From Macrocystis pyrifera (lineage: Eukaryota > Sar > Phaeophyceae > Laminariales > Laminariaceae), in assembly GCA_031763025.1 (NCBI GenBank), contig JASSKH010000010.1, positions 62,001 to 126,000 on the forward strand: 64,000 bases of DNA, in the 5' to 3' direction. The position numbers and the translations under genes were made by a program. Positions within the stretch are counted from its first letter, which is position 1; each line of letters begins with the position of its first letter. The notes below the pieces were generated by a model. That model was not told the DNA's origin. It saw only the letters and a list, made by a program, of their open reading frames with translations, and ran no database searches. Of this stretch, positions 1 to 64,000 are shown in pieces.

Positions 1-710
1 GTTTGTCTTGAGTGGGTGCATTCCCAGTTCTGCTCTTAATACTGTATTACTAGTCGTACTTGAGCATCTTAGGGTTTTTTTAGCTGCTGTCATTTGTGCT
101 GTTTCCAGCTGTTTTACGAGTCTCGCGTTCCCTTCCTGCGTATTCTAGCTTCGGTAAAATCACATTCATCAGGATACATATCTTAATCCTAGTGTCAAGG
201 CGCGAGTTTGTTGGGATCGCATCCATCTTGCCTACGTGTGCTTTACCCTTTCCTGTTACTTTTGCTATACGTGTATCCCAAGAGCAGTATTTTGATATCT
301 CTACGCCAAGGTATGTGTACTAGTCTACGATCGGCAATTCATCTCCTGCCCACTTCCAACTGAAATTTACCGGGTTTACCTTGTCTTCGTTACAAACATC
401 TACTGCGCATTTCTTGACGTTCGCCGTCACCCTCTATTTCCTGGTGTATTCTAGCTCCTTCTCTATTCGTTTCTGCAATCCTTCGGGTGTTTCTGATATC
501 CCCACGAAGTCATACACAAACATCAATCCCGACACCGTACCTTCCCCTACCGCGACTCCCTGCCTCGCAGTCTCGACTGCTACTATCAGGTCGTTAATAT
601 AGATCTTGAGTAGGTTAGGTGACAACGCATATCCCAGTGCAACTCCTTGTAAAATTTCAACGTACTTCGATATTTCCCCGTCCAGCATCACAGCACTTCT
701 CGCACATTCC
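1..710 (-). pseudogene. LINE (non-LTR retrotransposon) reverse transcriptase fragment, unit 1 copy, cut by window start
   Basis: This is the inverted counterpart of the element at 43,124-43,830. On the minus strand it encodes the reverse transcriptase core QGVALGYALSPNLL / IYINDLI, followed by FVYDFVG where an active enzyme has an F-x-D-D box, so the first catalytic aspartate is Tyr. Further on it reads YTYLGVEIS and IPTNSRLDTR, typical of the thumb region of LINE polymerases. The 5' part (endonuclease, fingers) is missing. The insertion edge and target-site duplication at 711-729 match unit 2, so the element inserted before the units were duplicated. This copy keeps a G near 380 that unit 2 has lost, so the frameshift seen there is absent here. 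It is non-functional. Confidence 0.8.
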
Positions 711-729
711 GTGCGGTAAAGAGGGGGGG
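711..729. repeat. LINE target-site duplication, unit 1
   Basis: The 19-mer GTGCGGTAAAGAGGGGGGG is the reverse complement of the duplication that flanks the LINE in unit 2 (43,105-43,123 and 44,667-44,685). It marks the truncated 5' end of the element. Confidence 0.75.
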
Positions 730-1460
730 GAGGTGTACATATTATCATGCATGGCCGTAGTCGTATGACCATAGATCCTCGCATCCCTACAATACCAGGA
801 CGGAGCACGTCGAGTTTTCACCGACCAGGCAGACATTGCTTGCACCAAGCACGGAGCGCCGTGATGTGTGGGGCGAGTCGCATGAAGAGTGAGCTGCATC
901 TTCCTAAAAGCCGCGTTTGAGGCGGGTTTTCTTGCATATGGATGACAGCATCAATGAATTGATTTCTTTTCTGGTGTGGACACTTCCAGAGACAGCAACA
1001 CTTCCAGAGACAGCAATGGTACCCATGTCCTGCCGAGGACGCCAAATGTGGAGGTGTTACCCTCTGTGAGCTACAGGGATACAAATCGATCGATTAGCCA
1101 GCCCAGGGCAATCTTTGTAACAGTAGCAGTTTACTATGTAACCACCTCGTGGGTGCCTTACCATATACCAGGTACATTACAAGGTACGTGGTAAGATCAT
1201 CCCCCTTGTGCGGAGTCAAGGTTCTCCCGGCCCAAAAATGATCAAACTTGACCGCCAGCCGTGGTGACCACAAAACAAAAACACAAACGGTACCCTGGTT
1301 GTCTAGATCACGCAGTGAGATGCGTGTTTTCGTCGCTAACCGACGCCAACCCAACCTACATACCTGGTATACAAATATTACTATTGGGCCCAACGTACTA
1401 TGTTGTACTCGTACAGTGCGGTAAGGCGGGGGGTACTGCTGGGCCCAACATTGTTTCACT
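730..1460 (-). repeat. Dispersed repeat R with SINE-like head, unit 1 copy
   Basis: This stretch matches 42,383-43,104 in reverse and, more distantly, 20,060-20,480 and 44,686-45,060. Near 1,062-1,130 the minus strand has a degraded tRNA A-box (TGTAGCTCAGAGGG) preceded by GGCTAATCGATCGAT, the head shared with the SINE at 9.2 kb. A short tandem repeat of CTTCCAGAGACAGCAA lies at 987-1,020. No coding capacity is convincing. Confidence 0.65.
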
Positions 1461-3200
1461 AACGAGGCCCCCTCCTCAAGTGATCCAACCCATCAGCTCA
1501 ACAACTGAGCCACTATTTATTACCCAATGTACTTCCGGTCCAATTTGGTTTTCACAAAAGTTGAGAGCGAAGCACAAGATGAATGTGTGAATTTTTCATT
1601 GTATGCCCACACAGGCTATGCTGTACTGTTCAGCTGATGGGACTGCTCCTCGGGTTGTGGGTGTGAGTACATACAGTACACAGTGTGCAGTACAAGTTTA
1701 TCTCGGTTTTGTTTTTTCGTTCGGGAGGAATATATAGGGCTGCAACTACTCATGCTACATTGTTACGAGCCTGAGAGCAATTTGGTACCCAAAGCTGCTG
1801 CTCGTATTCATAGGAGACCAGTCTGTCGACATTTCGGGCGCCTCTTTTGACCTTATTAAACTGGTTTTGGTGCAGGGGCGGAGGTCAGTCAAGGAGTCGA
1901 GCGCCGTTCACATCGTGAAAACACGAAGTAACGGGGAGATGATATCGTTATGGGATGAATGTTATACTTGCTGAGTACATGCAGGGAATGAGGGGAAGGG
2001 GTTGAATAAGAGTGATGGCATTCGGTACTGGCATGCGTCTGGTACCTCCCGAAAGGCACACGAACGAGCATTCTGTCTACCTGGTACAGTATCATGGAAT
2101 GAATGATGCCCTATTTCGTGCTACTCGTGCAGTACTCTGGACATTGTCGGAAGGTAGGCTAACAGAAAACGCTTGACACATACCCATAACGCCCCCCCCC
2201 CCCGCGCACTCTTCCCTCCCTCCTTACCTCCTGGCATTATGCGATGTCGTATTGTGCTTTATCACGAGGGGGGTTTATATGGAGGCGTCAGTACTTCGTA
2301 CACGCATTTCATATCAGCAATAGACGCTATTATTCTTGCTGACACACCCGGTGTTTTGTGTCGTTGACACCTACCGAGGAGGGAGGGAGATACTGGCCTT
2401 TTCTGAACCAAGTGCATACGTACCTGCTAGGAGTAGACTATAGACTACGTAGCACAAAATGTGTGTTGGTGAAGATGTCATGTGTTGGTCATGGCATAGA
2501 GCTGTACTGTTGTACAACTCTACTCCGCAGCATACTGGACTCAGGACTCTGTGAAATATTGTATGAGAAAAAGCCCAAAAGTGTCTGTCCGATGGGCACA
2601 TTAGACAGAAAACGGTGCAACGTGATAATTTCGTGCCAGTTGACGGTATAGGAGAGATCCACCATTTTTTAACAAAGTTGATGTGCGCCGGGAGGCAGAG
2701 TGCGAGGGAGAGAGATATACCCCACGCGTGAGGAGGCTTTGTATCAAAATAAACATGGCATCATGGAAGTGCAAAACCTGGAGCTCTTTGTGACAGCAGT
2801 GTGTGGTATTGGACTGACGAACCACGTACCGGTATGTTATATATGCAATCACAAAAAAATATTGATGGCGCACACGTTGGCTGATGGGGGCCTTGCCTTG
2901 CCGCGGGCGTGTTGGCCACGTTCGTGGTGGTTTGGAGAAGAAGCTGAAGGCGTTTCTTCTTGTTGCGATAAGTGTTAAACACGTCGTGCGTGTTGACCTC
3001 GTCCATACTCAAACACTGTACATGGTACGACAGCAACCGTAGCATCACACTCAATTTCATCGAATAAATAAAAGTACCTAACGTACCACACATGGCCTAC
3101 GCGCGAAGCGTGTCGAAAACTGCTCCTACTAGGAAGACTGCATGCAGCCTGTGACACACGAATAGACGAAGGGACGAACGGCAGTGGGGGCTGCCTGCAC
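1461..3200. other. Spacer downstream of gene A, no gene recognised
   Basis: This stretch is collinear in reverse with 40,625-42,380 and 63,345-64,000. It contains short C and G runs, a polypurine stretch and GTAC-rich tracts. The ORFs here are short, differ between units and show no family motifs. The 300 bp nearest gene A are the best conserved and probably hold its 3' untranslated region. Confidence 0.5.
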
Positions 3201-3201
3201 T

Positions 3202-3686
3202 CTAAGACAGCACGCAGGCGCCACCGCCCTTGTCACGGGTGGCTTGCTCCGCCACCACCGCGTCGATCGCCGCCTTCAACGCCATCGCCTTGGCCTTGGC
3301 CGCCTCCGCCTCTGCCGCCTCCTGTGCCTCCCGGTAGGTGGCGAGGACGGCGAAGTCGTGGAGGACGTAGAGGGCCCTCGCCTTCAGCAGCCGCTCGTGG
3401 AGCTCAACCAGAACGGCGCCCTTGATCGCGTCGTATTCTCTAGCGTATCTCCGCTGCCTGGCTTCCGTCTTGCGGATGCGTGCCTTTATCTTTCTGATCT
3501 CGATCTTGACGCGAACCGTGTTTGCCAACTTCACTATGACCAAGAAGGACACTTTCACTCTCAACGAAAGCTTGGCGATCCACTCGATCGTCCACATTGT
3601 CCAGCTCTTCGCGATGTCGAACGTCGCCCACAAAACGGACCTGCATGTCGTTGTATCGGCAACAACAACAAAAACCAGCGGAGGGT

Positions 3687-3721
<35 letters not shown>

Positions 3722-5319
3722 CGGTAGCGGAGGCGGCGGTGCGACCCGGGCTATGGACAGGGGATATGTTGAGTGGGATACGTGTGCTGTGCAGAAACGA
3801 TGGTCGGCACCAAACTGAAGTACATACATAGTGCGATAGCGTCTGCGATTGAAGTACTGTATGCACCAGAACAGCACATAAGAAATGATGGCGCGCGTTG
3901 TACTGTGCAGTATATACTGTATAACAGTAGATGCAGTGCTTGAAGCGGTTTGCTTGTTTATTTGTGTAAGGGTTTCGTATTGGGTCGCGTGGAATGCGCC
4001 GGGGGTGGGTAGGGGGGAGGGTGAGAGGAGGGGTGATCGGTTTACCGCTCAACTCACTCTTTAGTGCACGCAGACGTCGCCAGGGAGCAGAGCACTTCGC
4101 ATGCTCCGTCCCGAGAGACCCATCCGAGAAAGCGGCTTCTGTCTTCGCAGCCCGCCACGCAGACGGCGATGCCGTGCCCTCCAGCTGTGTCCTCTGTGGC
4201 GCAGGTGGCAGCAGAGTCGACGGCCTTGACGAATTCTGCGATGTTTTCGTCATCCTTCTTCTTGCGCCTGTTCTCCGTGGCAGTGGCCGTAAGGAGGGCA
4301 GCTCGAAGCTCTGCGGGGGGCTTGGTCTTGATGAGCTCCTTCATCCTGCATGGCGAGTGTTGCGGTGGGCGCGGATGAAGGGCGGGGCGCGAGATTGAAT
4401 TAAGTAATCTGATGGTTGCGGTATGTATCTTGTGCGCATGCACTATTGCAGTTATCTAAAAGCTGGCAGAACGCCTGTGCTACGAAGTTGTGTGGGAACT
4501 CCGTCCAACCATGCAGCATCTTCAGTAGTGGTCACGGAGGGTAGCAGAAACCGTAGCGGCGGTATACTGTAGTAGACGCCAAACATATAAAACTGGTACG
4601 AGCTGGGCCAGCCAAAAAACGGACCAAGTTTCTTAAAGTCGTATCTCGTGAACCACCGAAAGTTAGGACTCGGAACTTGAAAGCACAGATCCTGCCTTGC
4701 ACAATAACAAATTCACCGTGTTTTTGGTTACGGACACCCACGCTTAACATTGTCAGGTGGAAAACGAAGTAATAGTAGTGTACATGCATATCCAAACGTT
4801 TCGATAATCCAACTCGACCTCGCCGAGAGATCCAAGAAAGCTTTAAAGTACATATCTTTGCCGATATTCTGGCCTACAATCCGCATGACAGCTCCAAAAC
4901 TCGCGGTGTTAACATAAGTCCCCCCGCCCCACCCCCACCGTTTAGACCTCGGGAAAGACGCGCATTTCGGACATTATTGTTTTCGGGCACCCTCGACTAC
5001 AGTACTGTACTGTACTGTACTGTACGTAAAATATCGAGAACAGTGGCAGCTCCAGCACGTAATGCCATGTACAAGTCACTCACTCGTCCACGTCAAGCGC
5101 GGGAGTTCCCGATCCCTGCGCTGCGCTCGTGAGGTAGGAGACGGCGTCCTCCATGGTGCGACTCTTGGCCATGACGGACAGGTCCTCCATGGTCCACTTC
5201 TTCTGGTGCTCGTCAAAGATGGAAACCTTGCTGTCGTCGAGCGGGCGGGCGTCGGACACCAGCAGCAGTCCACCAGCGAGCACGGTCCCGAACACAATCT
5301 TGAAGATGTTGCAGATCAT
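3202..5319 (-). CDS. Gene A: signal-peptide, six-Cys, coiled-coil CaaX protein (D-type)
   Basis: I do not recognise the family. Coding exons on the minus strand are 5,319-5,084, 4,345-4,058 and 3,640-3,202. Both donors read GA^GTGAGT and both acceptors end in CAG. All junctions are phase 2, giving 320 aa. Residues 1-26 form a signal peptide (MICNIFKIVFGTVLAGG, then LLLVSDARP). Residues about 42-62 form the block KKWTMEDLSVMAKSRTMEDA. Exon 2 holds six cysteines (127, 141, 145, 161, 165, 172). Exon 3 begins with a moderately hydrophobic stretch (VKVSFLVIVKLANTV), then a basic region, an Ala/Glu/Lys-rich helix, and ends CVLS, a CaaX farnesylation-type motif. Compared with D and F only a few exon 2 residues differ (DDENIAEF here, DYENIADF there). 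The start is the ATG that opens the signal peptide; upstream in-frame codons look like leader sequence. Likely a secretory-pathway or cell-surface protein (inference). Confidence 0.8.
3689..3718. repeat. 30-nt G run in intron 2 of gene A
   Basis: On the coding strand this is a C tract about 50 nt upstream of the exon 3 acceptor. The same tract is 14 nt in D and F, 17 nt in E and interrupted in C. It probably serves as a polypyrimidine tract and is length-unstable. Confidence 0.85.
4530..4800. repeat. Dispersed repeat containing the motif TATCTCGTGAACCAC, inside intron 1 of gene A
   Basis: The core (CGAGCTGGGCCAGCC, then TATCTCGTGAACCAC, then TTAGGACT) recurs at about 39,180-39,245, 61,900-61,965 and, rearranged, 46,030-46,110. 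An ORF on one strand (87 aa) follows the repeat and is not supported as a gene. Confidence 0.5.
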
Positions 5320-5419
5320 TTTTCTCTCTCGCTCCTCCTGCCTGCGCGATTGTTGCGGCGAGTGCGGTAGGAAAAAGGTACTGCATAAAGCGACAGATCT
5401 ATTTTCACAAGCAAGCACA

Positions 5420-6660
5420 AAAATCGGTGCTTTTCGTGCTCCTCATTTGTTTCTCATGTTAGGCTGCGCTAAGCGAAGGCCATACTACCTACCGGATACT
5501 GCTGTAGACGGTATCCGCGCGCCCGGATGGGTTACTTTCATCACACCGTATCGTCTCGGGGCGGGTCAACGCCTTCTTCGTCGCAGATTCGTTGGAGTGA
5601 TGTAGAAGAGGTGTGGCAGGGGAGGCGTGTCTCTTCAGCATATACACAGGCATTGCTGAACACCTAATGTCAGAGATATCGTCGCTCAAAGCGATAGTGA
5701 TTGATCGTATAAAATGTACCTTACATTTACGATCAGACTAGATATTTTTTCTGCTTTTGTTTTTTTTTGGTCTGTTGTGCTCTGACCTCTGGTATCCGCA
5801 AAGAGAAGGTCGGGTTTCGAGTGCTGAGGACAAACAGGGCTCCGCAGCGATGCCTTCGTGGTGGTGGTGCTGCCATACACTACTGCACTACTATTGCACT
5901 TACACGGCACTGCGCCCAAGCTGGCACACCACCACACCACAGCAGTAGCAGTATATAGCGCGGCGAGGTGAAGAAGATCGGGGGAAAGGCCGCACTCAAA
6001 GCGTCTACATACAATACCTGGTACTGACTGCACTTTTGACACAATAATGTTATCCTACGGTTTTGGACGGAAATATAAAGACCCTTTTATCTATGTATTA
6101 ATCACCAAAAATTGCTTAAATTTCCGTTCAGGTTGGTACGAGGCGAAGCCGAAATCCTGCGAAAACGGCTGCCCAAAAAAAAGATACTTTTTGCCCCGAG
6201 AGACGGTGCTGCTGCTCCTATCGAGCACGCGGCAACCGCGCAATGGGGCAAACGTGGGCAAGCTTACGCCTTGTGCCCAGAGTCTCAGGGCCGACGGCGA
6301 AGAGGATCTAGGAGATTTGGCGAGAGAATCTTGGAGATTTGGCGGGTGGACGCAGGGCTCCTGGGAGTAAAACATTGCTTGCTCTTTCCTCACAATCCAA
6401 AAAAAACGTGATTTTAACATCTGTTTGCGACAATCGACTGGTAAATAAACGCATCGGATTCCACAGCAAGCAGCAGCAGTATCCATCTGCAGACAGAGGC
6501 AGAGACAAACAACGCAGGCAGCGCCTGGCAACCAAAAAAATCAGAATGGAGAGCCTCGTGTGGACTCAGGAGGACTACTGCCCCTATATCGCTGCGCGTC
6601 ACGGTTGTCATGGGCGCAGTCTTGCTTGCCGCCGCTTCTTTCCCGTATACCTCACACGGC
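5420..6660. other. Inferred 5' leader intron of gene A, no independent gene
   Basis: This stretch lies between the inferred non-coding exon (ending at about 6,793) and the leader just upstream of the gene A start codon. It is collinear with 37,160-38,420 and 59,890-61,140. ORFs up to 146 aa in this unit are interrupted or frame-shifted by homopolymer length changes between units, so I do not call them. Confidence 0.5.
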
Positions 6661-6792
6661 CCCTCTGCCGAAAACACAGATAGATACGAGAGGGATACGA
6701 GCAGAAAAGATAGGAGCAGCGATGATAGAAGAAGAGCAGAAGAAGATAAAAGAGACGGAGGGGGGCTGATGGAATGAGGAGGCACACCTTAC

Positions 6793-7059
6793 CGGTCCGT
6801 GTGGTCTTCTCGCGACGGCTTCTCGGTTCTCGGTTCGGGACGACTCGAGCAGCAGCAGTTCTTCAGCAGTAGTAACACGGTAGTAGGGGGCGTGTACAGT
6901 TCCTAAGGCGGGTCGTGGCTTGGGTAGGTACCGAAAGCCAAGTGACACTGCGCGCGGCCGGTAGGTGCGCTTCCAAAATGTTGAAAATCCGTTACACACT
7001 ACATTCGGGGGTTGCTCTCTTTCAAACCAAGTGCTTTTGTTTTTGTCCCCGTTATTTAA
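6793..7059 (-). promoter_or_regulatory. Inferred promoter and non-coding exon 0 of gene A
   Basis: On the minus strand a TTAAATAA element (7,052-7,059) is followed by ACGGGGACAAA and, about 260 bp on, by a good donor GACCG^GTAAGG (exon edge 6,793). The matching acceptor would be the CAG just before the leader GGAGGAGCGAGAGAGA and the ATG at 5,319. The same arrangement is present for C, D, E and F, including between the otherwise diverged C-type and D-type genes. The exon is inferred, with no transcript evidence. Confidence 0.45.
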
Positions 7060-7224
7060 CATGCCTTCACGCGTGCAGGGTTTCATGGAGAGTTTTGTTA
7101 TTGATTTGAGGGAGGGGGCGTACACAAGTTTAAAATCTACGAGGGTGGCTGGCTGGGACTGCTGTGGAGCACAACAGTGGGAGCTGTATGTACCTCAAGA
7201 AGGAGGGGCCAAAACTTCGGTGCC

Positions 7225-7545
7225 TTGAGGATGAGCAGGCTGTCGGTCCCGTGTATGGTGAGTTTTTCCTAAATCAGGCCGATAACAGAGTCCCGAGACT
7301 GTTGTGCTAAAAGTTGACATGTTGGGCAAGGATGCACTTTGTCGCGATAGTTTGTTTTTTTACGTACGGTAGTCAGTGTGCCATAGGGACCTTGCGGACG
7401 AGCAGGCTGTCGGTTCCCGTGCATGGTGAGTTTCCCTGATAGCAGGCCAATGACAGAGTCCACAGACTGCTGTGCTGAAAGCTGACATGTTGGCCAAGGA
7501 TGCACATTGTCTCACTGATTTTCTACGTACGGCAGTCAGTGCCGT
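7225..7545. repeat. Tandem dimer of a roughly 165 bp repeat, unit 1
   Basis: Two diverged copies follow each other. Each has GAGCAGGCTGTCGG, ATGGTGAGTTT, GGCCRATRACAGAGTCC, TGACATGTTGGSCAAGGATGCA and ends near ACGTACGGYAGTCAGTG. The dimer is preserved at 36,295-36,600 and 59,018-59,325, so it predates the unit duplications. Confidence 0.75.
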
Positions 7546-7781
7546 GAACATGAACACTGCCGTGGACCTTCATGCCATTTCCGCGGCAATCAGCTTGGCA
7601 CCGGCATAACATGTCACATGCATGTACAGCCATTGGACTGCTCATGTTCTCTGTTCGTTCGTGGCCCTGTTTGGCCCTGCAGCCTGGACTTTCGGGATAT
7701 CGCAATGGCTGCCCTATGTGACACTACTTTTAGACATTTAGGCTTTCATCGGCCTTCGTGAGACTGCCATGGGTCCATCTG

Positions 7782-8056
7782 TTGTACGAGTAGACTGCCG
7801 TGACAAAACCGCCGTGGGACTGCCATATTGCTTTATGTGTACAATGTACCCCAAACAATGTACCACAACAGGAGTGTCATAGCTGGGACATAGGACCTCC
7901 CCTTTGGCACTTGCTTCCCTGTGAGACATTTCCTTTGCAATTCCATGCTGTCATACGTAACAAACATGCCATTATGTTGTCATTAACTGCACGCCCGCCG
8001 TTCTACGAGACAACCTACAGGTTTACATTCCAACAACGGAAAGCCTACTCGTACAT
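7782..8056. mobile_element. 275 bp MITE-like insertion with 11 bp terminal inverted repeats, unit 1 only
   Basis: Left end TGTACGAGTAG (7,783-7,793) and right end CTACTCGTACA (8,046-8,056) are exact inverted repeats. Units 2 and 3 lack the whole segment: near 36,035 and 58,760 the flanks ACCTGGTATAC and AGATGGACCC are contiguous. The site is in AT/TA-rich sequence, but the exact target duplication is ambiguous. There is no coding capacity. Confidence 0.7.
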
Positions 8057-8338
8057 ATGTACATATACCAGGTACAGAAAAAGGAAAAACAAAAAACGTA
8101 GAGCAGTACAGCACACGTACACCCCCCAAGTTGCTACACAGCCTGCAGCATAACTTGGTGTTACTAGGGTTTCGTAGGTCAGCCTTGCATACTTGAACGC
8201 CAAAGGCACTGCCGTAAGGTTGCGCGTGTTCGAGATGCAGGCGGGAGAAGAGCCAAGCTGAGCCACCCTTGACACCGCCTTCCTGTGGTTGCTGTTGCTC
8301 TGCTGCCCACCCGAGCTGCGGCGTATACGCACAAGGAC

Positions 8339-8367
8339 TGCTGTCAACTGTCAACTGTCAACAGCAG
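8339..8367. repeat. TGTCAAC minisatellite, 3 copies in unit 1
   Basis: CTGCTGTCAAC repeats end in AGCAG. The reverse-strand equivalents have 4 copies at 35,753-35,780 and 2 copies near 58,490-58,503. It is a rapidly varying tandem repeat inside otherwise near-identical sequence. Confidence 0.85.
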
Positions 8368-8974
8368 TCTACGTGTGGAGACTCAGTGGGAGGGTCCCGG
8401 TCGGACGTATATACCTGGTATCATAGTATAGTCTCACCGCCGCATCACACCTGTAACCGCACCCATCTCCAAAGCCTCATGAACCATCACTAACAGGAGT
8501 GATGCTGCTGTTACTGCTGCTGCTGCGTTTTATCGTGGTTCGTAAGCACACACCAGGCTTGCACGAGCTTGAAACGCATGTCGTACTGCCTTTCCTACTG
8601 CACCTCGTACCTCGTGTTCATAAGGCTCGACGCTGGCACAGAATGTACGGGCAGTAGTAATCTATTACCAGTAGTAATCTTCTGATTGACTCGGCCAGTG
8701 TATTCGCCAGTGTGTGTGCTGTCTCCACATTAAATCGTCATTTTTACCCAGCTTCATCAGTACACCCAGAGTCCGTCCTGATCCCTCATCCTAGACTGAT
8801 ACTACTTCTTTGGTCACAGACTGTGAGACTAAGGAAAATCAAAAACAAAAATAGTCGCAAATTCATGGGTCAAGCAAGTGAAATGCCAGCGTACCGGGTA
8901 GGAGAACACGACATCACAAGCAAGACCAGAAAATAAGAACCAAAAGACAATAATATGAAGGTGTTATATAGAGG

Positions 8975-9325
8975 TAAAAGATCGATCGATTACCCAGCCC
9001 AGGATAATCCTTACAACACTGCCCCCCCTCTGAACGGCGGGATCTTTGGGGCGTCGGTACCGTATGCGGCCGTGCGCTATTGATGATGATGATGACCTAC
9101 CCACTTCGTTCAAATTACTGGGAAACTAGGGAGGCATGTTTATTGGCACGCACGCACAAGCGTTTCTATAAAAGAAACGTTCGGAGTGAGATTCGAACCC
9201 GTGTCCTCGATCCTCGACGATGTCAAATTTGAAGGTGTACCTACTGAGCTATAGAGGTAAAAAGATCGATCGATTACCCAGCCCAGGGTAACCCTTATAA
9301 CACTCACTCTCCCCCCCTCTGAATA
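8975..9325 (-). mobile_element. tRNA-derived SINE plus a second truncated SINE head, unit 1
   Basis: On the minus strand the head TGTTATAAGGGTTACCCTGG and the motif ATCGATCGAT precede an A-box TAGCTCAGTAGG (9,240-9,251) and a B-box GGGTTCGAATC (9,190-9,200), the internal RNA polymerase III promoter layout. About 200 bp downstream the same head recurs (GTTGTAAGGATTATCCTGG, ATCGATCGAT), ending before a B-box. The pair occurs at the same place in units 2 and 3. Confidence 0.75.
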
Positions 9326-9382
9326 TTCGCCAGTACCTGGTATTTTTTGTTTTTTCGTCGTTCAAGACACACGCCATACTTG

Positions 9383-9500
9383 TAGCAGTAGTCGTAGTAG
9401 TACAGTCGTAGTATTAATAGTAGTAGAGGTAGTAGTATCAATAGCAGTGGGCAGTACTGGTAGTAGTTTTATTAATACTATTAGTAGTACAAGTAGTGAT
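9383..9500. repeat. GTA/TAG trinucleotide-like tract, unit 1
   Basis: Imperfect repeats of GTAGTA and TATTAATA run through this segment. The reverse-complement tract lies at 34,620-34,735 and 57,359-57,475. Confidence 0.6.
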
Positions 9501-10214
9501 GGTGTTATGCTACGTTTCTTTGGTCATCAGGTGTAGAGCAGTATATAGTTTCCAGCTCATCTCGCGACAAGTTCTACCCTCATCGTCCTTCTTGACAAGC
9601 CGCCATCACATTTATCGTCCCTGGTCCCCTCACGGCACACATGCCTTCATTTTTGTGGCCCATGTATACGTACGTACGTAGGGTTGAGCATTCACACTGC
9701 TCGTCGATTTTTACCCTTTTTTTCCAACTTGCGCTCTGGCCCTTTCAAGGAACAAGGTATTAATAGACCCATAAGAGTATAAAAATGACATGTCCAATAA
9801 TATAGATAGGGCATGCCTTAGTCTCGCAAGGAACTCGTAACTAGCGCTGGTTGATATTTGTGGTAAGGTGTGCCATTATTTTCGTCAACTACTGTGTGCG
9901 CGAGTGGAGGCCACAGAGGAGCTATAGTACTTACTCATACGAACAAAAAAATGTAAAACACGTACTGGTACGTACGTACTCAGTTTTGGCGGTCGGGTGG
10001 CGCGGACAACCGGGGGGCTTTCAGACCTCCGGCGTCGCTCAGCTCAAAAAGGGACCCTTAGGCCGATTTTGAGCTGCAGATTTCAACCCGATCGCATTTT
10101 CAGCTGTCAAGCTCATAAATCGGAACAGTCTTCCTACGCCGAAAAATGAGATTTATTGTGTGTGCAGAGATTGGAGCAAACGCTGAGACCAACTGCTGTT
10201 GTTGTGGTCTGGCG

Positions 10215-10545
10215 CCGCGAAGAGACGCGCCGAGTGCGCTGCACTGCGCGTAGGACCCAAGCGTCCGAGCCCACGCTGATTGCCTCTTGTCTCGCGGCGT
10301 AGAGACGTGCCGAGTGCGCTACGAGAGTCAACGCGTCTTGGTATTTTGTGTTTTGACACAATGCGACTGACTGCTGTTGCTGCTTCTGCTGGTGTAGTCT
10401 TCGAGAACGTATCCACGGAGAGGTGGGCGCCGAGTGCGCTTGTCTTAGCCTCTAGATCCTAGCCCGCACCAGCCGACTGTAGTCTGGCCACGGAGAGACG
10501 CGCCGCCCGCCGACTGCGCGTTGGGCGCGACGCAACGTCGCTCTA
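10215..10545. repeat. Interspersed motif GAGACGCGCCGAGTGCGCT, unit 1
   Basis: At least four related copies occur (near 10,218, 10,302, 10,419 and 10,494) separated by unequal spacers. The series is conserved at 33,595-33,900 and 56,330-56,640. Short ORFs through it (87 and 75 aa) change frame between units, so I read it as a repeat rather than a gene. Confidence 0.55.
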
Positions 10546-10640
10546 CAGCTGTGCCACCATCCAACTCACCGATCGTCTGCTGCTGCTGCTTTCTGTCGTG
10601 AGCAAGCTCTTGAATTTAAAGACCATGCTATTTTTCGAAA

Positions 10641-10700
10641 ATCTGATGGCCCAAGTCGTCGGATTTTTGGGTCATAGTCTGACGACTTGGGCCATCGGAT
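10641..10700. repeat. Conserved perfect hairpin upstream of the PCH2 fragment, unit 1
   Basis: GATGGCCCAAGTCGTC (10,645-10,660) is exactly inverted at 10,681-10,696, around a 20 nt loop containing GGATTTTTGGGTCATAG. With one G-T wobble the stem extends to 10,641-10,700. The structure is intact at 33,421-33,472 and 56,151-56,202. Confidence 0.8.
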
Positions 10701-11409
10701 GATCAAATCGTTTCTTTTGCGGTCGGATTTTGCTTATTGGAACTGCATGAGCAGGGTCATTCATTTTGAGGTCGAAAAATACAAATCTGACGCTCGAAAT
10801 TGAATCGTATAGGAAACAGCCTTACTGTATGGGCGGCCGTGAAGATTAGCAATTTACTCCGTTCGTGAAAACACCAGCAGCCGATGTGCGAAACCCAGTG
10901 CAACCGCCAACAGGGTGATCGTCTATAAATGCGCTCGTTCGCACGCCTCTTTTTTTATGAACACCATCTGGCAGATCGATACCCTCCGGAAGCGAGACAA
11001 TGTGTTGATCCTCACAACTTCGAACGTGTCGGAGGCGATAGATCTGGCCTTCGTTGACCGAGCCGACATCAAACAGTGAGAGGAGGGAGCCTTCTGTTGC
11101 GTTACACATGCCTGCCTAGTAGTGTTTTTTGTTTCGTTTTAGTTTGGGTTGGTTCTTCGTTTAGTTCGCTTTTTGCTTTTTTTGGTGTTATTTTTCGTGT
11201 TTTTACTTGGTGTGGTGCCTGCCGTTTCTTGTTTGCTCGTCGTTTCCTGTTCGTCTAGGCTGCGGTAGACTACACACACTGGGCGTGATTCCAGTGGGTG
11301 AGCATATGCCAACACGCCCAACTACTCGAAACGCTTGACGCAACCGAATCGCGAAAAATCAGGCACGCATATAGCAGGTACCCGGTATTGTTACGCTCAA
11401 AAGCGTCCA

Positions 11410-11475
11410 CCCCCCCCCGACCCCCGCACCCCACCCCACTCAACCCCACTTCACCCCACCTCACCCCACCCCACC
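11410..11475. repeat. CCCCA-rich minisatellite, unit 1
   Basis: Irregular ACCCC/CACCTCACCCC repeats. The G-strand equivalents are at 32,635-32,710 and 55,355-55,440. They lie just 5' of the PCH2 lid exon. Confidence 0.7.
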
Positions 11476-11715
11476 CCCCCCGTCCTCTCTTAACCCCTCC
11501 TCCCCTACCCTCACCCCTCTCAACGGTACATCGGTCTACCTACCGCCCCCCATGCGCTACCAAGTCCTGCACTCGTGCCGCGAGGAGCTGGTACGAGTGG
11601 GCATAATCTCCCTCCCCTTCTGCCTCGGGCTTTCCTTCTCCATGGCCGTCGAGCGTTGAGCCACTCCCTGCCCTACCGTCTCCGCCCTTACCCTCATGGA
11701 GGCGTTTTTATGGGG

Positions 11716-11835
11716 GGGGGGGGGTGCATCGGAGGTAGCGGGGGGAAAAGCAGGGGGAGGGGCAGGATGGGGATGAGGGGGGGAGGAGAAGGAGGAGGAG
11801 GAGGAGGAGGATGAGGAGGAGGAGGAGGAGGGGCC
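11716..11835. repeat. G run and GGA microsatellite inside the PCH2 fragment, unit 1
   Basis: A G run of about 12 is followed by a GGAGGA-rich tract. Equivalent tracts lie at 32,288-32,409 and 54,940-55,128, where the homopolymer reaches 88 nt. Confidence 0.8.
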
Positions 11836-13898
11836 GCCAAGGGGGGTTTGTACGGATGGCAAGGGGGATGTGATCATGGGCGAGCGGGGGAACACAGAGG
11901 GGGCGGCAGCGGCAGCAGTGGCAGCACTAGCAATCTTGGCAGGTGTTGGGAATGGGGCACTGGGTGGGGTCAGGTGATGGGGGGGGTGGGGGCGGTCGGG
12001 GACAGGAGGCGGCTTTGGGGGGGTTGAGGTGGTTGCGAGTTGCGAGTGGTGATGAGTCGCTGGCAGCTATCAATTCTTATTTATTCGTGCGCGTGGGTGG
12101 GTTCATGGAAGTAGGCAACGACGCCCTTTTTTTATGGTCCGTGTTCGTTTTTTCCCTGTGTGTCACAGGTAGTGCTCATGCATGTACCATGTACCTCTTG
12201 CCTTGTTGGTGTGCCCGCTCGCGCGATTCAAGCATGCAACATGCAGCACCCAGGCGTGCGTCTTCGTCTCGGCCGTTTCTTTTCTTCCCTCTATGATGTC
12301 CAAGAAGAAAATACTCACTGTCTTGGTTTGTTGTTGGTGCTTTTAGCCTCATTCCCCTCCCCACCTCCCTAGCCCCTGTCTTTTTTAATGGTTGATTTTT
12401 CTGGTGCTCATCGTTCCTTAGGACCGGGCTGCACGCGGCCGGGGAGGAGGTGGTGCAGATAGCAGCTCTGGCGGAAGGGCTCGGCGGGCGGGCGGGCGCT
12501 GCGAGAGCTTCCCTTCGAGACACACGCGTTCTCAGTGCAGGTGAGAAAGGCACAACGCCTGCCTGCAGTAAGGAAAGCCCAGCGGCGCAACCTTTGTTTT
12601 GTTTCGGTTATTGTGGTTTGATTTCGTTTGGTCTGGTTCGATTCAGCTAGTGTTGGTGTTTTGTCTGTGTGTTTTTTTGTTTGAGTGTTTTTTGTTTCCT
12701 TCATTGTGTGCGTGTTTTTGTTGTTTTTCTTTCATTCAACTGCTTCGTTGTGTGGGTCTCTACCAGGGTTCAGCGGCGCTTCTTTTTTCTTCTTTCCACG
12801 CCCCCCGCCCCCGGACATAATCGAGACGACACCTAATTGCACACCGGGTATGCAAACGAAAGTATTGCACACCCCCACCCTGCTCCCGCTTGGAACACCC
12901 TTATCCCTCCACCCGGACCTTTAGCCCTCCAAACTAACACTGGTGCTGGTATGTACCGGGTATGTCATTACATGTAATTAGCCGCCGGCAGGGTCCACTA
13001 GGCACCCGGATCCCTCGATGTCTTGACCCACCAATATCGAGCGTTTCCACCAATCGGCACAGCAAAAAGAAAAACACGCTACGTCAGAACAGCATTTTAA
13101 CTAAAAGGGTGTACATATTTTTGGTTGCCTACCCGCGGTGTTCAAGTAGCAATCCTGCAGAATCGAGGGGTTTTGGTTGGTTGCCGCAGGTGTGTTTTGG
13201 TTTGTTGTTGTTGTTTTCGCTTTTGGTTTGTTTTGGTGTTGCTTTTTGTTTTTGATTTAATATCGTTGTTTCTTTTTTGTTTGTGCAGCGTCAATCGTGC
13301 ACAATGACGGAGTTCCTACCGGCGATGACTCAAGCGATCCGGAGGAGCTAGGGCACAGGAGCAGCCTCGACACTCACCGATGATGCTTGCCACTATTTGG
13401 TAGTAGCGTCCAGCCGCGTCGAATCGAATCGTGTCGAATCGAGCCTAGAACAGAACAGGAGGCCCTACGCGTACGTACAAAAACGATCAAAACCCAAGGC
13501 CTTTTAGGAAAACGGCCAAAACCCGAAGACAGTTTGTTTCGATTTTCGCAGTGTGCTGTATTTGTTTTTGTGTCTTGTCTACCAGGTGCACCAATTTTTG
13601 CCACCCCCCCCCCCCGCTCGCGCACGCTTGTGTTGAGGTGTTTAGGTGTGTCACTGCATACGTGGTTTTGTATTAACGTGCCTCGGAGAGAGGTGCCGAA
13701 AAGGTGGCATACCTTGCTTACTGTGCCTGTGGTAAACAATATGCACCGTTTCCCCCACCCTGTCATGCATTGTGGACAATAGCTGCACAGACACATAAAA
13801 AAAGTATGTTCATGTATGTATATGGGCAGGCGTTTCTGACCTGGGGCTGTGGGGCCTGTGAAGATAAGGAGGGGGATGCCTAGGAAAAACTTCTTAGT

Positions 13899-14213
13899 CC
13901 CCCGTCCACCATGAAATCGCTTTTTAAAGAAAAGTGTATTTCTTCATGTCAAGAACCTGGAAAAATACTTCTGAATCCCCAGAAATTGGAACCGCGTGTT
14001 GGTGTCACGCGTCGACCCGTATATCCGGTCCGTTCCAGGGGGGGAGAGTGTTATGAGGCTTAGATTGGGTAGGCGATTGGTCAACCTTTTACCTTTAGCC
14101 CAACGGACTAAGACCTTAACAAATGGCGTCCGACGCCATTTGTTAAGGTCTTAGTCCGTTGGGCTAAAGGTAAAAGGTTAACCAATCGCCTACCCAATCT
14201 AAGCCTCATAACA
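13899..14213. mobile_element. Roughly 315 bp insertion ending in a 165 bp near-perfect palindrome, unit 1 only
   Basis: Unit 2 reads continuously from CTAGGAAAAACTTCTTA into ATTTTACCACTGC (reverse strand, about 30,215-30,255), while unit 1 carries this segment in between. Its right part, 14,049-14,213, is a palindrome with one mismatch per arm. Each arm resembles the SINE head: GTGTTATGAGG, a TGGGTAGGCGAT stretch, CCTTTTACCT and an A-box-like TTAGCCCAACGGA. It is therefore a tail-to-tail inverted SINE dimer. No ORF of interest is present. Confidence 0.75.
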
Positions 14214-14259
14214 TTTTACCACTGCATCCACGTTTTCAGGGACAAAGTACTTGGAATTA

Positions 14260-16300
14260 CACTAAGGTCAGTTTTGACAATAGTAAAAAGGTCAAGGAAG
14301 AGCTAGCTAGCTCCATCACGGGGATGGGCGCAGCCTCAGCCCCCCTTCGCCCCCCCCGCGAGCAACGTTTTTGTTGGTTGTTTAATGGTGTTGCTGTCGG
14401 ACGCATCAATGTTGTACCTCGCACAGGGGGATAGGACTCGCAGTCACAAGTCACACGGATTTCATTTTGAAGATTTTCGTTCGTTTTTTTCGTACGTTTT
14501 TTATTCGTTTCATTGCTCGTTTTTTTTTTAATTTGTTGTGTATATTTGCAGCAGGCAGCAAGAACTCTTCATGTGCTTTGGTTTCTGTCCTAATGGAAAT
14601 CGTGGGTTGGAGCACAGCACGGTTTTGACAGCATTGAAATTATTGATAGTATTTAAAGTAGTATGCAGTTACGGTAAACGCAGCAGTAGTGTGTGTTTGT
14701 GTGTATTGTATTTTTATCTCTGGATTTTTTCTTCCACTCCAGAATTATTAGAGCCTGCCTGTCTTGTGACGACGGACTATCAATAGATTGTAGCGAATGT
14801 GAGAAATACAACAACAGCAACACCAACACATCACAGAAAACTGGGAGGGAGACGGGAGATGGGACTTGAGCAGCTCGAACACTATTGACATCTCTCTTGA
14901 GAAGCCCAGATGCCGGCCAAGGCTAGATAGACGCGATATTTGAGAAAGGGTGTGTGTTGCACATTAACTTTAGTACAACCGCTGCCCCCGGAAATGTAAT
15001 GGCATGCCTTATTGTGGCTGAGTCTGTTTGTGTGTCCCTTTCTCTCTCTTGTGGGAGGGCCGATAGTGAGTACTGTACTAGTGCTACAGGAGTGTACTAT
15101 TAATAGTGTTGTACTAGTGTAGGAGTAAGGAGCGCAGCAGGGGTAATAGGGAGGGAGTCAGACAAAAACGCTACTTTCAGATCGTACCTACCTATAGCGC
15201 TACGGTACGCTAGCACTCATCATGTGATTCATAGGAACCCGAGAAGAGTTCGGCAACGAAGAGCTGCGGTAGGACGGTAGGAGAGGGATGCCCTGTAGAT
15301 GGAGGCTTCATTACTGCGTGCAGCCATATCCTTGTTGTTGTTTTTTTGTCGTTGTGAGAGGGAAAAAGAGGCATCTCGTATCGCATTATTCCAGTACGTA
15401 TTGTATGATACAGTAGTAGGACTTATCGTTCGAGATGCAGGATACCGAAAAGGGAGGGAGGGAGGGAGGGAGAGGCTGGCCTTTCTGACTGAATCACGTA
15501 TACCTGCCAGTAGTAGACGAGACTGTAAGCACGACATGTCGATCGTGTTTGGTGAAGAGGTATATTAATAGTACTAATCATTGGATATATAGAGCTGTGC
15601 CTGGTACTATACAACCCTTTTCCCCCCAGCTTACTGGGCTCAGCACCGTTATCTAGTACATATGTTTGGGTTGGGGATGGGTTGCGATATACCAGAAAAT
15701 CCTAATGTGTCCGTCCGATGGGCCATTAGACAAAAAACGGTACATTGTGAGTGTTTCGAGCCAATAGACGGTATGGGAGAGATCCACCACAGATGACGAC
15801 CCTTTTGTGTATCACGCCATTTTTGAACGGAGTCGATGCGCGCCGGGGGGCAGAGTGCCCGTGTGCGAGAGAGAGAGAAAGAGAGTCCACGCGCGAAGAG
15901 CCACTGCATCGCAATAGACTCGGCACCATGGAAATGCAAAACCTGGAGCTCTTTGTGACAGCAGTGTGTGGTATTGAACTGACGACACATAATATATATA
16001 TCGCGTATGTACAGACAACAAACACAGTAAGTCATTGACGGCGAACCATTGTCTGATGGTGGCCCTGCCTTTCCGTTGGCGTTATCGTCGTGCGTGGTGG
16101 TTTGGAGAAGAAGCTGAAGGCGTTTCTTGTTGTTGCCATGGGTGTTGAAAACGTCGTGTCGACCTCGTCCATACTAAAGTACAGTACATGGTACGACAGC
16201 AACTGCTGTAGTATCACACTCAATCATCGCAGACATAGGATAACACATTGAAGCCTACGCGCCAAGAGTGTCGAAACCTGCGCCTACACGGGAGACGGCA
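14260..16300. other. Spacer between the PCH2 fragment and gene B, no gene recognised
   Basis: This stretch is collinear in reverse with 28,200-30,200. Unit 3 lacks about 945 bp of it (the equivalent of 28,850-29,790). It holds a GGGA polypurine tract near 15,450, TATTAATA motifs at 15,097 and 15,563, and an ATATATAT tract near 15,992. ORFs such as 14,257-14,454 (minus) are conserved between units only because the DNA is. Confidence 0.5.
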
Positions 16301-16361
16301 TGCACCCTGTGACAAACGAAAACGGTAGATGAAGGAACCCACACGAGGACTGCATGCACTC

Positions 16362-17945
16362 TTAAGACACCACGCAGATGCCGCCGCCCTGGTCCCTAGC
16401 GCCTTGCTCCGCCAAGACAGCGTCGATGGCCGACTGCAGCGCCACCGCCTTCGCCTTGGCCTCCGCCGCCGCCGCCGCCTCCTGCGAGGCCCGGTAGGTG
16501 GCCATGGCGGCGAAGTCGTGCCAATGGCAGAGGGCCTGCCTCTTGTCCAGCCTGTCGACGGTCGCGATGAGAACTGCTTTCTTCATCTTAAGCTCTTCGC
16601 GCCGCTGGCGCCCCAGTTCTTGACCCAGTTGGAAATTTATCACCCGAATCTTCCTCAAGGCGGTGGGCTTGACGTTGCATTCGTAGACCACGGCCACAAC
16701 GACCAAGACGATGATCTTCGCGAGGGAAGGCGTCCACGCGTCCACGATCTTCAGGGGCGTCCAGACCTTGTCAAAAGTGATGACCGTCCACTTGACCGCC
16801 GTCTTGATGCAGGTCTTCGCCACCGCCGTCCACGGAAAGGACCTGAATGTCGTTGGATATACCGGAAACATTGCACACCGAGAGCAGCGGAGGGGCAGGG
16901 GTAGGGGGGGGGGGGGGGGGGGATGATGGCGGTGCGAAGCTCTGTCGGGGGCTTGTGCTCGATGAACTGCGTGACCCTGCACGGCGAGTGTTGCCGTCGC
17001 AGTGTATGAGGGATGACGCGCGAGATTGAAACTGTTGATCACGATTCTAACGTAAACTCGTGGCCCAATCCACGGAACCAATCTTTGGCACAACGATATG
17101 AATCCAGGGTTTGTGGGAGTTGCTCAGAGTTGAAACGCACGAAGCGATCAGTCCGTGGAAGCCTAGCCTACCTTGCGAGGAGAGGGTAACAGGCACTGGA
17201 AAATACAGACCTTCCCATCCACCCTACAGGCTTAGTAGTATTCGTTTCTACACGATCAATTCAATCCCAGGGATGGGCGCCGCGCTGAGAGCGCACTCAC
17301 CACGGGGTTATTCCCGAGCGAGGCCCTCCTGCTTCGGAGCAGGAGAACTCATCCAGTCGTATACTTACGTTGGATGATCGTTGGCAGCGCGAAATAATAC
17401 TGTAGTTTTTATCGTCTGCCTTTTTCGTCAAAGATCAATCCATATTTATTGCGGCAGTAGCTCGAGCCATTGACCAATTAATTTATCCCATCCACCCACA
17501 TATATATATGACACCTGGTGCTTACATGTGCGCAAAATCGATACTACGACAGCACCGCTATCAGTACTTCTTCTCTACTGCTGCTGCTACTACTATTATT
17601 GTTACTACCACTATTTCTACTAATACTTCATATTGCTACTACTACTACTACTACTTATACTATCAACATTTCCACCAATAGGCTGCTTGATCCACTGTGC
17701 GTGGAACGGTCACGAAAATGTCAGCTCCACCAAGTCGATAATCATTTACTCATCAAGTCGAAGTGCGGGCGCTCTCGACTCGTGCGCAGCGGCTACCAGG
17801 AAGGAGACGGCGGCCCCGCTATGGTGGTGCTGCTTCCGGCGATGCTTGAAAGGTGGTCTGCAGTCCAGATCTTCTCTCCTCGACGACCGAGAAACGCTCT
17901 TGAAGAAGAGCGGCTGGGCGACGCCAGACTCGTTCTGCGATAGAG
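16362..17945 (-). pseudogene. Gene B: broken C-type copy of the six-Cys CaaX family
   Basis: Exon 3 (16,842-16,362) is intact: it encodes the membrane stretch AKIIVLVVVAVVYECNV, the Ala-rich helix and the CaaX end CVVS. Exon 2 is reduced to its first 56 nt (16,976-16,921: TQFIEHKPPTELRTAII), then runs straight into the intron 2 C tract, so all six cysteines are gone. The deletion breakpoint is in the homopolymer. Exon 1 is only recognisable from about 17,945 to 17,750 (EKIWTADHLSSIAGS, then after a frameshift AAVSFLVAAAHES ending LRLDE). It has lost the signal peptide, although a GT donor (GA^GTAAAT) remains. A leader-like piece with CCTATCGTGCTCGCCG and CAGGAGCGAGA lies detached at 18,519-18,575. 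The copy cannot make the normal product. Confidence 0.85.
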
Positions 17946-18104
17946 GTAGCACATTTCCGCTGATTTGTTTTCTGATTGACGGGTTCTTTCACTCTTGTTT
18001 CGAAAAATGATATATATGTTTGTACAGCAGTTGGGACATGGGATCATTCATCGGGATTCAATTTGACTTTTGCTGAAGTCAGTTTTCGGGTGAGGTGTGG
18101 AGCT

Positions 18105-18230
18105 CCTTAAGGTCAAGTGAGGAGCCTCTGAAAACTTACGAAATTGGAACGTGGAATTGTGATGAGCTTAAGCTTTATTTTTACCAATCTGCCGAAGGAT
18201 TAAAAAAAAAAAACTATCGTAGAACGCCTC
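18105..18230. mobile_element. Partial copy of a TIR element (end TCGTAGAACGCCTC)
   Basis: The 14 nt end at 18,217-18,230 is identical to one end of the element at 22,541-22,832. About 95 bp away GAGGAGCCTCTGAAAAC matches an internal stretch of that element. The opposite terminal repeat is not found here. Confidence 0.45.
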
Positions 18231-18255
18231 GCTAGGAGCATGAAAACAGCAGTAA

Positions 18256-18437
18256 GAGCCCATCTTAACGGGGAACACTAAATTTCGTTCAATCAGATGT
18301 AAATTAAAATAGAAAAAAAAAAATCAGGTCAAATTGAGAGAACCGAAAGTCCTCGATAAGATGGGCCCTTAAATTAAATTAGAAAAAAAAAATCAAGTCA
18401 AATTGAAAGAGCCGAAAGTCCCCGTTAAGATGGGCCC
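18256..18437. mobile_element. MITE with GGGCCCATCTTA inverted ends and TAA target duplication
   Basis: The ends are GAGCCCATCTTAACGGGGA and TCCCCGTTAAGATGGGCCC, flanked by TAA at 18,253-18,255 and 18,438-18,440. Inside, a segment of about 85 bp (CGAAAGTCC, GATAAGATGGGCCC, AAATTAGAAAAAAA) is duplicated in tandem. The same element sits in intron 1 of gene E. A three-base TTA/TAA target and GGG-type ends are typical of PIF/Harbinger MITEs (inferred class). Confidence 0.8.
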
Positions 18438-19182
18438 TAAGGAGGGCTCCGAGTATAAATCCATCACGTTAATCAAATAGATTGTATTTGATTATTGTAG
18501 GATTTTGTTTTTAACGATTTCTCGCTCCTGCCTGGGCGGTTGTTGCGGCGAGCACGATAGGCAAGAATACAGCATCGACAATTTTACTGCAGGTTGACAG
18601 AAAGGGCAGCGAGGAAGGATGTATGTCTTATAGGTGCGGCATGCACATACATGATCTAGTTTTGTGGGTGAGAACCGATACCACATGCTTTCAGTGTTAA
18701 ACATCATAGTCGAATCGGGCGAGAATACTACTGTACTACCATTCGATTCTGGCGGACGGATCATAGTCAGTCATCGTGCGTTGTGGGGGACAATGATTCT
18801 CGATTGCAGAGGGTCAAGTTTCGCGGGGTCAAGCGGCGAGGGATTCTCGATTGCAAAGGCTATTCGTATATACCGGTTGTGGATATACATCAACTACTCC
18901 ACCTGTTGCTTGCGCCCTACCCTTTCCTAGTCAAGGTATATATTCATATTTCTCAAGCTGTGAGATTGAAAACTACCTGTAGGCTTCAAAAATATTATAA
19001 TTATTATACTTTGTTTTTCCCTCCGACACAATGTACCGTGCATGCTCCAGCCCGCCTTTTTGAATGAACTTGTCAACACCGAAGACACATTTAGTGAGAC
19101 ATTCCTGGTGCCGATAGCCAAGACGAATCACGTGGAAAACCGATTTTGTTCGTTTCCTGTGCGGTCTGTTTTGTTAAGGCAT

Positions 19183-19469
19183 TATTTATTGCACGGTGAC
19201 GTTGCTAAGGCGCTTAAAGCACGTCGCATGCTCCCTTGCGCGAGGTCCAGGCCATACATTTACTGTATTGTTCACAGCCAGTCATGCACGCGCCAATGCC
19301 ATGCCCTCCAGTGATGCCCTCCGTCACTCAGGTGACAGCAGCAGTGGCAGCCCCCAAGGCGATACTCGTATCCTCTTTGGTGTCTTATCCTTCACGATGG
19401 TTGTCGTGCGGATGGCAGTGCAGTGCGAAATTTTCTGCCGCGGCCGTGCCGTTGATGAGCTCTTTCATC
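19183..19469 (-). pseudogene. Isolated relic of exon 2 of the six-Cys family (D-type)
   Basis: On the minus strand, after the acceptor CTGCGCAG at 19,470-19,477, the sequence aligns with exon 2 of D: MKELIN replaces MKELIK, TCC/TCC spacing is kept, GGHGIG and an A-C-M-T-G-C equivalent of C-V-A-G-C are still readable. The first family cysteine codon has become TGA, further indels break the frame, and the donor is lost. No exon 1 or exon 3 was found nearby. It suggests another gene copy once lay upstream of gene B. Confidence 0.75.
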
Positions 19470-19559
19470 CTGCGCAGATAGTGTTGCGGCGGATGAAGGA
19501 CGGGGGGCGGGAAATGAACGACCACATTAACGAGGTTTCAAGTATCAATCATTTTCCTG

Positions 19560-20050
19560 ATTGAATCGCGCATACCGCAGTATTATAGCCGCCCACAAAG
19601 AGGATTATTGGAACAGAGACGTTCTGGGCCTCTGCTCCAATGGGAACAATTGGTAAAAGAGCGGAAATCTTAAATGCACCCCTTTTCAGCGGCTGTATCT
19701 CGTGGGGAATATGCACTCAGACTTTCTGTCGTCAAACAAAAAGTTCAGTCCTCCATCTATGCGACAGGGTTCCATTGCAGTTAGTAGTTCATTCAGGATC
19801 TATCTGGGTTTGAAGATTTTACGAGAGAGACAAAACTTGCCAAGGGTTCATAGACTTGCCCGATTAATGACCTGATTGAAATGCCAGCCCGCTTTGGGCA
19901 ACTCGTTGGATCCTTGGCAGCATATATATTTCTCGCTCGTAAACACTTCGAACCTAGACCCTGTACGGGGGACACGAAATAACATCCCTGGGAGGGAAAC
20001 GCCCGCAAAAAATGAAACTTTTTCCTTCCATCCTCGGGAAACCCCCCTAC
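19560..20050. other. Unique spacer, nothing recognised
   Basis: A short inverted pair (GTTCTGGGCCTCTGCTCC near 19,620) and a TATCTCGTGGGGAATA motif recall the dispersed repeats elsewhere. No exon-like or RNA-like feature is visible. Confidence 0.4.
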
Positions 20051-20059
20051 TCCCACCTA

Positions 20060-20705
20060 TTATATATTGGTTGGGTTGGCGTCGGTTGGCAACGACACTG
20101 TAAAACATGCCGCTCACTACGTGAGCTAGACATCCAGGGTGCCGTTTTTTTTTTTTTTTTTTTTTTGGCGGTCGCTCACAGCTGGTCGTCGAGTTAGATC
20201 ATTTGTGCGAGGTAAAGAACCTTTACTCTACACAAGATAATTGATCGTATCACGTAGTGTTCAAGGTAAGCCACCCAAGAGGCAGTTACATAGCACTCCC
20301 ATTGCTGTCTCTGGAAGTGGCTACACCGGAAATTAAACTAGCTCATTGAAGCTGTCATCCATATGCGAGTCCACCTCTAAAGCGGTTCTTAGTAGGATGC
20401 AGCTCACCTTTCATGCGACTCGCCGGACACCTCACGGCGTTTCGCGCTTGGTGCAAGCAATGTCTGCCTGGTCGGTGAAAACCCGACATGCTCCGTCCCG
20501 ACATTGTAGGGATTGCGAGGGTCTATGGTCGTACGACTACGGCCATGCATGAGATCGAGTGCATCTCTCCTACCGAGTACCCCCCCCTCCCCCCCCATCC
20601 CGGGATTTCTGCCTGGTCGGTGAAAACCCGACGTGCTCCGTCCCGGGCTTGTAGGGATGCCAGGATCTATGGTCATACGACTACGGCCATGCCTGATAAT
20701 GAGTA
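20060..20705 (+). repeat. Dispersed repeat R copy, with an internal direct duplication
   Basis: Matches 42,480-43,100 and 44,755-45,060, starting GGGTTGGCGTCGGTTGGC and followed by a 23-nt T run. Within it a segment of about 100 bp (TGCCTGGTCGGTGAAAAC to CTACGGCCATGC) occurs twice, at 20,464-20,563 and 20,609-20,705. Unit 2 has one copy at 42,999-43,090. Confidence 0.7.
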
Positions 20706-20709
20706 CACT

Positions 20710-21650
20710 GCCTCTCCCCCATCCCGGGAACAAGTAACCCGTCCCCGGGAGGGCACGTTTGGACGCTCCCCGCTGGCCTAGTTGGACGGCGACGCCCATT
20801 ATTTTGCCGGGGACACCGAGGGCTGCTGTGTGCGGGAGGCGTAGAATTGCCGTGCGGCCGCGAGAGGTCCCGTGGCGCTCGGGAGAACCGGTGTCACGCG
20901 GGGCATACTAAAACGGGGATAGATTTGAACATGAAAAAAGACGTAATCTGATCATCACCACACATAGGTATTAAATACGTGGTAATGAGGATATTGTGCT
21001 GCTCGACCCCTTCACGCGGTGGATCCCGCCATGGTTTGAGTCCCGGTTATGTACCGTATGTGGTCTACGGGACTATCACCTATCTGTCTGTACTTACGGA
21101 TTTGTTTACGCAGTCGCCGGCTGCGGCTGGCGCTAGTCTTTTCCTTCATACCGCAGAATCAGATACCAAACTCCCGTGCAAGCCCTAATACAACATGTGG
21201 GAAAACGCTAATTATTGCACACCTGGATGGTATGTATTCAAATATAAGCTTCACACAGTCTTAGCATGTAATATTGATCGTCTGTATGTCTGTCAACACG
21301 GTCCCTCGCGATCCAAATCGTTTCAGCCCCGTCGCCTTGCATCATGGGCAGAGAGGCTGCGTGCCACAACCAGTGAAATAGTGTGCTGAGCATCCCGCCG
21401 CGGTCCCCGAACCACAAAGCCAGCATTACTGCTGGCAAAACGTATCAAACACGAAAAAACAGCATCCTATTGGCCAGTTCCAATTCTACCCATTCATTGG
21501 TCAAATTCGAGTCAGGAGCTGCTGGCTATTTGTAAAATTAAAATGTTGTACAGAAAAGGGGATTATTCCAGTCATATAGCCAGCATGAAAGCCATCGACA
21601 CCAGAGGAGGATACCGTCCCATCATCGCCGGATCATAACGTATTCCACAC
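20710..21650. other. Unique spacer, nothing recognised
   Basis: No conserved ORF, RNA gene or repeat family was identified. Short ORFs lack codon or motif support. Confidence 0.4.
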
Positions 21651-21659
21651 GTACACATC

Positions 21660-23600
21660 TACAACTCGAACAAAAACGGGAACGAAACGGTGGTCCCTCA
21701 GGTCGATACCGCTCCGCGCGGTGTGAAAATCTTATCTCGACTGACTGATTGCTGATTGGCTTGGGTTCGTGGAGCCAGCGTCACCTTTGGGAGGATAATG
21801 TTCCCATCTCCTGATCAGAAATATTTTCTCATACATTTGCAAATCCAACAAAAATCGGAGACGAAAACGGTGGTCCCCCGATTCGGTACCACCCCACATG
21901 GTGTGGAAACCTCAACCCGACTGGCTTGAGTGCTGATTGGCTGGAGCTCGTGGAGCCAGCGCCACCTGGGGGGGATAAGGTCCTATACCCGGATCAGAAA
22001 TATTACCATGTATCTACATCTCCAACACACCCGGGGGCGGAAGACGGTGATCTCCGGGGTCGTACCGCCCCGCACGGTATAAGAACCCCAACACCACACT
22101 GCTCTTGGCTGGGAGCGCCACCCAGGGGAGAGAAAAGGCCCCATCCCGATCATAAATCCTTCCATCCATGCATTTGCAACCCCAACACACCGGGGACGAA
22201 TACGGTGGTCCCCCTGGTCGATACCGGCCCGTACGGTGTGGAAACCCCAACCCCACTCGCTGACTGTTTGATTGGCTGGGGTTTGTGAGCCAGCGCCGCG
22301 CGAGGAGGATAAAGTCGCTTCCCCGGATCGGAATTAATCTCATGCATATGCAGCTCAAACAAACCGAGACGAAAACGATGGTCCACCGGGTCGATCTCGC
22401 CCCGCACGGTGTGGAAAGCCCAACCCCTCTGACTGGTTAATTATCTGATTGCCTGGGGCCTGTGTAGCCAGCGCCACCCAGGGAAGGTAAGTTCCCATCC
22501 CTGGATCAGAATCCTTCCGTGCATGTTCAGATAGATCCGAGAGGCGTTCTACGACAGAGAGGTTCACCCTAGCTTTTCTGAGGCTCCTATGTGCCCCCCC
22601 CAAAAAAAGGGTATACTGCGGAATTCGACGGGGACACACTTACTACTTATGAATATATACGATTGATGCTTGAGATGCATGTGTGGGGCACGCAGCACCT
22701 TCGATAATAATTACAGATATTCCCACGAGTTGTGGTACTGTACCTCCTTCAGGTGGCGCCCGGTAAGGACGCCGTGGTGGCTCAGAAAGTGTTTTCCCAG
22801 ATAGATGTGATACCTAAATCGTAGAACGCCTCTCAACACACCGGGGACGAAAACGGTGGTCCCCCTGGTCGATATCGCCCGTACGGTATGAAAACCCTAA
22901 CCCCATGGGCGCTAGCTGATTGGCTGTGATTGGCTGGGGTTCTTGGAGCCAGCGCCACGGGGGGAGGATAAGGTCGCATCCCCGGAGCAGAAATATTTTC
23001 ATGCATCTGCAACTCCAACAAGCCGGGGACGAAACGGTCGTTCCCCGGGTCGAACCCGCCTCGCACGGTGTGAACATCCTATCTCGACTGGCCGATTGCT
23101 GATTGGCGGGAACTCGTGGAGTCAGCGCCACCCGGGCAAGATAAGGTCCCATACCCGAATCAGAAATATTGCCATGTATCTCCAACTCCAACACACCCGG
23201 GGGCGGAAGACGGTGATCCCCGGGGTCGTACCGCCATGCACGGTGTGAAAACCCCAACACCACTGCCGGTTTCTGATTGGCTGGGGCTCGTGGAGCCAGC
23301 GTCACCCAGGGGAGATCAAAGGCCCCATACCTGGATCATAAATCCTTCCATGCATCTACAACCCCAACACACCGGGAGCGAAAACATTGCCCCCCCTGGT
23401 CGATACCGGCCCGTACCGTATGGCAACCCCAATCACACTGTGGCTGTGATTGTCTGATTGGATGGGGTTCGTGGAGCCAGCGCCATGCAGGGAGGATAAG
23501 GTCGCATCCCCGGATCATAAATATTTCCATGCATCTGCAACTTCAACAAACCGGGGACGAAAACGGTGGTCCTCCGGGTCGATACGGTGTGGAAACCCAA
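21660..23600. repeat. Satellite-like tandem array, about 10 monomers of roughly 175 bp
   Basis: Successive monomers carry ACGAAAACGGTGGTCCCC, GGTCGATACCG, a GCACGGTGTGGAAACCCC-like run, GATTGGCTGGGGTTCGTGG, AGCCAGCGCCACC and CATCCCCGGATCAGAAAT. Anchors fall near 21,688, 21,871, 22,047, 22,204, 22,379, 22,856, 23,037, 23,210, 23,388 and 23,565, so spacing is 157-185 bp once the insertion at 22,541-22,832 is discounted. ORFs of up to 163 aa run through the array only because monomers lack stops in some frames. A single monomer is at 46,775-46,870 at the start of unit 3. Confidence 0.85.
22541..22832. mobile_element. 292 bp insertion with 14 bp terminal inverted repeats inside the satellite
   Basis: GAGGCGTTCTACGA at 22,541-22,554 is exactly inverted as TCGTAGAACGCCTC at 22,819-22,832, and the satellite phase resumes immediately after. 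The interior is unrelated to the satellite and has no ORF. A related partial copy is at 18,105-18,230. A target duplication is not obvious. Confidence 0.7.
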
Positions 23601-23607
23601 ACACTGG

Positions 23608-24055
23608 ATGTAGGGAAATGTAGACTAAAAATGTTACGTAACACGCAACATGAATTTAAGGCTTATAAACTCGATTTCCATCACATTCTCCCTCACTAAA
23701 CCTGATTTATTTCTTCTTGCGAGTAAGTCAGGAACCCCGATGAGACTCTGAATATCCAAGTTTGACCTCCGACTTTTCGGTACCGGACTCAGTATGCAAT
23801 GATCGCATTGCTCTCATCGTTCCTTCCTGGGTGTTAAGTGAGTGAGTTTTACAGGTTCTTGAACATGAGATATTCCTCTTTTTTACCTTTTTTTTCGGGG
23901 GATGAAGGCGAGAATCGAACCACGGGCCTCGCTCTTCATAATCTCACGTCGTGCCGTCGACGCCATTGTAGGGAAATGTAGACCAAAAATCATACCTGGT
24001 ACGTAACAAACGCTACATGAATTTAAGGCTTGTAAACTCGATTTCCACCACACGC
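23608..24055. repeat. 85 bp direct repeats flanking a tRNA-like segment
   Basis: GTAGGGAAATGTAGAC through AACTCGATTTCC occurs at 23,608-23,690 and 23,967-24,055. Between them, the minus strand near 23,905-23,965 contains GTGGTTCGATTCTCGCC, a good tRNA B-box, but only a weak A-box and no convincing cloverleaf. The second repeat differs by a 7 bp insertion that makes TACCTGGTA (23,993-24,001). Confidence 0.6.
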
Positions 24056-24245
24056 TGATAGCTGTTGTTGGTTGCTGGGGTTCGTGAAGCCGGCGGTTCC
24101 CATCCATTGGGAGCATGAAGGTCCAGCAACTCAATTAACCTTGATCTATTACTCCAGATCTATTTCTTGTTGTGAAGTATTATAGTAGTTCTACATGCAA
24201 CATCGATCGCCATCCACAACCCTCCCTTGGCGCAGCCAACAGTAA

Positions 24246-24280
24246 AAGGGATATATTTTTTATATATATATATATATCAC
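24246..24280. repeat. AT dinucleotide microsatellite
   Basis: A TTTTTTATATATATATATATAT tract in the upstream region of unit 2. The equivalent in unit 3 near 47,080 is short. Confidence 0.8.
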
Positions 24281-24626
24281 GTGCAGTAGGCGCAGTAGTT
24301 ACGCACTTACTAAAGTACTGTAGTAGTTACCTTACAGCAGCAGTAGGTTACCTGAGGTGCAGTAGGTACTGATACGTACCAAGTACGTTCAGCAGTAGGC
24401 ATAGCAGTGCTGCTGAATAGCAACTAACTGTACTTACTACTGTAGATCAATGCAGGACGTACTATTAATAAATAGTTGTACGTACATCAATCAGTAGTAT
24501 CATCATCAGCTGACTGACGCATTCATACGTACGGACCCACGGACGCACTACTACAACAATTGGCAACGCAGGGCAAGCGCCACTGGCGGATCCGTGGCCG
24601 TACCGCTCGTATGATATGAAGGCGTG

Positions 24627-24860
24627 AAATAAAACGGGGACAAAACAAAGTGACCTGGTTCCAAGGCCCGATATTCCATGGTGAAACGGCCAAGACAAAG
24701 ATTTTTTGTAAAAATATGGACTCACACCCCTGCTGACATCTGCGCACACCTCACCCGTCACAACTGCACACACCCTGCTCTGCTGCCTTTTCTGCTGCAC
24801 TGTTGTTGCTCAAGTCGCCCCCACCCGAGAGCCGAGAACCCGCCGAGAACGCCGCAAAAG
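24627..24860 (+). promoter_or_regulatory. Inferred promoter and non-coding exon 0 of gene C
   Basis: AAATAAAACGGGGACAAAAC at 24,627 is followed by GAGCCGAGAACCCGCCGAG and the donor AAAAG^GTGCGT (exon edge 24,860). The likely acceptor is CCCCACAG at 26,136, just before the leader of gene C. Similar sequence lies upstream of the D-type genes, so the promoter appears to be a shared family feature. No transcript evidence. Confidence 0.45.
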
Positions 24861-24861
24861 G

Positions 24862-26135
24862 TGCGTCTACGAGTAGGCCGCGATCTTCTCGCATCCCTGC
24901 AGCCCTGCCGTTCGTCTCATGCATAACTTCTCCATCGGCGCTTCTTCTCAGGATTTTTCTATCCCCCTGGCTTGCTCTGTGGTATCTCGTACCAAATGAT
25001 GTGTACCGCAGAGTAGCCACGCCCTCGCCCTCGCACTCGACAGCAAGCGAAATTGCGGGCATGGCTAAAACAACAACCGTGACGCGCAGCGATAGGGGCG
25101 GTACAGAGTACCTCTGACTCTGGGCTAATCGGGCCGTCCGTCCCGGCCAGAGCTTTTTTCCGGGCTTGTTTGTTGGTCGATCGTGTTGTTTGTCACCAGA
25201 TGCATCTTTTACTTTTTTTTACCCGTCGCAGTCGCGAAGCAACAAACAAACGCAAAAAAAAAAACAATTGCGTCTATCTGGATCTTCGAGCAATGCTCTG
25301 CTCCCCGGGCAGTCACGGGGTCCACCCACCACCCACGAAACCCCCAAGATCCTCTCGACCCACGGCCTCTTGCGAGACAGAATTGTGCCACTAGACGTAT
25401 ACTGCTGTGGGGCCTGTCCACGTTTGAACCACCGGGGGTTTACCGTACGCCCGATATTCAGCAGTGCCGCTATGTTCCACTACTACATACAGCAGTAGGT
25501 CAGGCTAGGCATAATAAATCGCGAAATATCTGATCCCCGAGCTGTCACATACACGTATTCGAGCACACGAGCTGCACGTGAGATAATAATATATCTACAG
25601 TACAGCACAGTACAGTAGTAGTGTCTAGATTTTAGCGATGATGATCCGGTGGTGCATACCAGTACCTGACATCTGTAGTAGCGGTGGCACACATACGCAC
25701 AGCTCTAGGCTCCAGACCTCTGGAATAGAGCCCCACGTCGTGGTCGTACCTCGTGTACGTAGCTCCCAAGCCCTGCAGCCCTATGTAGCCCTTTTGATCC
25801 CTGCTTTCGCCCTAGAGCTACCTGCTGGGACAGTCTGTTCTATACTGATACCGTACGCATGTACCTGGTATCCTGGTATTTTTTTTCAGCTTTTTTTTGC
25901 ATTGTAACACTGTTAACACCAAGGCAACTGTGGGAAGCCCTGCCTGTGTCCTCACCAGCTCTGAGAAACTACGTAATGGAAGGAACTCGAAACCTGACCA
26001 GAGGTCGAAGAAAACAACACTGTTACACGTACACTAACTACCAGGTATTGTACCAGGTAGGTACACAGCAGTAACTAACGTCGATATCTTCGTACATGCC
26101 TTCTCACCTATCGTGCTCGCATCAACAGCCCCACA
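24862..26135. other. Inferred leader intron of gene C, no independent gene
   Basis: This stretch is collinear with 48,111-49,449 in unit 3. It contains many TACCTGGTA and CAGTAC motifs. ORFs of about 110 aa near 25,166-25,533 are not preserved as frames in unit 3. Confidence 0.5.
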
Positions 26136-26177
26136 GACAGGAAGAGAGTCAAGCTATACCACCTACCATCAACAATC

Positions 26178-28141
26178 ATGATCTCCAACATGCTCAAGAT
26201 TGTGCTGGGAGCCGTGCTCGCTGCTGGTCTGCTCCTGGCGTCCGACGCTCGCCCATTTGCCGACCAGGACTCGGCCATCGAGGACAAGAAGTGGACTGTT
26301 GCCGACCTCTCTTTCATGGCCAAGAGCCAGACTGTCGCGGACGCCGCCTTCTCCCTCATGAGCGCCGGGCAAGAGACAGGAACGCCCGTGCTTCAACTCG
26401 ATGAGTGAGTAACTACAGTACCTACCTGGTGGTTTACCATGGTTCGTGAACGTTTCGCGCACTGTAGGGCAGTTTAGTATTAATATCAATGGTACAGCAT
26501 ACGAGTACTCGTAGCGAGTATTTATACATGCATAGTACTACAGTACATTGATACCTGGTACCTGGTATCATTTGGGTCATGGTAGGTAATAAAATCAGGA
26601 AAACCAGGGGGGCAAAACAAAAAAAAGGACAATCAGGAATTTTAGGACACAAAGACAAATTCGATAATAAATGCCACGTTCATCGAAGAACTTTCCCCCT
26701 GATTTTCCTCTTTTTCGTGAAAAAGAAAAAAGAAAAAAAAAGGAAATGTTGTTCCTGTAAAATCAGGAGATTGAGCAGAGGGCAATTGATCAGGAACGCT
26801 TCGAGTTCGACTTCCTCTTTCATCGTAGGAGAAAAAAAAAATTGGAAACTCAGAAAAATTAGGACGATAAACCACTCTAGGAGTAATAACGGCCCTTAGT
26901 AGTGTGCATTCGTGCACAAGATACTATCCCGTTAGAATTATGATCGTAGTTTAACTTCAATAGTTTCAATCTCGCGCGTCGTCCCTCATACACTGCCACC
27001 GCAACACTCGCACTCAGGGTCAAGCACTTCATGGAGAACAAGCCCCCAGCGGAGCTTCGCACCGCCATCATCATCGCCACCGAGGTCAAGGGAAGGAGGA
27101 AGACCAAGGCCGACCAGCAGATCGCCGATTTCGCCGGAACCATCAACCCCGCGGCCACCTGCGCGACACGCGACACCGCAGGAGGCTACGGCATCCAGGC
27201 CTGCATCGCTGGGTGCTCCGGCAAGAGCACCTACCTTGGCTGGGCCTCCCGCAAGGGGGTCTGCGAAATGATGTGTACCCTGGCAACGTCGCCGTGCAGG
27301 GAAGAGTGAGTTGAACGGTAAACCGCCGTACATAAAACGGGCCAAAACGCCGATGCGCACTACAGCAGTATGTACTATACTATACTGGTAGTACAGTGTG
27401 GTATAGTATAGTATATCTACCACGCGCGCCATGACATGCCGTGTTGTTGTTCTGGAGACTCAATCGCAGCCTTACCGCCTTGAATGGTACCAGGTTTCAC
27501 GTATTTTTGTGTTCACTGCATATATAGTCTAAAGTATATATCCCGCTCAGTGTATACCCTACTTTTGCCCTGGATCGCACCACCGCCTCCCCCCGTCCCC
27601 ACCCCCGTCCCTCCGCTGCTCTCGTTGTGCAATGTTTCCGGTATATCCAACGGCATTCAGGTCCTTTCCGTGGACGGCGGTGGCGAAGACCTGCACCAAG
27701 ACGGCGGTCAAGTGGACGGTCATCACTTTTGACAAGGTCTGGACGCCCCTGAAGATCGTGAACGCGTGGACGCCTTCCCTCGCCAAGATCATCGTATTGG
27801 TCGTTGTGGCCGTGGTCTACGAATGCAACGTCAAGCCCACCGCCTTGAGGAAGATTCGGGTGATAAATTTCCAACTGGGTCAAGAACTGGGGCGCCAGCG
27901 GCGCGACGAGCTTAAGATGAAGAAAGCAGTTCTCATCGCGACCGTCGACAGGCTGGACAAGAGGCAGGCCTTCTGCCATTGGCACGACTTCGCCGCCATG
28001 GCCACCTACCGGGCCTCGCAGGAGGCGGCGGCGGAGGCGGAGGCCAAGGCGAAGGCGGTGGCGCTGCAGTCGGCCATCGACGCGGTCTTGGCGGAGCAAG
28101 GCGCTAGGGACCAGGGCGGCGGCGCCTGCGTGGTGTCTTAA
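26178..28141 (+). CDS. Gene C: signal-peptide, six-Cys, transmembrane, coiled-coil CaaX protein (C-type)
   Basis: I do not recognise the family. Exons are 26,178-26,404, 27,018-27,305 and 27,661-28,141 (introns 613 and 355 bp). Donors are GA^GTGAGT, acceptors CAG, both junctions phase 2, product 331 aa. Residues 1-25 are a signal peptide (LKIVLGAVLAAGLLLASDA). Residues about 40-57 carry KKWTVADLSFMAKSQTVADA. Residues 77-171 hold cysteines 124, 138, 142, 158, 162 and 169. Residues about 211-227 (AKIIVLVVVAVVYECNV) look like a transmembrane helix, followed by basic residues, a long charged helix rich in Ala, Lys and Glu, and the CaaX box CVVS at 328-331. Inferred topology: cysteine domain in the lumen or outside, helix and lipidated tail in the cytoplasm. 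Unspliced intron 1 or 2 would stop at once (GAG TGA). E is the close homologue in unit 3. Confidence 0.8.
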
Positions 28142-28199
28142 GAGTGCATGCAGTCCTCATGTCGGTTCCTTCATCTACTTTTTTCGTTTGTCACAGGGT

Positions 28200-29790
28200 G
28201 CATGCCGTCTCCCGTGTAGGCGCAGGTTTCGACACGCTTGGCGCGTAGGCTTCAATGTGTTATCCTATGTCTGCGATGATTGAGTGTGATACTACAGCAG
28301 TTGCTGTCGTACCGTGTACTGTACTTTAGTATGGACGAGGTCGACACGACGTTTTTAACACTCATCGCAACGACAAGAAATGCCTTCAGCTTCTTTTCCA
28401 AACCACCACGCACGACGATAACGCCAACGGCAAGGCAAGGCCACCATCAGACAATGGTTCGCCGTCAATGACTTTCTGTGTTTGTTGTATATACATACGT
28501 GATATATATATATATTATGTGTCGTCAGTTCAATACCACACACTGCTGTCACAAAGAGCTCCAGGTTTTGCATTTCCATGGTGCCGAGTCTATTGCGATG
28601 CAGTGGCTTTTCGCGCGAGGACTCTCTTTCTCTCTCTCTCGCACACGCGCACTCTGCCTCCCGGCGCGCATCGACTCCGTTCAAAAATGGCGTGATACTC
28701 AAAAGGGTCGTCATTTGTGGTGGATCTCTCCCATACCGTCAACTGGCTCGAAACACTCACATTGTACCGTTTTTTTGTCTAATGGCCCATCGGACGGACC
28801 CAATAGAATTTTCTGGTATATCGCAACCCGTACCCAACCCAAAACATATGTACTACCTGGTAGATAACAGTGCTGAGCCCAGTAAGCTGGGGAAAAAAGG
28901 TTGTATAGTACCAGGCACAGCTCTATATATCAAATGGTTAGTACTATTAATAGACCTCTTCACCAAACACGATCGACATGTCGTGCTTACAGTCTCATCT
29001 ACTACTGGCAGGTATACGTGATTCAGTCAGAAAGGCCAGCCTCTCCCTCCCATTCCCCCCTCCCTTCTCGGCATCCTGCATCTCGAACGATAAGTCCTAC
29101 TACTGTATCATACAACACGTACTGGAATAATGCGCTACGAGATGCCTCTTTTTCCCTCTCACAACGACAAAAAACAACAAGGATATGGCTGCACGCAGCA
29201 ATGAAGCCTCCATCTACAGGACATCCCTCTCCTACCGCAGCTCTTCGTTGCCGAACTCCTCTCGGGTTCCCATGAATCACATGATGGGTGGTAGCCTACC
29301 GCAGCGCTAAAGGTAGGTACGATCTGGAAGCAGCGTGCCTCTTCTGACTCCCTCCCTATTACCCCTGCTGTGCTCTTCACTAGTACAGCACTATTAATAG
29401 TACACTGCTATAGCACTATAGTACAGCACTAACTATCGGCCCTCTCACAAGAGAGAGAAAGAGACACACAAACAGACTCAGCCACAACAAGCCATGCCGT
29501 TACATTTCCGGGGGCAGCGGTTGTACTAAAGTTAATGTGCAACACACACCCTTTCTCAAATATCGCGTCAATCTAGCCTTGGCCGGTATCTGGGTTTCTC
29601 AAGAGAGTGTCAATAGTGTTTGAGCTGCTCAAATCCCATCTCCCGTCTCCCTCCCAGTTTTCTGTGATGTGTTGTTGTTGCTGTTGTTGTATTTCTCACA
29701 TTCGCCACAATCTATTGATAGTCCGTCGTCACAAGACAGGCAGGCTCTAACAACTCTGGAGTGGAAGAAAAATCGATAAATAAAAATACA
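28200..29790. other. Spacer downstream of gene C, no gene recognised
   Basis: This stretch is collinear with unit 1 (about 14,700-16,300, reverse). Unit 3 keeps only the first 650 bp. A TACCTGGTA insertion relative to unit 1 is at 28,854-28,862. Confidence 0.5.
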
Positions 29791-31111
29791 TTACACACAA
29801 ACACACACACTACTGCTGCGTTTACCATGACTATATACTACTCTAAATACTATCGAAACCAAAGCACACGAAGAGTACTTGCCGCCTGCTGCAAATATAT
29901 ACAACAATTAAAAAAAAAACGAGCGAAAAAAACGAAAAAAAAAACGCACAAAAAAACGAACGAAAATCTTCAAAAAGAAATCCGTGTGACTTGTGGCTGC
30001 GAGTCCTTTCCCCCTGTGCGAGGTACAACATTGATGCGTCCGACAGCAACACCATTAAACAACCAACAAAAACGTTGCTCGCGGGGGGGGGGAAGGGGGG
30101 CTGAGTCTGCGCCCATCCCCGTGATGGAGCTAGCTAGCTCTTCCTTGACCTTTTTACTACTGCCAAAACTGACCTTAGTCTAATTCCAAGTACTTTGTCC
30201 CTGAAAACGTGGGTGCAGTGGTAAAATGGGTATTAAGAAGTTTTTCCTAGGAAAATCCCCCTCTTTATCTTCACAGGCCCCACAGCCCCAGGTCAGAAAC
30301 GCCTACCCATATACATACATGAACATATGCATATGTGTCTGCGCAGTCATTGTCTACGATGCGCAATAGGGTGGGGGAAACGGTGCATATTGTTTACCAC
30401 AGGCACAGTAAGCAAGGTATGCCACCTTTTCGGCACCTCTCTCCGAGGCGCGTTACTACAAAACCACGTATGCAGTGACACACCTAAACACAAGCGTGCG
30501 CGCGCGAGGGGGGGGGGGCAAAAACTGGTGCAACTGGCAGACAAGACACAAAACAAATACAACACACTGCGAAAATCGAAACAAACTGTCTTCGGGTTTT
30601 GGCCGTTTTCCTAAAAGGCCTTGGGTTTTGGTCGTTTTTGTATGTACAAGCAGAGCCTCCCGTCCCGTTCTAGGCTCGATTCGATTCGATTCGACGCGGC
30701 TGTACGCTACTACCAAACAGTCGCAAGCATCATCGGTGAGTGTCGAGGCTGCTCCTGTGCCCTAGCTCCTTCTGGGTCGCTTGAGTCATCGCCGACAGGA
30801 ACTCCACCGTTGTGCACGATTGCTGCCGCACAAACAAAAAAAAGACAACGATTATAAATAAAAACAAAAAACAAAAGCGAAAACAACAACAAACTACAGT
30901 AAAACACACCTGCGGCAACCAACCAAAACCCCTCGATTCTGGAGGATTTCTACGCAACCAAACAAATGTACACCTTTTTAGTTAAAATGCTGTCCTGAAG
31001 TGGTGTGTTTTTCTTTGTGCTGTGCCGATTGGTCGAAACGCTCGATAGTGGTGGGTCAAGCCATCGAGGGATCCGGGTGCCTAGTGGACCCTGCCGGCGG
31101 CTAATTACATA

Positions 31112-31140
31112 CTAATCCTAACCCCAACCCCAACCCTACG
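31112..31140. repeat. Short interstitial telomere-like tract, unit 2
   Basis: CTAATCCTAACCCCAACCCC... is a degenerate CCCTAA array. Unit 1 has only a few bases at the same place (about 12,960-12,978), so it is an insertion or a local expansion. Confidence 0.6.
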
Positions 31141-32391
31141 TATAATGATATACCTGGTGCATACCTGCACAAGGTTCAGTTTTGAGGGCTAAAGGTCCGG
31201 GTGGGAGGATCAGGTCCGGTTGGAGGGATCAGGGTGTTCCAAGCGAGAGCAGGGTGGGGGTGTGCAAATTAGGTGTCGTCTCGATTATGTCCAGGAACCA
31301 CGGGTTCGCGGGTCCGGGGGCGAGGGCGTGGAAAAAAGAAAAAAGAAGCGCCGCTGAACCCTGGTAGAGACCTACACACCGAATCAGTTGAACGAAAGAA
31401 AAACAAAAAAACACGCACACAATGTGAAGGAAACAAAAAACACTCAAACAAAATAACACACAGACAAAACGCCAACACTAGTCGAATCGAACCAAACCAA
31501 ACGAAATCAAACCACAACAACCGAAACAAAACAAAGGTTGCGCCGCTGGGCTTTCCTTACTGCAGGCAGGCGTTGTGCCTTTCTCACCTGCACTGAGAGC
31601 GCGTGTGCCTGGAAGGGAAGCTCTCGCAGCGCGCCCGCCCGCCCGCCGAGTCCTTCCGCCAGAGCTGCTATCTGCACCACCTCGCGTGCAGCCCGGTCCT
31701 AAGGAACGATGAGCACCAGAAAAATCAACCATTAAAAAAGACAGGGGCTAGGGAGGTGGGGAGGGGAATGAGGCTAAAAGTACCAACAACAAACCAAGAC
31801 AGTGAATATTTTCTTCTTTGACATCATAGGGGGAAGAAAAGAAACGGCCGAGACGAAGACGCACGCCTGGGTGCTGCATGTTGCATGCTTGAATCGCGCG
31901 AGCGGGCACACCAACAAGGCAAGAGGTACATGGTACATGCATGAGCACTACCTGTGACACACAGGGAAAAAAACGAACACGGACCATAAAAAAGGGCGTC
32001 GTTGCCTACTTCCATGAACCCACCCACGCGCACGAATAAATAAGAATTGATAGCTGCCAGCGACTCATCATCACTCGCAACTCGCAACCACCTCAACCCC
32101 CCCAAAGCCGCCTCCTGTCCCCGACCGCCCCCACCCCCCCCATCACCTGACCCCACCCAGTGCCCCATTCCCAACACCTGCCAAGATTGCTAGTGCTGCC
32201 ACTGCTGCCGCTGCCGCCCCCTCTGTGTTCCCCCGCTCGCCCATGATCACATCCCCCTTGCCATCCGTACAAACCCCCCTTGGCGGCCCCCTCCTCCTCC
32301 TCCTCCTCTCCTCCTCCTCCTCCTCCTCCTTCTCCTCCCCCTCATCTCCATCCTGCCCCTCCCCCTGCTTTTCCCCCCGCTACCTCCGATG

Positions 32392-32409
32392 CCCCCCCCC
32401 CCCCCCCCC
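32392..32409. repeat. 18-nt C run, unit 2
   Basis: The middle-sized allele of the homopolymer that is about 12 nt in unit 1 and 88 nt in unit 3. Confidence 0.85.
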
Positions 32410-33420
32410 ATAAAACGCCTCCATGAGGGTAAGGGCGGAGACGGTAGGGCAGGGAGTGGTTGAACGCTCGACGGCCATGGAGAAGGAAAGCGCGAGGCAG
32501 AAGGGGAGGGAGATTATGCCCACTCGTACCAGCTCGCGGCGCGACTGCAGGACTTGGTAGCGCATGGGGGGCGGTAGGTAGACCGATGTACCGTTGAGAG
32601 GGGTGGGGGTAGGGGAGGAGGGGTTAAGAGAGGACGGGGGGTGGGGTGGGGTGAGGTGGGGTGAAGTGGGGTTGAGTGGGGTGGGGTGCGGGGGTCGGGG
32701 GGGGGGGTGGACGCTTTTGAGCGTAACAATACCGGGTACCTGCTATATGCGTGCCTGATTTTTCGCGATTCGGTTGCGTCAAGCGTTTTGAGTAGTTGGG
32801 CGTGTTGGCATATGCTCACCCACTGGAATCACGCCCAGTGTGTGTAGTCTACTGCAGCCTAGACGAACAGGAAACGACGAGCAAACAAGAAACGGCAGGC
32901 ACCACACCAAGTAAAAACACAAAAAATAACACAAAAAAAAGCAAAAAGCGAACTAAACGAAGAACCAACCCAAACTAAAACGAAACAAAAAACACTACTA
33001 GGCAGGCATGTGTAACGCAACAGAAGGCTCCCTCCTCTCACTGTTTGATGTCGGCTCGGTCAACGAAGGCCAGATCTATCGCCTCCGACACGTTCGAAGT
33101 TGTGAGGATCAACACAATGTCTCGCTTCCGGAGGGTATCGATGTGCCAGATGGTGTTCATAAAAAAAGAGGCGTGCGAACGAGCGCATTTATAGACGATC
33201 ACCCTGTTGGCGGTTGCACTGGGTTTCGCACATCGGCTGCTGGTGTTTTCACGAACGGAGTAAATTGCTAATCTTCACGGCCGCCCATACTGTAAGGCTG
33301 TTTCCTATACGATTCAATTTCGAGCGTCAGATTTGTACTTTTCGACCTCAAAATGAATGACCCTGCTCATGCAGTTCCAATAAGCAAAATCCGACCGCAA
33401 AAGAAACGATTTGATCATCC

Positions 33421-33472
33421 GATGGCCCAAGTCGTCAGACTATGACCCAAAAATCCGACGACTTGGGCCATC
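33421..33472. repeat. Conserved perfect hairpin, unit 2
   Basis: GATGGCCCAAGTCGTC and its exact inverse GACGACTTGGGCCATC with a 20 nt loop, equivalent to 10,645-10,696. Confidence 0.8.
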
Positions 33473-34787
33473 AGATTTTCGCAAAATAGCATGGTCTCTG
33501 AATTCAAGAGCTTGCTCACGACAGCAAGCAGCAGCAGCAGACGATCGGTGAGTTGGACGGTGGCACAGCTGTAGAGCCACGTTGCGTCTCGCCCAACGCG
33601 CAGTCGGCGGGCGGCGCGTCTCTCCGTGGCCAGACTACAGTCGGCTGGTGCGGGCTAGTATCTAGAGGCTAAGACAAGCGCACTCGGCGCCCACCTCTCC
33701 GTGGATACGTTCTCGAAGACTACACCAGCAGAAGCAGCAACAGCAGTCAGTCGCATTGTGTCAAAATACAAAATACCAAGACGCGTTGACTCTCGTAGCG
33801 CACTCGGCACGTCTCTACGCCGCGAGACAAGAGGCAATCAGCGTGGGCTCGGACGCTTGGGTCCTACGCGCAGTGCAGCGCACTCGGCGCGTTTCTTCGC
33901 GGCGCCAGACCACAACAACAGCAGTTGGTCTCGGCGTTTGCTCCAATCTCTGCACACACAATAAATCTCATTTTTCCGCGTAGGAAGACTGTTCCGATTG
34001 GCGAACTTGACAGCTGAAAATGCGATCGGGTTGAAATCTGCAGCTCAAAATCGGCCTAAGGGCCCCTTTTTGAGCTGAGCGACGCCGGAGGTCTGAAGCC
34101 CGCCCGGTTGTCCGCGCCACCCGACCGCCAAAACTGAGTACGTACGTACCAGTACGTGTTTTACATTTTTTTGTTCGTATGAGTAAGTACTATAGCTCCT
34201 CTGTGGCCTCCACTCGCGCACACAGTAGTTGACGAAAATAATGGCACACCTTACCACAAATATCAACCAGCGCTAGTTACGAGTTCCTTGCGAGACTAAG
34301 GCATGCCCTATCTATATTATTGGACATGTCATTTTTATACTCTTATGGGTCTATTAATACCTTGTTCCTTGAAAGGGCCAGAGCGCAAGTTGGAAAAAAA
34401 GGGTAAAAATCGACGAGCAGTGTGAATGCTCCACCCTACGTACGTACGTATACATGGGCCACAAAAATGAAGGCATGTGTGCCGTGAGGGGACCAGGGAC
34501 GATAAATGTGATGGCGGCTTCTCAAGAAGGACAATGAGGGTAGAACTTGTCGCGAGATGAGCTGGAAACTATATACTGCTCTACACCTGATGACCAAAGA
34601 AACGTAGCATAACACCATCACTACTTCTACTAGTATTAATAAAACTACTACCAGTACTGCCCACTGCTATTGATACTACTACCTCTACTACTATTAATAC
34701 TACGACTGTACTACTACGACTACTGCTACAAGTATGGCGTGTGTCTTGAACGACGAAAAAACAAAAAATACCAGGTACTGGCGAATA

Positions 34788-35152
34788 TTCAGAGGGGGGG
34801 GGGGAGTGAGTGTTATAAGGGTCACCCTGAGCTGGGTGATCGATCGATCTTTTTACCTCTATAGCTCAGTAGGTACACCTTCAAATTTGGCATCGTCGAG
34901 GATCGAGGACACGGGTTCGAATCTCACTCCGAACGTTTCTTTTATATAAATGCTTGCGCGTGCGTGCCAATAAACACATGCCTCCCTGGTTTCCCAGTAA
35001 TTTGAACGAAGTGGGTAGGTCATCATCATCATCAATAGCGTACGGCCGCATACGGTACCGACGCCCCAAAGATCCCGCCGTTCAGAGGGGGGGGGGCAGT
35101 GTTGTAAGGATTATCCTGGGCTGGGTAATCGATCGATCTTTTACCTCTATAT
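34788..35152 (+). mobile_element. tRNA-derived SINE plus truncated SINE head, unit 2
   Basis: After a G run, the head GTTATAAGGGTCACCCTGAG precedes ATCGATCGAT, an A-box at 34,862-34,873 (TAGCTCAGTAGG) and a B-box at 34,913-34,923 (GGGTTCGAATC). A second head with ATCGATCGAT follows at about 35,085. It is in the same position as in the other two units. Confidence 0.75.
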
Positions 35153-35199
35153 AACACCTTCATATTATTGTCTTTTGGTTCTTATTTTCTGGTCTTGCT

Positions 35200-36290
35200 T
35201 GTGATGTCGTGTTCTCGTACCCGGTACGCTGGCATTTCACTTGCTTGACCCATGAATTTGCGATTATTTTTGTTTTTGGTTTTCCTTAGTCTCACAGTCT
35301 GTGACCAAAGAATTAGTATCAGTCTAGGATGAGGAATCAGGACGGACACTGGGTGTACTGATGAAGCTGGGTAAAAATGACGATTTAATGTGGAGACAAC
35401 ACACACTGGCGAATACACTGGCCGAGTCAATCAGTAGATTACTACTGCCCGTACATTCTGTGCCAGCGCCGAGCCTTATGAACACGAGGTACGAGGTGCA
35501 GTAGGAAAGGCAGGACGAGGTGCAGTACGAGATGCGTCTCAAGCTCGTGCAAGCCTGGTGTGTGCTTACGAACCACGATAAAAAACACAGCAGCAGCAGT
35601 AACAGCAGCATCACTCCTGTTAGTGATGGTTCATGAGGCTTTGGAGATGGGTGCGGTTACAGGTGTGATGCGGCGGTTAGACTATACTATGATACCAGGT
35701 ATATACGTCCGACCGGGACCCTCCCACCGAGTCTCCACACGTAGACCGCTGTTGACAGTTGACAGTTGACAGTTGACAGCAGTCCTTGTGCGTTTACGCC
35801 GCAGCTCGGGTGGGCAGCAGAGCAACAGCAACCACAGGAAGGCGGTGTCAAGGGTGGCTCAGCTTGGCTCTTCTCCCGCCTGCATCTCGAACACGCGCAA
35901 CCTTACGGCAGTGCCTTTGGCGTTCAAGTATGCAAGCCCTAGTAACACCAAGTTATGCTGCAGGCTGTGTAGCAACTTGGGGGGTGTACGTTTGCTGTAC
36001 TGCTCTACGTATATTTTTTTTCCTTTTTCTGTACCTGGTATACAGATGGACCCATGGCAGTCTCACGAAGGCCGATGAAAGCCTAAATGTCTAAAAGTAG
36101 TGTCACATAGGGCAGCCATTGCGATATCCCGAAAGTCCAGGCTGCAGGGCCAAACAGGGCCACGAACGAACAGAGAACATGAGCAGTCCAATGGCTGTAC
36201 ATGCATGTGACATGTTATGCCGGTTGCAAGCTGATTGCCGCGGAAATGGCATAAAGGTCCACGGCAGTGTTCATGTTCACGGCACTGACT
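35200..36290. other. Spacer between the SINE pair and the tandem dimer, no gene recognised
   Basis: From about 35,180 onwards unit 2 is practically identical to unit 3. The minisatellite GTTGACA (4 copies) is at about 35,753-35,780. The 275 bp MITE of unit 1 is absent near 36,040. Confidence 0.5.
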
Positions 36291-36294
36291 GCCG

Positions 36295-36600
36295 TACGTA
36301 GAAAATCAGCAAGACAATGTGCATCCTTGGCCAACATGTCAGCTTTCAGCACAGCAGTCTGTGGACTCTGTCATTGGCCTGCTATCAGGGAAACTCACCA
36401 TGCACGGGAACCGACAGCCTGCTCGTCCGCAAGGTTCCTATGGCACACTGACTACCGTACGTAAAAAAAAACAAACTATCGCGACAAAGTGCATCCTTGC
36501 CCAACATGTCAACTTTTAGCACAGCAGTCTCGGGACTCTGTTATCAGCCTGATTTAGGAAAAACTCACCATACACGGGACCGACAGCCTGCTCATCCTCA
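36295..36600. repeat. Tandem dimer of a roughly 165 bp repeat, unit 2
   Basis: Reverse-complement counterpart of 7,225-7,545, with both monomers retained. Confidence 0.7.
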
Positions 36601-36766
36601 AGGCACCGAAGTTTTGGCCCCTCCTTCTTGAGGTACATACAGCTCCCACTGCTGTTGTGCTCCACAGTCCCAGCCAGCCACCCTCGTAGATTTTAAACTT
36701 GTGTACGTCCCCTCCCTCAAATCAGTAACAACACTCTCCATGAAACCCTGCACGCGTGAAGGCATG

Positions 36767-37033
36767 TTAAATAACGGGGACAAAAACAAAATCACTTGGT
36801 TTGAAAGAGACCAACCCCCGATTGTAGTGTGTAACGGATTTTCAACATTTTGGAAGCGCACCTACCGGCCGCGCGCAGTGTCACTTGGCTTTCGGTACCT
36901 ACCCAAGCCACGACCCGCCTTAGGAACTGTACACGCCCCCTACTGCCGTGTTACTACTGCTGAAGAACTGCTGCTGCTCGAGTCGTCCCGAACCGAGAAC
37001 CGAGAAGCCATCGCGAGAAGACCACACGGACCG
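36767..37033 (+). promoter_or_regulatory. Inferred promoter and non-coding exon 0 of gene D
   Basis: TTAAATAACGGGGACAAAAA at 36,767 precedes ACCGAGAACCGAGAAGCC and the donor GACCG^GTAAGG (exon edge 37,033). The acceptor would be CGCGCAG at 38,498. The order of motifs parallels gene C. No transcript evidence. Confidence 0.45.
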
Positions 37034-38520
37034 GTAAGGTGTGCCTCCTCATTCCATCAGCCCCCCTCCGTCTCTTTTATCTTCTTCTGCTCTTCTTCTA
37101 TCATCGCTGCTCCTATCTTTTCTGCTCGTATCCCTCTCGTATCTATCTGTGTTTTTAGCAGAGGGGCCGTGTGAGGTATACGGGAAAGAAGCGGCGGCAA
37201 GCAAGACTGCGCCCATGGCAACCGCGACGCGCGCAGCGATATAGGGGCAGTAGTCCTCCTGAGTCCACTCAAGGCTCTCCATTCTGATTTTTTTGGTTGC
37301 CAGGCGCTGCCTGCGTTGTTTGTGTCTGCCTCTGTCTGCAGATGGATACTGCTGCTGCTTGCTGTGGAATCCGATACGTTTATTTACCAGTCGATTGTCG
37401 CAAACAGATGTTAAAATCACGTTTTTTTTTGGATTGTGAGGAAAGAGCAAGCAATGTTTTACTCCCAGGGGCCCTGCGTCCACCCGCCAAATCTCCAAGA
37501 TTCTCTCGCCAAATCTCCTAGATCCTCTTCGCCGTCGGCCCTGAGACTCTGGGCACAAGGCGTAAGCTTGCCCATGTTTGCCCCATTGCGCGGTTGCCGC
37601 GTGCTCGATAGGAGCAGCAGCACCGTCTCTCGGGGCAAAAAGTATCTTTTTTTTGGGCAGCCGTTTTCGCAGGATTTCGGCTTCGCCTCGTACCGACCTG
37701 AACGTAAATTTAAACAACTTTTGGTCATTAATACATAGATAAAAGGGTCTTTATATTTCCGTCCAAGACGGTAGGATAACATTATTATGTCAAAAGTGCA
37801 GTCAGTACCAGGTATTGTATGTAGACGCTTTGAGTGCGGCCTTTCCCCCGATCTTCTTCACCTCGCCGCGCTATTTACTGCTACTGCTGTAGTGTGGTGG
37901 TGTGTAAGCTTGGGCGCAGTGCCGTGTAAGTGCAATAGTAGTGCAGTAGTGTATGGCAGCACCACCACCACGAAGGCATCGCTGCGGAGCCCTGTGTGTC
38001 CTCAGCACTCGAAACCCGACCTTCTCTTTACGGATACCAGAGGTCAGAGCACAGCACCAGCAGAACAAACCAGAAAAAAACAAAAGCAGAAAAAATATCT
38101 AGTCTGATCGTAAATGTAAGGTACATTTTATACGATCAATCACTATCGCTTTGAGCGACGATATCTCTGACATTAGGTGTTCAGCAATGCCTGTGTATAT
38201 GCTGAAGAGACACGCCTCCCCTGCCACACCTCTTCTACATCACTCCAACGAATCTGCGACGAAGAAGGCGTTGACCCGCCCCGAGACGATACGGTGTGAT
38301 GAAAGTAACCCATTCGGGCGCGCGGATACCGTCTACAGCAGTATCCGGTAGGTAGTATGGCCTTCGCTTAGCGCAGCCTAACATGAGAAACAAATGAGGA
38401 GCACGAAACGCACCGATTTTTGTGCTTGCTTGTGAAAATAGATCTGTCGCTTTATGCAGTACATTTTTCCTACCGCACTCGCCGCAACAATCGCGCAGAC
38501 AGGAGGAGCGAGAGAGAAAA

Positions 38521-40622
38521 ATGATCTGCAACATCTTCAAGATTGTGTTCGGGACCGTGCTCGCTGGTGGACTGCTGCTGGTGTCCGACGCCCGCCCGCT
38601 CGACGACAGCAAGGTTTCCATCTTTGACGAGCACCAGAAGAAGTGGACCATGGAGGACCTGTCCGTCATGGCCAAGAGCCGCACCATGGAGGACGCCGTC
38701 TCCTACCTCACGAGCGCAGCGCAGGGATCGGGAACTCCCGCGCTTGACGTGGACGAGTGAGTGACTTGTACATGGCATTACGTGCTGGAGCTGCCACTGT
38801 TCTCGATATTTTACGTACAGTACAGTACAGTACTGTACTGTAGTCGAGGGTGCCCGTAAACAATAATGTCCGAAATGCACGTCTTTCCCGAGGTCTAAAC
38901 GGTGGGGGTGGGGCGGGGGGACTTATGTTAACGCCGCGAGTTTTGGAGCTGTCATGCGGATTGTAGGCCAGAATATCGGCAAAGATATGTATTTTAAAGC
39001 TTTCTTGGATCTCTCGGCGAGGTCGAGTTGGATTATCGAAACGTTTGGATATGCATGTACACTACTATTACTTCGTTTGCCACCTGACAATGTTAAGCGT
39101 GGGTGTCCGTAACCAAAAACATGGTGAAATTGTTATTGTGCAAGGCAGGATCTGTGCTTTCAAGTTCCGAGTCCTAACTTTCGGTGGTTCACGAGATACG
39201 ACTTTAAGAAACTTGGTCCGTTTTTTGGCTGGCCCAGCTCGTAGCAGTTTTATATGTTTGGCGTCTACTACAGTATACCGCCGCTACGGTTTCTGCTACC
39301 CTCCGTGACCACTACTGAAGATGCTGCATGGTTGGACGGAGTTCCTACACAACTTCGTAGCACAGGCGTTCTGCCAGCTTTTAGATAACTGCAATAGTGC
39401 ATGCGCACAAGATACATACCGCAACCATCAGATTACTTAATTCAATCTCGCGCCCCGCCCTTCATCCGCGCCCACCGCAACACTCGCCATGCAGGATGAA
39501 GGAGCTCATCAAGACCAAGCCCCCCGCAGAGCTTCGAGCTGCCCTCCTTACGGCCACTGCCACGGAGAACAGGCGCAAGAAGAAGGATTACGAAAACATC
39601 GCCGACTTCGTCAAGGCCGTCGACTCTGCTGCCACCTGCGCCACAGAGGACACAGCTGGAGGGCACGGCATCGCCGTCTGCGTGGCGGGCTGCGAAGACA
39701 GAAGCCGCTTTCTCGGATGGGTCTCTCGGGACGGAGCATGCGAAGTGCTCTGCTCCCTCGCGACGTCTGCGTGCACTAAAGAGTGAGTTGAGCGGTAAAC
39801 CGATCACCCCCCCTCTCACCCTCCCCCCTACCCACCCCCGGCGCATTCCACGCAACCCAATACGAAACCCATACACAAATAAACAAGCAAACCGCTTCAA
39901 GCACTGCATCTACTGTTGTACAGTATATACTGCACAGTACAACGCGCGCCATCATTTCTTATGTGCTGTTCTGGTGTATACAGTACTTCAATCGCAGACG
40001 TTATCGCAAGCGTATGTACTTCCGTTTGGTGCCGACCATCGTTTCTGCACAGCACACGTATCCCACTCAACATATCCCCTATCCATATCCCGGGTCGCAC
40101 CGCCGCCTCCGCTACCGCTGCCCCCCCCCCCCCCCTCACCCCTCCGCTGGTTGTGTTGTTGTTGCTGATACAACGACATGCAGGTCCGTTTTGTGGGCGA
40201 CGTTCGACATCGCGAAGAGCTGGACAATGTGGACGATCGAGTGGATCGCCAAGCTTTCGTTGAGAGTGAAAGTGTCCTTCTTGGTCATAGTGAAGTTGGC
40301 AAACACGGTTCGCGTGAAGATCGAGATCAGAAAGATAAAGGCACGCATCCGCAAGACGGAAGCCAGGCAGCGGAGATACGCTAGAGAATACGACGCGATC
40401 AAGGGCGCCGTTCTGGTTGAGCTCCACGAGCGGCTGCTGAAGGCGAGGGCCCTCTACGTCCTCCACGACTTCGCCGTCCTCGCCACCTACCGGGAGGCAC
40501 AGGAGGCGGCAGAGGCGGAGGCGGCCAAGGCCAAGGCGATGGCGTTGAAGGCGGCGATCGACGCGGTGGTGGCGGAGCAAGCCACCCGTGACAAGGGCGG
40601 TGGCGCCTGCGTGCTGTCTTAG
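38521..40622 (+). CDS. Gene D: signal-peptide, six-Cys, coiled-coil CaaX protein (D-type)
   Basis: Exons are 38,521-38,756, 39,495-39,782 and 40,184-40,622 (introns 738 and 401 bp), all phase 2, product 320 aa. The start ATG follows the leader GAGCGAGAGAGAAAA and opens a clear signal peptide. Mature N-terminus carries PLDDSKVSIFDEHQ and KKWTMEDLSVMAKS. Cysteines are at 127, 141, 145, 161, 165 and 172. Unlike the C-type, exon 3 starts SVLWATFDIAKSWTMWTIEW and its hydrophobic stretch VSFLVIVKLANTV is short for a membrane helix, so membrane insertion is less certain. A basic region (RKIKARIRKTEARQRR), an Ala-rich helix and the CaaX box CVLS follow. Coding sequence and introns appear identical to F apart from C-tract length. 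Function unknown. Confidence 0.8.
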
Positions 40623-40649
40623 AGTGCAGGCAGCCCCCACGGTCGTCCC

Positions 40650-42380
40650 TTCGTCTATTCGTGTGTCACAGGCTGCATGCAGTCTTCCGAGTAGGGGCAG
40701 TTTTCGACACGCTTCGCGCGTAGGCCTTGTGTTGTACGTTAGGTACTTTTATTTATTCGATGAAATTGAGTGTGATGCTACGGTTGCTGTCGTACCATGT
40801 ACTGTGTTTGAGTATGGACAAGGTCAACACGCACGACGTATTTAACACTTATCGCAACAAGAAGAAACGCCTTCAGCTTCTTCTCCAAACCACCACGAAC
40901 GTGGCCAACACGCCCGCGGCAAGGCAAGGCCCCCCCCGTCAGCCAACGTGTGTGCCATCAATATTTTTTTGTGATTGCATATGTAACTTACCGGTACGTG
41001 GTTCGTCAGTCCAATACCACACACTGCTGTCACAGAGAGCTCCAGATTTTGCACTTCCATGCTGCCATGTTTATTTTGATACAAAGCCTCCTCACGCGTG
41101 GGGTATCTCTCTCTCTCGCACTCTGCCTCCCGGCGCACATCAACTTCGTTAAAAAATGGTGGATCTCTCCTATACCGTCAACTGGCACGAAATTATCACG
41201 TTGTACCGTTTTCTGTCTAATGTGCCCATCGGACGGACACTTTTGGCTTTTTTCTCATACAATATTTCACAGAGTCCTGAGTCCAGTATGCTGCGGAGTA
41301 GAGTTGTACAACAGTACAGCTCTATGCCATGACCAACACATGACATCTTCACCAACACACATTTTGTGCTACGTAGTCTATAGTCTACTCCTAGCAGGTA
41401 CGTATGCACTTGGTTCAGAAAAGGCCAGTATCTCCCTCCCTCCTCGGTAGGTGTCAACGACACAAAACACCGGGTGTGTCAGCAAGAATAATAGCGTCTA
41501 TTGCTGATATGAAATGCGTGTACGAATGTACTGTACTGACGCCTCCATATAAACCCCCCTCGTGATGAAGCACAATACGACATCGCATGATGCCAGGAGG
41601 TAAGGAGGGAGGGAAGAGCGGGGGGGGGGCGGGGGGCGTTATGGGTATGTGTCAAGCGTTTTCTGTTAGCCTACCTTCCGACAATGTCCAGAGTACTGCA
41701 CGAGTAGCACGAAATAGGGCATCATTCATTCCATGATACTGTGCCAGGTAGACAGAATGCTCGTTCGTGTGCCTTTCGGCGGGAGGTACCAGACGCATGC
41801 CAGTACCGAATGCCATCACTCTTATACAACCCCTTCCCCTCATTCCCTGCATGTACTCAGCAAGTATAACATCCATCCCATAACGATATCATCTCCCCGT
41901 TACTTCGTGTTTTCACGATGTGAACGGCGCTCGACTCCTTGACTGACCTCCGCCCCTGCACCAAAACCAATATAATAAGGTCTAAAGAGGCGCCCGAAAC
42001 GTCGATAGACTGTTTTCCTATGAAGTCGAGCAGCAGCTTTGGGTACCAAATTGCTCTCAGGCTCCTAAAAATGTAGCATGAGTAGTCGCAGCCCTATACA
42101 TTCCTCCCGAACGAAAAAACAAAACCGAGGTAAACTTGTACTGCACACTGTGTACTGTATGTACTCACACCCACAACCCGAGGAGCAGTCCCATCAGCTG
42201 AACAGTACAGCATAGCCTGTGTGGGCATACAATGAAAAAATTCGCACATTCATCTTGTGCTTCGCTCTCAACTTTTGTGAAAACCAAATTGGACCGGAAG
42301 TACATTGGGTAATAAATAGTGGCTCAGTTGTTGAGCTGATGGGTTGGATCACTTGAGGAGGGGGCCTCGTTAGTGAAACA
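40650..42380. other. Spacer downstream of gene D, no gene recognised
   Basis: This stretch is collinear with 1,461-3,190 (reverse) and 63,370-64,000. A short insertion near 41,528 converts GAAGTACTGAC (unit 1) to GAATGTACTGTACTGAC. The first 300 bp are best conserved and probably 3' untranslated. Confidence 0.45.
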
Positions 42381-42382
42381 AT

Positions 42383-43104
42383 GTTGGGCCCAGCAGTACC
42401 CCCCGCCTTACCGCACTGTACGAGTACAACAGAGTACGTTGGGCCCAATAGTAATAATATTTGTATACCAGGTATGTAGGTTGGGTTGGCGTCGGTTAGC
42501 GACGAAAACACGCATCTCACTGCGTGATCTAGACAACCAGGGTACCGTTTGTGTTTTTTTTTTTTGTGGTCACCACGGCTGGCGGTCAAGTTTGATCATT
42601 TTTGGGCCGGGAGAACCTTGACTCCGCACAAGGGGGATGATCTTACCACGTACCTTGTATTGTACCTGGTATATGGTAAGGCACCCACGCGGCGGTTACA
42701 TAGTAAACTGCTACTGTTACAAAGATTGCCCTGGGCTGGCTAATCGATCGATTTTTATCCCTGTAGCTCAGAGGGCAACACCTCCACATTTGGCGTCCTC
42801 GGCAGGACATGGGTACCATTGCTGTCTCTGGAAGTGTTGCTGTCTCTGGAAGTTTCCACACCAGAAAAGAAATCAATTCATTGATGCTGTCATCCATATG
42901 CAAGAAAATCCGCCTCAAACGCGGCTTTTAGGAAGATGCAGCTCACTCTTCATGCGACTCGCCCCACACATCACGGCGCTCCGTGCTTGGTGCAAGCAAT
43001 GTCTGCCTGGTCGGTGAAAACTCGACGTGCTCCGTCTTGGTACTGTAGGGATGCGAGGATCTATGGTTATACGACTACGGCCATGCATGATAATATGTAC
43101 ACCT
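42383..43104 (+). repeat. Dispersed repeat R, first copy of a tandem pair, unit 2
   Basis: Begins near CCGCACTGTACGAGTACAAC and TTGGGCCCAATAGTA, continues through GGGTTGGCGTCGGTTAGC, a degraded SINE A-box (TGTAGCTCAGAGGG, about 42,764) and ends at the LINE insertion point. The second copy starts after the LINE at 44,686. Confidence 0.7.
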
Positions 43105-43123
43105 CCCCCCCTCTTTACCGCAC

Positions 43124-44666
43124 GGAATGTGCGAGAAGTGCTGTGATGCTGGACGGGGAAATATCGAAGTACGTTGAAATTTTACAAGGAGTTGCACTGG
43201 GATATGCGTTGTCACCTAACCTACTCAAGATCTATATTAACGACCTGATAGTAGCAGTCGAGACTGCGAGGCAGGGAGTCGCGGTAGGGGAAGATACGGT
43301 GTCGGGATTGATGTTTGCGTATGACTTCGTGGGGATATCAGAAACACCCGAAGGATTGCAGAAACGAATAGAGAAGGAGCTAGAATACACCAGGAAATAG
43401 AGGGTGACGGCGAACGTCAAGAAATGCGCAGTAGATGCTTGTAACGAAGACAAGGTAAACCCGTAAATTTCAGTTGGAAGTGGGCAGGAGATGAATTGCC
43501 GATCGTAGACTAGTACACATACCTTGGCGTAGAGATATCAAAATACTGCTCTTGGGATACACATATAGCAAAAGTAATAGGAAAGGGTAAGGCACACGTA
43601 GGCAAGATGGATGCGATCCCAACAAACTCGCGCCTTGACACTAGGATTAAGATATGTATCCTGATGAATGTGATAGTACCGAAGCTAGAATACGCAGGAA
43701 GGGAACGCGAGACTCGTAAAACAGCTGGAAACAGCACAAATGACAGCAGCTAAAAAAACCCTAAGATGCTCAAGTACGACTAGTAATACAGTATTAAGAG
43801 CAGAACTGGGAATGCACCCACTCAAGACAAACAGAGACATGAGAAAGTTGAAATGGTAATACCAATATAAAGTAAAGAACATGCCAAAGAAGAGGTTGCC
43901 AGCCATAATTGATAGAGCTGCATGGGATAAAGTAACAAAAGGGCGAGCTGGAATAAGGTGGGATGGCGTAGTTGAGGAAGTATGGAAGGATATAGGGGGA
44001 AACCAAGAAGAGATGATGTCCGCCGGAAGTTTGGGAGGTACAAGGCAGAAGTAGAAAAAAGGATAGAAAGAAGGGAAAGGCCAGCGCTAAGAAACAAGGT
44101 GGAATCGGAAAACACTTGGAGATATACGGGGGGTTGAGAGAAGGAATAGGAATGAAAACGTATTTGCACGGCCCAATGGACTTCGCGAAAACGCTGAAAC
44201 TGCGCTTTCGTGTAGGTGACCTGGACCTGCCAGAAAGAAAAGAAAGAGGTATACCAATAGCCGGGAGGAGGAGGAGGAGGAAGTAGATGCACAGATGTTT
44301 CCGTGCGTCAAAGCAATAGAGAGCAGAACTCACATAGTAGGAGAATGTGAAATATACACGGAGGAACGAGATGCGTTAGAAGAGGAGATGAGGGAAATAG
44401 ACGAATGTGACATGGAGGAGTTTGATACACTAAATAGCAGCGAGAAAACGATCGCTATCCTAGGAGATAGATGGTGGCCACAGGCGGCCAGACAGGAAGG
44501 GGATAAGACTAGCAAAACGTTTCCATGTAATATTGGAAAAAAAAAACGTGATGAACGCCCGAAAGTTGGAGGTGGTGTCTCTATTAGGAGTAGGAACGGT
44601 GCTCTGTCTCGAACGGGAGGCGTGGTCAATGGTCAAATGCCTAAGGCGAGCAGCCAATGAGTACCA
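43124..44666 (+). pseudogene. 5'-truncated LINE with reverse transcriptase and C-terminal zinc-knuckle remnants
   Basis: The element is bounded by an exact 19 bp target duplication (43,105-43,123 and 44,667-44,685). It encodes LQGVALGYALSPNLL, IYINDLI and FAYDFVGIS, where the catalytic pair is Tyr-Asp instead of Asp-Asp. An in-frame TAG at 43,398-43,400 replaces a codon in the conserved EYTRK.RVTANVKKC run. Then come a one-base deletion near 43,461, YTYLGVEIS with a preceding stop, IAKVIGKGKAHVGKMDAIP, and near 44,295 FPCVKAIESRTHIVGEC, a Cys/His-type terminal knuckle. The sequence is dead several times over. It belongs to the non-LTR class with this reverse transcriptase order; the clade cannot be decided by eye. 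Confidence 0.85.
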
Positions 44667-44685
44667 CCCCCCCTCTTTACCGCAC

Positions 44686-45060
44686 TGTGCGAGTACAACA
44701 TACTGTTGTGTTGGGCCCAATAGTACCCCCCCCCACACAATATATTTTATGTAGGCGTCGGTTGGCAACGACATTGTAAACATGCCGCTCAATACGTGAG
44801 CTAGACAAGCAGGGCACGGTTTTGTTTTGTTTTCTGTAATTCTTTTGGCTATCGGTCACACAGTAGCCGACGAAAGAGTTAAATCATTTGTGCGGGATGG
44901 AGAACCTACATTCCGCACAAGGGGAATGATCGCATCACGTAGTGTTCATGGTAAAGCACTCACAAGGCAGTGACATAGTAACCGCCCCATTGCTGTCCCT
45001 GGAAGTGACCACACCAGAAAATATATATTAATTCATTGAAGAAGCTGTCCTCCATAGTAC
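44686..45060 (+). repeat. Dispersed repeat R, second copy, unit 2
   Basis: Starts TGTGCGAGTACAACATACTG, TTGGGCCCAATAGTACCCC and continues GTAGGCGTCGGTTGGCAACG. It resembles 20,060-20,345 more than the adjacent first copy. Confidence 0.65.
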
Positions 45061-46770
45061 TGAAACCAAGTAAAAGGCACACGCCACGAGCGGTGTTATT
45101 GGCCATGAGAAATCACAAACACTTTTTTCTTGCGCATGAGCACTGAACATGTGGCCTCCGAAATCTCTGTTGTTTTGTTTTCTTCGATAAGGTAAACATA
45201 TAGGTACCACGGGATCCACTTGGACTCGCAGAGGGTCACCAGGCTTCGTTTTTGTTCCGCCACGGCGGGAGCGCCCAGAGTATCTATTCTGCCCCCCCCC
45301 CCCCCCCCCCCGCCAAATGCCAGCTTTGAAGCTTCTCGACCATCCTCGCGGAACCGCCTGCTCGGCACGAAATTACTGTACCGTGCATCAGCGTGGTGGC
45401 CGGCTCCTGTACCGATGAGTACCAAGGTGGCCAGTTACCATCCAATAATTACTGTGCATTACCTATACCGTGGTGGCTGGATACCGCGGTAAACGGTACC
45501 AACGTAAAAATGGAATACCGAAGTGAGCCCTGGAAATTATCACTACGGTGGGGTTTGAACTAATGCAGGGGTTTGAGCTCACGAAATCAACTCTAGCAGC
45601 ATTCGAGGGTATTTTATCTATATACTCGTAGATCAGAGTGACACTCTCTGTGCGCACACAGCGCACACAGGGGAGGGGGCAACTCGTGCGCCAGGTGGTG
45701 CACCGCTCGACCTTGCCATGAGGCGCGGGAGCAAAGGAAGAGATAGGTGGTGTTGTGAAGTATCAAATAATTAAAGTTGTGCATTCCGAAGTCCATGATG
45801 ATAAATAAAGTCAAGGGAGATAATCAAGGGACATAATCAAGTGCAAGGTAGGGCGCCTGGCATCGCCTTCTCGGACCCTCAGAAGTCGTTCACAAATAAA
45901 ACAAATCCCATCTGGAGAGACAGAGCACTATCTCCAACATTTCCCTAGATGAATTGCAGCTATATGAATCACGCCAATCAGCCAATCAAAATGCATTAGA
46001 CATTTGCGCGATTATGAGCAACTGATATGTCCTACGAGCTGGGCCAGCCATGAAGCGCACAATCACTCATGGCGTCGCATCTCGTGAACCACTGCGAATT
46101 AGGACTTGAATTTGGAGGCACTGACCCTGACACATCAGTGCATGTGCGAAATATATATATATATAAAAACAATTATATGACGTGTTAATTATTCGACTCG
46201 AACTCAAAAACACCAACTTTTTCAAGACTTTTTACACTTAATTCAGTAATAAAATCGTCGTTCCCGATCAAGGCGAAATTTGGTGGAGACGTTACTGGGG
46301 ATACAAGGAAAAATTCGACATCAGTTTCATTCCCCAATTCGTTGCGCATCTCACGAGATATGGCCAAAAATAATACCAGGTATTTGATATCTAAATCAAG
46401 AGTACCGAAAGAAAAAAAATTGCCGCGTGCGATGCAGAGCTCAATTTTGCGATTTTCGATCTGAAATTTCAACACCGTACCGGTATTTGTGAAGCTCGTA
46501 TAAAAACAAGGCGTTCCCTTTTTTCTTTTTTCTTTCCCTAGAAGATTTTCATTCGTGTTTCTATTTTTGGGGATTATTTTCGGTCTTATCTCTTGAACAA
46601 AAAAAAAAAATAGCCCGGAACGACACGTCTACTCGGTCGGTGTATGGACAACACGATGTCAAAATTTCCTGTCCAACTACTGCGTAAAATTGGGCGCTGC
46701 CATGGCCGACCTCCTGAATCGACGGGGTCTTGTGGTTGGCCCAGCTCGTACAGCCTCCCCATTCGGGGCA
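45061..46770. other. Spacer between units 2 and 3, repeats and unsupported ORFs
   Basis: Contains a C run of about 20 at 45,291-45,311, AT repeats near 46,152, TATCTCGTGAACCAC-type repeat fragments at 46,030-46,110 and a minus-strand 96-codon ORF at 46,185-46,475 with smooth composition (NELGNETDVEFFLVSPVTSP). Another minus-strand ORF at 45,096-45,425 includes AVAEQKRSLVTLCESKWIPW. Neither has a recognisable domain or a second copy in the window to test it. Confidence 0.35.
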
Positions 46771-46774
46771 CACA

Positions 46775-46870
46775 CTGACACCGGGGACGAAAACGGTGGT
46801 CCCCCTGGTCGATTCCGGCCCGGACGCCCCCACACGACTCCGGGTACACCGTGTTGTGGTTGTTGAGGTT
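46775..46870. repeat. Single satellite monomer at the start of unit 3
   Basis: ACACCGGGGACGAAAACGGT, then GGTCCCCCTGGTCGATTCCG, matches the array at 21,660-23,600. It is followed by GAGGTTCGTGAAGC, as unit 2 is near 24,075. Confidence 0.75.
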
Positions 46871-47245
46871 CGTGAAGCCCCCATTGGGAGCAAGAAGCAA
46901 GCCAGTTACTAGCCTTGATCTATTACTACTATACTGCAGATGTATATTATGCAATTGTGAAAAGTATATACAGCTACTCGTATCGCATGTACAGTTCTAC
47001 TTTCAACATGGATCGCCATCCACAACCTTCTTTTTGCTTGGCGCAGCCTACAGCAATAACACCATGCCTGGCATGTATATATAAAAATAAGTATCACGTG
47101 CAGTACGCGCAGTAGCAGTAGCCGCAGTATTTACTTACGTACTATTAATAAAGCATATTATTTTACTGTGTTGTAGTATTAATAGTTACCTTACAGCAGC
47201 AGCACAACAATAACAGTATACCTGGTGTGTTATACCCGAGGTGCA

Positions 47246-47612
47246 GTTTTTATCATTCTTTTTTTTTTGTCATCACTGAGATTTTACTTTCTAGCCTAAC
47301 TCGTATATATAGGAGGGGGTTTTACCCTCAGCGATCTTCTGGGCAAGCCGTGTGTGGTCACAGGTGTCGTCCCTTCTCCCTCCCGGTAAGTGCCTTTATT
47401 TTTTTTTGTCGCGCATAGGGTTCAGCATTCCCACTGCTCGTCGATGTTCATCGAATGTAGCTAACTCACGCTCTCACGCTTTCCGCTAATCATTTTTCTA
47501 TGTAAGAAAAAGGCCCTACGAGCATGCACTCGTAGAGACTCGAACCCACGAAATTGATCTTGATAGGCACGCGGACCACCTACCAAGCCACTAGGGACGC
47601 CGGCAGGTATTA
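47246..47612. mobile_element. Unit 3-specific insertion with a tRNA-like segment
   Basis: Unit 2 joins GAGGTGCAG to TAGGTACTGATACGTACC near 24,360, while unit 3 has about 370 bp between the equivalents. The insert shares GCTTCAGCATTC/CACTGCTCGTCGAT-type sequence with 9,560-9,710, so it is a dispersed repeat. On the minus strand an A-box TGGCTTGGTAGG (47,579-47,590) and B-box GGGTTCGAGTC (47,538-47,548) are spaced as in a tRNA, but acceptor arms do not pair. I read it as a tRNA-derived SINE, not a tRNA gene. Confidence 0.55.
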
Positions 47613-47863
47613 TTATCACGTACCAGGTACCAGGTATGTACGTTGAGCAGGAGGCACAGTGCTGCTGTGTAGTACGTAACTGTACAGCACTACACTGACT
47701 GTAGATCGATGCGGAAGGTATACGTATCACACAGACATCAGCATCAGACGATGCATTCATACGTACGCGTAGCCATGACCGCACTATAATAATTGGAAAC
47801 GCAGGGCTAGCGTCACTGGCGGATCAGCGGTCGTACCGCTCGTATGATAATATGAAGGCGTGC

Positions 47864-48109
47864 TATAAAACGGGGACAAAATAAAGTGACTTGGTTCCAA
47901 GCCCCGATCTTCCATGGTGAAACGGCCAGACAAAGATTTTTTTTTTGTATAATAAATAATAAATGTGGACTCACACCCCTGCTGACATCTGCGCACACCC
48001 CACCCGTCACAACTGCTCACAACTGCTCTGCTCTCTGCCTCTTCTGCTGCACTGTTGTTGCTCAAGTCCCCACCCGACAGCCGAGAACCCGCCGAGAACG
48101 CCGCAAAAG
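47864..48109 (+). promoter_or_regulatory. Inferred promoter and non-coding exon 0 of gene E
   Basis: A canonical TATAAAA at 47,864-47,870 with ACGGGGACAAAATAAAG downstream, then CGAGAACCCGCCGAGAACG and the donor AAAAG^GTGCGT (edge 48,109). The acceptor would be CCCCACAG at 49,450. This is the best TATA box among the five gene copies. Confidence 0.5.
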
Positions 48110-48110
48110 G

Positions 48111-49449
48111 TGCGTCTACGAGTGAGTGTACGCCGCGATCTTCACGCATCTCTGCAGCCCCCCGCCGCTCGTCTCATGCATACCTTCTTTATCGCTGCTT
48201 CTTCTCACGATTTTTTTTCTGTCCCTCTCGCTAGCTTGCTCTGTGGTATCGTATCATACAATACTTCGAAGTATGTACCACAGAGTAGCCACGCCCTCGC
48301 CCTCGCACTCGACAGCAAGCGGAATTGCGGGCACATGGCAAACAACAACCGTGACGCACAGCGATAGGGGCGGTACAGAGTACCTCTGACTCTGGGCTAA
48401 TAATCGGGCCGTCCGTCCCAGCCAGAGCCTTTTTTCCGGGCTTGTTTGTTGGTCGGTTGTGTTGTTCGTCACCAGAGATGCGTCTTTTTTTACTTTTTTT
48501 CACCTGTCGCAGTCGCGAAGAAACAAACAAACGCAGAAAAACGTTTGCGTCTATCTGGATCTTCGAGCAATGCTTTGCTCCCCGGGCAGGCACGGGGTCC
48601 ACCCACCACCCACAAAATCCCCGAGATTCTCTCGACCCACAGCCTCTTAGACTTGCCGGCAGAATTGGACCACAAGACGTATATTGCTGTGGGGCCTGTC
48701 CATGTTTGACCCACCGGGGTTTACCGTACGCCCGAGATATTCAGCAGCGCCGCCATGTGCTACTACTACATACACCAGTAGGTCAGGCTAGGTAGGCATA
48801 ATAAATCGCAAGACATCTGATACCCGAGCTGTCACAATGTCATACACGCATTCGAGCACGCAACCTGCACGATGAAAAAATATGTCTACAGAAGTACAGC
48901 ACAGGTACAGTAGTAGTAGTATCTAGATTCTGGTGATGATCCGGTGGTGTATACCAGTACACCTGACATCTGTGGTGCAACCGTGGCACACACACTATAC
49001 GCACAGCTCTAAGCTCCAGACCTCTGGAATAGAGACCCACGTCGTGGTCGTACCTCGTGTACGTAGCTCCCAAGCCCTGCAGCCCTGCAGCCCTGTGTAG
49101 AGCCCTTTAGATCCTTGCTTTCGCCCTAGCTACCTGCTGGGACAGCCCATTCTATACTGTGATACCGTACGCGTGTACCACTACCAGGTATCCTATTTTT
49201 TCGACTTTTTTTTGCATGGTAACACTACCACCAAGCAAGGCAACTGTGGGAAGCCCTGCCTGCGTCCTCAACTCTGACAAACTATTGGAAGGAACTCGAA
49301 ACCAGACCAGAGGTCGGAGCAACTCAACACTGTTTTACTTATACTACAAGTAACTACTGTACAGTACCAAGTAGGTACACAGCAGTACCTGACGTCGATA
49401 TCTCCGTACATGCTTTCTCGCCTATCGTGCTCGCATCGACAGCCCCACA
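48111..49449. other. Inferred leader intron of gene E, no independent gene
   Basis: This stretch is collinear with 24,862-26,135. Small differences cluster at TACCTGGTA, CAGTA and TATTAATA motifs. Confidence 0.45.
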
Positions 49450-49496
49450 GACAGGAGCGAGAGAGAGTCAAGCTATACCACCCACCATCAACAATC

Positions 49497-51672
49497 ATGA
49501 TCTCCAACATGCTCAAGATTGTGCTGGGAGCCGTGCTCGCTGCTGGTCTGCTCCTGGCGTCCGACGCTCGCCCATTCGCCGACCAGGACTCGGCCATCGA
49601 GGACAAGAAGTGGACTGTTGCCGACCTCTCTTTCATGGCCAAGAGCCAGACTGTCGCGGACGCCGCCTTCTCCCTCATGAGCGCCGGGCAAGAGACGGGA
49701 GCGCCCGTGCTTCAACTCGATGAGTGAGTAACTACAGTACCTGGTGGTTTACCGCGGTTCGTGACCGTTTCGCGCACAGTAGTACAGTTTAGAGCATTAA
49801 TATTAATAGTACAGCATACGAGTACTCGTAGTCAGTATTTGCGCATGCATACTATTAATAACTGTACTGCTGTAGTATTTGATACCTGGTACCTGGTGTC
49901 ATTTGGGTCACAGGAAAATAAAATCAGGAAAATCAGAGGGGGGAAACAAAAACAAACAAAACAAATCAGGACACGCAGAAATTTTAGGACTCAAGGACAA
50001 ATTCGATAATAAATGCCCCAGGTTCATCGAAGAACCTTCCCCCTGATTTCCATATTTTTCGTTAGGGCCCATCTTAATGGGGACTTTCGGCTCTTTCAAT
50101 TAGACTTGATTTCTTTTTCTAATTTAATTTAAGGGCCCATCTTATCGAGGACTTTCGGTTCTTTCAATTTGACTTGATTTTTTTTTTTCTAGTTTAATTT
50201 GCATCTGATTCAACGAAATTTAGTGTTCCCCGATAAGATGCGCCCTTAAAAAAAAAGAGAGAAAAAAAAAGAAATGTTGTTTCCGTAAAATCAGGAGATT
50301 GAGCAAAGGGCAAATGATCAGGAACGCTTCGAGTTTGCCTTCCTCTTTCATCAGAAGAGAAAAAAAAAGAGGAAAGTCAGAAAAATTAGGACGATAAACC
50401 ACTCTCGGAGTAATAACGGCCCTTAGTAGTGTGCATTCGTGCACAAGATACTATTAATATCCCGTTAGAATTATGATCGTAGTTTAACTTCAATAGTTTC
50501 AATCTCGCGCGTCGTCCCTCATACACTGCCACCGCAACACTCGCCTTCAGGGTCAAGCAGTTCATGGAGAACAAGCCCCCAGCGGAGCTTCGCACCGCCA
50601 TCATCATCGCCACCGAGGTCAAGGGGAGGAGGAAGACCAAGGCCGACCAGCAGATCGCCGACTTCGCTAGAACCGTCAACCACGCGGCCACCTGCGCGAC
50701 ACGCGACACCGCAGGAGGCCACGGCATCCAGGCCTGCATCACTGGGTGCTCCGGCAAGAGCACCTACCTTGGCTGGACCTCCCGCAAGGGGGTCTGCGAA
50801 ATGATGTGCACCCTGGCGACGTCGCCGTGCAAGGAAGAGTGAGTTGAACAGTATACCGCCGTACAGAAAACGACCAAAACGCTGATGTGTACTACAGTAT
50901 GTACTGTACTGCACTGTAGTGCAGTATGTACAGTATATCTACCACGCGTGCCATGACATACCGCGTTCTTGTCGCAGCCTTATCGCCTTGTGTGGTACCA
51001 GGTCTCACGTATTTTTGTGTTCACTGTATATATACGATCTGAAGTATATATCCCGCTCAGTGAATACCCTATTTTTGCCCTGGATCGCACCACCGCCTCT
51101 CGTGCCCTCCCTGCCCCCCCCCCCCCCCCCTACCCCTGTCTCTCCGCTGCTCTTGCTGTGCAATGTTTCCGGTATATCCAACGACATTCAGGTCCTTTCC
51201 GTGGACGGCGGTGGCGAAGACCTGCACCAAGACGGCGGTCAAGTGGACGCTCATCACTTTTGACAAGGTCTGGGTGCCCCTGAAGATCGTGAACGCGTGG
51301 ACGCCTTCCCTCGCCAAGATCATCGTATTGGTCGTTGTGGCCGTGGTCTACGAATGCAACGTCAAGCCCACCGCCTTGAGGAAGATTCGGGCGACAAATT
51401 TCCAACTGGGTCAAGGACTGGGGCGCCAGCGGCGCGACGAGCTTAAGATGAAGAAAGCCGTTCTCATCGCGACCGTCGACAGGCTGGACAAGAGGCAGGC
51501 CTTCTGCCATTGGCACGACTTCGCCGCCATGGCCACCTACCGGGCCTCGCAAGAGGCGGCGGCGGCGGCGGAGGCCAAGGCGAAGGCGGTGGCGCTGCAG
51601 TCGGCCATCGACGCTGTCTTGGCGGAGCAAGGCGCTAGGGACCAGGGCGGCGGCATCTGCGTGGTGTCTTAA
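49497..51672 (+). CDS. Gene E: signal-peptide, six-Cys, transmembrane, coiled-coil CaaX protein (C-type)
   Basis: Exons are 49,497-49,723, 50,551-50,838 and 51,192-51,672, with the same phases and lengths as gene C, so 331 aa. The signal peptide (LKIVLGAVLAAGLLLASDA) and the block KKWTVADLSFMAKSQTVADA are unchanged. Exon 2 differs from C at several surface-type positions (ARTVNHAAT for AGTINPAAT, GGHGIQACITGC for GGYGIQACIAGC, GWTSRKG for GWASRKG), while all six cysteines are kept. Exon 3 keeps AKIIVLVVVAVVYECNV and ends ICVVS. The CaaX box is therefore preserved despite drift. Intron 1 is longer than in C mainly because of a 181 bp MITE. Frame and splice sites are intact. Function unknown. 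Confidence 0.8.
50065..50245. mobile_element. MITE in intron 1 of gene E, absent from gene C
   Basis: Ends GGGCCCATCTTAATGGGGA and TCCCCGATAAGATGCGCCC, flanked by TTA at 50,062-50,064 and 50,246-50,248. Gene C reads through the empty site near 26,719. The interior has the same tandem duplication as 18,256-18,437. Inferred PIF/Harbinger type. Confidence 0.85.
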
Positions 51673-51689
51673 GAGTGCATGCAGTCCTC

Positions 51690-53330
51690 GTGTCGGTTCC
51701 TTCATCTACCGCTTTCGTTTGTCACAGGGTGGATGCCGTCTCCCGTGTAGCGCAGGTTTCGACACGCTTGGCGCGTAGACTTCAATGTGTTATCCTATGT
51801 CTGCGATGATTGAGTGTGATACTACAGAAGTTGCTGTCGTACCATGTACTGTACTTTAGTATGGACGAGGTCGACACGACGTTTTCAACACCCATCGCAA
51901 CAACAAGAAACGCCTTCAGCTTCTTCTCCAAACCACCACGCACGACGATAACGCCAACGGAAAGGCAGGGCCACCATCAGACAATGGTTCGCCGTCAATG
52001 ATTCATTGTGTTTGTTGTCTGTACATACGTGATATATATATTATGTGTCGTCAGTTCAATACCACACACGGCTGTCACAAAGAGCTCCAGGTTTTGCATT
52101 TCCATGGTGCCGAGTCTATTGCGATGCAGTGGCTCTTCGCGCGTGGACTCTCTTTCTCTTTCTCTCGCACACGCACACTCTGCCTCCCGGCACGCATCGA
52201 CTCCGTTCAAAAATGGCGTGATACTCAAAAGGGTCGTCATCTGTGGTGAATCTCTCCCATACCGTCTATTGGCTCGAAATACTCACAATGTACCGTTTTT
52301 TGTCTAATGGCCCATCGGACGGACACATTAGGATTTTCTGGTATATCGCAACCCATCCCCCACCCAAACATGTATACACACAAACACACAAACATTACTG
52401 CGTATACCATGACTACATACTACTTTGAATACTATCAATACTGTCAATGCTGTCAAAACCGTGCTGTGCTCCACCCCACGATTTCCATCAGGACAGAAAC
52501 CAAAGCACATGAAGAGTTATTGCTGCCTACTGCAAACATACACAAAACATTTAAAAAAAACGAGCAAAAAAACGAACAACAAAACGAATAAAAAACGTAC
52601 GAAAATCTTCAAAATGAAATCCGTGTGACTTGTGGCTGCGAGTCCTTTCCCCCTGTGCGAGGTACAACATCGATGCGTCCGACAGCAACACCATTAAACA
52701 ACCAACAAAAACGTTGCTCGCGGGGGGGGGGAAGGGGGGCTGGGTCTGCGCCCATCCCCGTGATGGAGCTAGCTAGCTCTTCCTTGACCTTTTTACTACT
52801 GCCAAAACTGACCTTAGCCTAATTCCAAGTAGTGTGTCCCTGCAAACGTGGGTTTTTCCTAGGGAAATCCCCCTCCTTATCTTCACAGACCCCACAGCCC
52901 CAGGTCAGAAACGCCTGCCCATATACACACATGAACATATGCATGATATGTGTCTGTGCAGCTATTGTCTACGATGCGCAATAGGGGGGGAAACGGTGCA
53001 TATCGTTTAACACAGGCAAAGTAAGCAAGGTATGCCACCTTTTCGGCACCTCTCTCCGAGGCACGTTAATACAAAACCACGTATGCAGTGACACACCTAA
53101 ACACAACCGTGCGCGCGCGGGGGGGGGGGGCAAAAGCTGGTGCACCTGGTAGACAAGACACAAAAACAAACACAGCACACTGCGAAAATCGAAACAAACT
53201 GTCTTCGGGTTTTGGCCGTTTTCCTAAAAGGCCTTGGGTTTTGGTCGTTTTTGTATGTACGACTAGGGCCTCCTGTCCTGTTCTAGGCTCGATTCGATTC
53301 GATTCGACGCGGCTGGACGCTACTACCAAA
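51690..53330. other. Spacer downstream of gene E, shortened relative to unit 2
   Basis: Follows 28,150-28,848 and then jumps to the equivalent of about 29,790, so roughly 945 bp are missing around 52,370. A further small deletion near 52,850 removes the site where unit 1 carries the palindromic insertion. Confidence 0.55.
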
Positions 53331-53756
53331 TAGTGGCAAGCATCATCGGTGAGTGTCGAGGCTGCCCCTGTGCCCTAGCTCCTTCTGGGCCGCTTGAGTC
53401 ATCGCCGGCAGGAACTCCGTCATTGTGCACGATTGCCGCTGCACAAACAAAAACAAGACAACGATAATAAATCAAAAACAAAAAGCAACACCAAATCAAA
53501 CCAAAAGCGAAAACAACAACAACAAACCAAAACACACCTGCGGCAACCAACCAAAACCCCTCGATTCTGCAGGATTGCTACTTGAACACCGCGGGTAGGC
53601 AACCAAAAATATGTACACCTTTTTAGTTAAAATGCTGTTCTGACGTAGCGTGTTTTTCTTTTTGCTGTGCCGATTGGTGGAAACGCTCGATATTGGTGGG
53701 TCAAGACATCGAGGGATCCGGGTGCCTAGTGGACCCTGCCGGCGGCTAATTACTTG

Positions 53757-53785
53757 CTAACCCTAACCCTAACTCTCACCCTAAG
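53757..53785. repeat. Short interstitial telomere-like tract, unit 3
   Basis: CTAACCCTAACCCTAACTCT followed by CACCCTAAG is a near-perfect (CCCTAA)n stretch of about four units, purer than in unit 2. Confidence 0.7.
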
Positions 53786-55039
53786 TATAATGATATACCT
53801 GGTACATACCAGCACCAGGGTTAGTTTGGAGGCCTAAAGGTCCGGGTGGAGGGATCAGGGTGTTCCAAGCGGGAGCAGGGTGGGGGTGTGCAAAACTTTC
53901 GTTTGCATACGCGGTGTGCAATTAGGTGTCGTCTCGATTATGTCCAGGAACCACGGGTGCGCAGGTCCGGGGGCGGGGGCGTGGAAAGAAGAAAAAAGAA
54001 GCCTGGTAGAGACCCACACAACGAAGCAGTTGAACGAAATAAAAACAACAAAAACACGCACACAATGAAGGAAACAAAAAACACTCAAACAAAAAAACAC
54101 ACAGACAAAACACCAACACTAGCTGAATCGAACCAAACCAAACGAAATCAAACCACAATAACCGAAACAAAACAAAGGTTGCACCGGTGGGCTTTCCTTA
54201 CTGCAGGCAGGCGTTGTGCCTTTCTCACCTGCACTGAGAACGCGTGTGTCTGGAAGGGAAGCTCTCGCAGCGCCCGCCCGCCCGCCGAGCCCTTCCGCCA
54301 GAGCTGCTATCTGCACCACCTCGCGTGCAGCCCGGTCCTAAGGAACGATGAGCACCAGAAAAATCAACCATTAAAAACAACAGGGGCTAGGGAGGTGGGG
54401 AGGGGAATGAGGCTAAAAGCACCAACAACAAACCAAGACAGTGAGTATTTTCTTCTTGGACATCATAGGGGGAAGAAAAGAAACGGCCGAGACGAAGACG
54501 CACGCCTGGGTGCTGCATGTTGCATGCTTGAATCGCGAGCGGGCACACCAACAAGGCAAGAGGTACATGGTACATGCATGAGCACTACCTGTGACACACA
54601 GGGAAAAAACGAACACGGACCATAAAAAAGGGCGTCGCTGCCTACTTCCATGAACCCACCCACGCGCACGAATAACTAAGAATTGATAGCTGCCAGCGAC
54701 TCATCACCACTCGCAACTCGCAACCACCTCAACCCCCCGAAGGCCCCCCCCTGTCCCCGACCAGACCCCCCCCCCCCCCCCCCCTCCCTATCACCTGACC
54801 CCACCCAGTGCTCCATTCCCAACACTTGCCAAGATTGCTCGTGCTGCCACTGCTGCCGCTGCCGCCCCCTCTGTGTTCCCCCGCTCGCCCATGATCACAT
54901 CCCCCTTGTCATCCGTACAAGCCCCCCCCTAGGCAGCCCCTCCTCCTCCTTCCTCCTCCCCCCCTCCTTCCTCCTCCCCCCTCATCCTCATTCTGCCCCT
55001 CCCCCTGCTTTTCCCCCCGCTACCTCCGACGCCCCCCCC

Positions 55040-55040
<1 letters not shown>

Positions 55041-55128
<88 letters not shown>
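55041..55128. repeat. 88-nt uninterrupted C homopolymer, unit 3
   Basis: The same site is a G run of about 12 in unit 1 and a C run of 18 in unit 2. It may be real expansion or an assembly effect. Confidence 0.85.
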
Positions 55129-56150
55129 ATAAAACGCCTCCATGAGGGTAAGGGCGGAGACAGTAGGGCAGGGAGTGGTTGAACGCTCGACGGCCATGGA
55201 GAAGGAAAGCGCGAGGCAGAAGGGGAGGGAGATTATGCCCACTCGTACCAGCTCCTCGCGGCACGACCGCAGGACTTGGTAGCGCATGGGGGGCGGTAGG
55301 TAGACCGATGTACCGTTGAGAGGGGAGGGGGTAGGGGAGGAGGGGTTAAGAGAGGACGGGGGGGGGGGTGGGGTGGGGTGAGGTGGGGTGAAGTGGGGTT
55401 GAGTGGGGTGGGGTGCGGGGGTCGGGGGGGGGGGGGGTGGACGTTTTTGAGCGTAACAATACCGGGTACCTGCTATATGCGTGCCTGATTTTTCGCGATT
55501 CGGTTGCGTCAAGCGTTTTGAGTAGTTGGGCGTGTTGGTATATGCTCACCCACTGGAATCACGCCCAGTGTGTGTAGTCTACCGCAGCCTAGACGAACAG
55601 GAAACGACGAGCAAACAAGAAATGGCAGGCACCACACCAAGTAAAAACACAAAAAATAACGCCAAAAAAAGCAAAAAGCGAACTAAACGAAGAACCAACC
55701 CAAACTAAAACGAAACAAAAAGCACTACTAGGCAGGCATGTGTAACGCAACAGAAGGCTCCCTCCTCTCACTGTTTGATGTCGGCTCGGTCAACGAAGGC
55801 CAGATCTATCGCCTCCGACACCTTCGAAGTTGTGAGGATCAGCACATTGTCTCGCTCCTGGAGGGTATCGATCTGCCAGATGGTGTTCATAAAAAAGGAG
55901 GCGTGCGAACGAGCGCATTTATAGACGATCACCCTGTTGGCGGTTGCACTGGGTTTCGCACATCGGCTGCTGGTGTTTTCACGAACGGAGTAAATTGCTA
56001 ATCTTCACGGCCGCCCATACTGTAAGGCTGTTTCCTATACGATTCAATTTCGAGCTTCAGATTTGTATTTTTCGACCTCAAAATGAATGACCCTGCTCAT
56101 GCAGTTCCAATAAGCAAAATCCGACCGCAAAAGAAACGATTTGATCATCC

Positions 56151-56202
56151 GATGGCCCAAGTCGTCAGACTATGACCCAAAAATCCGACGACTTGGGCCA
56201 TC
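56151..56202. repeat. Conserved perfect hairpin, unit 3
   Basis: Same 16 bp stem and loop as 33,421-33,472, although flanking bases differ slightly. Confidence 0.8.
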
Positions 56203-57527
56203 AGAATTTTGAAAAAATGGCATGGTCTCTAAATTCAAGAGCTTGCCCACGACAGCAAGCAGCAGCAGCAGAACGATCGGTGAGTTGGACGGTGGCACAG
56301 CTGTAGAGCGACGTTGCGTCTCGCCCAACGCGCAGTCGGCGGGCGGCGCGTCTCTCCGTGGCCAGACTACAGTCGGCTAGTGCGGGCTAGGATCTACCTG
56401 GTAAAGGCTAAGATAAGCGCACTCGGCGCGCACCTCTCCGTGGATACGTTCTCGTAGACTACACCAGCAGCAGCACCAACAGCAGTCAGTCACATTGCGT
56501 CAAAACACAAAATACCAAGACGCGTTGACTCTCGTAGCGCACTCGGCACGTCTCTACGCCGCGAGACAAGAGGCAGTCAGCGTGGGCTCGAACGCTTGGG
56601 TCCTACGCGCAGTGCAGCGCACTCGGCGCGTCTCTTCGCGGCGCCAGACCACAACAACAGCAGTTGGTCTCGGCGTTTGCTCCAATCTCTGCACACACAA
56701 TAAATCTCATTTTTCCGCGTAGGAAGACTGTTCCGATTGGCGAACTTGACAGCTGAAAATGCGATCGGGTTGAAATCTGCAGCTCAAAATCGGCCTAAGG
56801 GCCCCTTTTTGAGCTGAGCGACGCCGGAGGTCTGAAGCCCGCCCGGTTGTCCGCGCCACCCGACCGCCAAAACTGAGTACGTACGTACCAGTACGTGTTT
56901 TACATTTTTTTGTTCGTATGAGTAAGTACTATAGCTCCTCTGTGGCCTCCACTCGCGCACACAGTAGTTGACGAAAATAATGGCACACCTTACCACAAAT
57001 ATCAACCAGCGCTAGTTACGAGTTCCTTGCGAGACTAAGGCATGCCCTATCTATATTATTGGACATGTCATTTTTATACTCTTATGGGTCTATTAATACC
57101 TTGTTCCTTGAAAGGGCCAGAGCGCAAGTTGGAAAAAAAGGGTAAAAATCGACGAGCAGTGTGAATGCTCAACCCTACGTACGTACGTATACATGGGCCA
57201 CAAAAATGAATGCATGTGTGCCGTGAGGGGACCAGGGACGATAAATGTGATGGCGGCTTCTCAAGAAGGACAATGAGGGTAGAACTTGTCGCGAGATGAG
57301 CTGGAAACTATATACTGCTCTACACCTGATGACCAAAGAAACGTAGAATAACACCATCACTACTTCTACTAGTATTAATAAAACTACTACCAGTACTGCC
57401 CACTGCTATTGATACTACTACCTCTACTACTATTAATACTACGACTGTACTACTACGACTACTGCTACAAGTATGGCGTGTGTCTTGAACGACGAAAAAA
57501 AACAAAAAATACCAGGTACTGGCGAAT

Positions 57528-57892
57528 ATTCAGAGGGGGGGGGGGGAGTGAGTGTTATAAGGGTCACCCTGAGCTGGGTGATCGATCGATCTTTTTACCT
57601 CTATAGCTCAGTAGGTACACCTTCAAATTTGGCATCGTCGAGGATCGAGGACACGGGTTCGAATCTCACTCCGAACGTTTCTTTTATATAAATGCTTGCG
57701 CGTGCGTGCCAATAAACATGTCTCCCTGGTTCCTCAGGAATTTGAACGAAGCGGGCAGGACATCATCATCATCAATAGCGTACGGCCGCATACGGTACCG
57801 ACGCCCCAAAGATCCCGCCGTTCAGAGGGGGGGGGGCAGTGTTGTAAGGATTATCCTGGGCTGGGTAATCGATCGACCTTTTACCTCTATAT
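57528..57892 (+). mobile_element. tRNA-derived SINE plus truncated SINE head, unit 3
   Basis: A-box at 57,604-57,615 and B-box at 57,655-57,665, with the second head near 57,825. Same arrangement as units 1 and 2. Confidence 0.75.
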
Positions 57893-59017
57893 AACACCTT
57901 CACATTATTGCCTTTGGGTTCTTATTTTCTGGTCTTGCTTGTGATGTCGTGTTCTCGTACCCGGTACGCTGGCATTTCACTTGCTTGACCCATGAATTTG
58001 CGATTATTTTTGTTTTTGGTTTTCCTTAGTCTCACAGTCTGTGACCAAAGAATTAGTATCAGTCTAGGATGAGGAATCAGGACGGACACTGGGTGTACTG
58101 ATGAAGCTGGGTAAAAATGACGATTTAATGTGGAGACAACACACACTGGCGAATACACTGGCCGAGTCAATCAGTAGATTACTACTGCCCGTACATTCTG
58201 TGCCAGCGCCGAGCCTTATGAACACGAGGTACGAGGTGCAGTAGGAAAGGCAGGACGAGGTGCAGTACGAGATGCGTCTCAAGCTCGTGCAAGCCTGGTG
58301 TGTGCTTACGAACCACGATAAAACACAGCAGCAGCAGTAACAGCAGCATCACTCCTGTTAGTGATGGTTCATGAGGCTTTGGAGATGGGTGCGGTTACAG
58401 GTGTGATGCGGCGGTTAGACTATACTATGATACCAGGTATATACGTCCGACCGGGACCCTCCCACCGAGTCTCCACACGTAGACCGCTGTTGACAGTTGA
58501 CAGCAGTCCTTGTGCGTTTACGCCGCAGCTCGGGTGGGCAGCAGAGCAACAGCAACCACAGGAAGGCGGTGTCAAGGGTGGCTCAGCTTGGCTCTTCTCC
58601 CGCCTGCATCTCGAACACGCGCAACCTTACGGCAGTGCCTTTGGCGTTCAAGTATGCAAGCCCTAGTAACACCAAGTTATGCTGCAGGCTGTGTAGCAAC
58701 TTGGGGGGTGTACGTTTGCTGTACTGCTCTACGTATATTTTTTTTCCTTTTTCTGTACCTGGTATACAGATGGACCCATGGCAGTCTCACGAAGGCCGAT
58801 GAAAGCCTAAATGTCTAAAAGTAGTGTCACATAGGGCAGCCATTGCGATATCCCGAAAGTCCAGGCTGCAGGGCCAAACAGGGCCACGAACGAACAGAGA
58901 ACATGAGCAGTCCAATGGCTGTACATGCATGTGACATGTTATGCCGGTTGCAAGCTGATTGCCGCGGAAATGGCATAAAGGTCCACGGCAGTGTTCATGT
59001 TCACGGCACTGACTGCC

Positions 59018-59325
59018 GTACGTAGAAAATCAGCAAGACAATGTGCATCCTTGGCCAACATGTCAGCTTTCAGCACAGCAGTCTGTGGACTCTGTCATTG
59101 GCCTGCTATCAGGGAAACTCACCATGCACGGGAACCGACAGCCTGCTCGTCCGCAAGGTTCCTATGGCACACTGACTACCGTACGTAAAAAAACAAACTA
59201 TCGCGACAAAGTGCATCCTTGCCCAACATGTCAACTTTTTAGCACAGCAGTCTCGGGACTCTGTTATCAGCCTGATTTAGGAAAAACTCACCATACACGG
59301 GACCGACAGCCTGCTCATCCTCAAG
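59018..59325. repeat. Tandem dimer of a roughly 165 bp repeat, unit 3
   Basis: Practically identical to 36,295-36,600. Confidence 0.7.
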
Positions 59326-59489
59326 GCACCGAAGTTTTGGCCCCTCCTTCTTGAGGTACATACAGCTCCCACTGCTGTTGTGCTCCACAGTCCCAGCCAG
59401 CCACCCTCGTAGATTTTAAACTTGTGTACGTCCCCTCCCTCAAATCAGTAACAACACTCTCCATGAAACCCTGCACGCGTGAAGGCATG

Positions 59490-59756
59490 TTAAATAACGG
59501 GGACAAAAACAAAATCACTTGGTTTGAAAGAGACCAACCCCCGATTGTAGTGTGTAACGGATTTTCAACATTTTGGAAGCGCACCTACCGGCCGCGCGCA
59601 GTGTCACTTGGCTTTCGGTACCTACCCAAGCCACGACCCGCCTTAGGAACTGTACACGCCCCCTACTGCCGTGTTACTACTGCTGAAGAACTGCTGCTGC
59701 TCGAGTCGTCCCGAACCGAGAACCGAGAAGCCATCGCGAGAAGACCACACGGACCG
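59490..59756 (+). promoter_or_regulatory. Inferred promoter and non-coding exon 0 of gene F
   Basis: TTAAATAACGGGGACAAAAA and donor GACCG^GTAAGG as for gene D, with exon edge at 59,756. Confidence 0.45.
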
Positions 59757-61241
59757 GTAAGGTGTGCCTCCTCATTCCATCAGCCCCCCTCCGTCTCTTT
59801 TATCTTCTTCTGCTCTTCTTCTATCATCGCTGCTCCTATCTTTTCTGCTCGTATCCCTCTCGTATCTATCTGTGTTTTTAGCAGAGGGGCCGTGTGAGGT
59901 ATACGGGAAAGAAGCGGCGGCAAGCAAGACTGCGCCCATGGCAACCGCGACGCGCGCAGCGATATAGGGGCAGTAGTCCTCCTGAGTCCACTCAAGGCTC
60001 TCCATTCTGATTTTTTTGGTTGCCAGGCGCTGCCTGCGTTGTTTGTGTCTGCCTCTGTCTGCAGATGGATACTGCTGCTGCTTGCTGTGGAATCCGATAC
60101 GTTTATTTACCAGTCGATTGTCGCAAACAGATGTTAAAATCACGTTTTTTTGGATTGTGAGGAAAGAGCAAGCAATGTTTTACTCCCAGGGGCCCTGCGT
60201 CCACCCGCCAAATCTCCAAGATTCTCTCGCCAAATCTCCTAGATCCTCTTCGCCGTCGGCCCTGAGACTCTGGGCACAAGGCGTAAGCTTGCCCATGTTT
60301 GCCCCATTGCGCGGTTGCCGCGTGCTCGATAGGAGCAGCAGCACCGTCTCTCGGGGCAAAAAGTATCTTTTTTTTGGGCAGCCGTTTTCGCAGGATTTCG
60401 GCTTCGCCTCGTACCGACCTGAACGTAAATTTAAACAACTTTTGGTCATTAATACATAGATAAAAGGGTCTTTATATTTCCGTCCAAGACGGTAGGATAA
60501 CATTATTATGTCAAAAGTGCAGTCAGTACCAGGTATTGTATGTAGACGCTTTGAGTGCGGCCTTTCCCCCGATCTTCTTCACCTCGCCGCGCTATTTACT
60601 GCTACTGCTGTAGTGTGGTGGTGTGTAAGCTTGGGCGCAGTGCCGTGTAAGTGCAATAGTAGTGCAGTAGTGTATGGCAGCACCACCACCACGAAGGCAT
60701 CGCTGCGGAGCCCTGTGTGTCCTCAGCACTCGAAACCCGACCTTCTCTTTACGGATACCAGAGGTCAGAGCACAGCACCAGCAGAACAAACCAGAAAAAA
60801 ACAAAAGCAGAAAAAATATCTAGTCTGATCGTAAATGTAAGGTACATTTTATACGATCAATCACTATCGCTTTGAGCGACGATATCTCTGACATTAGGTG
60901 TTCAGCAATGCCTGTGTATATGCTGAAGAGACACGCCTCCCCTGCCACACCTCTTCTACATCACTCCAACGAATCTGCGACGAAGAAGGCGTTGACCCGC
61001 CCCGAGACGATACGGTGTGATGAAAGTAACCCATTCGGGCGCGCGGATACCGTCTACAGCAGTATCCGGTAGGTAGTATGGCCTTCGCTTAGCGCAGCCT
61101 AACATGAGAAACAAATGAGGAGCACGAAACGCACCGATTTTTGTGCTTGCTTGTGAAAATAGATCTGTCGCTTTATGCAGTACATTTTTCCTACCGCACT
61201 CGCCGCAACAATCGCGCAGACAGGAGGAGCGAGAGAGAAAA

Positions 61242-63342
61242 ATGATCTGCAACATCTTCAAGATTGTGTTCGGGACCGTGCTCGCTGGTGGACTGCTGCT
61301 GGTGTCCGACGCCCGCCCGCTCGACGACAGCAAGGTTTCCATCTTTGACGAGCACCAGAAGAAGTGGACCATGGAGGACCTGTCCGTCATGGCCAAGAGC
61401 CGCACCATGGAGGACGCCGTCTCCTACCTCACGAGCGCAGCGCAGGGATCGGGAACTCCCGCGCTTGACGTGGACGAGTGAGTGACTTGTACATGGCATT
61501 ACGTGCTGGAGCTGCCACTGTTCTCGATATTTTACGTACAGTACAGTACAGTACTGTACTGTAGTCGAGGGTGCCCGTAAACAATAATGTCCGAAATGCA
61601 CGTCTTTCCCGAGGTCTAAACGGTGGGGGTGGGGCGGGGGGACTTATGTTAACGCCGCGAGTTTTGGAGCTGTCATGCGGATTGTAGGCCAGAATATCGG
61701 CAAAGATATGTATTTTAAAGCTTTCTTGGATCTCTCGGCGAGGTCGAGTTGGATTATCGAAACGTTTGGATATGCATGTACACTACTATTACTTCGTTTG
61801 CCACCTGACAATGTTAAGCGTGGGTGTCCGTAACCAAAAACATGGTGAAATTGTTATTGTGCAAGGCAGGATCTGTGCTTTCAAGTTCCGAGTCCTAACT
61901 TTCGGTGGTTCACGAGATACGACTTTAAGAAACTTGGTCCGTTTTTTGGCTGGCCCAGCTCGTAGCAGTTTTATATGTTTGGCGTCTACTACAGTATACC
62001 GCCGCTACGGTTTCTGCTACCCTCCGTGACCACTACTGAAGATGCTGCATGGTTGGACGGAGTTCCTACACAACTTCGTAGCACAGGCGTTCTGCCAGCT
62101 TTTAGATAACTGCAATAGTGCATGCGCACAAGATACATACCGCAACCATCAGATTACTTAATTCAATCTCGCGCCCCGCCCTTCATCCGCGCCCACCGCA
62201 ACACTCGCCATGCAGGATGAAGGAGCTCATCAAGACCAAGCCCCCCGCAGAGCTTCGAGCTGCCCTCCTTACGGCCACTGCCACGGAGAACAGGCGCAAG
62301 AAGAAGGATTACGAAAACATCGCCGACTTCGTCAAGGCCGTCGACTCTGCTGCCACCTGCGCCACAGAGGACACAGCTGGAGGGCACGGCATCGCCGTCT
62401 GCGTGGCGGGCTGCGAAGACAGAAGCCGCTTTCTCGGATGGGTCTCTCGGGACGGAGCATGCGAAGTGCTCTGCTCCCTCGCGACGTCTGCGTGCACTAA
62501 AGAGTGAGTTGAGCGGTAAACCGATCACCCCCCTCTCACCCCCCCCCCTACCCACCCCCGGCGCATTCCACGCAACCCAATACGAAACCCATACACAAAT
62601 AAACAAGCAAACCGCTTCAAGCACTGCATCTACTGTTGTACAGTATATACTGCACAGTACAACGCGCGCCATCATTTCTTATGTGCTGTTCTGGTGTATA
62701 CAGTACTTCAATCGCAGACGTTATCGCAAGCGTATGTACTTCCGTTTGGTGCCGACCATCGTTTCTGCACAGCACACGTATCCCACTCAACATATCCCCT
62801 ATCCATATCCCGGGTCGCACCGCCGCCTCCGCTACCGCTGCCCCCCCCCCCCCCCTCACCCCTCCGCTGGTTGTGTTGTTGTTGCTGATACAACGACATG
62901 CAGGTCCGTTTTGTGGGCGACGTTCGACATCGCGAAGAGCTGGACAATGTGGACGATCGAGTGGATCGCCAAGCTTTCGTTGAGAGTGAAAGTGTCCTTC
63001 TTGGTCATAGTGAAGTTGGCAAACACGGTTCGCGTGAAGATCGAGATCAGAAAGATAAAGGCACGCATCCGCAAGACGGAAGCCAGGCAGCGGAGATACG
63101 CTAGAGAATACGACGCGATCAAGGGCGCCGTTCTGGTTGAGCTCCACGAGCGGCTGCTGAAGGCGAGGGCCCTCTACGTCCTCCACGACTTCGCCGTCCT
63201 CGCCACCTACCGGGAGGCACAGGAGGCGGCAGAGGCGGAGGCGGCCAAGGCCAAGGCGATGGCGTTGAAGGCGGCGATCGACGCGGTGGTGGCGGAGCAA
63301 GCCACCCGTGACAAGGGCGGTGGCGCCTGCGTGCTGTCTTAG
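61242..63342 (+). CDS. Gene F: signal-peptide, six-Cys, coiled-coil CaaX protein (D-type)
   Basis: Exons are 61,242-61,477, 62,216-62,503 and 62,904-63,342, phase 2 throughout, 320 aa. I see no amino-acid difference from gene D. The introns also match except for small length or base changes in the C-rich stretch after exon 2 (near 62,530). Signal peptide, KKWTMEDLSVMAKS block, six cysteines with the C-x13-C-x3-C-x15-C-x3-C-x6-C spacing, Ala-rich helix and terminal CVLS are all present. Such identity beside more diverged upstream DNA points to recent copying of this half of the unit. An ORF starting at 62,509 that reads through intron 2 into exon 3 is an artefact of the open intron. Function unknown. 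Confidence 0.8.
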
Positions 63343-63369
63343 AGTGCAGGCAGCCCCCACGGTCGTCCC

Positions 63370-64000
63370 TTCGTCTATTCGTGTGTCACAGGCTGCATGC
63401 AGTCTTCCGAGTAGGGGCAGTTTTCGACACGCTTCGCGCGTAGGCCTTGTGTTGTACGTTAGGTACTTTTATTTATTCGATGAAATTGAGTGTGATGCTA
63501 CGGTTGCTGTCGTACCATGTACTGTGTTTGAGTATGGACAAGGTCAACACGCACGACGTATTTAACACTTATCGCAACAAGAAGAAACGCCTTCAGCTTC
63601 TTCTCCAAACCACCACGAACGTGGCCAACACGCCCGCGGCAAGGCAAGGCCCCCGTCAGCCAACGTGTGTGCCATCAATATTTTTTTGTGATTGCATATG
63701 TAACTTACCGGTACGTGGTTCGTCAGTCCAATACCACACACTGCTGTCACAGAGAGCTCCAGATTTTGCACTTCCATGCTGCCATGTTTATTTTGATACA
63801 AAGCCTCCTCACGCGTGGGGTATCTCTCTCTCTCGCACTCTGCCTCCCGGCGCACATCAACTTCGTTAAAAAATGGTGGATCTCTCCTATACCGTCAACT
63901 GGCACGAAATTATCACGTTGTACCGTTTTCTGTCTAATGTGCCCATCGGACGGACACTTTTGGGCTTTTTTCTCATACAATATTTCACAGAGTCCTGAGC
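63370..64000. other. Spacer downstream of gene F, runs off the window
   Basis: Collinear and nearly identical with 40,650-41,280. The LINE and repeat R expected in unit 3 would lie beyond the end of the window. Confidence 0.5.

Follow-up and report, generated by a model that had tools for sequence, protein, structure and literature searches.

The genome of giant kelp carries what is, judged from sequence, a real and previously undescribed protein-coding family with a new six-cysteine exon, probably a family of putative membrane proteins. With moderate confidence we read them as single-pass membrane proteins of type I whose ectodomain is helical and braced by disulphides; the members of one gene array add a C-terminal CaaX tail. 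The family was found in a stretch of 64,000 nucleotides (C190:62001-126000, hereafter the window) and followed through the whole assembly of 537,376,219 bases in 223 contigs. This assembly, described as 537 Mb in 35 scaffolds and 188 contigs, derives from a haploid female gametophyte (PMC10498591), and the array copies are therefore not alleles of a diploid. The family can be given a testable definition, namely a signal peptide, a W-T-x-x-D-L block, a six-Cys exon flanked by introns in phase 2 on both sides, a hydrophobic segment and a tail.

The preliminary description of the window had claimed five intact copies of a three-exon gene joined in phase 2 and one broken copy, and all six could be rebuilt with exact exon borders, splice sites, cysteines and CVVS or CVLS ends. 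The copies are of two types, 51% identical to each other. Copy C (type 1, 331 aa) lies at 26178..28141 on the plus strand: exon 1 (26178..26404) encodes a signal peptide and a KKWTxxDLSxMAKSxT block and ends in a phase 2 donor, exon 2 (27018..27305, 288 nt, phase 2-2) encodes the six-Cys domain, and exon 3 (27661..28141) encodes a hydrophobic stretch, a charged Ala-rich helix and the CVVS end. Copy E, also type 1 and 331 aa, has its exons at 49497-49723, 50551-50838 and 51192-51672 (+). The type 2 copies each encode 320 aa, with exons at 5084-5319, 4058-4345 and 3202-3640 on the minus strand for copy A, which ends in CVLS, and on the plus strand at 38521-38756, 39495-39782 and 40184-40622 for copy D and at 61242-61477, 62216-62503 and 62904-63342 for copy F; the D and F proteins are identical. 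All 10 introns of the five intact copies start with GTGAGT and end with CAG, and both junctions are in phase 2 in every one of these copies. Exon lengths in type 1 and type 2 are 227/236, 288/288 and 481/439, the differences being whole codons. Copy B (type 1, about 16362..16978, minus strand) retains an open exon 3 and roughly the first 55 bases of exon 2, exon 1 being absent, and a decayed relic of exon 2, divergent and interrupted in frame by a stop, lies at 19217..19489 (-) and was missed at first. The window consists of three copies of a block of ~23 kb, one of them inverted, which are 85-99% alike over long stretches. Same-type copies are thus recent segmental duplicates, and the five intact copies are not five independent witnesses.

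These six copies turned out to be part of a larger family, with 22 array copies modelled and 15 dispersed places. A DNA search of the genome detected array members along at least C190:1.6-176 kb and C216:42-273 kb. Counted by their 3' flank, there are 14 type 1 places, 11 type 2 places and five older relic places, the 25 places of types 1 and 2 including broken copies; two further, distant flank matches lie at C190:15.60 Mb, beside a decayed gene, and at C216:284 kb, where there was no gene match. Intact three-exon models were obtained for 18 of the 22 array copies (8 of 11 in type 1, 10 of 11 in type 2, with one type 2 model ending one base short of the stop), a count that covers neither copy B nor the two rearranged clusters of type 1 at C190:51-53 kb and C216:219-226 kb. 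The spacing C-x13-C-x3-C-x15-C-x3-C-x6-C is kept in 19/19 stop-free array frames, one of them without exon 1, and so is a C-terminal CaaX box of the form C-aliphatic-aliphatic-S. Decayed relatives, with cysteines lost or stops, were seen at C190:10.4 kb, 20-24 kb and 15.606 Mb, in addition to the exon 2 relic in the window.

Away from the array, a protein search with exon 2 detected the 15 dispersed places, at 38-46% identity, on C190 (3.09-3.79 Mb, 8.98 Mb and 15.57 Mb), C207 and C223. Thirteen of them were examined as stretches of 600 bases, leaving out near-repeats at 3.76 and 3.79 Mb. Eleven of the 13 loci keep C-x13-C-x3-C-x15/16-C-x3-C-x6-C (spacings computed from an alignment, A4, of 11 loci with C and D, and judged by eye at L045 and L047), the exceptions being L039, where one cysteine is displaced, and L047, where cysteines are lost. 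At all 13, a GT donor follows two bases into the next codon, that is, in phase 2. Of the 15 exon 2 places, nine (C190 3.08-3.79 Mb) have an exon 1 match 0.4-1.0 kb upstream; three of these matches are strong (E 6e-10) and the other six weaker (2e-5 to 0.02), one of the weaker six containing a stop. Exon 1 of the members g3774 and g15571 scored above all 500 shuffles, while that of the C207 relative, equalled by 1 and 7 of 500 shuffles, is marginal. As a separate observation, a solitary six-Cys relative at C190:8977400-8980600 has behind it an open region of greater length and a segment that is strongly hydrophobic, so that some family members may have extra exons.

Many lineage-specific brown-algal genes lack an assigned domain. 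The earlier statement that no known family has this order was borne out by searches of Pfam (with array proteins, exons and the 13 aligned members), NCBIfam and PDB, none of which returned a significant match. The best E value was 0.22 in the PDB profile searches and 0.005 in NCBIfam, the latter to an unrelated spore-coat kinase with one query of three. A hit to TPD52 (E 0.067-0.2) looks like a match of charged-helix composition, and a bacterial match (L060) covers only residues 7-39, upstream of the cysteines, with an E value relative to the candidates only, and was put down to chance. A viral origin was considered and rejected: none of the 87 and 53 pattern matches from two scans of IMG/VR encoded a relative. 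Our literature search, which took in few subscription journals, found no description of the family. Small Tim proteins, which have a twin CX3C motif and no signal peptide, are soluble and reside in the mitochondrial intermembrane space. Their spacer is of similar length to that of the kelp domain, but the kelp family has two extra cysteines, an N-terminal signal peptide and a hydrophobic segment, and the zf-Tim10_DDP profile (PF02953) matched only weakly (best E 0.029, 2 of 13 members). The EsV-1-7 motif, C-x4-C-x16-C-x2-H, occurs in 0/19 stop-free array frames. The likeness to the EsV-1-7 / IMM proteins, a family expanded in brown algae (PMC7457493), is that both are cysteine-rich.

The gene had been described as having one domain per exon, which fits exons 1 and 2 but not exon 3. 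Between C and D, exon 1 is 74% and exon 2 66% identical, and exon 3 is composite, its first, hydrophobic part being 50% identical and its tail, which comprises the final 158 coding bases, 82%. For the 5' flank, 45% is no more than the shuffled level (mean 42%); intron 1 (46%) is just above that level, and intron 2 (56%, shuffles at most 47%), which holds one BLAST match of 190 columns, exceeds the first part of exon 3. The likeness of the tail does not stop with the coding sequence: the following 600 non-coding bases are 80% and 71% identical, and about 650 non-coding bases next to copy C (28142..28800, +) are common to type 2 at about 70-80%. Tail and CaaX conservation between the types is thus not independent proof of function, and the shared 3' region may represent a conserved 3' UTR or may have been converted. 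Of 32 flank matches of at least 400 bases, 31 adjoin family members; nine shorter ones (58-129 bases) lie away from them.

The CaaX end, which the first description had given for all intact copies, is seen in the array branch only. Two dispersed members have other C termini, ...DRVAG in g3774 and ...DKVAG in g3752. The g3774 tail is related to that of type 2 (blastp E 2e-6, 0/500 shuffles as good) and, at lower score, to that of type 1 (E 0.006, 3/500 shuffles), and reaches only E 0.2 in a whole-genome search. In g15571 the tail is interrupted and its last piece ends in GSCT, which is no CaaX box and whose alignment to the CaaX cysteine is no better than chance (E 0.2-0.4); g3293 gave no tail match, and the tail of g3605 extended beyond the stretch examined. 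When type 2 exon 3 was searched against the genome, matches extending as far as the CaaX residues came only from genes and relics of the array; four tail matches at dispersed places (E 1e-4 to 0.28) stop short at query residue 121-124 of 145, and the remaining dispersed places gave no match in that search. On present evidence the CaaX box would therefore be a mark of the array branch, either gained there or lost elsewhere, and sister genes with and without it form a natural experiment.

How the protein might be built was approached with structure prediction and hydropathy. Exon 1 would supply a signal peptide, cleaved after ASDA as judged by eye, together with a conserved W-T/S-x-x-D/E-L/I block. 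AlphaFold predicts six helices for exon 2 (mean pLDDT 67 in the best model, 44-59 in the other four), with the CX3C motifs in the helices at 57-72 and 81-94 of the best model; Foldseek with this model gave no fold match (best E 3.2). Exon 2 would form an all-helical domain whose two CX3C motifs lie opposite one another in a helical hairpin that the outer cysteine pair closes, making three disulphides likely. The exon 3 model is poor (45), of low confidence except for part of a long C-terminal helix. Hydropathy of the signal core is 1.98-2.09 in the eight copies scored (2.03 in type 1, 1.98-2.09 in type 2), which backs a predicted signal peptide in both types. The hydrophobic stretch of exon 3 is convincing as a predicted span in type 1 only, where it reaches 2.06 in 4/4 copies scored; in type 2 it is marginal (1.56-1.57) and contains lysines, and a span there is doubtful. 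A crude sum of insertion energies, on an approximate scale without position dependence, is unfavourable for both (3.4 in type 1, 7.4-7.7 in type 2).

If the stretch acts as a stop-transfer segment, exon 3 would place a charged helix in the cytosol, and the type I topology would put CVVS or CVLS there too, open to prenylation. The array tail is likely a putative lipid-attachment signal, and a cytosolic farnesyltransferase would modify C-V-V/L-S in the array branch, which would give the protein a second anchor in the membrane or a signal for sorting. If the kelp proteins are indeed type I membrane proteins that are prenylated, their topology would be an unusual one. CLN3 spans the membrane several times and is not known to be related in sequence to the kelp family. 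It does give a precedent for a CaaX box on a membrane-spanning protein, its C-terminal CQLS being prenylated and affecting endolysosomal transport (PMC5297682). Should the type 2 stretch not span the membrane, the type 2 CaaX would be lumenal and beyond the reach of farnesyltransferase. Rather unlikely, in our judgement, is a reading in which the products are soluble or amphipathic proteins of the secretory pathway, the exon 3 stretch is no span and the terminal CVVS or CVLS stays unprenylated. The weak type 2 stretch and the insertion sums agree with it, as do the weak conservation between types at the beginning of exon 3, lower than in any other coding part and lower than in intron 2, the two dispersed relatives that have no CaaX, and a shared 3' end that could be homogenised instead of selected. 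It fits poorly with the type 1 segment, with C-aliphatic-aliphatic-S in every stop-free array frame, and with the last 52 codons, where codon ML between C and A rejects omega = 1 (p 0.006).

An unlikely reading as well is that the genes encode secreted precursors of a small peptide for defence or signalling, rich in cysteine and alpha-hairpinin-like, with exon 3 as a membrane or sorting appendage; the product would enter the ER and be cut at a basic run in exon 2 to release the six-Cys domain. The alpha-hairpinin fold is a helix-loop-helix with C1-C4 and C2-C3 bonds. The plant motif is XnC1X3C2XnC3X3C4Xn, and the genes encode a signal peptide and Cys-rich modules (PMC7191063), to which the kelp genes compare in their signal peptide and in a twin CX3C in two predicted helices. 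C-x3-C-xn-C-x3-C is indeed found in 19/19 stop-free array frames and in 12 of 13 A4 members. In most members a basic run lies 15-19 residues ahead of the first cysteine; of the 13 aligned members, 12 have at least two adjacent basic residues ahead of the cysteines and 10 have R-K-K or R-R-K, but in most this is not a canonical kexin site. Plant alpha-hairpinins are, moreover, short peptides with four cysteines, whereas the kelp exon 2 has six and sits as a single domain in a protein of 320-331 aa, followed by a hydrophobic segment and tail, with no significant sequence match in Pfam or, by profile, in PDB. Release of the domain would also leave the conserved exon 1 block and the tail without a role. 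We retain the type I membrane protein as the preferred reading, and infer for it a surface or endomembrane role, for example in recognition or defence.

Selection on the protein is clear between the types and weak between C and E, the pair that bears on the purifying selection proposed in the preliminary description. Protein selection itself is supported, but for C/E the overall ML omega of 0.37 has p = 0.02, exon 3 alone gives p = 0.51, and NG86 counts give p = 0.18. Stronger evidence comes from type 1 versus type 2, from exon versus intron divergence and from the dispersed relatives. For C/A, NG86 gives dS 0.70, dN 0.40 and a ratio of 0.57 (0.45, 0.40 and 0.80 for exons 1-3, with constraint in exon 3 not significant, Fisher p 0.3). 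Codon ML (F3x4) rejects omega = 1 in exon 1 (p 2e-5), exon 2 (9e-11) and exon 3 (1e-9); the ML distance diverged for four of the seven partitions, and there the test is usable but the omega value is not. The methods thus disagree on exon 3, near-neutral by NG86 and constrained by the ML test that takes codon frequencies into account. When C was allowed to drift without constraint to the same nucleotide distance, none of 5000 simulated sequences was stop-free and three had all seven cysteines. Within types, exons diverge less than introns in 6/6 hand-chosen diverged pairs, all at p <= 2e-4, for instance C/E (28/996 exon vs 95/934 intron differences, p = 2e-11) and D against a C216 copy (32/963 vs 99/1120, p = 1.6e-7); in A/D, the most similar pair, intron 1 does not stand out in this way (1.4% vs dS 1.7%). 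The C/E synonymous distance (0.043) is below the intron divergence of ~0.10, and exon-directed conversion, silent-site constraint or intron alignment error may be responsible. All these measures of conservation were taken within one genome, that of giant kelp. The idea that the open frames are decaying segmental duplicates, left by recent copying and making no protein, is strongly disfavoured: the array is recent (85-99%), 4 of 22 modelled copies are broken and older relics are present, but the exon-intron contrast in the six within-type pairs, the greater likeness between types of exons 1 and 2 and the last 158 bases than of introns, the rejection of omega = 1, and the spacing and phase kept in dispersed relatives all speak against this idea.

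The array would have grown as units that each hold one gene of type 1 and one of type 2 were duplicated repeatedly, both in tandem and in inverted orientation, while copies exchanged some sequence. Such exchange, by gene conversion or unequal exchange, is suggested by the copy at C216:118010-119991, which is closer to E in exon 1 and closer to C in the rest, by few differences. With its two types (~25 gene copies, some broken) and its solitary relatives, the family is suited to studying growth and exchange in kelp multigene families. A bolder scenario, which we regard as a long shot, is that the proteins are brown-algal receptors or adhesins of the cell surface, built on a new six-Cys helical domain; one branch of type I membrane proteins would have acquired a farnesylated tail in the cytosol and then expanded into a large, conversion-prone array whose types 1 and 2 are obligate partners. 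Amplification by a mobile element was considered and rejected, as close copies are confined to the two arrays, save short intron 1 matches on six other contigs. C190 and C216 both begin at or near the array without telomere repeat: none was found in the first 10 kb of either contig nor in the last 10 kb of C190, and (TTAGGG)n is present at the far end of C216. The two contig starts may be one array split by the assembly. A subtelomeric array, a notion prompted by the arrays at contig starts and by a relative that lies 72 kb short of the distal end of C190, was set aside since those starts have no telomere repeat; the array could just as well be internal, at a break in the assembly. Within the window, an almost pure C run of 97 bases (55032-55128) lies where the C-D and E-F block alignments break, and imperfect tandem repeats of ~173-180 bases occur in two places in 21655-23582. 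An open frame at 42885-43400 (+) resembles a reverse-transcriptase fragment by eye, with no Pfam match at E 0.01.
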